A stretch of 64,000 nt of DNA from Oegoconia quadripuncta (lineage: Eukaryota > Arthropoda > Insecta > Lepidoptera > Autostichidae), in the NCBI GenBank assembly GCA_949316235.1, contig OX438743.1, forward strand, positions 16,923,771-16,987,770, written 5' to 3'. Positions 1-64,000 of this stretch are shown here, in pieces. Under the pieces are notes generated by a model. The model was not told where the DNA came from, did not search any database, and saw only the letters and a list, made by a program, of their open reading frames with translations. Numbering within the stretch: the first letter of the stretch is position 1; every line of letters starts with the position of its first letter. A program made the translations under genes and the position numbers.

Positions 1-744
1 TAAACTGTTTTTTATGCAATATTAGTCTACATTAGTAGACACTACATAGAACAGAGTATAAGAATTAAAACAACTTATTGGCTGACACTAACGCTATTTT
101 GATCTCATCCTTGTAGAAGTGAAATACATGTCTAATTGCTACTAATACTTATTTATTTTGTATGTAAATCACTTCAGTCTGCTAAAAATCCACATAATAC
201 GTAGAAATGATAGACGTCAACCTTTTCAATAAGTCATCATTGAAGGAACATAATTTAATGTCTGATGTTTGTTGGTTTTACCTAAATGATACTTTTGTAT
301 TGAAGGTTTTCTAAGTTTTCAAATTTCGTTATTTAATCGAGTAAAGTTTGCTGAAATGTGTTCCAAAGACTACATTTTGGTATTTTTCCTCTTAAAACAT
401 ATATCTCAACGTGTGCCGAACTGGGCATGCGTTATTAATTTCCGCTCTACGTCATGGAAATTATCGAATAATGCCAATCACAAACAAGAAGGAAGTAGAG
501 ATTTTTGAACACTTCAAAACAAAGAATACTTAAATGCTAGTATACTTTATACATTAGTATTAACTTATATCTACATGCCTTTCGGGAACACTGTTTCTTT
601 ATGTAGACCTGATACTAAAACTAGGAAAAAATTGACATTGTGTAAAAAAACATATTAAAATGTGTGGGTTTCTTGTTCCGCTCACAGACTAATACTAGAA
701 ACAGACCAAACATAGGACTAAATAGCGCGGCAAGTTTCCATGCA

Positions 745-870
745 AAAGAATAGTTTTGACATAGCAGCACTAGAAGCACGACTCGCGCGATAAACGTTTA
801 CGTCGAGCGAGATAATATCTGTCCTGTTCATTCGTTTGGATCAAAATATACAACTAACCCGCTTGTCTAG
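745..870 (+). repeat. Dispersed repeat fragment, family also at 56135-56275
   Basis: Shares a block of about 80 bases (agcacg, gataaacgttt, gagataatat, cctg-tcattcg, aaatatacaacta) with 56150-56225. The 56-kb copy is flanked by inverted ends and looks like a MITE; this copy is a fragment. Confidence 0.5.
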
Positions 871-889
871 AAATTAGTTGCATTATCAG

Positions 890-1080
890 GTTAATCACCA
901 TGAGCCACAGGATGTCCACTGCTGAACATAGACCACTCATAGATTTCCAGAGCGATCGGTTGGAAGCAGCCTGCATCCAGCGACTTCCCGCGACCTTCAT
1001 GGGGTCGTCCATCTTGTGAGTGGACGACCTACGCTAAGCTTGCCGGTGCGTGGTCTTCCTGATTAGATCACGTAGCGCAA
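890..1080 (-). repeat. RTE-type LINE 3' end fragment
   Basis: Contains the phrase 'aggatgtccactgctgaac' followed by 'ccgcgaccttcatgg'. I recognise this as the 3' end typical of abundant RTE-like LINEs in Lepidoptera. Related pieces are at 12060-12140 (ending in a GATGAT run) and near 57730. No coding part survives here. The family is from memory. Confidence 0.5.
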
Positions 1081-1099
1081 CGCTGAGCATTGACCTCTC

Positions 1100-1285
1100 C
1101 ATAATAATAATAAATATTTACACACACCAATCATCTAGTCCCAAACTAAGCAAAGGATACTAGATAATCGATAAACACACATAAATATACAAATATCCAT
1201 GACTCGGGAAATTTATTGTATTCATCACACAAACATTTACCCCTAAAGGCATTCGAACCCGCAACCATTGGTCAGTCCACTACGT
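1100..1285 (-). repeat. SINE-B fragment (tRNA-derived)
   Basis: Minus-strand copy of the SINE whose head reads 'accgattggtgtagtggat' with a B-box-like 'gggttcgaat'. This copy is diverged and lacks a clean head. Confidence 0.6.
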
Positions 1286-2225
1286 CTCCATAACTCGAAC
1301 GGTACAACAGAAATAAAAAAGGTATTGGTACATAAATTCTTCAACAAGGCCATTGAAAGGTATTCGCAGATACATTCTGATTCGAATTATCAGTTAAAAT
1401 GAGGATCATAGTGAGAAACCACGTTTCAGTGCCATTAGTCATCACTGGTTAATTATGAATAGATTATGAATTTGTTTATGCCTAGCCTAACAACGGTATT
1501 TTGTTTGGATAAAAAACAAGATTTATATTTGAAAAGAGCATGTACCTTAAGCTGTATAGGCGGTCTAAGCATCACCATTGCGTACGAGTATGTTAGGTAT
1601 TATTGTTTGGTCTGCAACTACTTCCGGTTCCGCTTCTATCTCCAGCAGAACATTTATATTCTTCTTAGGTATCATAAAGAAACAGTATCCCAAAAGCAAA
1701 ATAACCTAACTACATAAACCGTCGGTTTCGGTTTTGCTTTTCAAATGTAACTCATTCCGCAGCAAAACTACATTACCAGATAGGTTGGTCAAATATATCT
1801 TGGCATTGCAAAAAAATTGCAATAAAGTTCCTTTGATTTTGATCACCTTGAACAGTCGCTTTCAAACACTTGATGCGAGATCTTTACATTTCCAATCCCA
1901 CTATAAAACAGTAGTTATCCTTAAAAGTATAAAAACTAACTTATTTGCTAATATATCGTTGATACCGGCATAGAGAGGAGTCCACCTAAATTTTCAATTA
2001 AAGAAATAGTCATTCTTAAACGTAAAAACACCCTAAATACATCAAACGAAACATTGAACTACCTACTCTTTCTCAGCGAGTCGGCGGCAAAAAATTTCAA
2101 TATTTTGGGGACAAAACGCGGGAAAAAAAATTATAACTTTTATATCATATACGAAGTAGTCCAGACTCCTTCAATCATTTAATTCACGCCGAGACGTTTT
2201 TAAAACATAATTTTCATATACAAGA

Positions 2226-2420
2226 GCGACCGAATTGAGCGGATCTCTCATACAATAAAACATGATCAACGTCAACAGAGAAAGAGTCCCAAAAGATAAA
2301 TGAACCGCTTACTACTAAAGTCCATCGAGAAGGCAAAATCTCCACCTCGAATAATTCTTGCTTAACGTCTTGCGAGATGTTTTCGTATGCGGTAACGACC
2401 GATATCTCGCATAAAATACA
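2226..2420 (-). pseudogene. Relic tandem duplicate of the PLD-like last exon
   Basis: Read on the minus strand, about 2303-2400 encodes a peptide resembling the C-terminal exon: a block NISQDV-K-EL-EV matches [13 protein letters not shown] of the real exon. The shared 3' sequence 'aaccgcttactacta' recurs at 2303 and 2496, so the unit repeats with a period near 193 bp. The relic lacks the HKD part and the reading frame decays after the shared block. It is most simply a partial local duplication of the exon end plus 3'UTR. Use as an alternative terminal exon is less likely. Confidence 0.55.
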
Positions 2421-2507
2421 AATGACTCCAAAACACTAAAGAAACAGCATTCCTTAACGTAGAAAAAACCTATCTACTTAAGTTATAACAAACCAAACCG
2501 CTTACTA

Positions 2508-2774
2508 CTATAACCTTCGCAGAGGTACGGCATAAGGAGACCTCCAGTCTCTTTCAAAGACCTCTTGTAGTTCCCGCCTGATGTCTTGCGAGATGTTCTG
2601 GCCGACACCGTCTTCGTATACTAGAGCAACCCCAGCAGTGTCGGTGAAGTAGTCTCCGGACCAGTTAGAGGTGCCGATGTAGGCCGTCCGATCGGTCACC
2701 ATATATTTGTTGTGATTGACGCGGGCGAATGGGATTTTGTCTTGCTCAGGAGTCGATGGGACGATGAAGCGTCT
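2508..2774 (-). CDS. PLD-like gene, last exon (second HKD, stop)
   Basis: Eighty-eight codons plus TAG. The acceptor reads 'aattacag' at 2775-2776. It encodes the second catalytic motif HNKYMVTD, then [12 protein letters not shown], and ends ...AVPLRRL. The frame is phase 0 with the upstream exon ending at 3282. Confidence 0.93.
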
Positions 2775-5700
2775 CTGTAATTATAATAAAATTAAATACA
2801 ATGAATGTATCCTTATAAAAATGAATGCAAAAATTGGCGTCCATATGGAACTTTTAGCAGATTTAAAACATAACTAGATCTCTGCTAGTGTATTGCGTAT
2901 ATTGAAATTTAGAAGGTTATAAATCATATCAGAATGCACTCTCACATTATCTCAGTCAACCGACACCAACACATACATGTTGTAGTACCATTTTTGTTTT
3001 GATTAGATTCCGTTGTTTTCTATTCTAAATTTTCTTATTATAAAATACGGGCCATTAGTACATTAGTAAAAATTGTCGTATCAGAATAATGCATGCATGT
3101 ATATCTTATTTTGTGGTAGCAACTACTCTGGTGGGGGACACTGAAAATCAGCAGCTTTGCTGAATCGCTACGAATAATTTCGGTTTTGATTTACAAGATT
3201 TAGTTGTCAAATAGTTTTGTGATTGTAATCGAACAAATCAAAAAGCTATCTCCACTACAGCACTCAGCTGTTCACACTCACCACTTGGATGTCGACCCGC
3301 GGGTAGGCCTGCGACAGAGCAGCCAACGAACGCAAGAAATAGTCCTCAGAGTGCTGGGAATGTTTCCACCAGCTAATCAGCATCCTCACCCTAACCCGGT
3401 GTTCGATGGCGGCCTTGCGGATCGCGTCGTCTATCTTTGGCCAGAACCTGCAAAAATTAATGATAATAACATCAATGTAAACAACACAAGGTTTACAAAA
3501 TGGAGGACGCGGGTTCCATTCCTAGCAGATGTATGTTTAATGCTTGGTTTGGTGAGTGGTAGGGTAGGTCTAAGTCTGCAGCCAATCTGCATTGTGTTTC
3601 GATTGTTTAAGATAAGATAGGTAGCCCCGAAATATTTTGGGAGTTTCAGGTGATCGCGCTTCCACATTCCTTCACTTAACATCAGATGTGATTTGAGGTC
3701 GGCGCTAACCCGTTATACATACAAAACCTCGACCCGTTATAAGCTTAAAATTTCAATTCAATTACTTTGGACGCCAAACTGCAGGGGTCCTCATATCCAT
3801 AGGCGAAGAGGCTCAGCTATGCCGCATACAGTCAAAAAATTTTGACTAATATCGGTCGTAAGTTAAATCCACACCCTGATGCCTTAGAGTATTCTGTTGT
3901 GGGGAAATGGCGCTGATATAAATGCAATGATTGTTTTGCACAAACGAGCCGGTCTTGTGATTTACCAAATTTAAAGAGAATAATATTTTAACCTTTTCGT
4001 CACAGTACATTCTTAAAATTTTAATTCATGTCAAAAAAATATTAAATCATTTAAGAAAAATAGTGATAAACATTATGCCAATACAAGAAATAAAGATAAA
4101 TTTGCAGGTCACAAAACTCTCCTCCGCAAAGTCAGCAAAAGTAATTCATTCAGAGGGCTATGTATACGTTTTTTCAATAAGGTTCCCGTTGATATACAAA
4201 ATCTTCCTTTCAATAAATTTAAAGATACTATAAAACAAAAACTTATTAAGAAAGCATATTATCGGACTACCTATTTAGATGATAATCATCCCTGGACATA
4301 ACCAGCTCGTTCGAATGCCAGGCTATTTTACAATTAATAATAAAATATTAATGTGCCTAATAATAAAAACCTGTTTTTAAAAGAGCAACCCCTCGAGATT
4401 CTTGCTTGTTCTTCTCAGGGGAAAATTGCCTTTTGAACGAACAGTAGATTAAAAAATGTAAAACCCGACCATTTTAAGAATACCCTGTGTACCTACAAAA
4501 TAAAGCAAGGAACAATACTCACTGCAGCTTGGGTGTGTACTCGATCGCTGGCGCGTAGTCCATGACCGATATGTAGACGAACTTTTCGGCGGACGTGATG
4601 ATGGAGACAATCGCGTCGTCATCGTGTGTGCGCCCCTCTGGACCGAACGGTGGCGGCGAGCTCTGCGGACAGAAGTCTTTTAGCATCACCGTCATGACTC
4701 AATATAAACAACTGAAGATTTACAAAACGGAGGTCGTAGTTCGATTCCCAATGGAGTACATGTTTATTACTCGGTATGGTTGGTAGTAGGACAGTTTAAA
4801 TATCATCAAAGTATTTAAGTACGAGTAATCGCAACTAAAAGTATGTATGTATATTTGTTACCTCGACACGCCTAAACGGCTGGACGGAGTTGGATGAAAT
4901 TTGGTTGGTAGATAGATTAGGACCTGGATTAATGTATAGGCTAGACACAGAGAGCACTCGCATGAAACATCCGCACTTTCGTTCGTTCACTCTGTCCCTA
5001 CTATTGGTCATACGTGCTTTCTTATCATTTTACGACGGTTTTTAATTATGTTTGATTTCAAAACGAAATGACGTATTGGTAATTTTTAAAATTCACTGAG
5101 AAAAGTGTCGTTCACTGTACCAAAAGTTAAACGTTTCTATTCAGTGTCACTAAAATCGCTACTTACGTTATTACTCCATTACCCCACCCTTTTATGTCCA
5201 GCTAACATTAAATATCTTTCCGTTGGGAAAGTTCAAGCCGCGATGAAGGTCGAATATAACTGATTGAAGTTGTTTATGCAAATGAACTTCACGGGATATC
5301 AGGGCTTAGGCTATAAAATTTGGAGAGGCCTTGGCCTGGCGCGGTCGCCTGAGGTGAAATACGTCTAATGGTGAAATAGTAATAAATTGTATAACCTCAC
5401 ACTATTATTACAGGCTGAGTGATAATCATTGCTTTGTTCTTATCAGGACAAAACTTCCGTAGACTCTAATTTCGCGCTGGTCAAAAAGGAAATAGAATGC
5501 CCGTTTCAGGATTTTTAATTGTATGACACTCTTTCTGACATTATTACAGGGTGAAATTTAATTCGTGTAATTCCTGTTAACAGGTGACTCCACTCCATTA
5601 CGAACAACTTTCCAATAGGACCCATAGTCGAATTCGGTCAAACATTGTTTGACTACCCATACAGAGTAAACCATTCTGAAACCACCTTCAGTAAGAACAG

Positions 5701-6391
5701 TATAAATATGGCTATGGTTTCTAGTGGAAAGTTGTTCGTAATGGAGTGGAGTCACCAGCCGAAAATTGTTGGAATTGTAAGTGCAAATCACAAAATTAAT
5801 TATTTCAATTAAAATAGACGCATTATTGAAAATCTAAAACATGAATTTGTTTTAGTAACATATACGACACAATATTGTACAAAATATCATTTATGTTAGT
5901 GAATGCATATCTGAGAAAAATAAGATTTCATGCATTTTTAGATGCTACTTTGCAATTAAATTCTATCGAGAGAAGATTGTGTAATTATGTTTTGAAAACA
6001 TGAATCATGTCAGAAATATGATCAATTTTACCTATAACTTTTTTTATAATGATACGAGCTTATAGGCTTTACAAAAAATGATAATCTTTCAACGCAATTG
6101 GCTGTTGTCAGCCTCTTAAGGGTGGCTTTAGAACGGTATACTTTGTATGGGTAATCGAAAATTTTTTGACCACAATCTCACCTGATGGAAATTGACGATG
6201 TGGTCGAAGATGAAGCACGCGATCCCAGTAAGTGCCTATTCACTCTCCTTTTGAAGATACTAAAGTTGTAGGATTCAAGAAAGACTGATGCTGGAAGGGA
6301 GTTCCATGCCTTAGCTATTCGTATTATGAATGAAGAGTCGAACTTCTTAGTGCGAATGTTCGGTATATTCCAACTAATGTTATAATTGCGA

Positions 6392-6422
<31 letters not shown>

Positions 6423-9400
6423 TTTTGGCGTGCGCGTGCTGTGTGTGTGTGTGTGTGTATATACATGATGTATGTATATATGATGAATGTACGTATGTAT
6501 GTATATTTGTTACCTCTTCACGCCTAAACGGCTGGACAGATTTGGTTGAAATTTGGTTGGTAGCCATATTAGGACCTGGATTAACCTGTAGGCTGGGACC
6601 TGTAGGATGGGACCTGTCAGACAGGTATAATTAGTGGGATTGATTTGGAGTCATAGATTGACGCATTTGGTAGATTTGAATTCTACGCGTACGAGGTGGC
6701 GGGTAACAGCTAGTTATACGGGTAGTTTAAGGAGACACCCAACGAAATGACAGTCGACAGTGCTGCCACTGAAATAAATATCTACGACCATCATCTTCGA
6801 CCACATTGTCACTTTCCATCAAGCGAGATTGTGGTCAAATTCGAATCCAGTCAATCATAAAAAAAAAATTATATATCTCATAAACAAAGCCCTAACAGGG
6901 ATGATTGTCAAACTGAAGTTGATTTAGATTCCGACATTTTGAAATACTGTGACAAGTCAAAACTATAGCAATAAAACATAAACATCGTCAGTCAAACTAA
7001 ACTGCACCTTGACGTTACGTTTTTCACCAGTTTTGGTTCTGTTTATGAGATATATATTATTTACCTGACTAGCAGCACCGTCGAATATCATTTCATAGGG
7101 TACCCCCTTAACATAATGTTTGTTATTACTTAAATGATACTACATGCTTCTTTCTTACTTTTCTGTTTTAATTTTGTGTAGTTTCTCACCATATAACTGG
7201 TCCTTTGATGCAATAACAGATCGTGAACGTAATAGGCGTCAGGCTGAGTACCAGTTGGTAGGTTGGTACCAGTATGATAATATAAACTGTATATGACCGC
7301 ATATGTGGCGTGATATAAGAGCGATAGTGTGGGCATAATAACTAAATTCCTTTGACAAAACAGCAAAAACTGCCGTAGCACTGAACAGCAAAATGTTGCC
7401 ACAACTCAAATTACAAGGAATATCCGTTCGATTTTTATTATTAATTTTGATAAGCAAAAAATAATTGGCTGAATGACGCATACCCTCATTAATTAAAAAT
7501 ATTGGTACTTCTAATCTAGTATTTTGATATTTTACCAGTCATGGCACTTGGTCAATAATTCTGTTTGCTTTTCAATTGTAACAGGACTGTTGTGTTCTAA
7601 GTATAAGGCTCATGCGCCACAGCAAGTGAAACTATTAAGATTGACAAAGTGAAATGCTTGCTGAAATATTGTTTTCGTGTACAATTATATCTGTACTTTG
7701 TGTAATAGCTGTACTCATAACATGGTGCATTATGCCTCGATGGCGTACCTTACAGAATTACATGTGTGTCTGTCGGATTGTATCTGGTGCCTTGCATTTA
7801 GTGATGGGCTATTTATATTACTCTCTCCATCCTCTGATAGTCTCAGAGCGTATGCGGACGATTACAAGGAATTTATTTTTAGCATCGGTTTGTTGGTCTC
7901 TCACCTCCTTGCTAGTGGCTTACACAAAGCTCATTCTTCGGTTCCCTGGAATAGTAAATCATGAGAAGAAAAAAGTTACTTTATTTACATTGTGGACATT
8001 TCTTATAATCGAGCTTATCTGTGATGGCATTGTAGGGTATATATTCGATTTGGATTCCCGAAGTTCACGCAAGGTAAAATTACTGCCTCTGGGTGTGATT
8101 GCCACAGCCAATGTAGCAGTTTTTATTAAAGTGATGAAATCAGCAATGGACGCTTTGAGAAAGAGTATGGGTATCGCTTTGATCTGCGACTCTATTATAC
8201 TTATAGTTGGATTCCTGTTACATGAAGACTCCGACCCAGCGAAGTGGGTTCCAAACTATTGGCTGAAAATGATTATGATGATGGCGTTGTGCTTAAGATT
8301 AATTCCACAATCTCTTATAATATTATACAACAGATCTTCGAGACAACATTGGAAAAGCTACTGTAATCAAATAAAAAATCGACGCCTGAATGTCATTGAA
8401 CTTGGAACTAAATAAATTGGCACTTCATTTTTGATGCTTATTTTCCTATCACGCATTTCAATTTAATTAGCAAATGTTAATGATGATGTTGATTATTAAA
8501 ATAAATACGAATACATAACTCTACTATTTCATAATTGGACGCGTTGTGTACTTCACGTATTTCTTAGCAATGCAAGACCCCACAAAAATAATTTATTCCA
8601 CGGGAGCTTTGCTGTCGACATTTTGCGTCATAGCATTAGTAGCGACGTGGTGCATCTTGCCAAGATGGCGCACATTGCATAACTACATAAGCATAGGTCA
8701 AATCACTGCAGGGACTTTGCACCTGTACGCTGCTAACATGCTATATGGCGTTATTGGAGCAGGCCCATTAAACGCAGATTCACTCGTAAAAATTTGCGGC
8801 TACCTGTTCCTGGCATGCGTGTCTTGTTCACTGTGTGCGTCGATGTTGGCTTATCTGAAGCTGGTGCTGCTCTACACAGGCAAGATAAGCTATGAGAAGA
8901 GAATATCAAGTGCGTTTGTTCTAAGTGTGATCTGCATGACGAAAACCATATCCGATGTGATTACACCATTTTATTATGAAGAATCCACACATAGGTTCTC
9001 AATAAGATTAATTGGTCTACTCGTGCTATTAACTTTGAACTTCTTTTTCTTCATGTCGGTGGCCATGTCTGTGATATCGTGTTGTAGAAGGCGTATGTCG
9101 AGGCGGAATGCACGCCACATTTTTGCTATAATTGGCGTTGCCATTATATGTGATTCTGCACTGATTGCTTATTTATTGTTGATAATATTAAGCAACGGGG
9201 TGGTGCTGTTATTTGCGCAATGTATGCTGTCTCTGCGATTAGTTCCTCAAACAGTATTCCTATTGTTCAACTCTTCATCCAGACAACAGTGGAAGCGATA
9301 TCTCGAAACAAAACAATCTGCTTCAAGTTAATGGATACCTAAATTGTTTATTATATTTCACCGAATACGATTTAACGATGATATCCGGATAGATTGCTAT

Positions 9401-12400
9401 ACGTATATTGCAATGAATATACATTTTATGTAGGTAAGTAATGTCAAACATTATATTGGGAAAGCAAATTTTATTATTTTAATTAGAAAATGTGGTGGAA
9501 CTAATGATGTTGTTGATTATTATTTATTACAAATAGGTAACAATTACGACATTTTGATCATTTCAAAACGAGATCGTGTGTAGTTAAATGATATATTTCT
9601 ACCCTCAGTAGAATACAGTAATGAACATTGAACAGCACATTCGAAGAAATCTACAATTTGGGATGTATACTGTTATTAATTTATGTGATAGCATTATTAA
9701 CGACCTGGTGCATATTACCGAAGTGGCGTACATTGCACAACTACATCAGCATAGGGCAGATCACTACTGGGACTTCGTATTTGTGTGTCGACAACTTGGT
9801 GATGAATTTGAACCTACCTCCACCAGACAAGGAAATACTTGTAGTAATCTTAATCTACTATTCTTAGCATCTGTGTCATGTTCACTGTGTGCATCGATGG
9901 TGGCTTATCTTAGGCTGATGCTGCTTTACACGGAGAAGATAAGCTGCGAGAAAAGATAGCAATAGATATAATGTACTTGGCATAACGAAAATCATATCCG
10001 ATGTTATTACGCTGAAAGTTTATCTAGAACTTACATTTATTCAGATACATGAACAGGATTGCTTTGATTTATGGTTTTGGCGACGGTGAATTTGTTCGTT
10101 TTCGTGACTATGTCTGCATCGGTAATGTCGTGTGGCAGAAGGCGCATGTCTGAAAGGAACGCAAAGCACGTTCTATTGAATTTTTTTTCGAAATTTAAAT
10201 GGCTTTGCCAATGTAACTCTACATCGGTGGCATTTATATTAATGACTGAGGCCGATAAGTTTGATAGAGTATTTTGTATGATGGCGTTAAGATTTGTTCC
10301 TCAAACGTACTTTGTTCTTTTTAACGACTCATTCAGGGAGAAATGGAAACAATATCTATCCAGACAAGCGCGAGCTTTCAATTATAATATAACTAATACA
10401 TTTTGAAAAAAATTGTTGGCCAAAAACACTTCTATTGAATGTATACATATTGAGAGAAGAGGAGAGCCGATATGATAGTAAAGGGAAGCTTGTCTGCTAT
10501 GTGCCAATAGCTGCCCTCGACTCGGAGGAACGACACGCCAAAAGGCTCATAGGCGACTATTCCAATGTTTATTAAGAACATTTAACATCGTTGTAAGGGC
10601 GCCTGCCAAGCAGTTTTTTGCACGATTTTCCACCATCACCATTCCATCTCCGGAGAGTTTCCATCCGTAGGTGTTTTGTTGACGTACTGAACATTCGCAT
10701 TTTGGCTCTTCATTCATAAAACGAACAACCAAGGCATGGAATTGCGCGTGTCAGACCACGCACAATATGCAGACGTAGAAGCAGTCTTTTCGTTATTGGA
10801 CAAACGAACGACACGACGAAATTGGACGACACTCGACTCCAACAATAATTAGCACTTTAAAGCTTAATATTTCTTAAACGAATCCCTAAATCAAAAAACT
10901 GTTTGATATAACCTATGTTTCAAGATGTTATTTTACTACTTTGTCGGACCTCTGAGCTAAGCCTCGGACAGAGAGACAGACGGACATGTCGAACTATAAG
11001 GGTTCTTTGTTGACTACAGAACCCATAAAGGGAAACACGGCACACACACACACGGTGACACAATGGTAGTATTTGCATTACAGATACTTTTTATTGCTCA
11101 ACACAATTTACAACAAATACCAATATTTAGTTCGCGTACCGAGACAATGGCTTGGTTGCATGTCAAGCTCCTATAATTGACATTCCGATATACACCGTGA
11201 CTGAAATTGCTTCATTTAAGACCGCGTGTGCGTTTAACCGACTAACCTTGACCGAAAGTCGTTAAAGTTCTCGGCAGACATGTTACTTTACTCTGATATC
11301 AATTGTGTTAATTCATAAAAAATTCGTTAAAGAAGTACTTCATAAAATAATCGGTTCTGTATAGAAAGAACTTTTTCAACAAATTTTATGTCGTTAGACA
11401 CGTCTACTTGCTTCCGAACATTTTTTATGTATTTAATAAATTTTTAATAATTATCAGCGCAGCGGGTCACCTACCTCATTCGCACACAAAACTTTACAAG
11501 TTTTCGTAGGCGTCTTAAGAATAAAGATTTTTAAATATGTTTATGGATAAATAAAGGAAAAAAATAGCCTTTTTTATTCATTTTATTTTGATTGTTTGGT
11601 AAACTTACAGGATGTACTAAGTATAGTGTAACAATAGCTTACTGTAATGCCAATAAACAGGTTACACCTATAGATTTTACAAAATTCTGAACGTCTAATT
11701 GTAGGTATTGATGTAAATAAGAACAATTTTATAATAACAATGTTGTTTTATCACAATGTTAGGGCAAAAAGTCCATGTAATCAGCTATCATCAGCTTCCG
11801 AACACCCGGGATGTTTGTTGCGAACAAGTCAATCTCCTCATGTCTTCTAGACACCTCATTCATTTGGGTAATTGTTCTATAAAAGAACGAACTGCGTCGA
11901 TAATTAGTAGGTGCAGTGGGCAATTAGAGGATATACTTTTAGCATGACGTTTATCAAAAATAGAAAACATTTTATAATAAGCGACTATCACTCATTCACG
12001 CTTGATTTAATACTGAAACTTATCCCTATAGCTAGTAAATCACCTCAGTAGCATATTTCAGTCGGCTGTTAGACATAAGTCTCTCCCATGAGGAGGCCTA
12101 TGTTCAGCAGTGGATGTCCTGTAACTGATATGATGATGATGACAGTTTAATCACCCCATCAACATTTAAGCCAAAAGAAATCTTTAGCTGGACATAAGTC
12201 ACTCCCGAGTTTCATCGCTTTCCACTGGAGGGTTTTCCTTAATCGCTACGCTGGTCAAGTCATCATCATCAGGAAGTATGGGCCGTAGTCCACCACGCTG
12301 GCTCAATACGGGTTGGGGACTTCACATGCCTTTGAATTTTTATTGCTCAGGCATGCAGATTTCCTCACGATGTTTTCCTTCACCGTTAAGGAGCAGTCGG

Positions 12401-15400
12401 ATAAATGCACATAAGTAATTAAATTTAAACATTGGTATAAACTCATGCCTGGGAATCGAACCCGGACCTCCCAAATCGGGAGACCGCGTCTAACCGCTGA
12501 GCACCGACGCTGATACACCAAGTATATATTTATGGCTTATATTTTATTCTTTATTATTCTGTGTAGAATTGCGTCCATAACGTCATTGGAGGCTCCACTG
12601 AAAATTTGCGTAGCAGTATATACCTATGCTACAACTAATGCTGAGCGTACCATCATCAAATTTATTCGAAATTAACTAAATACCAAAAATAAATAGAAAA
12701 ACACCTTTTACAGGCTTAATGCTGGAAGAAGTGGCGCAGCACTATTCATTTACATGCTGTTTACTGGCTAATGACACATTCATGACATTTTGTTAATGTA
12801 TTGTTGTTTATTTTCCAGCTTTAGTAAGCTAAGATACAGGTGAATCTGCCTACTACGAGAATCCGAAAAACTAGTATCATTAATGTTAAACTGGTCTGGA
12901 AAAATAAACAATTTTGTATTTGTAAGCATACTTATGCGTCTTTGTCTACGTATATAACATTTCAATTGTATTTCCTTCAGAGGGTTTACTGAAAGAAATC
13001 TCTTACAAAGATAAGCTCGCGTTTGTGTATGGTAATATATATCCTTTGTTTATTTAAAGTTAAATATATTCGAAACGGTTTAACCGATTTTCATCAAACG
13101 TAGCTATAAGAGCCTGTCCCTTCGTTGAGTCTTTAATATAAAAAAATCGCATTCAAATCGGGCCAGACTTTATTGAGATACATCCGGACAAAGTCTGGAC
13201 ACACACAACGCTGTCAAACACATAACACCCGTCGTCTTTCGTCGGGGATTAAAAGCAAACCTTATCTAGTGTTGGCCAGTGTGAACAGGCTTTTATGGCG
13301 ATACGATTGTCATTAGGGGCACGCCGCCGTGCCTCGTCAATTTACAAATAAACTTCCAATGCCACAAACCCCGACGTAGTAACCTTCGTCGGCCTTCATA
13401 CAGTTAGTCATCGCCTGATGTATAATTAAGATAGATTACTTTACAACGAGCATTTAGTAATCTGACAGATTCTAAAAGCGGACTACCAAGTCGACCGAAT
13501 CCCTATAGGTAATTAAGGCAGCTGATAAAGATAACTCACCACCACTTATAATTATGACGTTTATTTTATTTATTTAAACTTCAACCGCCTCCGTGGCTCA
13601 ATGTAAACAACATTGGGTTTACGATTCGGAGGTCGCGGGTTCGATCCCCAGCGGGGTTGTTTAAGTACTAGGTTTGGTTGGTGGTAGGGCATTTTAAATG
13701 TCCGCCTGGCTAGCTACCACCATCTTGTCATAAAGCAGCAATGCTAATAGCATTGTTGTGTTCCGGTTGTCAGAGATAAGATAGCCAGTCCCCCAAATGT
13801 TGGAGTTTCCGGGTCAGTACGCTTCCACCTTCGACCTCATCTTCACTTAACATCAGGTGTGATTGAGGTCACGTACGAACCCGTCATGCATAAAAAAAAA
13901 ATATTTATCGACTATATTTATAAGTGCCAGTGCTACAATTTATAACTAAGTCATTATTACGAGATAGATAATACAAATAAGTATTAATATTCGCACTACT
14001 AACTGGGCAAAATTCTGTACTGCCACTACAGCTGTAAAGACAGGGGGGGGTATGTTGGGTCCGAACAAATATCATATTCCATGTCAATGCTTTGAGGCAG
14101 GGTTCCTAGAAGTCTAGCCGCGCCGCCACGTTATATGGTCAGACTAAATAGCTGGCCCTAGCTACCGGCGCTCTCTGATCACCCGATTCGGCATGGTGTT
14201 GCTACGTCAACTTTTTTAAGAGCTTCCAAGTAATGAACACTAATTCTACCGTCTTAAATATCTAATTCTAATCACGGCGAAACGGATAAACGGATTTAGA
14301 TGAAATTTGGTATCGACAGCCAGTAAACATCCCACTGCAGGGATATAGACCTTCCCTCGTATATGAGAATGGAGAATGGACCATAGTCCACCACGCTGGC
14401 CCAATGCCAGATTTGGTAAATAGGGTAGAATATATCTGGATTAAGACAAGATATTTTTTAGTATAAAGTGAGTAGTTCCCGCGGGATAAACGAATTAAAC
14501 ATATTCGCGATACAGTTTTTGTAACGCATACGAAGCCGCGGACGGAAAGCTAGTTGATCTATATATCACAATATTTTTGGGATGCCGAGTCAAGAAGAAA
14601 ACGGTAACATCAATTACCGGCCTAAGTATAAAGTACCTAATGGCATTAGCTATAGTCCAAATATTTAACCTTTGGGGCGTTACCGATGCCTGCCAGCAGC
14701 GAATGCATTATAGCCTGTTTACCCTTTTGATGGGTCACGAACGACCCCAACTAAAGGCGATTTTTTCCAGATTTTACGGTACTATGTTATCTTAATGACC
14801 ATTGAAAATGAAGGTATATTCGGATAGCGTGCACATGCTACTTCTTTCGGGATAAATCAAGTTCGGCTGAATTCGACCTAATTACATTTTTAATTTTTGG
14901 GCTGTCCGAGTGGCCTATTCTACGAACACCAATAGAACAGTTACTCTACGTAGTATTTTTTAACAATCTCTCCCATTCAAAGTGACGATATGTTTGAGAA
15001 TAAAACACTGCAATTCCAATATAACAGCCTATTCGGTTGGGAACTGGAGATCTGTTAATGACAATAGAATCAGAGAAAAATTTGACGATATATTATGTCT
15101 TTAAGTTTTCTTTCCCAAACCATTTATTGCACTAAGGCATTTATTATTAATAAACCGTTCTCAAGATTGATATGACGTTAGCTGACGCTTGAGAATCTGT
15201 TGCATATTAAAACAGTTTCAAAAAAATAGTCTTGAAACTGAGGCCCTGAATGCTAAATGAGATATTTCCGAATACATACTTGCACGCCCTTTAAACCTTC
15301 CTTTCAACATTTTTCCGGTTATCAAACTTTGTCATATCATTTCTTGGTAAGGGTTACAGCGGTTCGAAGCATTTGCGATAATCCATCGATGTTTTGTGAG

Positions 15401-18400
15401 TCAGCGTTAGTTGTCAAGGCTAGCGGATGAGGGTAGAAACGCCATAAAAGCATTAAATGGAACCGAGGTGGCAGGCACTCGCGATATTGCCAATTTAAAA
15501 CATTTCAGCGCGAATTGCTTTAGCATTTACGACCTCTAAAGACCGGGCGCACACTTCCGATTGATAGTTTCAGCGTATAACGCAAAACTTAACAGTGCAC
15601 TTGCGATATGTGAAGCAAGCTGTAAGTTAAAATATAACGGAAAAGACAAATGAGACAAATTTGTGCCATACAATAAAAAGCCTGTCCTTTTCTATTTACG
15701 AGCACGTAGCGAGGACGCCATAATATAACATTTTACTCCCACCGCTTTAATTCGTTCTGAAATTATAACTTCAAAGGAATTAAATTATTTTGATTAATGT
15801 ACACCAAAGCGCATCTTATTGATTGATAAATAATTAAATATTATCATGACTTTTAAGATCAGTCTTATCGTTTCCAGCCTGTATATTCCCGATGGACCGA
15901 TTTACATATTGCACAAACAAGACACCTGTCTAAGTTTTCCCTAACAGCAGAAACTTAGAAACAACATGACGTGAAGTCGGCCCAAGTTTCAAAGCTATGC
16001 TCAGAAGGTAACGAAACTAACCTCGCCAAGAGGCTATGAAGTTGATTTGCTAATAGAGATAAGATTTGTCCGCAATCTGAAGACAGTGCTATGAACACTT
16101 CTCGTGGAACCGACAATCTTGTGTCATACAAGTCTGCAACTGTGTCAGTCCATCGGAGAACTTAATCCCGTCAAAAACAACAATGTAGGTAAGTTTCTGT
16201 CATAGAGGTCGCAAATTCTGAGCGGCGCTGATGCAATTCAAAATTCATTTATTGTTGCTTTCCATGGTTACAAGGTCTTTCAATTTACATTTTGGTTCTT
16301 AACATGCCAATCAGGTCAATCAAAGACAGCCGTTCAACGCCAAGTGTCATCGCAGGAATGATACACAATCATACTTATTAATCTAACTAATCTAATATTA
16401 TAAATGCGAAATATTGATGTTCGTTTGTTTGTTGCTAAATCACGGCGAAATGGAAGTGGATAAAATTGGGAATATAGGTGGAATATATTCTTTTTTGGGG
16501 TGCGGAATTGCTTTACGCATACCGCTCGCCTGGGGACGGCGAGACGGTTATGTGGGACAACCCTCCCTATCGGAAGGGATACCTGGGAACCCATGCATCC
16601 GACGACTACATTGCCCCGAGATGTAGCCGCCCGCGATCCTCAGGCGACGTGCAGGGGGGCCAGCGAGCGTTGCCGCCCCACCGACGTCGCCTCCTGCGAG
16701 CGGGATCGGCCCTCTCCCGATATCCCGATAAGACAGCATATTTTTTTATGCCGATAAAGTGAGTAGTTCCCGCGGGATAAACAAATTTCCGCTATAAAGT
16801 CATTCCAGCGCGAAGTTAAGCCGCGGGTGGAAAGACAATATTAAAAATATGAAAATACGTTTATGGTCCTTTTCGCACTTCGTTACGAAGCAAACGGGTT
16901 TTTTTATGCACAATGGGTTAGTACTTGACCTAAATCACACCTGATGTTAAGTGAAGATGAAGCCGAAGGTGGAAGCGTACTGACCCGGAAACCCCATCTT
17001 ATTTGGGGGACTGGCTATCTTATCTCTAACAACCGGAACACAACAATGCCCTTAACATTGCTGTTTGGCAGCAGACTTAGATAAGATAGTAGTAGCTACC
17101 CAGGCGGACATTTTAAAATGCCCTACCACCAACCAAACCGAGCACTACACATGTACCCCGCTGGGTTTCGAACCCGCGACCTCCGATTCGAGCCACAGAA
17201 GCGGTTAAACGGGTTGGGAAGAATTTGCTTTTTATCCCGAAACAAAGTTAAAAATCCAAAGTTTATGAATCCCACTCTCCACAAACGTCAAGACAAGTCT
17301 GTATGTTCAGTACGTGTAAGTTAGCCCAGACGACGGCAACGACCGCATTTTTAAGTTACCGTACCAAAAGAGCAAAACGCAGCCCTATCTGTACTACGGA
17401 TACTACAGTTAGACGGTATATAGATAATATGAAAAACTCGTACTATATAAAAAATTAAAAAATAATTTTATTAAGTATTAACTTTGTACCCATCACGCTC
17501 TTGTGAGCACAAGTAGGTAAAGATCATTCTATGTCTACATTGATATATTCTATTTGACCAGTCACATAGAATTTATTGACATTACTTATTTTTGTGCGTT
17601 TTGTTCGTTATCCTTTCTTTTTATGTTACATGATTTATAAAGGCGTACAGTCTGCAAAAAACGCTACCTATTATTTAGTTTCTTTAATATGTTTTTCTAC
17701 CAAAACATGTATGTATATTTTAAGATTAAATAAAGACTTACTAAATAAAAAAAATATGAAAAAAAGATATTATCCATGTCATATCATAGTCATATCCATA
17801 ACTCGGGAATAAATCGTACGTATTCGATTCGAAGCCGCAACCGTTGGTTTCGAAGGCGGGGCCCCAACACCAATCGGTCGTCTAAACTGCTACCACTTTC
17901 GAGCCCGTCATGGGTTCTCTAGCTTGTAAATGGAACGAGTTACAGACATGAAATTTGGATAGCTTGTGTAGAATGTTGATTCAAAACCGATCATCGAATT
18001 AGTAATTTAATTAAATTGCTTTTCCAATTCTAAAATTATCTTTCTTACTCAGTCCTCATCCTCCTCATAAATGGAGGCCCGTCAAGTTTTCAGTTTTAGT
18101 ACATTTTATCTATCTCAAACCTAAGTTAGTTAGGAATTTATGTACTACTGTATAAACAACAAATATTGAAAACGCCGATTAATAATCACGCGTGTTCCAC
18201 TCACAATATTTAATAGTTTTATTAATTAACATGAAGCGATGCAATATTTTGTAAGTAAACACATAAATTGAAAATTGACAAAACCCCCGAAAAAGCAAGC
18301 GTTTAAAAAAACGGCTAAACCGATGTTGATAAAACATGTTTAAGAACCATAGCTAGAAAACCTGCTTTTGAATTTAAAAAAACCGCATCCAAATCGGTTC

Positions 18401-21400
18401 ACCCGCTTAAGAGCTACGGTCTAGTGGCTGTGGTTTTAATTTAGGCAAACCGCGAGGTCTGTTCTCTTTTTCTATACTGCTTAAATCGATAAAGTTGATA
18501 TCCAAATCGAGTATTGTAAGGCATGCCGGGCTTTTGAGCTTATATGAAGGTACTGCCTACGGTCAGACACACAGACAGACACACACACATAGCGATCAAA
18601 GTTATAACACCTCTCTTTTTTTTGGGGGGTTAAAATAGCTGACATAATAGATATACCATTAATAAGAGACACTCACAGTGATGTAGGCGCCGAAGCTACG
18701 CATACTGTCGCTGATGTTAATAGGATGCTCCATATTGATGTCAGTGCTGAGTTCCGAAGGCCAGCTATCAGGGACCTTCGCGTCTGGGGCACCGAGACTC
18801 CAATACACCTGCGTACAAACAAGGTTTATACTATCACTTCAATTGCATAGCTATTTCTATGGAAAAAATAATCCCATCTTGAAGCGTTAATTGGTCGAAA
18901 AAAGAGAGTTTACCCCGCACGATATTCCATACAAACTTTCAAGTCCAAATTATTCTAAATGTATAAAACGATTCTAATGAAAATTATACGTGTATAACAG
19001 TCAGTATGACCCCCTATTCACATATGACTGTATGTACGGGGGTCATGTTTCTCTGTAGCCGAGTCTACATAGATATAAAAAGTTAGTAAAGAACATTTTG
19101 TAGAGTACTGAGACTAATATTTTTTTCGATAAAATTCGATATTTCGAAAATGTTTACTAATGACTTTTTAGATCTATGTACCCTGCTTATACGTATAAAT
19201 TTTCTTTAGAATCGGTTTACTCATTTCGGAAAATTTGGACTTAAAACTTTGTATGGAATGAAGTATGGAATAAACCCTGAGCCAGGATAATAATTTGAAA
19301 TACATAATTTTCACACACAACTTCTTCTTATAGATAGATATGTATATGTATCATTATTCTAAGCCCACATCCACCCCTTGCTGGGATAGACCAAGAAAAT
19401 ATTGTATGCCAAAAAAATAAATAGAAGCATGATAGTGTATGAAGATTACTACTCTGTCTGCGCTGGAAAATGATTCTGAACCCCAATGTTTTGGTTAGTA
19501 TACTTGACATACATACATGATATCATGCCTGTTTCTCGTAGAGGTAGACAGACACCACAGACTTCCACTTGCTACAGAATCTCACATGTTACAGACACAC
19601 CTCTTTTGTTTAATTCACTCCCATAAGGTTGTTCATACATGCTCATCGGTTTAGGGTACTCTTGACCTTGGCCTTTCTTTAAGACGTCCCCGATTTGATC
19701 ATGATACGTTCACCATGGTCTTCCCCTACCAACACTACCATCCACATTCGCTTCGTATACCTATCTCTTCCGTTAGTCTTCTTTCACTCATCCTCTCCAC
19801 ATGTCCAAACCATCTCAGCATACCTTTTTCAATATTTGCTACTATGTCTTCTTTCACACTGCTTAACTCCCTAATTACATATTTAAATTGGCAATTAAAA
19901 CAAATAGTTGTGAAAAAAATCTAAGTCATAAAATTTCAAATTCCAGAACGGTGAAATACCATAGCTTATGTAGGTAAATCTTATCTTAAAGCTCAACAAC
20001 CTTTAGCTCGGCACGAAGGTAAACGAATTACGATTTAAACATTGTGTTAGCTAAGTTTATTACAATCAAGGTAGTTGTTTTAAGATACGCCGTCGTGGTA
20101 CCCGGTGCCGGGCGCCAACTTAGCGTAGCTGACAATGATTTGAACTTCGGTAATGTTACTTGCGGGTAAATTTATGTTACTGAACAATGTTCAAACTGAC
20201 ATAAATTCCTTAAGGTCGGGCAGTAAAAAGGTTGAGTGTTGGTCGAAGTTAATCAAATTGGATCATTTGATGTTCTACTTCCGCATTTTGATGGCTGTAG
20301 GGGTTAAGCGTTTTGGCATAGGTGGTAATACATAAAAACACCGCTATGTTTTGTTTTGCATGCTCCGTTCGTCATGGTTATGTATTACTTCGCCAAATTT
20401 AGGTGTTTCGTCCGTTAAAGCTAGTTTTGGTCCAAAAAAGTTCTTTTTTTTATGCACAACGGGATGGTAATTGAGCTCAATCACACCTGATGTTAAGTGG
20501 AGATGAGGTCGAAGGTGGAAGCGTACTGAACCGGAAACCCCAACACATTTGGAGGACTGGCTATATTATCTCGTGACAACCGGAACACAACAATGCTATT
20601 AACATTGCTGCTGGGCGGCAGATTTAGATAAGATGGTGGTAGCTAGCCAGGCAGACAAATAAAATGCCGTACCACCAACCAAACTGAGTATTAAAACATG
20701 TACCCCGCTGGGGATCGAACCCGCGACCTCCGAATCGTAAACCCTAATCGTTGTTTATAAGTTCCGTTCTATTTAAAGAATTTTGGTGTAAAGTAATTCG
20801 GGCTGGCGCAGTGACGTGCCTACGGTTTCAAAATAGGGCAAGCTCGACCATGTTTTTGCAGTTTTTACACAGCTGGTGAAATTCATAGGTAAGCACAACG
20901 TTTCAGTTTGACAAATGTTTAAATAAAAGATTTCCTATACTGTTATAAGATCTGATCGCGTACTTAGTAAGGCAAGCCGACTCTTGGGCTTATATGGCGG
21001 TACCGCCACTGGGTTGGCGTATCTCATTCACTTCGTACAAAACAGTCAAAAAACAAAACTCGCGGGTGAAATATTGATACAAACGGAACTTATGATACAC
21101 AGGGAAGAGACGTGTTGGCCTTATTCTTCTCAATCAGGATGTTTCTGCGTTGAGATTTAAAAAAAATTTTTATGCACAAGGGGTTAATAGCACTTGACCT
21201 CAATCACACCTGATGTTAAGTGAAGATGAGGCGTACAGACCCGGAAACCCCATCTTATTTGGGGTACTCTCTATCTTATCTCTGACAACCGGAACACAAC
21301 AATGCTATTAACATTGCTGTTTGGCGGCAGACTTAGATAAGATGGTGGTGGCTAGCCAGGCGGACATTTAATATGTCCTACCACCAACCAAACAGAGTAC

Positions 21401-24400
21401 TAAACATGTACCCTGCTTGGGATCGAACCCGCGACCTCCGGGTGCAACGATCGATAAGGATGCATTAAAGTACATTATTACATACATTACGTGCACTTAA
21501 TCAACTAGCGTGCCCAGTGTCGTATGTCGCGATAATTCTAAAAATAGCCACAGAGACACACAAGGCCGTCCTTGTGAAATGACATGACAATGAGAATTAT
21601 AAACGGAACCAATTAGAATAGCTTCTTTAATACGCGCCTTACTTTGTTTTCTAGTTCAGAATAAACGATAACTTTCTTTGATCATGTCGCTGATATAATA
21701 GTCACTCGCTTTGTAGATGGCTGTTATTAATAAAGGATTACAGATATGAAGGTCGCGGTTCGATTTTCAATAGCATATTTTGGTGATGGCCTTTGCAGGG
21801 TTCCGCTAGTCGAAATTCCATTGTTCCCTTTTACTCAGAGACTATTTTCGTTGTAAAGCTTAGCAACACCTTAGAAATTGGTTCTACATGCAAAATTATC
21901 ATCATCAGCCCGTAAACATCCCACTGCAGGGATATAGCCCTTCCCTCGTATACGGCTGGCCAAATGCGGGTTGGGGACTTCACATGCCTTTGTTTTTTTA
22001 TTTCTCAGGCATGCAGGTTCCCTGACGATGTTTTCTTTCACGGTTTAAGAGCAGTCGGATAAATGCACATAAGTAATTAAATTTAAAAACTCTTTGGTAC
22101 AAAGGCCTGCCTGGGAATCGAACCGGGACCTCCTAAATTGGGAGACCGAGTCCTAACCGCTGAGCCACAGAGGCTCCTGATGATGATGATGATAAAAAAA
22201 AATATAAACAATATGGATTGGTAAGAAATTAATGTAAAACTATTTTCTTTCTCAATTTTATAATAAGGCTCGCGAAAACATTCATGCCTTTAAGCAAATC
22301 CTACACAAATGTAAAATAGAAATTACATATAAAATTTATGACTTTTTAGATGATAAGCAAACATCGACATGAACTACTCGGTGATAATATAAATAAAATG
22401 AATAAATAAATATTTGGCTCAAATTAGGCAAATTCTAGAATTTATATCGACACCCATGGTTTTAAAATAAATGCACATATTCATCACATAAACATCTACC
22501 CGTAGCGGTAATCGAACCCGCAACCGGTGGGTTTTAGAAGCTGGGTCCACGTTACCAGACCAATCGATCGACACACATTACAAATTAAAACACTAATACC
22601 TATGCAAAAATAGTAACTCCTTCTTGCTCATTATTCTCTGGTGAGTCAAATTTGTATGGAATGCCGTGGGGAACTTGTAACTCTATGCTTTGATTGATTC
22701 AATGTAGGTAATGAAAACAAAATATATATACACTCACGTCGAAAATCTTCGCCAAATCTGAGGCAAGGCATGAGCAGTTGTACGCGACGATACCCAGTTC
22801 CTTCACCTGGGAACAATTAAAGATTGATCATGCATAATTTTATCTCAATTAAATTTAATACTGCAGGCTGCAATTTAATTCGTGTAATTCCTGTTAAGTG
22901 GTGACTCCACTCCTAATTACGAATAACTTTCCACTAGGAACCATAGCTGAATTCAGCCGAAAATTGTTGGGACTTTCATACTAAATGTGATTGCGTTGTA
23001 TTTGTAATCGAAAATTTTTTGGCGAAGTCGACTATGATTCCTTAGAGAAAGTGTTCGTAATCAAGAGTGGCGTCACCAGTAAATAGCAGTTACAGGAATT
23101 CAAATTCACCCTCTATAGTAAATTTTAAAGACAAGATTGGTTCGAAAATGACCCATTAAAAATTAACTATAAGACTTCTTGTTATTTTTTCTTATGATGG
23201 GCTGGAACCGTATTTTAGCGCAATATCACCAGTGGAAAGTTGCGATATAGTTAATATGCCTTTATATCCAAAATTGAGTATGTAATTCTATTTAGAAAGA
23301 AGTAGCAATCGTATGGCAAGTTTTATAGAATGGAAAATATCATCCTCACCTAGAGGGAAAGGTTACTTTATTCTTCAATATTCATTGACTTTTACGAATT
23401 GCGTACTTCAGCAAGGAATATGGAAGTCGACTGCTGGATATAAAACCCCCATCATTGGTATTTTTGTTATCTCGGGACTGTAAACAGACGGTTTCACCCT
23501 ATTTTTCTCTGCCTGATTACCAACAGAAATGTTCTAAAAATCGTTCTGCATTAAAAAAAAACAGTTTTTAAAAGCTAAAGTATAGAACAGTGATTATTTA
23601 CCTGGGTAAGAGACCGCCAGTCCATGTTAGCACTACCGATGTAGAAGTGCTTTCTGTCGACTATCCAAAACTTAGTGTGCAGCACTCCACTACCAAGCAA
23701 CTTGGAGAAGTTCAAACTCCGCACCTGTAGGTGAAATTGCCATTTAAGGCCATGCGCAGTCTTACGACGTTCACCTGGGCGAGACGCGTGTATTGCGTAG
23801 ATCGATAGGCATTTTGTTTTAAGTTTACAAATCATTGTCGCACAATACACATATTTCGCTCCGGCGGATATCTTGTAGCGACCTAGGCCTTACCGGTGTA
23901 AATAATATATATAAATCAACCATACAATGACATGATTAAAAAGTGCTGTTTACAAATAAGCCTTAAAGGCATAACAGCAACATCAACAGCCTGGTCAGTT
24001 GGTATTGACTGCTCTCACTAGGAAAATAAGGCATCCATCAATGTTCTGTTTCATGGATATAATAATAAATAATAAATATAAATAAATATTTCGGACACTT
24101 ACACCAATCATCTAGTCCCAAACTAAGCAAAGCTTGTGCTTTGCTTGTGCATAGCAAAGATAACGGATAAACATACATAAATATTTATATAAACAACCAA
24201 GACTCGGGAATAAATGTTCGTATTCATCACACAAACATTTACCCCTCGCGGGATTTGAACCCGCAACCGTCGGTTTCGCTGATAGGGTCACTATCCACTA
24301 CACCAATCGGTCGTCAAAATGTAATATGTGTTAAAGTAGTGGCCATCTACCACAGAAACACTTGTATGAAAATATGACTACCATATTATTTAGTAGTCGC

Positions 24401-27400
24401 CCTTCCAAGAACTGACCGCGTCTAGTAGACACCAAAATAAAAATTATTAATAAGTACGAAAAGAAAAGTGTTGATTCGCAGTTGCACGGCCGCGGCTCGA
24501 CGTCACTCCTTAGAATCCCAGCGCCAACTACATGATTCTTGTGGCAGGTTGACTAAAAAGTGCTCGAACCTAGATTTCACTAGTAGCAGTATGTCACGTG
24601 TAAGCCACAGAGTATTTTTTGATAAGCTAATATCAGTTGTATGACAATTTTATTAAAATTGGGTTTCAATTGTGATCTTTAAAGGTCGCTTTGTGCGCTA
24701 ACCCTAAAAAAATGGACATGGCAATTCTCCAGCTTATCTTATGAAATACAAAAAAAAGAATCACCTGTGCTGCTTTTTTCTTAGCTAAATATTCTGTATC
24801 TACATTTGGAAATAACTTAGTGGGCCAGTTTTGAGCAATTTTCAAATCGATTTTCCTTTTTGACCCAGCGGCAAATAAGGCTTGGAACACTTGTTCACCC
24901 TGAAAAATAAATTATAGTTTAAAGCTCTCCGTTTTCAGACGCGGGCGCCTGCTTTGTTCGAGCGAGAACAGGTATTGGTAGGTCATACATGAAAATAGAA
25001 ATGTCTAATAATAATGCCACAGAAACCCACTCTGGTTAGCCTAAAACTATGATACCATGTACTTACTATAAGAACCACACCACGACTTCTGGGCCAGAAC
25101 ACTCAGATTCATGAAAAAATTTATAAATGTGCGTTTTCTAAAATGTTCTGGGGCTCGGCCGACTAATTCGATTACTTTCTCTATAGCTAAAGCATCATTG
25201 TAAATCTTTAGGTGATTTAGAAAAACCTACCACTTCGATCTACCCTTCCATCAAATATAACATTTCAATTCCTTCATTGCATATACAGGGCGTCCCAAAG
25301 TTATGGGACATGAAGGGGAAGTACCTTAAATATCGTAGATAGTGAATTTTGCTCAAAGAAGACTTTATGTTATTTTTAAAAGTTAGTAATTCTGCATTCA
25401 TAGATTTTCTAAAAATTATTTGCTTCGGCTGGGAATCGAACCGACTCAAATGTGAAAAAAAAAACACCCTACTTTTATGATGCCAATCGAAAGAATAGCT
25501 AAAAAATAATAACTCTGCCTAAGTAACATAGTATTTTAAAAGAAAGGAACAACGTGAAATTAATCATTTTAATCAAATAAAAAACATACATGAAACTGCC
25601 GTAGTCAATTAAGTAGGTATTTTTTTGTAAATTAATTAATTAAATGCTCAAAATGTGATCCCTCTTGTCTTACGCAAATCGCCAATCTTTTAATGAGCCC
25701 GCTGCCTGTTGATTTTCTAATCATTTTATGGTGAACACTCGATGTGATATGGCACAATTCTGTTTGCAACTCGCCTACGTTCTCGTATCGCTTTTTGTAT
25801 AGCATATCTTTCACGTATCCCCAAAAGAAGAAATCACTTTAGCAATAAATAACTTTCTTGAAATTTGACTCAATCATTTTATGTTGTTCCTTTCTTTTAA
25901 AATACTATGTTACTTAGGCAGAGTTATTATTTTTTAGCTATTCTTTCGATTGGCATCATAAAAGTAGGGTGTTTTTTTTTTCACATTTAAGTCGGTTCGA
26001 TTCCCAGCCGAAGCAAGTAATTTTTAGAAAATCTATGAATGCAGAATTACTAACTTTTAAAAATAACATAAAGTCTTCTTTGAGCAAAATTCACTATCTA
26101 CAATATTTAAGGTACTTCCCCTTCATGTCCCATAACTTTGGGACGCCCTGTACTATAGTATAAGATCCGGCCATAGAAATATATACCCTCATCTGTTATT
26201 CGACTATAACAAAATTATTATGTTAGTTAATGAATATATTAATACATTGAAAATGGGTTGCCTAGCTAAATCGCGGGCCAAACGGTTAATTAATGTAAAT
26301 CCAAATTAATTGTTTTTCAATTAACTTCCCCGATTTGTTATTTATAAAAATCGACCATTATCTGAAAGAACATAACATAAGGAACTGGAAAAATATAGGT
26401 TGCCTACTTTCCCTTCAGCCTAACTATGGAGTTGTCATGTATAAACATGCGAGCAAGCGTTATTAATATACCCTCATCAGTTATTTAATTGATTTTTTTT
26501 TAAATTAAACGTTATTTTATTCTCTTTCTAACAGTATAAGGTTGCCTCAGTAAAAGTTTGTCACATGCACGGTTGCTGTGATTTTAGATGCGTCGTACAA
26601 GCGAGCTACATTGAATAAATATTGGATTTAAGTCAGATTAAATATTAAAAATGGTATCAAATACTTTTCACTCACATATTTATTTAATAACAATACATAA
26701 TTATAATTACATAAAAATTAGAAAATTTTTTTGTTTACATATTTTGATTCATGAATAGCAAAAATATTTTTTAATATCTATTAAAAAATTATATAAAAAT
26801 TTTCCAATAAAATATTTTTTTTAAAACTTATTCTGCTTCTGATTCGTCAGAAGTACTGATATCAAAATCGAATTCTTCATCGTTATCTTCTTTTGATTCG
26901 GTGACTATATCCTCCACTTGTAAGGGCGTTGGGTCCCCTTCAAACCACGTTGGCTTCAAGTAGCCATCCAAAAACCAACCACAATCTTCAGGACTTAGAT
27001 TGACACAACGTGCATTTGTTGCATGAAGCCACATTGAATTGACGTAAATTGTGCACTAAACAATTCATTCTTTTTTTTCCATTTAATTTCTTGTATCGAT
27101 TTAAAACCTTTCGTGGCCAACTCATGACTATTTAGTTCTGTAGTGTTGTATTACAAGCAACAATGGTGTCGATTCGGATGTACACCAACGAAACTAAAAC
27201 CAGTTTTGGCGTGGTGCCGTCGCATCGTACTATTCCAGGGAGAAAGAGACAGTACTACTTTAAAACTAGTTTTAGTTTAGTCGGTGTACATCCGAATCGA
27301 CACCAATGCGTGGTTTATTCTACCTCGAATTAAATAATCTCTCAAACTTTCGTAACGAAATGAATTGAATCAACTCAAACCCACCTTCGTGCAAATAGAG

Positions 27401-30400
27401 ATAAGATGACCCTATCAGTTTGAGCTTCACTATGTTGAAAGGTGAATCGGAGGCATCAAGAGAGTGCATTACATCTTCCTGCTGCCTTTTTAGAGAAAAT
27501 ATTCAGGTCATCTGACATGAGTAAAGGACGAGAGTGACTAAACAAATGCATATAGTGAACCAATATTGTTACTAAATGTTAAAAGAAATAATTTGGTCAT
27601 AATATTTTATTACACTAAACCTGTAGCGACTTGGAGAAAGAAAAATTTTTATATAATTTTTTAATAGATATTAAAAAATATTTTTGCTATTCATGAATCA
27701 AAATATGTAAACAAAAAAATTTTCTAATTTTTATGTAATTATAATTATGTTTTTTTTTTTTTTTTTTTTTTTTTATGCACGACGGGTTCGTACTTGACCT
27801 CAATCACACCTGATGTTAAGTGAAGATGAGGTCGAAGGTGGAAGCGTACTAACCCGGAAACCCCAACACATTTGGGGGACTGGCTATCTTATCTCTGACA
27901 ACCGGAACACAACAATGCTATTAACATTGCTGCTTGGCGGCAGATTTAGATAAGATGGTGGTAGCTAGCCAGGCGGACATTTTAATATGCCCTACCACCA
28001 ACCAAACCGAGTACTTAAACATGTACCCCGCTGGGGATCGAACCCGCGACCTCCGAATCGTAAACTCAGTGTTGTTTACATTGAGCCACGGAGGCGGTTA
28101 TGTATTGTTATTAAATAAATATGTGAGTGAAAAGTATTTGATACCATTTTTAATATTTAATCTGACTTAAATCCAATATTTATTCAATGTAGCTCGCTTG
28201 TACGACGCATCTAAAATCACAGCAACCGTGCATGTGACAAACTTTTACTGAGGCAACCTTATACTGTTAGAAAGAGAATAAAATAACGTTTAATTTAAAA
28301 AAAAATCAATTAAATAACTGATGAGGGTATATTAATAACGCTTGCTCGCATGTTTATACATGACAACTCCATAGTTAGGCTGAAGGGAAAGTAGGCAACC
28401 TATATTTTTCCAGTTCCTTATGTTATGTTCTTTCAGATAATGGTCGATTTTTATAAATAACAAATCGGGGAAGTTAATTGAAAAACAATTAATTTGGATT
28501 TACATTAATTAACCGTTTGGCCCGCGATTTAGCTAGGCAACCCATTTTCAATGTATTAATATATTCATTAACTAACATAATAATTTTGTTATAGTCGAAT
28601 AACAGATGAGGGTATATATTTCTATGGCCGGATCTTATACTAATAGTAGCGTTAGCGAAATCTCTCGTAGAATGTACGAAAAGTCATAAACGATAGCTAT
28701 AGCGATAGCAGTCGAGTTAGGTGGTTTAGGGGCTGGTCAGAAATCAACCCTGAAACCTATAACTTTTATATACACACACATATATATATTTTATATCGAC
28801 GGGTTCCGGGCTATTTGTATTAACCGCCATTTTTGAAACTTCACACCAGAGCAGTTTAAAGTTTCGATTTTCAGAAAAAAAATCATAACTTTAGCAAATC
28901 GCATTATTTTTTCAAAGCAAAGGAAATTTCTGTTTCTGTTACACATTATTCATATTTTGATTAATGTTTTTTCCCGATATTCCTATTTTTAACGAAAATA
29001 AATGTCGATTAATACAAAATGACCCACATTTTCGTTTTTTTTTGTTCCAGGCTAAATGACTTAACCGCCTAGGTTTATTAATATATGTTCCAAGCTACTT
29101 GACTTAACCGCCTAAGTTTATTAATACATGTTCCAAGCTACTTGACATAACCGCCTAGGTTTATTAATACATGTTCCAAGCTACTTGACTCAACCGCCTA
29201 GGTTTATTAATACATGTTCCAAGCTACTTGACTTAAGTACCTAGGATTGCAAATAATAGCTCTAAGCTAAGTGCTTTAACCAATGAGTTGGTCATATTTC
29301 AAACCTAAGCTAATTGATTTAAATACCATATCTCAAACTTATTGATGTATGGCTAATTAGTTTATGTGACTTATTTCTTTTTTTTAAATTGTTTGCAATC
29401 ATACTAAAATAATAAGGTGTGCAGAAATTGACGGCTAAAACATTGATTAATTAAAAGGTACGTTGAAATAATAGGGGGTTTCACCTATCTTGTTAATTAT
29501 TATCCCATCAAAAACAATACTTGTCAAAAAAACCAAGTCTCGCAACTCAGTTGTTCTGCGGTAAAAAGTTGTGAGATCCATGTAATACCAAGTCGGTTGT
29601 TAATTTATTCAGTCTCTACTTAAGCGACTTTCTGTCTTAATACGTCCAGTCTCTAAGACCACGATTGTGGTCCATAACAATTGAAAATCATTTGTGTCTG
29701 GAATCTCCGTACTCGAAGCATTAAGTTATTACGTAATAATTAACAGCATCTTATAGTGACGCATATCAATATTAAAATTCTTTAATGTTTTATATAAATA
29801 TATCGAGACTTGGCCATCGCACTAAATAATTGAATTTACATGTGTTTTCAGGCGATTGAATTTACACGTCTTTTCAGGCGATGGCCAAGTCTCAATATAT
29901 TTATATAAAACATTAAAGAATTTTAATATTGATATGCGTCACTATAAGATGCTGTTAATTATTACGTAATAACTTAATGCTTCGAGTACGGAGATTCCAG
30001 ACACAAATGATTTTCAATTGTTATGGACCACAATCGTGGTCTTAGAGACTGGACGTATTAAGACAGAAAGTCGCTTAAGTAGAGACTGAATAAATTAACA
30101 ACCGACTTGGTATTACATGGATCTCACAACTTTTTACCGCAGAACAACTGAGTTGCGAGACTTGGTTTTTTTGACAAGTATTGTTTTTGATGGGATCTCA
30201 TTTCTTTTTGTATTTTGTAGATACTTAGGTACTTAAAGTATCAATATTTAATTTATTTAAATTATTTATCCGAACAACGTCCAAATTGTAAGCAAATAAT
30301 ATCAGTAAACCAATGAGAGTAGCCTTTAGTCGTCAAACTAATATAGCAATCGAAATTATCAATGAAAATCGCAAACTTATAGGTAAGAATTCTGGGCACA

Positions 30401-33400
30401 TCCGAACAGCATTGGGTCGCTCGCGCGTATGAGCGCGGCTGCTGCTCGCTCGGCGACATTCACCTTTCCGCGCGCCCCGCCACTGTCCCCGCCCCGCGCC
30501 CTCGCGCTAGCACCGCGCAGCGCGTAGTAACGGCCCGCGCTCACTCGCTAGCATCGCAGCGCGTGGTATATAATTATACAACCTTACGCACTCGTAATAA
30601 GTACGAATACGCACGTAGGTACGTTTTTTGCATTAATAAATAATTTAATACACGTGTTTTCATCACCGGAATACCCATTTTTTGCTCGATTTGGCAGGGG
30701 CACTACCATGCGCCTATATTTATATGGGACTAGCTTAAACCCGCGGCTTCGCACGCAATAATAATAATTGCCGTAAAATAAAATATTGAAAAATTTAATT
30801 AACTGAAGACTTGGCTGTATGGGCTTAATTTTCTTTGCTGTCTTTTCTAGATTTTTTAGTTTTTCCTTGATTCATACACCAAACACTACTTATATTCCAA
30901 ATTTGAAGCTTCTAGGTCTGCTAGAAGTGCCTTAGAATTTTGATGATCGGTGAGTCAGTGACTGACAAAATTAAGAAATTTGACCCCTTATAATTCTTAA
31001 AATACTGGTTCAAATTGAATGAAATTTTAAATATACGTGTCTTTACAATGCCTGCATAGTTACTGAAAATTTCAGTCTTCTATTTTTATCCACAACGAAG
31101 TTACAGGGGGTCGAAAATGGTCTGAGTTGCTTCGAGAAAAGGATGGTACGGCCGTGACGCTTTTTTGCTCGACTTGGTGGGGGCACGGCCGTGCCCCCAG
31201 ATGAAATGAAAAATAAAACATAGATAATAAATTGTTCAAAGATAAGTTTTTTATTTAAACTAACTTGTGTAAAGTGCGCTGATGCACACAAAACAGCAGA
31301 CTGTCCCAAGAAGGATCGCAACAGCCCAGCAAAATGCGCTTTATGCCTTGGTAACCATCCTGCAAACTACAGGGGTTGTGATCTCTATAAAGAAATAATG
31401 AACCGAAAATATAACAAAAGAAACAACACTGACACTTAAAAACCATTACGGAAAAGTAGTGAGGAGATAAGGCATGCGAATAACACTGAAAATGACAGAA
31501 CTAAAGAAATAAATACAACCAACCAAGCAACATATGCAGATGTTACCAAAAATAAAAACCAACGCGTAAGTGTTGAGCCAACCCAAGTAGTGCAAGACCT
31601 ACTTATAAAACAGTCTGAAAAGATTGACCTACTCTTACAGCATATAGGCAACCTAATGGGCCTTATGACTAAACTCATAGACCAACTATTAAAGTGATTG
31701 GACTACGGATTGGAACTTGGAACGTAAACGGACTTGCTCCAAATAGAGACGAAGTGGAAGTACTGTTGAGTATGCATAGACTAGATGTGCTTCTGATATC
31801 TGAGACACACTTCACTAATAGAAGTGCCATAAGGATACCACAATATAATATCTACACCACAAACCATCCCCATGGAACGGCTCATGGAGGATCTGCGATT
31901 ATCATTAAATCTAACATGAAGCATCACCAGCTGCCTTGTTATAAAACGGAACATATACAGGCGACAACAATTTTTGTTGAGGACAAAAATGGTGGTTTTA
32001 GTGTGTCCGCGGTATACTGTCCTCCAAAACACAACATCAAGGAATACCAATTCACTCACTACTTTGCAACCCTCGGAAGACGTTTTATAGCTGGTGGCGA
32101 CTGGAATGCAAAGCATACATTCTGGGGATCACGACTCATACATACTAGAGGAAGAGAGATGAAGTTATGTATTGATAAGAATAGATTCGTGACTCTGTCA
32201 CAAGCTGAACCAACACACTGGCCAAGTGATCCAAAGAGACTACCGGACGTGATTGATTTCTTTGTTGCGGGAGGTCTCCCAAGACTAAACTTTCATGTTG
32301 AGACTTGCTTGGATGGCTCATCGGATCGTGTACCAGTGATTCTGACGGCTGGTGCAACTGCACTGCATCATGACAGTCAACACCGACTATGCAATAACCT
32401 GACTGACTGGAACTCCTTCCGAGAAATGGTTGAGGAAGGACTGGAGTTGAAGGTGGCTTTAAAGACATCGGATGATATCGATAGAGCCGCAAGAGAATTC
32501 ATGGAAGCAGTGCAGTGTGCCTGCTGGCATTGTACCCCTGTAAAAAAAACCTGCAAAATCAAGAAACAGCATACCATGGCAGATACGTGAGAAAATTAGG
32601 GAAAAACGAAGATTGCGACGGGTTTGGCACATTAGTCGAGAGACGATAAAGCAGCCCTAAACAAGGCCATCAAAGAAGTCAGAGAGGTTATTGCTGCTGC
32701 TAATAGTGCAACACTAAACGCTCAACTGGAATCTTTAACAGCGACTAGAGCTACAGACTATTCATTGTGGAAAAGTACACGGAGCATGAATCGACCTCAA
32801 ACCACAAAACCTCCAATAAAGATGGAAAACAATGACTGGGCTAGAACAAGTAAGCAAAAAGCTGAAGTGTTTGCGGAACACCTAGCAAAGGTATTTGTGC
32901 CTAACTCGGCCGAAACAGACGTGGATGACTCAGATGTGGAACTCATTCTGGATCAGCCATACCAGATGGAACTGCCTATCAAACCGATTACTCCAAGAGA
33001 AATAGTAAGGCACATCCAAAACCTCGGTAATGGGAAGGCCCCTGGTTTCGATATCATTACAAAAGAAATACTGAAAGAGCTGCCAGGGAAGGCTGTGACG
33101 TATTTGACCCTTCTGTTCAACGGTATACTCAGGGTGGGACATTATCCATCTCTGTGGAAGGTGTCACAAATAGTAATGATACACAAAGAAGGAAAACCAG
33201 CGCACGAGGTAACCTCATACAGACCTATAAGCCTGCTTCCCATAGTATCAAAACTCTTTGAAAAATTACTGCTCCATAGAATGTCACCAGCCCTAAGAGA
33301 CAGGGCAGTAATCTCAGACCACCAGTTCGGCTTTCGACAGAAACACGCAACCGTTGAACAAGTCCACAGAGTTTGCGGTGAGGTGAGGAGGTCCCTAGAG

Positions 33401-36400
33401 AACAAGGAATACTGTGCCTCTACTTTCCTGGCATATACAGCAAGCATTCGATAGGGTATGGCACATGGGGCTCCTGTGCAAAATCAAACAATCATTGCCA
33501 CACACATTTTATGAGATCCTACAGTCGTACCTGACGGACAGAATCTTCCAAGTTAAGGAAAGCGACTCGGCATCCAGGTTCTACGAAATTAGAGCCGGCG
33601 TACCCCAGGGTTCAGTGCTGGGACCAGTGTTATATACAATATACACAGCAGACCTACCACAGCCGCTGACTGTAATGACTGCAACATATGCCGACGACAC
33701 GGCCATTCTGGCGAGCCATAGTGATCCCGAAATAGCATCTAACATTCTTCAACTAAGCTTGGATGAAATAGGCAAATGGTTGAAGAAATGGAGAATTAAA
33801 GCTAGTGCATCCAAATCTGTCCAGGTGACGTTTACGCTACGGAAGGGCAACTGTCCTCCTGTTAAACTTGACGAACAAGAACTTCCTCATAGAGACTCGG
33901 TGAAATATCTGGGAATCCACCTTGACCGAAGACTCACCTGGAAAACTCATATTCAGGCTAAAAGGGATCAGATCAACATAAAATACAGAAACTTGTCAGT
34001 ACAAGTTTTAATATAAACTTTAATATAAATAAAATAAGCCAGTGCTTATAGGCAGGAATTCAGTTCTTTCCACTGATAACAAATTGTTAGTGTATAGAGC
34101 CATACTAAAGCCAGTCTGGACGTATGGCATTCAGTTGTGGGACTCTGCATGCACATCCAATCTCAACATCCTACAGAGAATGCAAAATAGCATCTTAAAA
34201 AACATCTCAGATGCACCGTGGTACACAAGGATCGCAGAGGTGCATGACATACTAAAAATTAACACCGTGCAGCAGGAGATAAAGCTGTCTGCCGAACGCT
34301 ATAGGATCAGACTGGACAGACATCCAAATCCGTTGGCTGTGCCACTGACAAAGCCTAGCCACCAAAGACGGCTTAAGAGACTGGCAATCAGCGACCTATG
34401 CGGTTGACTATTGTTCTGAGGAAGAGATTTTCTCACTAGAGAAAACACTCTACAACGCCACTCCCCCCACACATCTGCTTATAGTTTAGCAACTGATCGC
34501 AGATTGCCTAAAGAAAAAAAAATAATTGGTAAACAGTCTTTTCCCTGAAATTAAAATTCTAATTATTTGAGATAATATTGCAGTTACTCATTCTTCTTTA
34601 TTGTTAATCTTTAACATTTAGAACTGTTCCTATCCTAATTCTAAACAAGTTAAAGAAATGTAGCTTTTGTTAATTGTGCAATAAAGAGTATTTGAATTGA
34701 ATTGAATTGAAAAGTCTCTTCAATGACGCGGCGCGGGGGAGACGCCTCAAGCGCCCGCGCGCCTTGGCCCCCGGTATTCGAACTCGCGCGGTTAATCACG
34801 CTGGCGCCAAAATCAATGTTTTAACCAACGTCTTAATAGTCAATCCATACAAAATTTCGATTGTATTAATGTGTATACTATACTTATTCCGTTGAAAATA
34901 AACTGTTTGATGTACTAGAACTTTACTTTTGTTATAGCTGAAACGACAGTGCAAATCAAATATAGACTAAGAAAAATAGGTTTAACCATTATCTGTAAAT
35001 GTTTACTGTTGAAACCATAAATAGTTCATGCGACCGGTATACCATAATCTACTACAAGCTAAATGGTTGAAGTGACAACATCTAGCATTTCAAGTACCAA
35101 GCTTAATGTATGAACCGACACTGGACATAAATTTGACAAAGAGGCTAGTTGTATTAAGCGACACTGGATATGAATTTAAATAAGAACCTAATTGTATTAA
35201 GCGACAATGGATAAGAATTTAACTAAGAGGCTAATTGCATGAAGCGACATTTCTATATATTTATAAGGTCAGGCTAAATGCTTGAACGTACACTGCCTGT
35301 AAATTGTTGCTCCAGGAAAAAAGGTTTAAACGACTATGTAGTATTTGGTAGTGAGCTTAAGTACACAAGTCTTAAATTTGACAATATTTTGTGTCGGTCC
35401 ATACATTGCAGTGCAAAATAGGCCAAAAAAATGCGGTTGTATTAAGCGACATTTTTATGCTCCGATCGTCACCTAACTGAGCTCAAACGACGCAGAAAAA
35501 TTCGCTGATTCCAAATATATATACAGGGCGTCCCAAAGTTATGGGACATGAAGGGGAAGTACCTTAAATATCGTAGATAGTGAATTTTGCTCAAAGAAGA
35601 CTTTATGTTATTTTTAAAAGTTAGTAATTCTGCATTCATAGATTTTCTAAAAATTATTTGCTTCGGCTGGGAATCGAACCGTCTCAAATGTGAAAAAAAA
35701 AACACCCTACTTTTATGATGCCAATCGAAAGAATAGCTAAAAAATAATAACTCTGCCTAAGTAACATAGTATTTTAAAAGAAAGGAACAACGTGAAATTA
35801 ATCATTTTAATCAAATAAAAAACATACATGAAACTGCCGTAGTCAATTAAGTAGGTATTTTTTTGTAAATTAATTAATTAAATGCTCAAAATGTGATCCC
35901 TCTTGTCTTACGCAAATCGCCAATCTTTTAATGAGCCCGCTGCCTGTTGATTTTCTAATCATTTTATGGTGAACACTCGATGTGATATGGCACAATTCTG
36001 TTTGCAACTCGCCTACGTTCTCGTATCGCTTTTTGTATAGCATATCTTTCACGTATCCCCAAAAGAAGAAATCTAATGGTGTGAGGTCCGGGGATCTGGC
36101 CGGCCATCTAATCGGTCCATTTGTACCAATCCATGTAGGAAAACATTCATTTAGAAAATCTGCTGCTCTCCGACTATTATGAGCCGGAGCTCCATCTTGT
36201 TGGAAAATTAAGTTTTCTTGCTCCGCCGCGGAATGGTTTCTTATCTTATCCCTTAAAATTTGAAGTATTCCTAAATACTTTTCTGTGTTCAAGGTTCCTT
36301 GGTAAAAATGGATTAAGAAAACCCGGTTTTTTAAAAGTCCGCACCAACAGTTGAGTGAAAAACGCACTTGGTTATTAGTTTCAGTCACTCGTAGGGGATT

Positions 36401-39400
36401 TTCTTTAGACCAAATACGATTATTGTTGCGGTTATACATACCGTTATTGCTAAAGTTAGTTTCTTCTGTCCAAATAATATTATCCAAAAAATTTGGATCT
36501 TCGAGCAATCGTGCCTGGATATCAAGACAGAAATTTTTTCTCCTTTCTGTATCGCCCGGAAGTAATTTTTGAACCAATCGTCCTTCAACATAACTCTTAA
36601 AACCGTGTTTTTTTAATACACGGTGTATTTTACTTTTTGAAACTCCAATTTCATGTTCTCCTTCTCTCACCGATGCTTTCGGAAAAGCCGAAAAGTAAAT
36701 TAAAATACCAAGTTCTTCGTCGTTGATCGTATGGTTTTCTTGCTGTGGTTCTCTTGGGCGTTTATCGAAACGTCCCAGAGTTTTCAAATTGTTCACAAGC
36801 CTTTTCAAAACTTTACGAGACGGTATTTGTCTATCAGGATATTTTACGCCATACCACCGCAAACTTCTAGAGATATCTTTATCGTTCAAAAAATATGCTT
36901 CCATTAGATCAAAACTTACTTGATATGCCATGTTCGCAATAAATTAACACAATAACACTTGTGTAAGTGAATTGAGACTAAACAGATCAATATCCGAAAA
37001 ACAAACGCTCGCACATACTGTTCCATTTTCAAATTTAAGAACAACATTTAAAAATATCACTTCTTTTTAAAATATCTTAAAAAGTATGCATTCAAACAAA
37101 CGCTGTCATAAACTGTTCCATTTTCAAATTATAAATTATTTATTTTTGTTTTTAATTTGCCTTCTGTCTAGCTTACAGAGGACGTATTGAAATACAAGTT
37201 TTATCATTTCATCTACACGTGCACTTATAATAAGGAAAACTATGTTAGTACCTATTTTATGAAGTGGGTACTTATTTACGAATAATCAATGCTATCTTTG
37301 GAATGATAATATCGCTACTTTTCGAACGTCGTCGGCAATAAATAACTTTCTTGAAATTTGACTCAATCATTTTATGTTGTTCCTTTCTTTTAAAATACTA
37401 TGTTACTTAGGCAGAGTTATTATTTTTTAGCTATTCTTTCGATTGGCATCATAAAAGTAGGGTGTTTTTTTTTCACATTTAAGTCGGTTCGATTCCCAGC
37501 CGAAGCAAGTAATTTTTAGAAAATCTATGAATGCAGAATTACTAACTTTTAAAAATAACATAAAGTCTTCTTTGAGCAAAATTCACTATCTACAATATTT
37601 AAGGTACTTCCCCTTCATGTCCCATAACTTTGGGACGCCCTGTATAATAATAATAATAAATAAATATTTCGGACACTTACACCAATCATCTAGTCCCAAA
37701 CTAAGCAAGCTTGTACTATGGATACTAGATAACGGATAAACATACATAAATATTTATATAAACATCCATGACTCAGGAATAAATGTTCATATTCATCACA
37801 CAAACATTTACCCGTCGCGGGATTCGAACCCGCAACCGTTGGTTTCGCTGACAGGGTCACTATCCACTACACCAATCGGTCGTCATATAAAAGTCTAATA
37901 GCAAAAAAATGGCGGTTAATTCAAATAGCCCGGAACCCGTCGATATAAACACCCATGACTGAAACGACTTTTACTTTAGACTTCATAAACTTACGAAACT
38001 CTTTATACCTATGATAATGTCTAATATGATAAATAAATCTAATCTAAAGGTATGTATAAATATCCACTATAGACAATTGTCTGATTATTCAATCATCATG
38101 CGGACCTGTAAATGTGCAGTGGGATATTCCTTATTGGCTGCCCAAAATGATATGTGCATCAAACTTACCTCTATAGAGGAATTATAAGGATATTCTTCAT
38201 TAAACCTAAGAGACCAATAAAACGATGCTATTTCTATAGACTTTTGAGCTTCATCTATCAAATCTAGCCACACATTCTTAGTGGGTAGATGTGTAGCATT
38301 CGGAGGGTACATGTGACCCTCTGGAATACTTTCAACTAATGATAACCTGAAACAAGTGATGTCATTAGTTCAGAAATACACTATAGATATATAGATGAGA
38401 TGAACTGTAGGAATCCAACCCAAATGTTTGCAGTACAATGGTACAATTCCTTCCACAATATTTGGTCAGATGATGTAATATCTGTTAGATTATGGTCAGT
38501 GCTGTAGTAAAAGTTTAATGACCCGTCCACTCACACATGACTATAAGAACGACACCATCATATTTCTCTGCAGCGGACCTTACATAATCATCATTAACAA
38601 AGCATCATTATAAAAGTCCAAAGCTGTAACTAAGTCTCTCCATTAGTGCATGTTCAGTTCAAAGTGTAAAAGTCCCTGTAAAAACTTTAGATTTAAAAAA
38701 AATCTACTTATTGGGCAAGTGGGTTGGTGAGTACACATTTTTTTAGGAACTACAGCTGAACCAATAACGCTTTTGCTAATGTCTCGCTCAAAATCCCTTT
38801 GTCGTTTTTTAAGATACCGATGTGACGGGATGAGTTGTAAATTGCACATTGATTTTTAAAAATCCTGCAATTAAAATGACAATAGAATTTTATTTGTTCT
38901 TAGACCCAGGAATTTCATCATCAAGTTAATTCATTAGTAAACAAGAAAATTCTCACCTACACTCATCTGAGCAAAGTATAGTGACGGGCGCGTTGGCCGC
39001 ATTCGACTGTAAATTAGGATGATCCAATAACGGTACAAGCACAACTAGGACTATTAACACTATCACTATCGAAACAGGAATGCATGATGGTCGACACCAA
39101 ATGCTGCGTTTCTTCCTCCTGTGAAAAATAATTCCAGGTAAAGTAACCTGCATTAGGTAGTTGACAAAACTGTCTCACTATATAACATCAATAAAGTAGT
39201 TTTCGAGATATTACTGTTTCCATTGACTTATATATCACCGCGTATATATAAATCAATGACTGTTTCGCATTTTGTCAGTTGTCATCCGAAATGAAGATCT
39301 CATTGAGAATAGTCCTAAAAATAGGCTCAGTAGTTTTCGAGACATTAATGGGATATGATGACAGAAGTTAGATTTGATCAACTTACAAAGTAAGAGGACT

Positions 39401-40833
39401 TAAACGGATCAATGAGCCCTATTAAGTTAGAGGGCTCAGTAGGAAAAAAATCGTTGCATTGATTCACAGTGTAATATAGATGTTGCTTTCCTAATTGGTA
39501 AGTGTGACACAAAAGGGTGTAAGCCAAGGGCAATAAAGGCAATGGAGATGCATACTAAATCCTTTTAGGGTAAAAATTACACTAAGTACCATGCCCAATT
39601 TTTACATACAATTCGCTTTGTGGACTGGCCTTTGTTTATATCTGAGTTGAACTGAGTCTGAGTACATAACCTTTCCATTCATAGGTGAGAGCCTCGACAC
39701 GAAAAGTACATGTCCCAAAGATTTTATGGCTTCCCATAGTTGAATATTCTGAACTTTCTTGGATTTTGCATCTTTCATCCTAAAGGTCTATTCTATACCA
39801 TACGTCAGTGTTGACTGACTGGACTGTTAGCCTGCAGAGATGGTTGTAGTCTAATAAGCCTTGCTCTTCTCCATATATTCATTCCTAGGTAGTGGTAAGT
39901 CTTCATATTCCTGAGTAACCACAGTACATTGGACATTTGTTTTAAGACGTTGTTTTGTATCCAATGCATAAATCAATGTTTGAATTACAGGTGTAGCCCT
40001 ACAGCTCGTTACCTAACTGGTGTCAGCCTTGTGAATGAGCAGTATTTTAAGTAATAAACAATTTCAACGATAACTTCTATGAGATAAAAAATTATTAGTG
40101 TTTGACAAATAAGTACATTTTCTAAGAAAAACAAAATAAGAGTTTTTTAGCATTAAAAACAACTTTTGGCTAAATACATTGTGTAAGTCTCCAAAATATT
40201 TTGTTTGACTTCACACAATATATAGTTATTATTAGACCCGCATCCTTACCATTTCCTAAATAATGAGCAATTAAAGAATTTGTAAAGCAAAGTATTCTAT
40301 GTTCTATAAATCATAATCAACAATCTTGATAAACATATTCAAGGACTTTGAAAAAACCATAACAGAAAATTTTCATTGTAACATCTAGACTAGAGGTAAG
40401 GCCTTGAGTTGAAAGTATGTTCAATAACTCATAATAATTCTTTTGACCTCAAATACAACAGTCACAGATATATTATCGGTCTGAGGACTAAGATATTAAT
40501 GCCTGTAATTTCATTGGTTCTCTTATCCTTCGACCAGGACACAGCAATGCAGGCATTGACGGTTGTCAACAGAAATAGATAAGAGGGAGAGTCACCTCTA
40601 ATTCAAATAAGTTCATGTTTTTAACATTTATGTTATACCTACTATGTTTTTTTTTTATGTTTACATAAAAAAAAAACATAGTAGGTATAACTGTTGCATG
40701 GAATAAGAACATATACCAACTTATCATTGTAACTATTTCCATTCTCATCTCTCATCATGAAGATCTGCTCCCACTGTTCCAGCTCCTCATCAGATGACGA
40801 TGCGTTCCCCACACTCCCCGACTCTAGCACAGT
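2508..40833 (-). CDS. PLD3/PLD4-like phospholipase D family protein, split over 10 exons
   Basis: Spliced product of about 495 residues (538 if the exon at 43403-43531 is coding). In order it has an acidic N-terminal tail, a basic RKKR followed by one hydrophobic anchor near residues 51-70 (type II topology), the family phrase LVESIPEG, a first HKD motif HTKFWIVD (about 213-220), the phrase [12 protein letters not shown], and a second HKD motif HNKYMVTD (about 428-435) with GTSNWSG. Both His, Lys and Asp sets are intact. Lumenal sequons (NAT, NSS, NCS, NIS, NWS) fit a glycosylated endolysosomal protein. Mammalian PLD3/PLD4 are single-pass 5'-3' exonucleases of the endolysosome and about this length; the same role here is inferred. 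Exons: 40717-40833, 38957-39118, 38169-38346, 24765-24899, 23602-23724, 22738-22806, 18677-18808, 4523-4662, 3282-3447, 2508-2774. Junctions are GT-AG and frames join, except that the first junction is ambiguous. Confidence 0.93.
3282..3447 (-). CDS. PLD-like gene, penultimate exon
   Basis: One base plus 55 codons, encoding [13 protein letters not shown] through VDIQV, a typical PLD3-family segment. Acceptor 'tttgcag', donor GTGAGT. A degenerate SINE-A copy starts about 20 bp upstream of the acceptor. Confidence 0.92.
3467..3725 (+). repeat. SINE-A copy, degenerate, next to a splice acceptor
   Basis: Aligns by eye to the SINE-A body: 'tcaatgtaaacaacac', 'ggtttac', a decayed B box, 'ggtttggt', 'cttcacttaacatcag', 'gtgatttgaggtc'. 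On the gene's sense strand its head lies about 20 bp from the acceptor of the exon 3282-3447. Confidence 0.75.
4080..4505 (+). repeat. LINE relic: RT C-terminal peptide plus 3' UTR
   Basis: Plus-strand translation near 4130-4300 gives [18 protein letters not shown], then DDNHPWT and a stop. This resembles the very C-terminal domain of Jockey/CR1-like LINE ORF2. The following 3' UTR phrase 'cttgcttgttcttctcaggggaaa' recurs at about 45850-45985, so this is a repeat family and not a host gene. Confidence 0.6.
4523..4662 (-). CDS. PLD-like gene, exon ([17 protein letters not shown])
   Basis: Forty-six codons plus two bases. The acceptor 'ctgtccgcag' leads into [17 protein letters not shown] and the exon continues to [14 protein letters not shown]. 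The donor is GTGAGT after CTGCA. The phase-2 end joins the single first base of the next exon to make Gln. Confidence 0.92.
4695..4815 (+). repeat. SINE-A fragment abutting a PLD splice acceptor
   Basis: Carries 'ctcaatataaacaactg', 'ggaggtcgtagttcgattcc' and 'tggttggtagtagg', that is the tRNA-like head and the start of the body. It lies about 33 bp upstream (gene sense) of the acceptor of exon 4523-4662, so branch-point sequence may lie in the SINE. Confidence 0.75.
5546..5800. mobile_element. Hairpin MITE
   Basis: Inverted arms of about 45 bp at 5582-5626 and 5713-5757, sharing 'ggtgactccactcc' and 'ttacgaacaactttcca'. The outer end 'cagggtgaaatttaattcg' is shared with the related element at 22864-23112. 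No coding capacity; the right outer end is not clear. Confidence 0.65.
6168..6380 (-). repeat. LINE 3' fragment (WNSLPAS family)
   Basis: Minus-strand translation contains [12 protein letters not shown] and [17 protein letters not shown] followed by a stop. This is the C-terminal end of a Jockey/CR1-like ORF2. Other copies of the 3' end lie at 6777-6870, 56576-56700, 59437-59582, 60440-60560 and 63708-63810. Confidence 0.75.
6389..6462. repeat. (GT)n microsatellite
   Basis: Two long GT runs separated by about 20 bases, then TATG-type repeats to about 6505. They produce artificial Cys/Val-rich reading frames on the plus strand. Confidence 0.95.
6777..6870 (+). repeat. LINE 3' fragment (same family as 6168-6380)
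   Basis: Plus-strand piece 'catcttcgaccacattgtc', 'gcgagattgtggtcaaa', ending in a run of A after 'ccagtcaatcat'. Confidence 0.7.
7654..8415 (+). CDS. Compact class-B-like 7TM protein, copy 1 (nested in PLD intron)
   Basis: An uninterrupted, intronless 253-residue frame from a plain ATG. It contains about seven hydrophobic segments. The first leads to [14 protein letters not shown], which resembles the intracellular loop 1 and TM2 entry of class B (secretin/Mth-like) receptors. The end, [20 protein letters not shown], resembles TM7 and helix 8 of that class. There is no extracellular hormone-binding or Mth ectodomain and no cleavable signal peptide, so it is far shorter than ordinary class B receptors. 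It lies antisense in the intron between PLD exons 4523-4662 and 18677-18808, and two paralogues follow in tandem. Function and ligand are unknown; the receptor assignment is by pattern only. An AATAAA-like motif occurs near its end and at about 8500. Confidence 0.75.
   Translation: MLAEILFSCTIISVLCVIAVLITWCIMPRWRTLQNYMCVCRIVSGALHLVMGYLYYSLHPLIVSERMRTITRNLFLASVCWSLTSLLVAYTKLILRFPGIVNHEKKKVTLFTLWTFLIIELICDGIVGYIFDLDSRSSRKVKLLPLGVIATANVAVFIKVMKSAMDALRKSMGIALICDSIILIVGFLLHEDSDPAKWVPNYWLKMIMMMALCLRLIPQSLIILYNRSSRQHWKSYCNQIKNRRLNVIELGTK
8570..9331 (+). CDS. Compact class-B-like 7TM protein, copy 2 (nested in PLD intron)
   Basis: A 253-residue intronless frame starting [12 protein letters not shown]. 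The frame stays open 24 bases further upstream, but without an ATG, and this ATG aligns with the start of copy 1. The paralogy is clear: [29 protein letters not shown] and [20 protein letters not shown] correspond to segments of copy 1. There are about seven hydrophobic helices, basic loops ([11 protein letters not shown] after TM5) and a basic tail. It has no ectodomain. The spacing from copy 1 (155 bp between frames) and the same orientation show tandem duplication. It may be expressed from its own promoter; none could be identified. Function is unknown. Confidence 0.78.
   Translation: MQDPTKIIYSTGALLSTFCVIALVATWCILPRWRTLHNYISIGQITAGTLHLYAANMLYGVIGAGPLNADSLVKICGYLFLACVSCSLCASMLAYLKLVLLYTGKISYEKRISSAFVLSVICMTKTISDVITPFYYEESTHRFSIRLIGLLVLLTLNFFFFMSVAMSVISCCRRRMSRRNARHIFAIIGVAIICDSALIAYLLLIILSNGVVLLFAQCMLSLRLVPQTVFLLFNSSSRQQWKRYLETKQSASS
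9621..10406 (+). pseudogene. Compact class-B-like 7TM protein, copy 3, broken
   Basis: Third tandem copy. Recognisable segments occur in different frames: [16 protein letters not shown] (from about 9700), [14 protein letters not shown] (about 9880-9930) and [16 protein letters not shown] (about 10280-10330). A frameshift near 9830, a stop near 9957 and a stretch without homology to about 10070 break the frame, and the expected ATG is out of frame with the first segment. The TM4-TM5 region is shortened. It is most likely a decayed paralogue. Confidence 0.8.
10407..12237. other. Intronic stretch, mostly featureless
   Basis: AT-rich intron of the PLD-like gene. A LINE-type 3' tail with 'gacagacggacatgtcg' and 'aagggttctttgttgac' lies at about 10940-11035. 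An RTE-type 3' end with a GATGAT run lies at 12060-12140. I see no gene; the frames at 10547-10732 and 11756-11947 have no motif. Confidence 0.5.
12265..12525 (-). repeat. SINE-C copy (tRNA-derived)
   Basis: Minus-strand head 'agcggttagacgcggtctc', with B-box-like 'ggttcgattccc', then 'catgagtttatacc' and 'aggcatgtgaagtcc'. Same family as 21899-22194. Confidence 0.75.
13055..13260 (-). repeat. Dispersed lepidopteran-type repeat
   Basis: Phrases such as 'aaacggtttaaccgatttt', 'gcattcaaatcgg' and 'acacacaacgctgtc' mark a widespread non-coding repeat. A related body is at 18275-18640. Confidence 0.5.
13583..13900 (+). repeat. SINE-A copy, near full length
   Basis: Starts 'aaccgcctccgtggctcaat' (tRNA-like A box), with B box 'cgggttcgatcccc', a body with 'ggtttggttggtggtaggg' and 'gccagtcccccaaat', ending 'gtcatgcataaaaaaaaaa'. 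This is one of the best copies of the most abundant SINE here. Confidence 0.9.
14265..14560 (+). repeat. Dispersed repeat with nested SINE-C piece
   Basis: Outer parts 'atcacggcgaaacgg' and 'agtgagtagttcccgcggga' belong to the family also at 16391-16835, 51010-51150 and 61322-61545. Positions 14320-14415 are a SINE-C-type body fragment ('cccactgcagggatatag'). Confidence 0.65.
14900..16390. other. Intronic stretch, no gene seen
   Basis: Only a diverged MITE fragment at about 15135-15245 ('attaataaaccgttctcaag'), related to 48551-48692, could be recognised. Confidence 0.5.
16391..16835 (+). repeat. Dispersed repeat interrupted by GC-rich LINE-like insert
   Basis: Flanks match the 'gggataaa'-containing family ('tataaatgcgaaatattg', then 'agtgagtagttcccgcggga'). 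The middle, about 16498-16742, is GC-rich ('ggacggcgagacgg', 'cctgggaacccatgc') and resembles the sequence at 63225-63310. The several overlapping frames are by-products of its GC content. Confidence 0.6.
16899..17207 (-). repeat. SINE-A copy
   Basis: Begins 'tttttttatgcacaatgggt', ends in the tRNA-like head with 'gggtttcgaacccgcgacc'. Part of the head between the B box and A box is deleted. Confidence 0.85.
17208..18270. other. Intronic stretch with a SINE-B fragment
   Basis: About 17790-17882 is a minus-strand SINE-B piece ('ggaataaatcgtacgtattc' to 'caccaatcggtcgtct'). The rest shows nothing recognisable. Confidence 0.5.
18275..18640. repeat. Dispersed repeat, 3' of exon 18677-18808 in gene sense
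   Basis: Carries 'aaaaaaaccgcatccaaatc', 'tgccgggcttttgagctt', an ACACAGACAGACAC run and a terminal 'ttttttttggggggtt'. A body of this type is common in Lepidoptera. No coding capacity. Confidence 0.5.
18677..18808 (-). CDS. PLD-like gene, exon (VYWSLGAPD...)
   Basis: Forty-four codons in phase 0, with acceptor 'tgtacgcag' and donor GTGAGT. Encodes [17 protein letters not shown] through MRSFGAYIT, the segment between the two HKD halves. Confidence 0.9.
18895..19280. mobile_element. Foldback MITE
   Basis: Imperfect inverted halves. The block at about 18905-18995 ('ttccatacaaactttcaag', 'cgattctaatgaaaatt') pairs with about 19188-19275. Inside, 19066-19100 ('acatagatataaaaagtta') pairs with 19147-19181. 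There is no open frame. It sits about 100 bp upstream (gene sense) of the acceptor of the PLD exon at 18677-18808. Confidence 0.7.
19510..19880 (-). repeat. RTE-type LINE ORF2 C-terminal relic
   Basis: Minus-strand translation contains [20 protein letters not shown], the hallmark C-terminal peptide of RTE-like LINEs, followed by stops. The remainder, to about 20440, has nothing recognisable. Confidence 0.75.
20444..20760 (-). repeat. SINE-A copy
   Basis: T-rich 3' tail then 'tatgcacaacggga', ending with 'ggggatcgaacccgcgacc'. The outer part of the head (A box) is missing. Confidence 0.88.
21165..21441 (-). repeat. SINE-A copy, head truncated
   Basis: 'tatgcacaaggggttaatag' to 'gggatcgaacccgcgacctc'; ends at the B box. 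A deletion removes part of the 'gtcgaaggtggaagcg' region. Confidence 0.88.
21899..22194 (-). repeat. SINE-C copy, near full length
   Basis: Head on the minus strand 'gcctctgtggctcagcggtt', with B-box-like 'cccggttcgattcccagg'; body contains 'cccactgcagggatatagcc'; bounded by GATGAT/ATCATC runs. Confidence 0.85.
22405..22572 (-). repeat. SINE-B fragment
   Basis: 'tcacataaacatctacccg', 'gtaatcgaacccgcaaccgg', 'accaatcgatcgac'. Diverged. Confidence 0.7.
22738..22806 (-). CDS. PLD-like gene, exon ([15 protein letters not shown])
   Basis: Twenty-three codons, phase 0, encoding [18 protein letters not shown] and AKIFD. Acceptor 'gttcccag', donor GTGAGT. Confidence 0.92.
22864..23112. mobile_element. 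MITE with TIRs
   Basis: The left end 'aatttaattcgtgtaattcc' and right end 'aggaattcaaattcaccct' are inverted; internal blocks 'ggtgactccactcc' and 'gagtggcgtcacc' also pair. Related to 5546-5800. Confidence 0.7.
23602..23724 (-). CDS. PLD-like gene, exon with first HKD motif
   Basis: Forty-one codons, phase 0. Encodes [11 protein letters not shown] (catalytic His, Lys, Asp) and [13 protein letters not shown]. Acceptor 'cacctacag', donor GTAAAT. Confidence 0.94.
24057..24315 (-). repeat. SINE-B copy, near full length
   Basis: Body from 'ataaatatttcggacactta' to head 'caccaatcggtcgtc', with B-box-like 'gcgggatttgaacccgc'. Contains a small duplication 'gcttgtgctttgcttgtgc'. Confidence 0.85.
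24765..24899 (-). CDS. PLD-like gene, exon ([12 protein letters not shown])
   Basis: Forty-five codons, phase 0, starting [19 protein letters not shown] and ending YLAKKKAAQ. Acceptor 'atttttcag', donor GTGATT. Confidence 0.9.
25286..26150 (-). mobile_element. Internally deleted mariner copy (MITE-like)
   Basis: TIR 'cagggcgtcccaaagttatg' at 25286 and its inverse ending at 26150, each flanked by TA (25284-25285, 26151-26152). It is almost identical to the full-length element at 35524-37642. It keeps only the last 60 or so codons of the transposase (25632-25814) and is cut near 25832, then resumes near the right TIR ('aataaataactttcttg'). Non-autonomous, but with both ends intact. Confidence 0.92.
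26828..27034 (-). CDS. Unrecognised 68-codon frame in foldback loop
   Basis: Encodes [20 protein letters not shown], then a WFEG motif and a strongly acidic C-terminus ([19 protein letters not shown]). An in-frame stop lies a few codons upstream of the ATG, so it is either a tiny protein or the 3' exon of a longer coding sequence. Cys and Trp spacing and the acidic tail suggest a real protein end rather than chance. I do not recognise the family. It may be the remnant C-terminus of a transposon-encoded protein. Confidence 0.4.
   Translation of the reverse strand: MWLHATNARCVNLSPEDCGWFLDGYLKPTWFEGDPTPLQVEDIVTESKEDNDEEFDFDISTSDESEAE
27165..27304. mobile_element. 140-bp MITE with 3-bp target duplication
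   Basis: TIR of about 40 bp beginning 'ggtgtcgattcggatgtaca' (27165) and its inverse ending at 27304, flanked by AAT on both sides (27162-27164 and 27305-27307). It is nested in the loop of the foldback element. Confidence 0.8.
27750..28097 (-). repeat. SINE-A copy with clean target duplication
   Basis: Starts with a long T run, then 'tatgcacgacgggttcg', and ends at the head 'gccacggaggcgg'. TTATG is duplicated at 27745-27749 and 28098-28102. The uninterrupted left arm of the foldback gives the empty site, so the insertion is directly visible. Confidence 0.95.
29050..29290 (+). repeat. 43-bp minisatellite, left subterminal
   Basis: Five to six units of 43 bp, phased by 'gttccaagctacttgactta' and 'accgcctaggtttattaata'. 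The first four are well conserved and the last ones decay. Confidence 0.92.
29502..30196. repeat. Long hairpin: 319-bp arms, 57-bp spacer
   Basis: Arms 29502-29820 and 29878-30196 are inverted and nearly identical by eye; one mismatch is visible close to the loop (tatcgagact versus tctcaatata). The inner side includes two direct 26-bp repeats (29829-29854, 29855-29880). No coding frame crosses it. If transcribed it would fold into a dsRNA of about 319 bp. It could be a foldback transposon or a hairpin-RNA source for siRNAs. Confidence 0.93.
30425..30575. other. GC-rich, CpG-rich block followed by TATA-like sequence
   Basis: A roughly 140-bp block full of CG dinucleotides in otherwise AT-rich DNA. 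A related phrase occurs twice ('gctagcaccgcgcagcgcgt' and 'gctagcatcgcagcgcgtgg'), then 'tatataattataca'. It looks promoter-like, but no adequate coding frame follows on either strand; the minus frame at 30262-30459 has no motif. Confidence 0.45.
30576..31256. other. Non-coding interior of the composite element
   Basis: Contains a dispersed repeat piece ('actagcttaaacccgcggct', from about 30728) and the phrase 'ttttttgctcga-ttgg' twice (30678 and 31165), the second followed by the palindrome 'gggggcacggccgtgccccc'. No gene seen. Confidence 0.5.
31694..32590 (+). pseudogene. Jockey LINE ORF2, endonuclease part
   Basis: An AP-endonuclease-like domain starting [13 protein letters not shown], with [32 protein letters not shown] and SSDRVP, that is the usual catalytic blocks in order. 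It starts from GTG in place of the expected ATG and breaks near 32590, before the reverse transcriptase. Confidence 0.9.
32765..34407 (+). pseudogene. Jockey LINE ORF2, reverse transcriptase part, frameshifted
   Basis: Fragments 32765-33440, about 33440-34016 and 34042-34407 form one RT when frames are followed across breaks. The finger and palm blocks ([44 protein letters not shown]) are all visible. The YADD catalytic pair is intact, but the frame is broken twice. Confidence 0.9.
34712..35523. other. Right subterminal region of the composite element
   Basis: Begins with a GC-rich patch (34725-34810), then 'aagctaaatggttgaagtga', and 43-bp-spaced repeats at about 35147-35250 around 'ctaattgtattaagcgac'. 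This motif resembles the left repeats and the TIR. No gene seen. Confidence 0.65.
35524..37642 (-). mobile_element. Full-length mariner/Tc1-family element
   Basis: Long TIRs of about 267 bp (35524-35791 and 37376-37642) starting 'cagggcgtcccaaagttatg', flanked by TA (35522-35523, 37643-37644). It contains one uninterrupted transposase frame. The TIR includes a tRNA B-box-like string, 'ggttcgattcccagcc'. The near-identical deleted copy at 25286-26150 shows that the family moved recently. Confidence 0.95.
35870..36931 (-). CDS. Mariner/Tc1-family (IS630-like) transposase, 353 aa
   Basis: An uninterrupted frame from a plain ATG just inside the TIR. The N-terminal 120 residues are helix-turn-helix-like ([18 protein letters not shown]). 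The catalytic half has [41 protein letters not shown] and [20 protein letters not shown], the order of the DDE/D blocks. In relatives I know, the first block reads TDE, so the first catalytic Asp appears to be Glu here (T-E-E). The second (QDGAP) and third (SPDLTPLD) acidic positions are present. The length is normal for the family. It would act by cut-and-paste at TA sites; whether this copy is active is uncertain because of the Asp-to-Glu change. Confidence 0.93.
   Translation of the reverse strand: MAYQVSFDLMEAYFLNDKDISRSLRWYGVKYPDRQIPSRKVLKRLVNNLKTLGRFDKRPREPQQENHTINDEELGILIYFSAFPKASVREGEHEIGVSKSKIHRVLKKHGFKSYVEGRLVQKLLPGDTERRKNFCLDIQARLLEDPNFLDNIIWTEETNFSNNGMYNRNNNRIWSKENPLRVTETNNQVRFSLNCWCGLLKNRVFLIHFYQGTLNTEKYLGILQILRDKIRNHSAAEQENLIFQQDGAPAHNSRRAADFLNECFPTWIGTNGPIRWPARSPDLTPLDFFFWGYVKDMLYKKRYENVGELQTELCHITSSVHHKMIRKSTGSGLIKRLAICVRQEGSHFEHLIN
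37645..37884 (-). repeat. SINE-B copy, near full length
   Basis: Starts as an AATAAT run directly beside the mariner right end and ends at the head 'accaatcggtcgtc', with B-box-like 'cgggattcgaacccgc'. It lies just inside the right TIR of the composite. Confidence 0.88.
38169..38346 (-). CDS. PLD-like gene, exon (LVESIPEG)
   Basis: 178 bp: one base completing Arg, then [20 protein letters not shown] through [12 protein letters not shown] and [14 protein letters not shown] and ASFYW are PLD3-family signatures. Acceptor 'tttcag', donor GTAAGT. Confidence 0.94.
38957..39118 (-). CDS. PLD-like gene, membrane-anchor exon
   Basis: 162 bp: [12 protein letters not shown], a hydrophobic stretch rich in I, V and L (about 20 residues), then [12 protein letters not shown]. 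Basic residues before the anchor predict a cytosolic N-terminus. Acceptor 'tttttcacag', donor GTGAGA; the exon starts with one base completing a codon. Confidence 0.9.
39119..40620. other. Intron of PLD-like gene, nothing recognised
   Basis: AT-rich intronic sequence with no clear repeat or frame. Confidence 0.5.
40632..40691. repeat. Perfect hairpin, 29-bp arms, 2-nt loop
   Basis: Arms 40632-40660 and 40663-40691 are exact inverse copies ('gttatacctactatg', then T10, then 'atgt', and the complement). It starts 25 bp downstream (gene sense) of the GTATAT donor of exon 40717-40833. Confidence 0.95.
40717..40833 (-). CDS. PLD-like gene, cytosolic-tail exon
   Basis: Encodes [20 protein letters not shown] through [10 protein letters not shown], an acidic cytosolic tail. 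The acceptor is 'tttgttgcag'. The donor is ambiguous. GTATAT after 40717 leaves phase 0, which joins the next exon only if an AAG acceptor is used 7 bp downstream. GTTGGT after 40721 gives phase 2 and fits the CAG acceptor at 39119. The choice changes only a few residues. Confidence 0.8.
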
Positions 40834-43402
40834 CTGCAACAAAAGAAAAATCCTATACTACAAACTATAATCATATACAGTAGAGCACATAATTACATGG
40901 AGAAAACATAAGAATTTGGTGCACTTTTGCCTCGTTGAATATTGACAATTGACATGTTTGTTGAATTGGAATTCCATTGTGGGTATTAGATGTTATCCCA
41001 TGACATGAAATGTATATGTGTCATTGTTAACTATGAGGCAGCTGGGTCACGGTGTAGCCTTCGGGCTGTTCACAAGACTTTGCTAAAGACAATTTTTTCC
41101 ATGCTTATCACTAAAATATAAATCTCGAGCAATCTCACGCGAAAATATAGAGCGGGCATTATAAGTAGGTATATGCTGATATAATGTGGCCCTAGTATGC
41201 CATTTTAGGTACGAATAATTCAGTTAGTGATACCACTGTCAGCTTGATAGCATTCATTTCCCCCACCTATTACAATTAAACTCGTCTTTAAGCTGTACAC
41301 AATTAAACCTGCGTTAGTAATACGATTTTCTTAAACTGCTCCGTCCTTGTCAACTAAAGGAACAATGCTACAAAACTGCACTCATTTCGGAAATAGAAAT
41401 AGGTAATTTTTAGGTTATGATATGAAACAGAACACCGAATCTTTTGTAATTATTATAAATGAAACATTTTAAACATTGACTATTAATCAATCAAATACTC
41501 TTTATTGTACCATTAACAAAAACTACACAAAGATTACAGCGTATATCATTAATCGCACAAAAAGGCGGCCTTATCGCTAATTATTATATTAGGTTATATT
41601 AGGTTCTCTATACAAGATATAAGTATTTATGTAGATACTAACTTTAAGATATTCCACTAAGCGCACAATAAACAAAGAAAAGAAACGCATTTTGATATAT
41701 TCGCACTTCTTTAAAACAGTTTTAAATCACTTCTACATAAATACATAATACTACAGTTGTTTCTAATTTCTTGCTATAAAATAATTAACAAAGAATTTGT
41801 TCTACATTTTCTTTCATTAAAATCTTTTGTTTACATATTTTGTTTGACACACACAAATACACTTTGGAGTTTGGATGTTGCTTGACAGATTAGGGTGAGG
41901 TGGGGGTATATTGAAAAATAGGTAACCGGGCGATAAGGGCCCACGAAATCCAAAAGAGTCGCTCCGTAGGTTTTGTATAATACTCTTGTTTTTTTATGTA
42001 AAAGCATCTCAAGTGTTAACTTAATCATTTAATCATTTTATTTAATATAATACCGTCAGTTTTTAATAACTGTACTGCAGTCACAAAGAGAAAAAATGTT
42101 TACGAACAGTTGCTCTAATCTTATGGTGACAGTGCCTTACGAAAGATTTTGGCGGCTTCCTATGGGAACACGTAAGTTCAGTTTATTTACTCCACACAGC
42201 ACTTTATTTACACATGCCTTCACTTGGAGACAATTATTAAAATTACTAACTGTTGATGCACAATATTCTGCTTTACACTTCAAAATAAAACTCAAAAATG
42301 TACAAGTTGCAGCAGAATTTATAAAGAACGAAACGTCACTCGCTGATTTCCCGCCAAAAGGTCTTTTGACAGTATTACCGGAAGTTTCATATTAGGGATG
42401 TTCCCGTTCATATTACAATCGATGGATTTAATTTTTCCAAATAATTATAAATTAGTTGACGTATTTTTACCATATAATTCAACCAAAATTATAAATCGTG
42501 CATCAATTCACACTTTATTTTTTTGCAAACTAATTATTAAATCAAAGTGTAACAATTAACTCAAAAAGTGTTATTTCAAAAAGTTACTAACCATTTAAAA
42601 TAGCTTTTCATTAACTAAGTCACCAAATAATAAAATCCAATTTTTAGGAAAACACCCGCTCTAAAAATAAAACCATCTGAATTTTTTCGAATGCTAACAC
42701 AAACACAACACTTAAATAACTGCATTTTTATATTTCCTATAGCTTTCCTCTTAGTATTCGTGCAGGCGCATTACTAGCAAAAATAATACTGCAAAGTAGA
42801 TGACGTCGACAACCACCGCATTGTGCATGTGCATTTTAAATACTGGGTTAGTTCAATTTGAACCGTAAACTATTTAGGGCACAGCAGTGTGAAACACTGT
42901 TATTATTGTCATACAACAGAATGATGCATAACGTGCTGCTTAATTATAGTTGTATAGTAAAACTTTCGAATGAAATATCTCGACACAAAGGACAAAGAAA
43001 GTTAGGAATAAATAGAACAAAAGTAAAACAAACTTTCATGAGAGTTAAAAGTGTGAACAACCAAAAAATAAATAATAAATTATGTACTAATATGTAACCA
43101 CAACTTTAGCTACAATAGTAATTTTATCCTACAACATTACTTTCGTGATTTCGTACCATTTTTCATGAGAGTAAAAGTATGAATATCTAATGTTTTGTTA
43201 TAATAATTATGTGCTAATGTAGTGTAATGATTCTACATTAACAACAATAATAATTAATTGTACAACAGTACTTTCGTGGTTTCGTGCCATGAAACACTTA
43301 GCAAGTTTACTTTCTAATTTGTTTGTTTCCGTGCAAGCTGTGAGTGAAATCATTAAATAGTCACTGTACGTATGCGGTTTTATAAACAACAAACACCCTC
43401 AC
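40834..43402. other. Intron of PLD-like gene with LINE tail
   Basis: A minus-strand LINE 3' tail lies at about 41487-41580 ('aatcaatcaaatactcttta', 'aaaggcggccttatcgcta'), and the same family occurs at 58345-58440. The plus-strand ATG frame at 42096-42395 (99 codons) has no recognised motif. Nothing else seen. Confidence 0.45.
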
Positions 43403-43531
43403 CTTCGACAGGACGGAGTCCGGCGATACGACCCTCGCGTGTCGCTCCACTGTTACTATCGCATACAACAAAGTTCTAACTAATAAATATAATGACACGG
43501 AATATTGGCGCTTCGAACAAAAAATCGACAT
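43403..43531 (-). CDS. Candidate first coding exon of the PLD-like gene
   Basis: An open frame from ATG at 43531 runs 43 codons (MSIFCSKRQYS... to PDSVLSK) and ends exactly at a consensus donor, AAG|GTGAGG. Phase 0 fits the next exon (TVLESG...). It includes a hydrophobic run (SLYLLVRTLLYAIVTV) that is not typical of the PLD3 tail, so this exon may be 5' UTR that happens to be open, or the true start may lie elsewhere. Confidence 0.4.
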
Positions 43532-44660
43532 CGACAAAATTTCCACAACCCGGTCGTGTGAACACGCCAACAGTCCAAATTACACTGTGGCAAAATTTAG
43601 TTCAGATTTAGGAAAGTAAAATATTAAACGACAAAAAGAAACACTGACAATACGACCAAATATATACAGTTACGGGTATAAACATAGAGTTTTGCTAGTC
43701 GAAATAAGTATTAATAAACAATTTTAAGATGATAATGGATGCCCTTTATAACATCCACGAACATTTTGTGACTCAAAATCAAAATCAAAATCAAAAATGT
43801 TTTTATTTCGTAAGTTATAAGAATAACATTTGAAATCGTCATGACATACAGTTATCGCTCATTCACTAGGCAGGCAAAGTTATTAGATACTAGAAAAATA
43901 TCTAACAATAGCCTCAAAAGATAAAAAATTTGACTGCTACACACAAACAAAATATAGTAAATAAAACTGCAATAAGCGTAACACGTCCCATAATAAATTA
44001 TCGATTGTGCAAATGATTATTCGTTCCCCCCAATACGGCTCATTCATTCTCTCTTCCACCTTTAGTAGTAATAGGTAGGGTAAAGTTAAAAATAAGGGGC
44101 GCGGGATTTCGAATTGTTATTTTTGCAAGCGAGTCACTGAGTTTTAATAAATAAATAAAAAATTAATAATACTTATAGATTTTTGAAAATATTTGTTGAT
44201 AAGTAAAGTAACTTCGAAATTTACGGCGATAGGCTCACCCCCTGTCACGTGTGCATGTAAATTTGTACATGTCGAAAGGTGAACCGTGGATGTTGTTTCA
44301 AGCAAATGTTTGGAATTGTTTGGAACACTCAAACGTTCATATTAGCCCAGCAATAAATATGTAATTTTTGTGGTAACTTCCCATAATCTCAAAGTTCTTG
44401 ATTTTTTTATAGAAGGATCAGTAATAGAATATTCTGTAACTTGCTTTAGGTATAGTATAGGTATTTATAATAATATTAAATTAAAGTTACTACTGTGAAC
44501 TTCATTGCATTGTAGAAGATGCTAATATCTCATAAAACAAATTTCTAAAAAAATATATTTATATCATTATATTCTCTAAAAATAGTTTATAGAGTCGAAA
44601 AGCATGAAGCTACACAATAAGTAGATACAGTCGGCGTCATAGTTATTCGTACAGGGCTGA
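43532..44660. other. 5' flank of the PLD-like gene
   Basis: The putative promoter region if the exon at 43403-43531 is right. A (TCAAAA)n run at 43775-43800 followed by 'tgtttttatttcgtaa' looks like the tail of a minus-strand LINE or SINE. No clear core promoter or gene. Confidence 0.45.
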
Positions 44661-44664
44661 TTAA

Positions 44665-44830
44665 TGGTAGCATCATCAACAGTCTTACATGTCCCCATTG
44701 TTGGGGCACAGCCTCCTCTCATTGGGGGAGGGTTTGGGCCATAATCCACCATGCAGGCCCAGTGTGGTTTGGTGGATTTGTATCAGACAATAGCCACCTG
44801 ACTATCAGTGTTTCTGCCCCCCCTGAAGAC
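44665..44830 (-). repeat. SINE-C-type body fragment
   Basis: 'acatgtccccattgttgggg', 'ccataatccaccatgcaggc' and 'ccagtgtggtttggtgg' match the body of the SINE-C/'ccaccacgctgg' repeat. No tRNA-like head. Confidence 0.55.
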
Positions 44831-44988
44831 CACCGATTTAGCATTGAAAACAACCGCGCCCGATTATTTAACGTGGTCTCCACAGCAAGGAAACAATATA
44901 TTAAAATGTACCAAGTGTTCAAAACAACGAGTGCGCCACGAGTGCTTCAACGAACCGCAGTTCCCTAAAACGACCCTCTTGTCTAGAC

Positions 44989-45465
44989 CAGAGATCCCCA
45001 ATTTTGTTGGCCACGGAACCCTAATTGATCTATTTTTTTTGCGGATCCCAAAATTGAAAATAACAAATGTGATTGTACCTTGTGGTTTCAATATTTTCAT
45101 TTTTGACATGATAATAAAAATACTAATGTAGAGAAGTATGGAAAGGACTCCACCGACAAGAGCATAGCTCTTAAATATAAGAGAGAGAGAATAAAAATAA
45201 TTTGTACCGAAACTGCGTAGGTACCTATTTAATGTGACCAATGAATTTTTTTTTATATATTTTATAATAGCACTAAAATAAACCTTAAGTCTGACTTATT
45301 GAACGCGAACATCTGGAGCTGCATCCAGTTTGTTTCTGTACTTGTTAAATTGTAATGGTCAATATAAGTAGTAAATGTTTTGGTTAATGTCGGATGGAAC
45401 GCGAAACCCCTGCGATCTTTCAACGGATCCCCAGGGTTCCGCGGACCACTAATAGGGAACCGCTG
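44989..45465. mobile_element. hAT non-autonomous element with 8-bp target duplication
   Basis: Ends CAGAGATCCCC and its imperfect inverse GGGAACCGCTG, flanked on both sides by GTCTAGAC (44981-44988 and 45466-45473). An 8-bp duplication and CAG-type ends define the hAT superfamily. The 477-bp interior lacks a transposase and includes a short RTE-like 3' end ('ccaccgacaagagcatagct'). Confidence 0.93.
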
Positions 45466-45844
45466 GTCTAGACTATCATTTTAAAGCACGACAGATGATA
45501 ATAGCTTACACAAGCAGCATACTGCCTTTAATCATTCGAAATAGCCCCATATGGCTAAATATGGAGCCGACTGTATCTACTTCACACACATTTAATTTCT
45601 TTCCTTTTCAGGAACTTTGTCTCGATTAACCTAAAAGTTGGTCCCAAAAGACAAATTGGCGCGAAAGTGATGCGTTATTTGCGTGAAGGTTTGTTGACGC
45701 GGGGCGGCGCGACGCGAGGCCAGCGAACTCAACGGCCGGTGTTTACCTAACCTTCATCAAACGCATTCGGGTTCATGGTTCGATGGGGATCACCTAAGTA
45801 GATAGGTATAAAATGAGGATATGCACATAAGTAGCGCACATTAA

Positions 45845-46030
45845 CCCTTCGAGTTTCTTGCTTGTTCTACTCGGGGGAAAGTTGCCTTTTGTACAAGCAG
45901 TAGCTGTACTCACAAACACACACACACACTACCTCTGTTTAAAATACTTAAAATAGTCAGTTTACCCTGTGTACCTACAAAATCAATATTTTTTTTACTT
46001 TACCCATAGGTAAAGTAAAAAAAATATATA
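45845..46030 (+). repeat. LINE 3' fragment, CA repeat and small hairpin
   Basis: Shares 'cttgcttgttctactcgggg' and 'taccctgtgtacctacaaaa' with 4385-4505. A (CA)n run is at 45918-45931. A 19-bp-arm hairpin around 'tactttacc' spans 45986-46027. Confidence 0.6.
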
Positions 46031-46241
46031 GCTAGGTATATAAAATATTATATACCTACCTACTTATATTTTTTTTTTAATTTAAAGGAAAGCAAACAGC
46101 TATAAATATTACAAGAGTATTTGTTACATGCATCGTACATTAGCCAACAAAGCTTCCACGGATAAAGATAATATACATTTGCATTGAGTTAACACATGCA
46201 ATGTTTTTGAAGAAATGCTAATGTTATATTACTACCACTTT

Positions 46242-48346
46242 AAACGGGGGACACTCCGGGGGTCCGAGCGTTTACAGCTTAAAATGGCCCAGGAAAGATC
46301 CATAACGCAAAAGGAGCGAAGCGTCAGGACATCAAGCAGCACTAAGTCCACCATAATAAAAGCCTTAAATGCAATTGTGCAGAGCGTGATAAGAAATAAA
46401 ACGAAAAATAAAAGCGCGGAGAGACAGCTGGTAGCCGTTGAGAATACCGGTAAAACCCACAAGATACAGCCGCCGAAACTCCAGAACAAACGAACCAGAG
46501 CGGATATGGGACAAGTGAGCCCGCCCAACCTCAGACCCGCGACCGTGCCGAGGGACCATATGATCAACGCCTTCCTTGAGTTTCTCGCAGTCACGAAAGC
46601 GACGAGGAAAGTCAATGAACAAACCTGCAAAAACATCCTGCAACCCTATCACCTAGGCACAGAAGGACTGCTTCAAGTGAGACTCGAGGAGGCGGAAGCC
46701 GCCATATATAACAACGACACTTCCCAAGTTTTAAAGGGGAAGATGGGTCAAAATATGGTGGCATACAACGCGACGTATGGTTTTGTAACGCTGGACGTGG
46801 ATGAGACAAGGAGAATGGGCATGCCCAAGTTTAGAACCCCTGCAAGCGACCCCATAGTAGTTACCGCCCGGTGCACGAGGGTAGAGCTGGAGGACAAGAT
46901 TCTCAGTATGGCCGATACCATATCGGGAGTTCACGACGCCGAGAAAGCCTGGGAGGTACCACTTATTAAATGGGTCAACGGAGTTCCTGGGTGTGGAAAG
47001 ACTATTTGGGTCGTACACCACTTCAAAGTGGAGAAAGACATAGTAGTCACCACCACAACCGAAGCGGCTAAAGATCTCAGGGAAAGACTGACGAACCGGA
47101 TGGGAGCAGACGCCAAAACCAAAGTGCGCACAATGGCCTCAGTCCTCGTAAATGGAATCAGAGACTCCGAGAAGAGGACAGACGGAAGGCTCATAGTCGA
47201 CGAGGCCCTAATGAACCACTTTGGTGCCATAGTTATGGCCTCACGTCTGACCGACGCCAGGGAGATAATTCTCATCGGCGACATCAACCAGCTGCCGTAC
47301 ATTGACAGGGAAAATTTATTTAAGATGCAGTACAGTCGGCCAAACCTGGTAGCAACCATCAGCCATGAGCTGCTATGCACGCACAGGAATCCGCTGGATG
47401 TAGCATACGCCCTCAACGAAATCTATAGTGGCATATACTCTTCCAGTTCGCGGGTGCATTCCTTGAGGCTGGAACGGTTTACGGGCGCAGAGATACCCAC
47501 CACCGCCCCGAATACTCTCTTCCTGGTTTATACCCAGGCGGAAAAAGAGATCCTCATAAATCAAGGATACGGGACGGGTATAGGGTCACGCGTTCTGACC
47601 ATACACGAGGCTCAGGGACTGACATACGAGACGGTAAGGATCGTGCGTACCGCGACAGCCAGACTGCAGTTGCACAATAGCGTACAGCATGCTGTCGTGG
47701 CAGTGTCGCGTCACTCTGTCAGCTGTGTTTACTACGCGGATGACAGGGATGATGCGATGGGCAGGTTTATGCAGCGGGCAACGGCTGCTTCGACGAAGAG
47801 CATTTTAGATTACAATCTGAAAATGGCAATACGCCATCGTGACACAGCGGTCGTGGAAAAGCTGAAAAGGTTTGGAGAGGGAGGAAGTCAGAACCTCCAA
47901 TAACGAGGCACAGTCCATGACAAGCATACAAGATTACACAAGATTATTCTATCACTGCCATTGTACTCACTCCCATAGTTAAAAAACGCACCTCCCCTTG
48001 AATTGTAATCAGTTGTAATCATCATAGAAATAAACAAATATTTAAAATTTTACATACCATAATTATATCGAGAATAGGAATAAGTAAAAATAATAATAAT
48101 AAGAATATGACAAAGGGAAGATATGTGTGTATATGTATGTGTATATATATATGTATGTATATATGCATACATAAAGAACAAGAACTCACTGTTTTAGATT
48201 TAAGCATAGTCATAGTCTTTAGAGTATAAAATGTAAAAAGAGACAAGTTAATTTATAAATTATATTTTTGTAAACAAGAGCACGGACCATGTGTCTGTGG
48301 AGATTTAAATTACTTTAAAAAAAAAAAAAAAAAAAAACGGGGGACA
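46242..48346 (+). mobile_element. Retroposed unit carrying a virus-type helicase, 13-bp target duplications and poly(A)
   Basis: AAACGGGGGACAC is present at 46242-46254 and again at 48334-48346. The insert, 46255-48333, ends in a poly(A) run from about 48317. This is the signature of LINE-driven target-primed retroposition. The insert has a 29-bp leader, a 1620-bp open frame and a 413-bp 3' UTR with no obvious AATAAA near the tail. It could be a 5'-truncated LINE whose ORF2 carries a C-terminal helicase, since virus-like helicase domains on insect R1-type LINEs have been reported. Alternatively it is a retrocopy of a free helicase mRNA. The frame is open through the leader, which fits truncation. 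Confidence 0.88.
46284..47903 (+). CDS. Virus-type superfamily 1 RNA helicase domain protein, 539 aa
   Basis: A complete frame from ATG at 46284 to TAA. The first 230 residues are a basic region followed by an unassigned domain. The C-terminal 300 carry all SF1 viral (alphavirus-like) helicase blocks in order: GVPGCGKT (Walker A, 233-240), VDEA (Walker B, 305-308), GDINQLP (332-338), CTHRNP (365-370), HEAQG (441-445) and VAVSRH (472-477). This family unwinds RNA with NTP in positive-strand RNA virus replicases of plants and insects. Here no capping-enzyme, polymerase or capsid part is attached, so it is a captured domain and not a virus. The frame is undamaged, so the insertion is young or the product is maintained. 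It stays open to 46215 upstream, but that part lies outside the insert. Confidence 0.9.
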   Translation: MAQERSITQKERSVRTSSSTKSTIIKALNAIVQSVIRNKTKNKSAERQLVAVENTGKTHKIQPPKLQNKRTRADMGQVSPPNLRPATVPRDHMINAFLEFLAVTKATRKVNEQTCKNILQPYHLGTEGLLQVRLEEAEAAIYNNDTSQVLKGKMGQNMVAYNATYGFVTLDVDETRRMGMPKFRTPASDPIVVTARCTRVELEDKILSMADTISGVHDAEKAWEVPLIKWVNGVPGCGKTIWVVHHFKVEKDIVVTTTTEAAKDLRERLTNRMGADAKTKVRTMASVLVNGIRDSEKRTDGRLIVDEALMNHFGAIVMASRLTDAREIILIGDINQLPYIDRENLFKMQYSRPNLVATISHELLCTHRNPLDVAYALNEIYSGIYSSSSRVHSLRLERFTGAEIPTTAPNTLFLVYTQAEKEILINQGYGTGIGSRVLTIHEAQGLTYETVRIVRTATARLQLHNSVQHAVVAVSRHSVSCVYYADDRDDAMGRFMQRATAASTKSILDYNLKMAIRHRDTAVVEKLKRFGEGGSQNLQ

Positions 48347-48550
48347 CATACGAGTATATCTCACAATGCCTGAACAGGGAAAAGCAAGAATGTCAACCTG
48401 TAGTTGATTTAGATTGCAATATTTTAAAGTAATGCAAACAGTGTTAATTGTGCTTCTCAGATAACCAACAACGTTTTTCATTGGCCACCGTGATTCGTTT
48501 TAATGATGGTGTCTTGTCTAGTTTCAGTACTTTTAAACATCGGAATCTAA

Positions 48551-48692
48551 GGCCCGTATTAATAAATCGTTCTTGAGATTGAGATCGCGTCTCAGTCTCA
48601 AGACTATTTTTCTGATGCTGTTTTAATAAGCTACAGATTCTCAAGCGTCATGAGGCCATGTCAATGTTGAGAACGGTTTATTAATACGGGCC
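48551..48692. mobile_element. MITE, ends GGCCCGTATTAATAAA, TAA target duplication
   Basis: 142 bp with inverted ends 'ggcccgtattaataaatcg' and the complement ending at 48692, flanked by TAA on both sides. Another copy is at about 57510-57642. The 3-bp TAA duplication suggests PIF/Harbinger type. Confidence 0.85.
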
Positions 48693-48939
48693 TAAATCAA
48701 CTACCTACAGCTTGACATTCTTGTTTTTTCCTTGTTTAAAAGGTTTTATTTTGAGTGGTAGCATCGTCGATTTTCATTTCATTTCATATAGTTTCATTTC
48801 AACTGGGTCCATATAGTATACTTATATATGCACTTGGACCTGTATATGTACATTTTAGTATTCCGTAGTAAAATTGAAAAAACGGAACACTTATCGCCTC
48901 ACCCTGGTATGTCTGCGAGCTGCGGATAGACAGACAGTT

Positions 48940-49046
48940 GTGATCTATTCTTGAGATTTAAGAATGCCATTTCACACAAATCGTCACTAAAATCGCCACT
49001 CAGCATAGATCACGACTGAATAACGTTCTGTAAAATACGGGCCTTA
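48940..49046. repeat. MITE fragment ending in AATACGGGCC
   Basis: The right end 'cgttctgtaaaatacgggcc' is intact. The left part 'gatctattcttgagattta' is diverged or truncated. Confidence 0.5.
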
Positions 49047-50274
49047 CAGTGTTATTTAATGAGAAATATTTGAAAAGCTATTTAGCATAACACTGCTAAT
49101 GAAAAAACGAACTGTCACACATTAATCTATGACAAAAAATCCCAATGAGTCACAGTGTAACTTGTAGTGTCATCTCATACCACATACCTCCTCCTCTACC
49201 TATTCGAACCGCCATCTAATTAATAAAATCTAATCCATTAACAAAGGTCAGAAGTATACCACATTATACTCATAGTATTAGGTAGTAATTACTGTAATTA
49301 CAACTTAATGCAATTTAGTTAGAGGAAAATTAGTTTAGGGGAGTGAGAGCAGTGTATGTAGGCAGGTATTAACTGGATTCCTGTCAATCTCGACTGACCC
49401 GAGTTACACTTAGAATTAAATAATTAGGTACTTAAGCCAATGAAAACCTAAAGACATGAGAACATCTTTTTGCCTGACTACTAAGAAGTTCAAAGCAGGG
49501 TACCTAATGTACCTACTCAATGCGTCAGTATGTATGTTACAGACTAAGCACCTCAACCGAATTGGACAAATGAGGTGTCGTTAGATTCGTTCTGTTCCTG
49601 AGAGTGTCATACATATTATTATAGTGTTAAATGTCATCATGCTAAATCCAATACTATATTATAAAAAAAAATATGGCGGACGCTAGCCGTCATACCTGTC
49701 AACGAATAATTCCAGCAAACCCATCGAGGTAGTTTCGATGTAAGAAATTCAAAAACAAGCATCAATGTTCTATAAGAAAAATTGATTAAATAAAAACGTT
49801 CAGAAAGGTTATAAGAAGCAGACTACGGTTAGAACATCTTGGCCAAGTCCTCAAAAAAATATTACCCACAATGAACCGCATAGAGGCCTCCCACGCCGGC
49901 CTAATACAATAGACTCTTGTTTTTAATTTTTTCTATGTAGATATTTCAATCGTAGTCGGATTTAACTTACTTTTTTAAAAGTTTTTATAGCATATAGATA
50001 GTATAGCTAACGGTAGATGGATTCTCGATTATTGATATGGTCCCCCAACTATCATACCCATTATTTTTTATCGTGACAAATCAGTGGGTTTGAATCACTT
50101 TAAGGTCATCAACATTGCGTGCGAGCAACACTTATCTACTCGTGGGGGCGTTGTTAGATAAACAAACATTTCGCCTTAATGGACAGTATCGATTTTACTA
50201 TGATTCTTTCAATATTTTACAAATGACCGCGAGCCTATGGCTTAATGGCTACGATTACCTCGTTAGTTTCAACT
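49047..50274. other. Intergenic stretch, little recognised
   Basis: Only a short LINE-like coding relic at about 49805-49915 ('agaacatcttggccaagtcc'). No gene seen. Confidence 0.45.
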
Positions 50275-50604
50275 ACCGCCTCCTTGGCTCAATGTAAACA
50301 ACATTGGGTTTACGATTCGGAGGCCGCGGGTTCGATCCCCAGCGAGGTACATGTTTAAGTACTCGGTTTGGTTGGTGGTAGGGCATTTTAAATGTCCGAC
50401 TGGCTAGCTACCACCATCTTATCTAAATCTGCCGCCAAGCAGCAATGTTAATAGCATTGTTGTGTTCCGGTTGTCAGAGATAAGATAGCCAGTCCCCCAA
50501 ATGTGTTGGGGTTTCGGGGTCAGTACGCTTCCACCTTCGACCTCGTCTTCACTTAACATCAGGTGTGATTGAGGTCAAGTACGAATCGTCGTGCATAAAA
50601 AAAA
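50275..50604 (+). repeat. SINE-A copy, near full length
   Basis: Head 'accgcctccttggctcaatg', B box 'gggttcgatccccagcg', ends 'gtgcataaaaaaaa'. Confidence 0.92.
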
Positions 50605-50659
50605 TCCAAGTTACCGAGGCGATGTTTCATATTTTGAGGAGTAGTAACTTTACCATTTA

Positions 50660-50799
50660 GGCCCGTATTTCAGAATATTGCTCAAGTATAGATCTGCACT
50701 TGAGCATAGTAAAAAGAGATGCTGCTATACAAGTTACATAAAGCTGTCCCCTTTTAAGTTGTAAGATCTCTACTTGAGTAACATTCTGTAATACGGGCC
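50660..50799. mobile_element. MITE, ends GGCCCGTATTTCAGAAT
   Basis: Inverted ends 'ggcccgtatttcagaat' and 'attctgtaatacgggcc' with paired inner blocks 'ctcaagtatagatct' and 'agatctctacttgag'. Related fragment at 56751-56880. Confidence 0.8.
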
Positions 50800-50835
50800 A
50801 TAGTCTAGGTCTCTTCAGGGCAATGTAGTCACAGA

Positions 50836-50970
50836 GGTATATGTATACAAAAATGGTTTTCGTTGATCTCGAAAAGGCATATGACCGCCGTGACGTTTTG
50901 TGGTGGGCCCTTAAGAAGAAAGGTGTGCCTGAAAAATATGGTTGGTCTGGTCTTATTCACATTATCTAGA
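50836..50970 (+). repeat. RTE-type LINE reverse transcriptase fragment
   Basis: Plus-strand translation MVFVDLEKAYDRRDVLWWAL followed by KKGVPEKYG is an RTE RT block (F-DLEKAYDR). It is decayed on both sides. Confidence 0.8.
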
Positions 50971-51009
50971 TACAAAATATCCTATATTAAAATATTAAAA
51001 ATAAAGGAT

Positions 51010-51150
51010 AACATACCCTGGATTAAAGGGTATATTCTACATATATAGTATACCAAATTTCACCCAAATCCGTGCATCTATGTATTTCGCCGTGATTGAA
51101 CAACGAACAAACAAACAAACTTTCGCATTTACAAAATTAATTAGGTAGAG
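51010..51150 (-). repeat. Dispersed repeat fragment
   Basis: 'caaatttcacccaaatccgt', 'cgccgtgattgaacaac' and an (ACAA)n-type run; same family as 61322-61545. Confidence 0.65.
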
Positions 51151-51534
51151 TTAGACAGACTAATTACCAATCAATAGAATCTCAAAAGGCAGTTCCCAAT
51201 AGGATAAAGGATATAATTTTTTTTAATGCCTATATCTTTCTATACATATATACCTAGTTGCTACATCTGCAAGTAAAGACGTTCACTCACATGCCCGAGG
51301 GAAGTTCACAACAAATGGAATTCGCGACAAGGTCGAACCGAATTGTTCCTGAGGAAACGTTTAATATTCATAGCTGTTTATCTGGATCGCATCGCCTGAA
51401 GTCTAAAAGTATGGCTTTTATGCTCAACTTCAAGCATATAGGCGGTGATGCATAGAACGATGTATAGGTTATGTAGGTACCCTATGTCTTTATAGTGTAT
51501 TAATTGAATTAATTGAGTTTCTACTATAAATGTT

Positions 51535-52042
51535 TTGTTTTTTAAGCACAACGGGTTAGCACTTGACCTCAATCATACCTGATATTCAAAGTCAAAGAAT
51601 TTATTGTTCGCCACGATATAAATGTGTATTGGAATTTCTTATCATAGGTACAGAACGTTGGATACAATGTAACGCCCTGTAAGGACATTGCAATTATGAA
51701 GAGGGCTCTACCCTTATAGGGCGCTACATTATAACGCCCTGTAGTTATGTTAACTGATGTTAAGTGAAGATGAGGCCGAAGGTGGAAGCGTATGATCCGG
51801 AAACCAGATGGGGTTTTGGGGAACTTTCTATCTTATCTCTGACAACCGGAACACAACAATGCTATTAACATTGCTGTTCGGCGGCATATTTAGATAAGAT
51901 TGTGGTAGCTAGTCAGGTCAACATTTAAAATCCACCAACTAAACCGAATATTAAACAACCGAATACTATCGAACCCGCGACCTCCGAATCGTAAACCGTA
52001 TATTGTTTACATTACATTGAGCCACACAACGAGCCACGAGGG
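51535..52042 (-). repeat. SINE-A copy split by another repeat
   Basis: SINE-A from 'aagcacaacgggttagcac' to a decayed head at about 52040. It is interrupted at about 51584-51751 by a repeat that has 'acgccctgtaaggacattg' and 'acgccctgtagttatg'. Confidence 0.75.
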
Positions 52043-52437
52043 TACGGTCAAAAATTATTATGATGTGTGGGTTTATAAATCATCTGTATCTATACCACAA
52101 GCATTTCTAATATTTAACAGGCGTGCTGTGTGTTTCAGGTCTGCAAAAACAGAACGATCCCGTCTGTTCCCGTGGGTGTCATAAAAGGCGACTATAGAAC
52201 TTTTTCCACTGAAAATCATAGACTAATTGTGTGCATTTCTATATATTTCAAAAGGTGAACTGTGGATGTACCTAGTTTGAAGCATTAAACTGTTAATGTT
52301 TGGAACAACCAAATACTTGTGTTTGGTAAGTATATCTCTGACCACGAATGTATGTATGTATGATAGTGAAAAAATGCCACAAACATTGGCATGGACATTT
52401 TAAAAATGGAAACTTGTTAACATCCAACCTACTCGTT

Positions 52438-52964
52438 ATTAAATATTTTGGACACTTACACCAATTATCTAGACCCAAACTAGGCAAATCTTGAACTGGC
52501 TACATCTTCATTTTAAGAACTATGCTCTTGTCGGTGGAGTAATGACCACGTCTCTCTACTTTCCGCCCTCGTTTTAACCTCTTGGTACGACACGACATTC
52601 ACCTTTTCTTTCACTTGGTCAAAGTAATTACGACTAGGTCTTCCCCTTCCTCTCTTAACTAAATGACATAAGATGCCTGTAAGCCACAGTTGAGAACCGA
52701 AGAGGAAAGATGTATTTTATTTTTGTGTGCAATAAAGAATTTAATAATAATAATACGTCACTTGATACGACACGATATTTTTTGGAAAAACATAATTGAA
52801 GGAACTGGCTACTAGGTAACGAATAAACATACATAATATTTATATAAACATACATGACTCAGGAATAAATGTTAATTTTCATCACTCAATCATTTAACCC
52901 TACCGGGATTCGAATCCGCAACCGTTAATTTCGAAGGTAGGGTCGACTACACCAATCGGTCGTC
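52438..52964 (-). repeat. SINE-B copy split by a LINE insertion with 11-bp target duplication
   Basis: SINE-B sequence at 52438-52503 and 52802-52964. The insertion at 52504-52801 is flanked by GAACTGGCTAC at 52493-52503 and 52802-52812. The insert has the C-terminus of an RTE-like ORF2 on the minus strand (RGRPSRNYFDQVKEKVNVVS, LLHRQEHSS, stop) and, inside it, another LINE tail ('tgcaataaagaatttaataa'). Confidence 0.85.
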
Positions 52965-53690
52965 AAAGTATGGTATCAAATTATTGTCATACCCACCCTT
53001 CGACAAGATTTGGACGAACGTCGTCGATTTCGAACTAAACCAAGTGGGTAAGCTGTCTGCAATATAATGATAAAAGTAATCACCTAGGAGTAGGAGCTAG
53101 ATTAAGAACCATTCTGTGATCTCTATGTACAACTAGTCGAAAGAGATAGATAAATTCATATTTCTCCAGCGAGAAAAGGATGGCAATAATACCTACTTAA
53201 GAATCATGTGGACCTTACTGTCGAGTACAGCTTTGGGTATTATATTAATTCTGTGCTTTGGGTATAGAGCAAACAGGCCGCACCCCTAATAATTTAAATA
53301 AATCCGGTATTTTATTATGTCAAGGCATGACAACCGAGCAAGCAATTCACATAATGGAAAGTAATTACTACCTACTGCCCATAACGCTTGTAACCTCCCA
53401 AAGGTAATGCCCATTTTTTCATACCGGAACACTACTGTGCCCCGTATTCAAAATGATTCGACAATCGATATTCTTGGGTTTAGCTGAGTTGTACATTAGT
53501 TCATTCAAAGGACAACAGATTTCTTAATATGGAGACAGTGCACATGCCAATCGCTTCGATATGCTTATTTTGGACACAAATCGATGTATTGGAGCTCGCT
53601 CGCCGGCAAGTGTACGACTAAAATCTGTAGCAAACAGCCGGTAAGCACGAGCCTCTCGCTCGACGGTGTTTTGTTATTAATTGTACGCAA
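52965..53690. other. Intergenic stretch, MITE fragment only
   Basis: A partial MITE end at about 53440-53475 ('cccgtattcaaaatgattcg'). No gene seen. Confidence 0.45.
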
Positions 53691-53895
53691 TCTATGTTAT
53701 TGTGGAACGGACTTCCGGCAGCGGTATTCCCGAACGAGTACGACATTGGAACCTTCAAGAAACGAGCCTACACCTTCCTCAAAGGCCGGCAACGCATCTG
53801 TGACCCTTTTGGTGTTGCGGGTGTCCATGGGCGGCGGTGATTGCTTTCCATCAGGTGACCCGCATGCTCGTTTGCCGCCCTCTCATATAAAAAAA
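53691..53895 (+). repeat. LINE ORF2 C-terminal relic with poly(A)
   Basis: Translation [20 protein letters not shown] followed by RAYTFLKGR and a stop, then 'ttgctttccatcaggtgacc' and an A run. This is a CR1/Jockey-like 3' end, distinct from the WNSLPAS family. Confidence 0.8.
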
Positions 53896-53974
53896 AAATA
53901 TTCTGGCAAAGCCCGTATCATTGCTTCGAGAAGCAAACGTCGTTATTTTAGGATTTTTACCTATACTTGGCTAG

Positions 53975-54075
53975 AGTTCATCACACAAACATATGCCCCA
54001 AGCGAGATTCGAACCGGCGATCTCCAGACATAGTATTTAGGGCTTCTAACCATTGCACCAAACACTCATCGACTA
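53975..54075 (-). repeat. SINE-B-like head fragment
   Basis: 'catcacacaaacatatgccc', 'gcgagattcgaaccggcga' and 'caaacactcatcgac' are a diverged version of the SINE-B head. Confidence 0.5.
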
Positions 54076-54473
54076 CATAGCCACGTTCCACCAGGTGAGT
54101 CCACCAGGTGAGGGTCTCTGACTATCATAAAAACCGTTTTAGAGCGTATTTTTTCTACAAGGGTTTTTACGTGTTTATTTGTCTGTGGTCTTTACTTTAC
54201 CTACAATGTTTTCGTTTACAAGGTCGTATGCAAAGCAGTAAATATTGGTGAAGTAAACACTGGATTGTGTACCGGTCCGCAGGTCGCTATAGCAACGTGT
54301 GTACTAACAAAATTAGGCAAATATACGACACCAACGTCGGCTTAACTAGCTTAGGCAACACCCTTGCAGTGTTTTGAATATTCACCCTTTTAATGAGGGT
54401 AGGTATGTTCATTATTAATTATTCCGAGATCCACGTAAGGCCTTCTGAGGAACTGATCTAGAAACTACTTCAG

Positions 54474-54801
54474 CCTCCGTATTCTAAATGGTTCGACAAT
54501 CGATATCGGAAAGTTTTAAAGCTTATAAAATTGTATTAGCTATTTAAAGCTTTATTAAAAAAAAGAACAGCCGAGACGATTTCCCTTCCCGAAACGAGTT
54601 TGGACATACTGACTTACAGATGAATAAGCCCTATTATTATTACGAGTAGATTTAAATTAACATTTAACTTATGTCATGTATTTACTTGGAATAAATTCTT
54701 GATGTTTGAAGTGTGGAATGAGTTTTTGTTCAAGGAAAGGCATTCGAAACTCTCCTATACCGAGTCGAATATCGACTGTCGAACCACTTAGAATACGGGC
54801 C
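54474..54801. mobile_element. MITE, ends GCCCGTATTCTAA
   Basis: The left end 'ccgtattctaaatggttcga' and right end 'gaaccacttagaatacgggc' are inverted over about 33 bp, including 'caatcgatatcgg' / 'cgaatatcgactg'. 328 bp, no coding frame. Confidence 0.82.
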
Positions 54802-56130
54802 AATCAAAAAATAATTAAGAAAGGAATCGCTTCTTTAAAAATAAAGTAACTAATATGTTAATATTTCAGTTAAGTCTAGATCAAGGAATTCAAAGAAAAA
54901 GTAATATCTGACAGCATTCCTACTGCATATTTTCAGTGTACCAACCAATACTTGTTGCGCTATGTTGGAGGACTTTAGGATAACAACGTTATATGGACAA
55001 CGAAATACTTTCTTTCATGATAATTAGAGATGAACAGGACAAGGGTCCATCTGATGGAGATCCCATCACCACACTCCTCCCACCGTAACTCCTATAAGCA
55101 ACAACAATAACAGTGGCAGTTAGTGGACACAGGCAGCGCCAACTGAAGGTATACGGTGCCCACCGTGACTCTATTGCTATATTAGACCCCAGACTAATTA
55201 AAGAAAGAAATAAGGAATGTAAGTAGGAAAAAGAAGTTTTCCAGTTCGCCCCTCGGCATATGGGATTGTAGCCAACGAAAAAATACTGAGGCCGACCCTA
55301 TGAGGAAGGAGGACGAGTGAAGGTCGACCCCAAAAAGGTACACCACGAGCTTCGCCTAGCGGGGCAGTGTCAGACAAGAAAAGGGTCAATAATAAAAGGG
55401 ACAAAACCGCTTTTTAAAAGGTCGGAAATTGTGACTATTTGAGAACAAGTCGCCACAGAACACCGGACGGATTACAGAATTTGGAAGGAAAGTGGTCACT
55501 ACCTATAGGTACCGTACAGTACATTCGTAATAGGTATCGTATATACAATCATATATTCATAACGTTCCATTAAAAAACCTGCCACCCCAATTTATTTATT
55601 AAATCCATCAAACACAACTACCTATCGTAGTGACTTCCACGTTATTCTCTATCAACTTCGAGTTCAAATTGATTATATGTATACGTATAGATACATATAT
55701 GTATACTATTAGAAATAACACACGTGGTCTACTATCGCCTGAGCGACTAGTTGCTTTGCTCGATTTTGTATATAGGCTTCGCTCACGAATGCGTCTCTGC
55801 GGGTTCCGTGTCCAACGTTTGAAGATTCTCGTGGGAATTTAAATCACAGTCAGACGGACGGTTGCATGTGCAAGTGCAACTACAAATCTAGCGTATGGTT
55901 ATTCAACTACGGCTTTGATATACATGGCCCCGAGAAAAAAAGTGATGATCCATTTGCACAGTTCCTCAGATGGTAATTTTAATAAAAGAGCCTTATGCCA
56001 AACAGCAAAAGCTTCCCATTTGCTTCTACAGTCTCTGCCCTTGCCCAGAGATGCGTGGGATAAGCAAGAAGATTATACCAGCGGAGCGAATATTACGGAA
56101 ACAGTATTGGGGGTGACTGATTGCTTGTCT
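54802..56130. other. Intergenic stretch with one repeat shared inversely with 57770-58030
   Basis: About 55060-55330 contains 'gaccccagactaattaaaga' and surrounding sequence that reappears inverted near 57905-57930. No convincing gene; the frames at 55630-55842 and 55915-56151 have no motif. Confidence 0.45.
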
Positions 56131-56134
56131 CGTC

Positions 56135-56275
56135 CAGCCCCTGTAGCATGACAAGCACGATAAACGTTTGTCGCGCGAGATAATATTGGTCCTGCTCATT
56201 CGCTTGGACGAAATATACAACTACTCGTATCCTATCCTCACTTCTATGTCGCGTGCGACAAACGATATCATGCTA
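56135..56275. mobile_element. MITE with imperfect inverted ends
   Basis: 'tgtagcatgacaagcacgat' and 'gtcgcgcga' at the left pair with 'tgtcgcgtgcgacaaacgat' and 'catgctacgca' at the right. A fragment of the family is at 745-870. Confidence 0.6.
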
Positions 56276-56575
56276 CGCAGGCTGGTGTAGCTAAAAAGCA
56301 GGTAATAATCAACTTGCTTCACATATACAAGCTTTTATAAGTCCATTAGTGAATATAATTTCTCCTATGGAGAAATTTGCATCCCTTTCCATGGGACGAT
56401 TTACCTTAATCGCCACCTTGGGTAGGCGGGGCGGAGATCTCAATTTTTTTAAGGAGTCCCCACCAATGACGCTGCTTCCTATCACTTGTCTCTACTGTTA
56501 TGCAGATGCTCACGATGTTTAGTCGAGTTTTATGACACTCGAGTCCTAACCACACGACCACTTGCTACATCACCT

Positions 56576-56700
56576 TTTTTTATGATTGACTGGATTTGCG
56601 TTTGACCACAATCTCACCTGATGGAAAGTGACGATGTGGTCGAAGATGAAGCACGCCATCCCAGTAAATGCCTATTCACTCTGCTCTTTTTAAAAAAGAT
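56576..56700 (-). repeat. LINE 3' fragment (WNSLPAS family)
   Basis: 'gattgactggatttgcgttt', 'cacctgatggaaagtgacga', 'aagcacgccatcccagtaaa'; 3' end only. Confidence 0.75.
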
Positions 56701-56750
56701 TTGGCTTACCTACGTCTGATATTTATATTCTTTTTAGCCAAAACTGTTAG

Positions 56751-56880
56751 GCCTGTATTTCAGAATGTTACCCAAGCAGAGGACAGCTAAAAAGGGACAG
56801 CTTTATGTAACTTGAATAACGGCATCTGTTTCTAACTATGCTCAAGCGCAGATCTACGGCCGAGCAACAATCTGAAAGCT
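56751..56880. repeat. MITE fragment related to 50660-50799
   Basis: 'ggcctgtatttcagaatgtt', 'acagctttatgtaacttga' and 'ctcaagcgcagatct' correspond to 50660-50799 with rearrangement. Confidence 0.6.
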
Positions 56881-57509
56881 GCCAAGGTTGGCAATAATTT
56901 CATTAGGCTGTTATTAAACGGGTTGGAACTAATCCCTGTTCTAAGCCCCGAGCTTAAGAAGAAGAAGATCGGTCACTAGTGAAAGTGTCAATACAAAATG
57001 AATCTATATCTACCTGTGCATCATATATTATGACGTTACAGACAGGTGACAGGGGTTAGTATAGATCCACACATGTTCAACCATTTCTGGTGTGCAAAAA
57101 AATATAGTACATGTATATGCTACATTACGTTATTATAATTATAATCTCTTATTATTATTATCTCTTTATTTATTACTGTTGTTAAATAAATCAATTTCAT
57201 TATAACCTATAAATCATATCAGGTATTACTACACCCTTCAATCGGTCATGCAACTAATACCTACATGCGATAATCGGCTGTCTGTAGTCAGTCTGATGGA
57301 GCTTCAGTCAATACGAGTACCTTCACAAGTCAAACGTCGATAACAACTTCCTTATGCTCAACAGTTGGTTGTTCACGAAAATCACGGCATGCATTGTATT
57401 GAAAACAATTGATGTGACATTCTGTACCATTTATCTATACACCATTATAATACAACTTCTATTGTGTCTGGTACCTGCACGTGAACGGGTAATAAAGTGG
57501 AATGACTAA

Positions 57510-57642
57510 GGGCCGGTTAATAAATCGACCTTTAGACTGAGATCGCGTCTCAGTCTCTATACAATTTTTTTTGATACTGTTTGATATTGCAACAGATTCT
57601 CAAGGTCATCTCAATCTTAAGAACGGTTTATTAATACGGGTC
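57510..57642. mobile_element. MITE, second copy of the 48551-48692 family
   Basis: 'gttaataaatcgacctttag', 'gagatcgcgtctcagtctc', and right end 'ggtttattaatacgggtc', flanked by TAA. Confidence 0.8.
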
Positions 57643-57769
57643 TAAGTGTGGAATAAGTAGATTAATATCCAAAAGGTACCTTCTACTATACTCTTATCTC
57701 TAGTGAGTCATCTTCATTATCAAATCAATCACAGGACGTCCACTGTTGAAAATAGTGTATTAAATTAGG

Positions 57770-58110
57770 GAGTCGAGCTTCACTTGACTCTCTCACCCAT
57801 AGGGTTAGCCGCTTTGGCTTTTTGCGTCACATTAGCTACACTCCCATTTGCTGGGGGGGAGGTGGGACTTTCTTCCTCTCCTACTTTTCACCCTTAAATT
57901 CTTTCTTTAATTAGTCTGGGGTCCAAGGTAGCAATAGAGTCACGTAGGGCACCGTCTACCTTCAGTAGGCGCCGTGCAGAGTACCACTGTTGATCCTGGC
58001 TTACAGGAGTTACAGTGGGGAGGAGAGCGGAGGTGGGATCTGTTGAAAATAGTCTCCATAGTTTCCAGAGCAACCAGTTGGAAGCGGCCCTTGTGATTGG
58101 ACGAGTGGGA
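57770..58110 (-). repeat. Dispersed repeat, inverse partner of 55060-55330
   Basis: 'tttctttaattagtctgggg' and adjacent sequence; a fragment of an RTE-type 3' end ('gtccactgttgaaaat') lies just to the left at about 57735. Non-coding. Confidence 0.5.
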
Positions 58111-58344
58111 CACTAACTAAGTACATATTCGTACTGTTATATCCATAATTAATACCGAGTAAAATGCTGACTCGTAACTTTCTTTCTAATAAAACTAGTT
58201 TGCGCCACGCGGTCACAAGCAGTCTTGTAGTGTGTTGACACACCCGTTTATATAAAAAAACTAAACGGGGTCCACCGCACCGCAATACGTAGCTGCTAGG
58301 TGAGGAGAAAATTTAACATATTTCTTTTGCTAATGTCTTTTGAT

Positions 58345-58440
58345 CAATCAATCAATCAAATACGCTTTATTGTTTAAATAGGGAAGGTACATTTAAATAT
58401 CTTATAGAAACTACAAATTAGGCGGCCTTATCGCTAACAG
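58345..58440 (-). repeat. LINE 3' tail
   Basis: (TCAA)n run, 'tacgctttattgt' (AATAAA-type signal on the minus strand) and 'aggcggccttatcgctaac', the same end as 41487-41580. Confidence 0.65.
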
Positions 58441-58635
58441 CGATCTCTTCCAGGCAAACCTATCATCACGGAATTCAATACGAGTATTTAAATGGGTTAG
58501 CACAAATAATTTCTTAATTGTTAAGTACATCTGAAAGTTCTGCATATTGAAATCAAAAAATGTTATCTTTGATATTTGATATTCAGCAAATCCAAATTTA
58601 CCACGGCAGTGCACACTATATTACATTTTGCTTTT

Positions 58636-58964
58636 AACCGCCTCCGTGGCTCAATGTAAACAACATAGGGTTATGAATCAGAGGTCGCGGGTTCGATCCC
58701 CAGCGGGGTACATGTTTAGTACTCGTTTTGGTTGGTGGCAGAGCATTTTAAATGTCCGCCTGGCTAGCTACCTCAATCTTATCTAAGTCTGCCGCCAAAC
58801 AGCGATGTTAATAGCATTGTTGTATTCTGGTTGACAAAGATAAGATAGCCGTCCCCTAAATAAGATGGAATTTCCGGGTCAGTACGCTTCCACCTTCGAC
58901 CTCATCTTCACTTAACATCAGGTGTGATTGAGGTCAAGTGCTAACCCGCTGTGCATAAAAAAAA
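58636..58964 (+). repeat. SINE-A copy, near full length
   Basis: Head 'aaccgcctccgtggctcaat', B box 'cgggttcgatccccagcg', ends 'gctgtgcataaaaaaaa'. Confidence 0.92.
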
Positions 58965-59436
58965 CCTACAGGGTGCCCCGTAAATACTGGATAACACGTA
59001 GACTGCAAATTGGTGACCCAATGACTCAGTTCTGTATCAAAATTTGACCTTAGTAAAAAACTGAAGGTTTTCAAGATAATCTAAATTAAAACCACTTCTA
59101 AATTAGTGTTGTCTTTGTGCTCCTGAAATAATATTGTCTCAAAGCTTTGTCACAGCCATGATATACGATTCGAGAGGAAACATGTCTTCATTTAAGTACT
59201 ACGGTAAAGCGTAGCACGCTCGCGTAGCTTATATTATTCGCCACGCTACGCTACGGCGGAAATAACAAAACAGCTTCGTGACGTGCGGGAGGGGGGAGGA
59301 TTTACGAGTATATGACACTCGACGAATAGTAATTTCTTTGTATCACATAAAAAACCCTGCCTAAAAACCTTTATAAGTATGTCAAGATCACTTTAAGATT
59401 CGGAAAGTAAGTTAATGCCGTAAAAACAAATGAAAG

Positions 59437-59582
59437 GCGTCAGTCCTGAATCCTACAACCTTGGGATCTTTAAGAGCAGAGTGAATAGGCATTTACTGAG
59501 ATCGCGTGCTTCATCTTCGACCACATCGTCACTTTCCATCAGGTGAGATTGTGGTCAAACGCGAATCCAGTCAAAAAAAAAA
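59437..59582 (+). repeat. LINE 3' fragment (WNSLPAS family) with poly(A)
   Basis: Translation SPESYNLGIFKSRVNRHLL followed by [15 protein letters not shown] and a stop, then 'ggtcaaacgcgaatccagtc' and an A run. This is the cleanest 3' end of the family here. Confidence 0.82.
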
Positions 59583-61321
59583 AGGCGAAAAAGCAATAAC
59601 TATTTAAAAACTAAAAAACCCGACAGCATGATTTGTATTTTGCGGGCGCTATGTTGGATTTCTTTACCATACAATGTATCCTATGACACTTTAGGGATCA
59701 CGACGAATCGAAGACACTTGCACTTCAAAATCGGTCGAGTCGTTTAGGCTACAGGAGGTAACATAGAAATCTACATACTCGTAATTACATACAAACATAC
59801 ACTTAAACACCCTCCTGTGCAGGTTAATCCTTCTTTTTGGGGGTGTCGGTTAAAAAACTAATAGGTGTTGCATACATTTTGATGATCTGCCAGTGAGTGG
59901 AACTTTTGGTATGAAAATACCTACCATCAAAACGATAGAAGGATCGAATACGCTTTGAAAGGCATAACTATGAATTTACAGCGGTATGGAGTTGTAGATC
60001 TTAGTATTCAATATTAATTTAACGTGATATATCTGCCCGTTCTGAGATGCGGTTGTCCACACGGACAAGAAAGTAATCTATCAAGGGTTCTGTTTTTCCA
60101 AAGTGACTAACGAAACCATAAAAAAATACAGTCGAATTATTAACCTTCCCTTTTTTGGAAGTTGGTTAAAAATTGATTATTATCATGACGGCCTTCATTA
60201 GATAGCAATTTACCTTTGATGTTTTGATGCACGCAAAGCAACAGTTCTGTTTATTAAGCCATAAATTATTGACGTGGAACTCGACGGAAGTCATCATAAT
60301 GGTAATTAAAATGGGGAAACTAATTTGTATTAGGTGGGTACTTTCAAAACTTGAAGGCCGAGGTCACGGAGTTTACTTCCTTTACCTATCTATGTATACA
60401 ATGCTTCCTTATATCCAACTAATATTATTACGCGGAGCTTTTTTATGGATTGACTGGATACTTGACCACAATCTCACTTGACGAGTGTCGATGTGGTCGA
60501 TCTCAGTAAACGCTTGTACACCACATTCCAAGGATTTCGGAAAGACTAACTTGTCGGAAGGGAGTTTCGCAGCCCCAAGACATCCCGCAGAAGATCGGTA
60601 TGTAACTCCAGACTTCGTTTTTAAACTAATCCGGACATTGTTGGATTCTCCCCTCTAGATAAGATTGTATAACTTTATGATTCTCCATTAATCACCCAAT
60701 TTTACTGACTTCTGTCTAGAATTGTAAAAGGTAGACACTTGTATTTGTTCTAAGGAACCCCCACATCGATTTTAGAGATATAAACATTTTCATCTTCTGC
60801 TTACGCATTTTATTTTTTAGGGTTGCGCGTCCCAATGGTTTAATACGGAAATCTTACAGGATCATAAGGCCCTTTTTCTTCGATACGGTTAAAGCACAGT
60901 ATAACCATATTTTTTGGTTATACTGTGGCTAAAGTATCAAGCGTCTGCGACTTCATTTGGTATTGTATGTACTCGTATTTCTTTCTACACCTATTACTAT
61001 GTAAAAATTTGAAATGTTTAATTCAAACCTACACAAGGCTATGCCTGTCATACTCATACTCTCATACTGATTGACCTATGATCGATAAGTAAAGAGTAAA
61101 TACTTCCCGATGACCAAGAAACTTAAAACAACTAAAGGCAAAACTAATGGATTTCTAATTGTATGCGAAAATATCATCAACATGTTTGTCAAGGTGTAGA
61201 GTAGGGATGGTCGCACTTGATCAGTTTTTTTATAACTCAAACAATTCGAACTTCAGCTATTTATCTAAAAAGACAATAGATTTACTGATCTTCGTTTAAT
61301 TTATGGCATAACGTTTATTAG
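59583..61321. other. Intergenic stretch with LINE fragments
   Basis: A minus-strand WNSLPAS-type 3' end at about 60440-60560, a dispersed tail at about 59700-59870 ('cgaatcgaagacacttgcac'), and a hairpin at 60882-60938 ('cagtataacca' / 'tggttatactg'). No gene seen. Confidence 0.5.
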
Positions 61322-61545
61322 AGACTAGCTTTCCGCCCGCGGCTTGCCTGCGTGGAATAACTTTAGCGCGGAAATTTATTTATCCCGCGGAAACTACTCA
61401 CTTTATCGGGATATAAAATATCCTATGTGTTAATCTAGGGTACATTCTATATATATACCCAATTTCATCCAAATCCGTTTAGCCGTGATTGAGCAACAAA
61501 CAAACAAACATCCACACTTTCGCCTTTATAATATTAGTTAAAAGT
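61322..61545 (-). repeat. Dispersed repeat, near full length
   Basis: From 'actagctttccgcccgcggc' through 'tatcccgcggaaactactca' and 'ccaaatccgtttagccgtga' to 'cgcctttataatattagt'. The best copy of the family also found at 14265, 16391 and 51010. Confidence 0.75.
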
Positions 61546-62029
61546 TAGATTTGGTCCAGTAGAGAAGTAGGTTAGGGCCTGGAGAAGGACATCATTAACA
61601 ACATTAAGATTACAAGAGTCTGCGGTAAATATATTTGTGTTCAATAAGTAGAACACAATAATTATCATCACAAATTATTGTAAATTATTTTGTGCGATGA
61701 AGAGTACTTGTAGTCAATTCACGGAGGCAAAGCCGCGGGCTGAAAGCTATAACTTAGAAAGTAATCTGTACATGCGTGAATATTTAAACAGTGCCAATGA
61801 TTGATGCTTCTCAAAATCGTGTAGTGTAGAAACTTCCAGCAGTACTGGTGTTACGAGGAAATTATTATTCTAAGTTCAGTAATAGAATACTTTACAACCC
61901 CCTTCATTTAGGACTCTACTTCGTCGTCATCAAAAGCGTAGAATACCACTGCTGGACATGAGCCTCTACATTAGAATTTGCTCTAATTGCCTCGCTGACG
62001 GATTAATAATCTCAGATATGTTTTGAGAG

Positions 62030-62305
62030 CATATTTTATGCACAACGGATTACTGCTTGCCTTAAATGGCCCCTAATGTTAAGTGAAGATGAACCCCCAA
62101 CTAAATGCGGGAACTGGCTATCTTATCTGAAATATGCATCAATATTGCTGATTGGCGACATACTTTAATAATATGGTGTTAGCTGTCCAGGAGAACATTC
62201 AAAAATACCACAAACCGAATGCTGGACATGTACATACTCTGCTGGAAATCAAATCCGCAACCTTCGTTTTGTAAATCTTAACTTGGAGTCACGGAGGCAG
62301 CTCTG
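62030..62305 (-). repeat. SINE-A copy, highly diverged
   Basis: 'attttatgcacaacggatta', 'aatgttaagtgaagatga', 'ggctatcttatctg', and a decayed head 'ctggaaatcaaatccgcaac'. Confidence 0.7.
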
Positions 62306-62599
62306 CACTAATGCTGCTGCATCACTCGTTTTTTTTTACTCCAACGGGGACTCTATTCCATTCTATCGAAAACCACCCGACAGGTTAAACTTCCAAAGAA
62401 TCGATGACTAAGTGACTGTACATGTTTATATCATCGTAATCACGACAATGAAGCGTCGTAATCCGATTATTGCCTCTCACCCTTCACCTTTTAGCTAAAT
62501 GCAAACAAATTACATTTCGATGAAATCGTTTCAGTGGGTGAACCCTACGGAAGTTCATGGAAACAAGGTTATCATAAAAGAGCTCGTCATGTGCGACTC

Positions 62600-62800
62600 T
62601 AAATAACACGCTAGTTTCCCGATTTAGTTCTTTTTTGCGATTCCGTACCTCAAAAGGTAAAAACGGAATGGTTATACGATCATGTTACAACAAATTACCC
62701 GAGTTAGTGACCAGTGCACTCTCAGTGAACTCTTTCAAAAACAGACTGGACAAAGATAAAAATATACCTCTAACACACATACAAATATTTTATTTGCTAT
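62600..62800 (+). repeat. LINE ORF2 C-terminal relic
   Basis: Translation RFRTSKGKNGMVIRSCYNKL followed by NSFKNRLDKD resembles the C-terminal end of CR1/Jockey-like RTs. It is not in a longer frame. Confidence 0.6.
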
Positions 62801-62839
62801 TAAATATATTTAATGTCAGGTTAACTCATGCAATTTAGT

Positions 62840-64000
62840 TCTTGCCTCTAATCATGTTAAACATGCTGTTAACATAGCACTCGGTAAATTATTTAACAAA
62901 ATTTTAATATGCAAACGCTATTATGCAAAGCGACGGATCACTGCTCTTGCATTCATTTGACATTTTGTAATTACATTTTATTTTTTTTAATTTTTTTTTC
63001 ATTTTATTTTATTATCTATCAAATTACAAATGTCAAACTTATTAAATCATGTTTATAAAATTTCAAAATGTGAAATCTATGTAAGAGCAGTATACAACTC
63101 GCACACGCATATAATAATTGTTTTTTGTCAGGAACTATGACAGCAGCATCAAGAAAATTAATACTAAATGCTAAGGCCTACAGCGCCCTAACTAGCTGAA
63201 GTGAGTGATTGATGTTCACAACCTTTTTTCTACCGGGAGGGATACCCACTAAAACCCCGCGGCGACCTTCTCGGCAGTAGGGAGGACCTGGGAACGCATA
63301 AGCGGCTATGTATTAAATTGACCCCATTGTCTAGATAATAGCCAGCATGACCCATTTGTGATTAGTACGGAGGTGACTGTAGTTCTCGTTGACTTAGTAT
63401 TTTTGGCATGGAGTAAAAGAAGGAAAGAAAGTATGTGAATACCGCAATTATAAGTTAGATTTTTTTTTGCTGCATTTGTAAGTTTCTTAGATACGGAACC
63501 CTTAGAGCTTTCTTACTCGCACTTGAGCGTATTTTGATACTAATAAGTAGGTAATAATGCCGATGGCTGATGATAAGCTAACTTTCATATAAATTAAAAT
63601 AAACGTAGGTACAAAAAGAAAACATGGCGATGCTATCGCACTTCCCATCGAACCAACACAGCTAATAGTTAGATTAATGCTAGGGGCGATTCGTACAATA
63701 TATGAAATATTTTTTTTTTTATGGTTAACTGGACACGCCTTTGACCACAATCTCACCTGATGGGAAGTGACGATGTGGCCGAAGATGAAGCACGCGATCT
63801 CAGTAGAGAAGTAATATACACATACAATTACATTATTTACGAAAAACTATGAGTGTTAGTTATATGTTTGTGTGTGCTGTCCTTGTCCGGACGTATCTTA
63901 GACCACGTATTAACGTGTCCGATTTGAGTGTGATTTTTTTTATATGAAAGACAAAACGAGGAAACATTGTGTTTGATGAAAGTCGGTTAAGCCGTTTCGA
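62840..64000. other. Intergenic end of window
   Basis: AT-rich. About 63225-63310 resembles the GC-rich insert at 16498-16742 ('gaggacctgggaacgcat'). A minus-strand WNSLPAS-type 3' end lies at 63708-63810. No gene recognised. Confidence 0.5.

What the first reader, a model, noticed from the sequence alone, without database searches (positions are those of the whole stretch)
46242..48346. Intact virus-type SF1 helicase carried by a retroposed unit with perfect 13-bp target duplications
A 539-codon frame with every alphavirus-like helicase motif sits between AAACGGGGGACAC repeats and a poly(A) run. No viral capping or polymerase domain is present. The frame is undamaged, so either the insertion is very young, or the helicase is useful to a retrotransposon or the host. 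Known precedent: virus-like helicase domains joined to R1-type LINEs in insects. The open question is whether this is a 5'-truncated LINE or a self-contained helicase retroposon.
Basis: partly seen in the sequence, partly recalled or inferred. Interest (0 to 1): 0.82.

Follow-up and report, generated by a model that had tools for sequence, protein, structure and literature searches.

The report
Young, 5'-truncated moth helicase-LINE copy
The finding is the tail end of a known kind of moth and butterfly jumping gene that long ago picked up a virus helicase; this copy lost its front part when it landed, and its reading frame is most likely intact because it landed recently, not because the insect needs it.

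Summary
In detail: an open virus-type SF1 helicase frame (46287-47903), a 21-A tail and 13-bp repeats (46242-46254, 48335-48347). The frame is colinear with the last quarter of ~2000-residue endonuclease-RT-RNase H-helicase ORF2 proteins; all 51 long LINE relatives tested align, and the coding match runs upstream of the ATG to the insert's first codons. In the window's genome 24 places of its family were read: no two 5' starts coincide, 20 share the 3' end, and 12 of 21 examined have flanking repeats of 11-16 bp against 0 of 420 mismatched pairs. The window copy has 5 private changes in 2057 sites, all non-synonymous: young and without sign of constraint. No RT-bearing copy of this family was found. 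A sister family (60% identical) has the complete ORF2 and sits in telomeric repeats at contig ends, which PMC6338049 says helicase LINEs do not do. Both families share a 3'-terminal hairpin. The kind was described in 2015-2017; the window copy itself is ordinary.

The parts
46242..46254 (.). left target-site duplication AAACGGGGGACAC
46255..46259 (+). five extra bases (TCCGG) at the 5' junction, not shared with the longer family copies
   Evidence: matches of L009, L011 and L013 start at insert base 6
46260..47903 (+). C-terminal part of LINE ORF2, open to the stop; the ATG at 46287 is an internal codon
   Evidence: RGSERLQ aligns with the [ST]GSERLQ-type motif of longer ORF2 proteins
46509..47819 (+). 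region with the fold of the tobamovirus helicase, N-terminal domain plus SF1 core (model residues 75-511)
46974..47735 (+). PF01443 SF1 helicase core (residues 230-483)
47904..48316 (+). LINE 3' UTR, 28% G+C
48281..48300 (+). 3'-terminal hairpin CACGGAC-CATGT-GTCTGTG(G), shared with the telomeric sister family with another loop
48317..48337 (+). poly(A) tail, 21 A, the last three also readable as the duplication
48335..48347 (.). right target-site duplication AAACGGGGGACAC

Best explanation
This is a young, 5'-truncated copy of a lepidopteran LINE whose ORF2 ends in a virus-derived SF1 helicase. A LINE reverse transcriptase nicked the genome at a TTT/AAA-type site, primed on the poly(A) tail of a LINE RNA, copied about the last 2.06 kb and stopped inside ORF2; repair left a 10-13 bp duplication and a few extra bases at the 5' joint. 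Shown: colinearity with longer and full-length ORF2 proteins, a ladder of 5' ends with one common 3' end, own duplications of sister copies, low divergence, private changes all non-synonymous. Inferred: the nick, the priming step and which LINE protein did the copying. The copy lacks endonuclease, RT and RNase H and so should not move by itself. The helicase is kept intact by selection on active source elements, where it probably helps the LINE (unwinding during reverse transcription, or suppression of small-RNA silencing; both proposed in PMC4686597 and PMC5563155), not by selection on this copy.
For: All 51 LINE proteins of 1400 residues or more returned align with the frame over their C-terminal part, and 44 of 51 carry the motif xGS[EQ][RK] in the stretch tested, at or next to the point where the insert begins (these proteins were found through their helicase, so it is the upstream colinearity that counts). 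By the precomputed domains, 44 of the 51 hold endonuclease (PF14529), RT, RNase H and helicase in one chain; confirmed by hmmscan for P0068 and for the genome's own L015. 24 genomic places of the family: 21 different 5' starts inside the insert and 3 that reach further upstream; 20 of 24 end within 1 base of the same 3' end. 12 of 21 copies have flanking exact repeats of 11-16 bp, against 0 of 420 mismatched pairs. Ten of the younger copies differ from the window at 0.4-0.9% of sites. In the helicase tree the window lies among the Lepidoptera LINE rows (support 93/89, drawn as an open fork).
Against: No copy of this family with an RT was found in the assembly (84 matches; 80 of 153 candidates scored), and the follow-up search with the upstream spacer did not complete. 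The RT class of this very family is therefore inferred from relatives. 9 of 21 copies show no repeat of 11 bp or more. Over all copies, changes seen in one copy only are 40 non-synonymous, 1 stop and 23 synonymous, fewer non-synonymous ones than the roughly 3:1 expected without selection; I take part of these to predate insertion, but it is not shown. RNA data were not available.
Confidence: 0.95

Rival explanations
1. A self-contained helicase retroposon: a defined unit with its own 5' end and start codon, moved in trans by a LINE.
For: The insert has an ATG 32 bases in, a 3' UTR and a poly(A) tail; in this assembly the family was found only as copies without RT.
Against: The coding match extends upstream of the ATG and continues in the longer copies L009 and L011; the copies have no common 5' end.
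Confidence: 0.02
2. A host-domesticated helicase gene kept by selection.
For: Intact frame; only 1 of 162 strongly conserved positions departs, the lowest share of 14 rows.
Against: Youth explains intactness: at 0.5% divergence the chance of no stop is 0.75, or 0.38 if frameshifts are added at an assumed rate, and the private divergence is 0.24%. All 5 private changes are non-synonymous; one lies in the codon of the single conserved position lost, one in the codon after the Walker A GKT. Five changes are few, so this excludes selection only weakly by itself.
Confidence: 0.02
3. A direct insertion of an RNA-virus gene (endogenous viral element).
For: Fold and sequence are those of tobamovirus and virga-like helicases.
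Against: 61-66% identity to the cores of four LINE helicases measured (P0001, P0046, P0047, P0050) but 27-35% to the three rows that I took as virus-like (P0054, P0056, P0059; only P0059 carries another viral domain); the frame is colinear with LINE ORF2; no confirmed relative in IMG/VR contigs under two strict peptide patterns.
Confidence: 0.01

Closest known systems
TRAS/R1-clade LINEs with C-terminal SF1 helicase in Lepidoptera (Lazareva et al. 2015, PMC4686597; Morozov et al. 2017, PMC5563155)
   Same: Helicase at the C-terminus of ORF2 behind a long spacer; conserved helicase motifs; wide spread in Lepidoptera; closest viral helicases are virga-like.
   Different: This copy is truncated before the RT; its family is dispersed and no RT-bearing copy of it was found in the assembly.
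Telomere-specific TRAS elements (Lepidoptera)
   Same: The sister family in this genome stands at poly(A)-(CCTAA)n junctions near contig ends, as TRAS does, and carries the helicase.
   Different: The window's family: 0 of 28 places within 200 kb of a contig end, no telomeric repeats in the window.
Jockey-type LINEs with SF1 helicase in ORF1 (Hemiptera, Orthoptera; PMC5563155)
   Same: A virus helicase captured by a LINE.
   Different: There it is in ORF1, before the RT; here it is the end of ORF2.
Tobamovirus replicase helicase (3vkw)
   Different: 23% identity in the aligned part; no methyltransferase or polymerase here.

Membership tests
Lepidopteran SF1-helicase LINE | SF1 viral-type helicase domain | tested here: met
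   PF01443 E=1.3e-27, tobamovirus helicase chains E=2.4e-28
Lepidopteran SF1-helicase LINE | Helicase continuous with ORF2, behind RNase H and spacer | tested here: met
   colinear with 51 of 51 long proteins; the longest family copy found, L009, extends into the spacer
Lepidopteran SF1-helicase LINE | RT in the same element | tested here: inconclusive
   absent from this truncated copy and from the copies of its family that were found; present in the sister family and other species
Lepidopteran SF1-helicase LINE | LINE-type insertion: poly(A), target-site duplication, 5' truncation | tested here: met
TRAS (telomere-specific) | Insertion into (TTAGG)n | tested here: not met
   0 of 28 family places within 200 kb of a contig end; no telomeric repeat in the window. 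Sister family: met, 6 of 6 junctions printed
TRAS (telomere-specific) | RT sequence in the TRAS branch of R1 | not tested
   reported for helicase LINEs in PMC4686597 (parts 1-2 read); no RT known for the window's family
Self-contained helicase retroposon | Common 5' end among copies | tested here: not met
Domesticated host gene | Purifying selection on this copy | tested here: inconclusive
   5 of 5 private changes non-synonymous, so no sign of it, but the number is small
Endogenous RNA virus element | Closest relatives viral | tested here: not met

The most novel reading that the evidence does not exclude
One moth or butterfly genome holds two helicase-LINE families with the same 3'-terminal RNA hairpin: a full-length one that lives in telomeric repeats and a dispersed one known only as truncated pieces. 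The dispersed pieces may come from a lineage that lost telomere targeting, or may be copied in trans by the telomeric family's proteins through the shared hairpin, so that the virus helicase is a working part of a LINE that inserts at chromosome ends.
Probability: 0.3. Interest if true: 0.5.

Novelty: new member of a known kind. Interest (0 to 1): 0.3.

Why it matters
The window copy settles its own question: an intact viral-looking gene between perfect duplications can be plain recent LINE debris. More useful is what the genome shows around it: helicase-bearing LINEs can be telomere residents, against the statement in PMC6338049 that they are not found near (TTAGG)n. That bears on what the captured viral helicase is for, since it is then part of an element inserting at chromosome ends.

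Tried and rejected
Virus contigs: one scan of IMG/VR with alignment A1 gave 29 pattern matches and no confirmed relative. Further copies of the insert inside the window: none; copies of the joined empty site: none spanning the junction. Telomeric repeats of two or more units in the window: none. RNA-seq and population data: not available here.

Considered and dropped: host gene, virus insertion, helicase-only retroposon (see rivals). Pairwise dN/dS against the window (23 copies): for the ten copies that I pooled as young (L005, L006, L008, L009, L010, L011, L019, L020, L021, L026; L027, about as close, was not pooled) my sum is 49 non-synonymous changes in about 8511 sites and 8 synonymous in about 2613, a ratio above 1; but the pairs share the window's own changes, so only the private count is used. 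Single ratios run from 0 (L027, L028) to 2.47 (L006), and four pairs have no synonymous change. For more diverged copies the ratio is below 1 (L012 0.43, L025 0.38, L024 0.32, L023 0.40, L022 0.19, L029 0.63, L030 0.52, L031 0.10, L032 0.44, L033 0.44), as expected if the source lineage was under selection before insertion. Sites where one copy alone differs: 40 non-synonymous, 23 synonymous, 1 stop (L012 and L025 left out of that count and). Changed after the filing check: confidence from 0.96 to 0.95 because the stricter duplication count with its control is 12 of 21 rather than 16 of 21; and 'purifying selection' in the membership test from not met to inconclusive.

Full report

What it is. 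One search found 45 relatives; those shown with a species name are Lepidoptera (the taxonomy is my own knowledge). One search, started from the longer relative P0018, started from P0047, gave longer proteins. In one search all 51 proteins of 1400 residues or more (from; the virus-like P0110 was left out) align with the window frame in their C-terminal part, in the roughly 2000-residue ones from about residue 1400-1540 on. They were found through their helicase, so an alignment as such was expected; the point is the colinear match upstream. In 44 of 51 the motif xGS[EQ][RK] stands in the stretch tested, at or next to the point where the insert begins; it lines up with the window's RGSERLQ, ten codons before its ATG and in the same frame. 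The window's first residue, R, differs from the S/T of relatives, and longer genomic copies match from base 46260 on, so the joint lies there and five bases are extra. By the precomputed domains, 44 of the 51 hold endonuclease, RT, RNase H and helicase in one chain. Domain scans of P0068 and of the genome's own copy L015 confirm this. This is a LINE ORF2, and the insert is its last quarter plus 3' UTR and poly(A).

Own genome. The genome search answered once: 623 Mb in 45 contigs, 84 matches, 80 of 153 candidates scored. Places with 82% identity or more (the window's family, here A): 28, the window included. Places with 60-68% (family B and fragments): 36. Ten others. I read 24 of the 28 A places. 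In one search 21 of them start at different points inside the insert (by BLAST alignment; L029 and L030 are one base apart but in different flanks) and three (L009, L011, L013) reach further upstream; 20 of 24 end within one base of the same 3' end. For 21 of the 24 (not L012, L013, L022) the flanks were compared: 12 have an exact shared word of 11-16 bp, against 0 of 420 mismatched pairs of flanks; four more have 8-9 bp, which 27 of 420 mismatched pairs also reach (8 or more); five (L008, L020, L025, L027, L033) have less. The longest copy, L009, begins 507 bases upstream of the window's homology start, inside the ORF2 spacer, with a frame break. No A copy with an RT turned up.

Age and selection. 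Ten of the younger copies differ from the window at 0.38-0.94% of aligned sites, and 5 of 2057 sites covered by three or more other copies are private to the window (0.24%). All five are non-synonymous. With about three quarters of random changes expected to be so, five of five is compatible with no selection and gives no sign of constraint, but is a small number. One (46885) falls in codon 210 of the frame from 46257, the only one of 162 strongly conserved positions where the window departs; another (47005) lies in the codon after the Walker A GKT. At 0.5% divergence the chance of keeping the frame free of stops is 0.75 (0.38 with an assumed frameshift rate), so an intact frame is what youth predicts. 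At a recalled butterfly mutation rate near 3e-9 per site and generation, 0.24% is of the order of a million generations; this is rough. More diverged copies show dN/dS of 0.10-0.63 against the window, as expected if the active source lineage is under selection.

Sister family at telomeres. Of 34 family-B places with a known distance, 30 lie within 200 kb of a contig end; leaving out four rows on short or unmeasured contigs (C24 twice, C38, C42) it is 26 of 30. All 21 near-complete ones (the 60% rows) lie within 157 kb, 19 of 19 without C24 and C38. For A it is 0 of 28. In six of six junctions printed, the poly(A) abuts (CCTAA)n (L014, L015, L018; L034-L036); L016 has a telomeric array just behind its 3' hairpin. 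L014, L015 and L018 each hold one stop-free frame of 2023 codons aligned to residues 1-2014 of the 2022 of P0068. PMC6338049 (passages read) states that helicase-bearing TRAS cannot be found near (TTAGG)n repeats, citing other work; this genome shows otherwise. Five full-text searches listed no paper whose title or abstract start reports telomeric helicase LINEs; only the listings and the passages named below were seen, so it may still be in print.

Shared hairpin. A and B differ strongly (67% DNA identity over 1413 aligned bases of the coding part; in the 3' UTR only short matches), yet both end with CACGGAC-loop-GTCTGTGG 16-20 bases before the poly(A), loop CATGT in A and AAAAA in B, folding to a 7-bp stem. 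Exact forms are present in 15 of 24 A places (three of the nine others lack that end) and in 7 of 7 B loci read; none in 50 mononucleotide shuffles of the window. That some LINEs need a 3' stem-loop for recognition by their protein is stated in the abstract start of PMC5135761, and PMC4176376 is on the same subject (both seen in the listing only). I infer the same role here.

Placement. In a tree of 46 helicase cores the window lies among the Lepidoptera LINE rows, apart from the three rows that I took as virus-like, with support 93/89, below the tree tool's mark for firm support; those three branches are very long, and the tool warns about such rows. Papers: PMC4686597 (parts 1-2 of 4 and passages), PMC5563155 (parts 1-3 of 7 and passages), PMC6338049, PMC5803895 and PMC12036569 (passages). 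The first two describe this kind of element in Lepidoptera. The 2017 paper reports, of the 2015 work, a weak but detectable silencing-suppressor activity of a Plutella LINE helicase in leaves; the 2015 text itself calls the test not unequivocal. This is the main lead on function.

Verdict. A known kind, as a truncated young copy; the retroposition is real, and nothing points to a host gene. The side finding about telomeres and the shared hairpin is the part worth following.

Noticed in passing
L014, L015, L016, L018, L034-L036 (own genome): A helicase-bearing LINE family, full ORF2 in the copies read through, inserted at poly(A)-(CCTAA)n junctions near contig ends, against the statement in PMC6338049.
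   Followed up: partly
48281-48300 and L015:7541-7560: 3'-terminal hairpin with identical stem and different loop in two helicase-LINE families.
   Followed up: partly
31694-34016: Another LINE: endonuclease frame (31694-32590) and RT in two overlapping frames (32765-33454, 33414-34016), i.e. frameshifted; no helicase found there.
   Followed up: no
35870-36931 (-): Open 353-aa transposase-like frame (DUF4817, weak DDE_3 and Tc3-type HTH matches), possibly mariner/Tc1-like.
   Followed up: no
7654-8415 and 8546-9331 (+): Two neighbouring frames of 253 and 261 aa that look by eye like related multi-pass membrane proteins; no Pfam family above cut-off.
   Followed up: partly
48550-48693, 57499-57645, 15145-15242: Inverted-repeat sequence in the right flank with further copies in the window, perhaps a MITE.
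   Followed up: no
L016:7816-9882 and L017:5894-8860: Distant LINE frames (25-29% to P0068), no match to the helicase part, near contig ends; possibly other telomeric LINEs.
   Followed up: no
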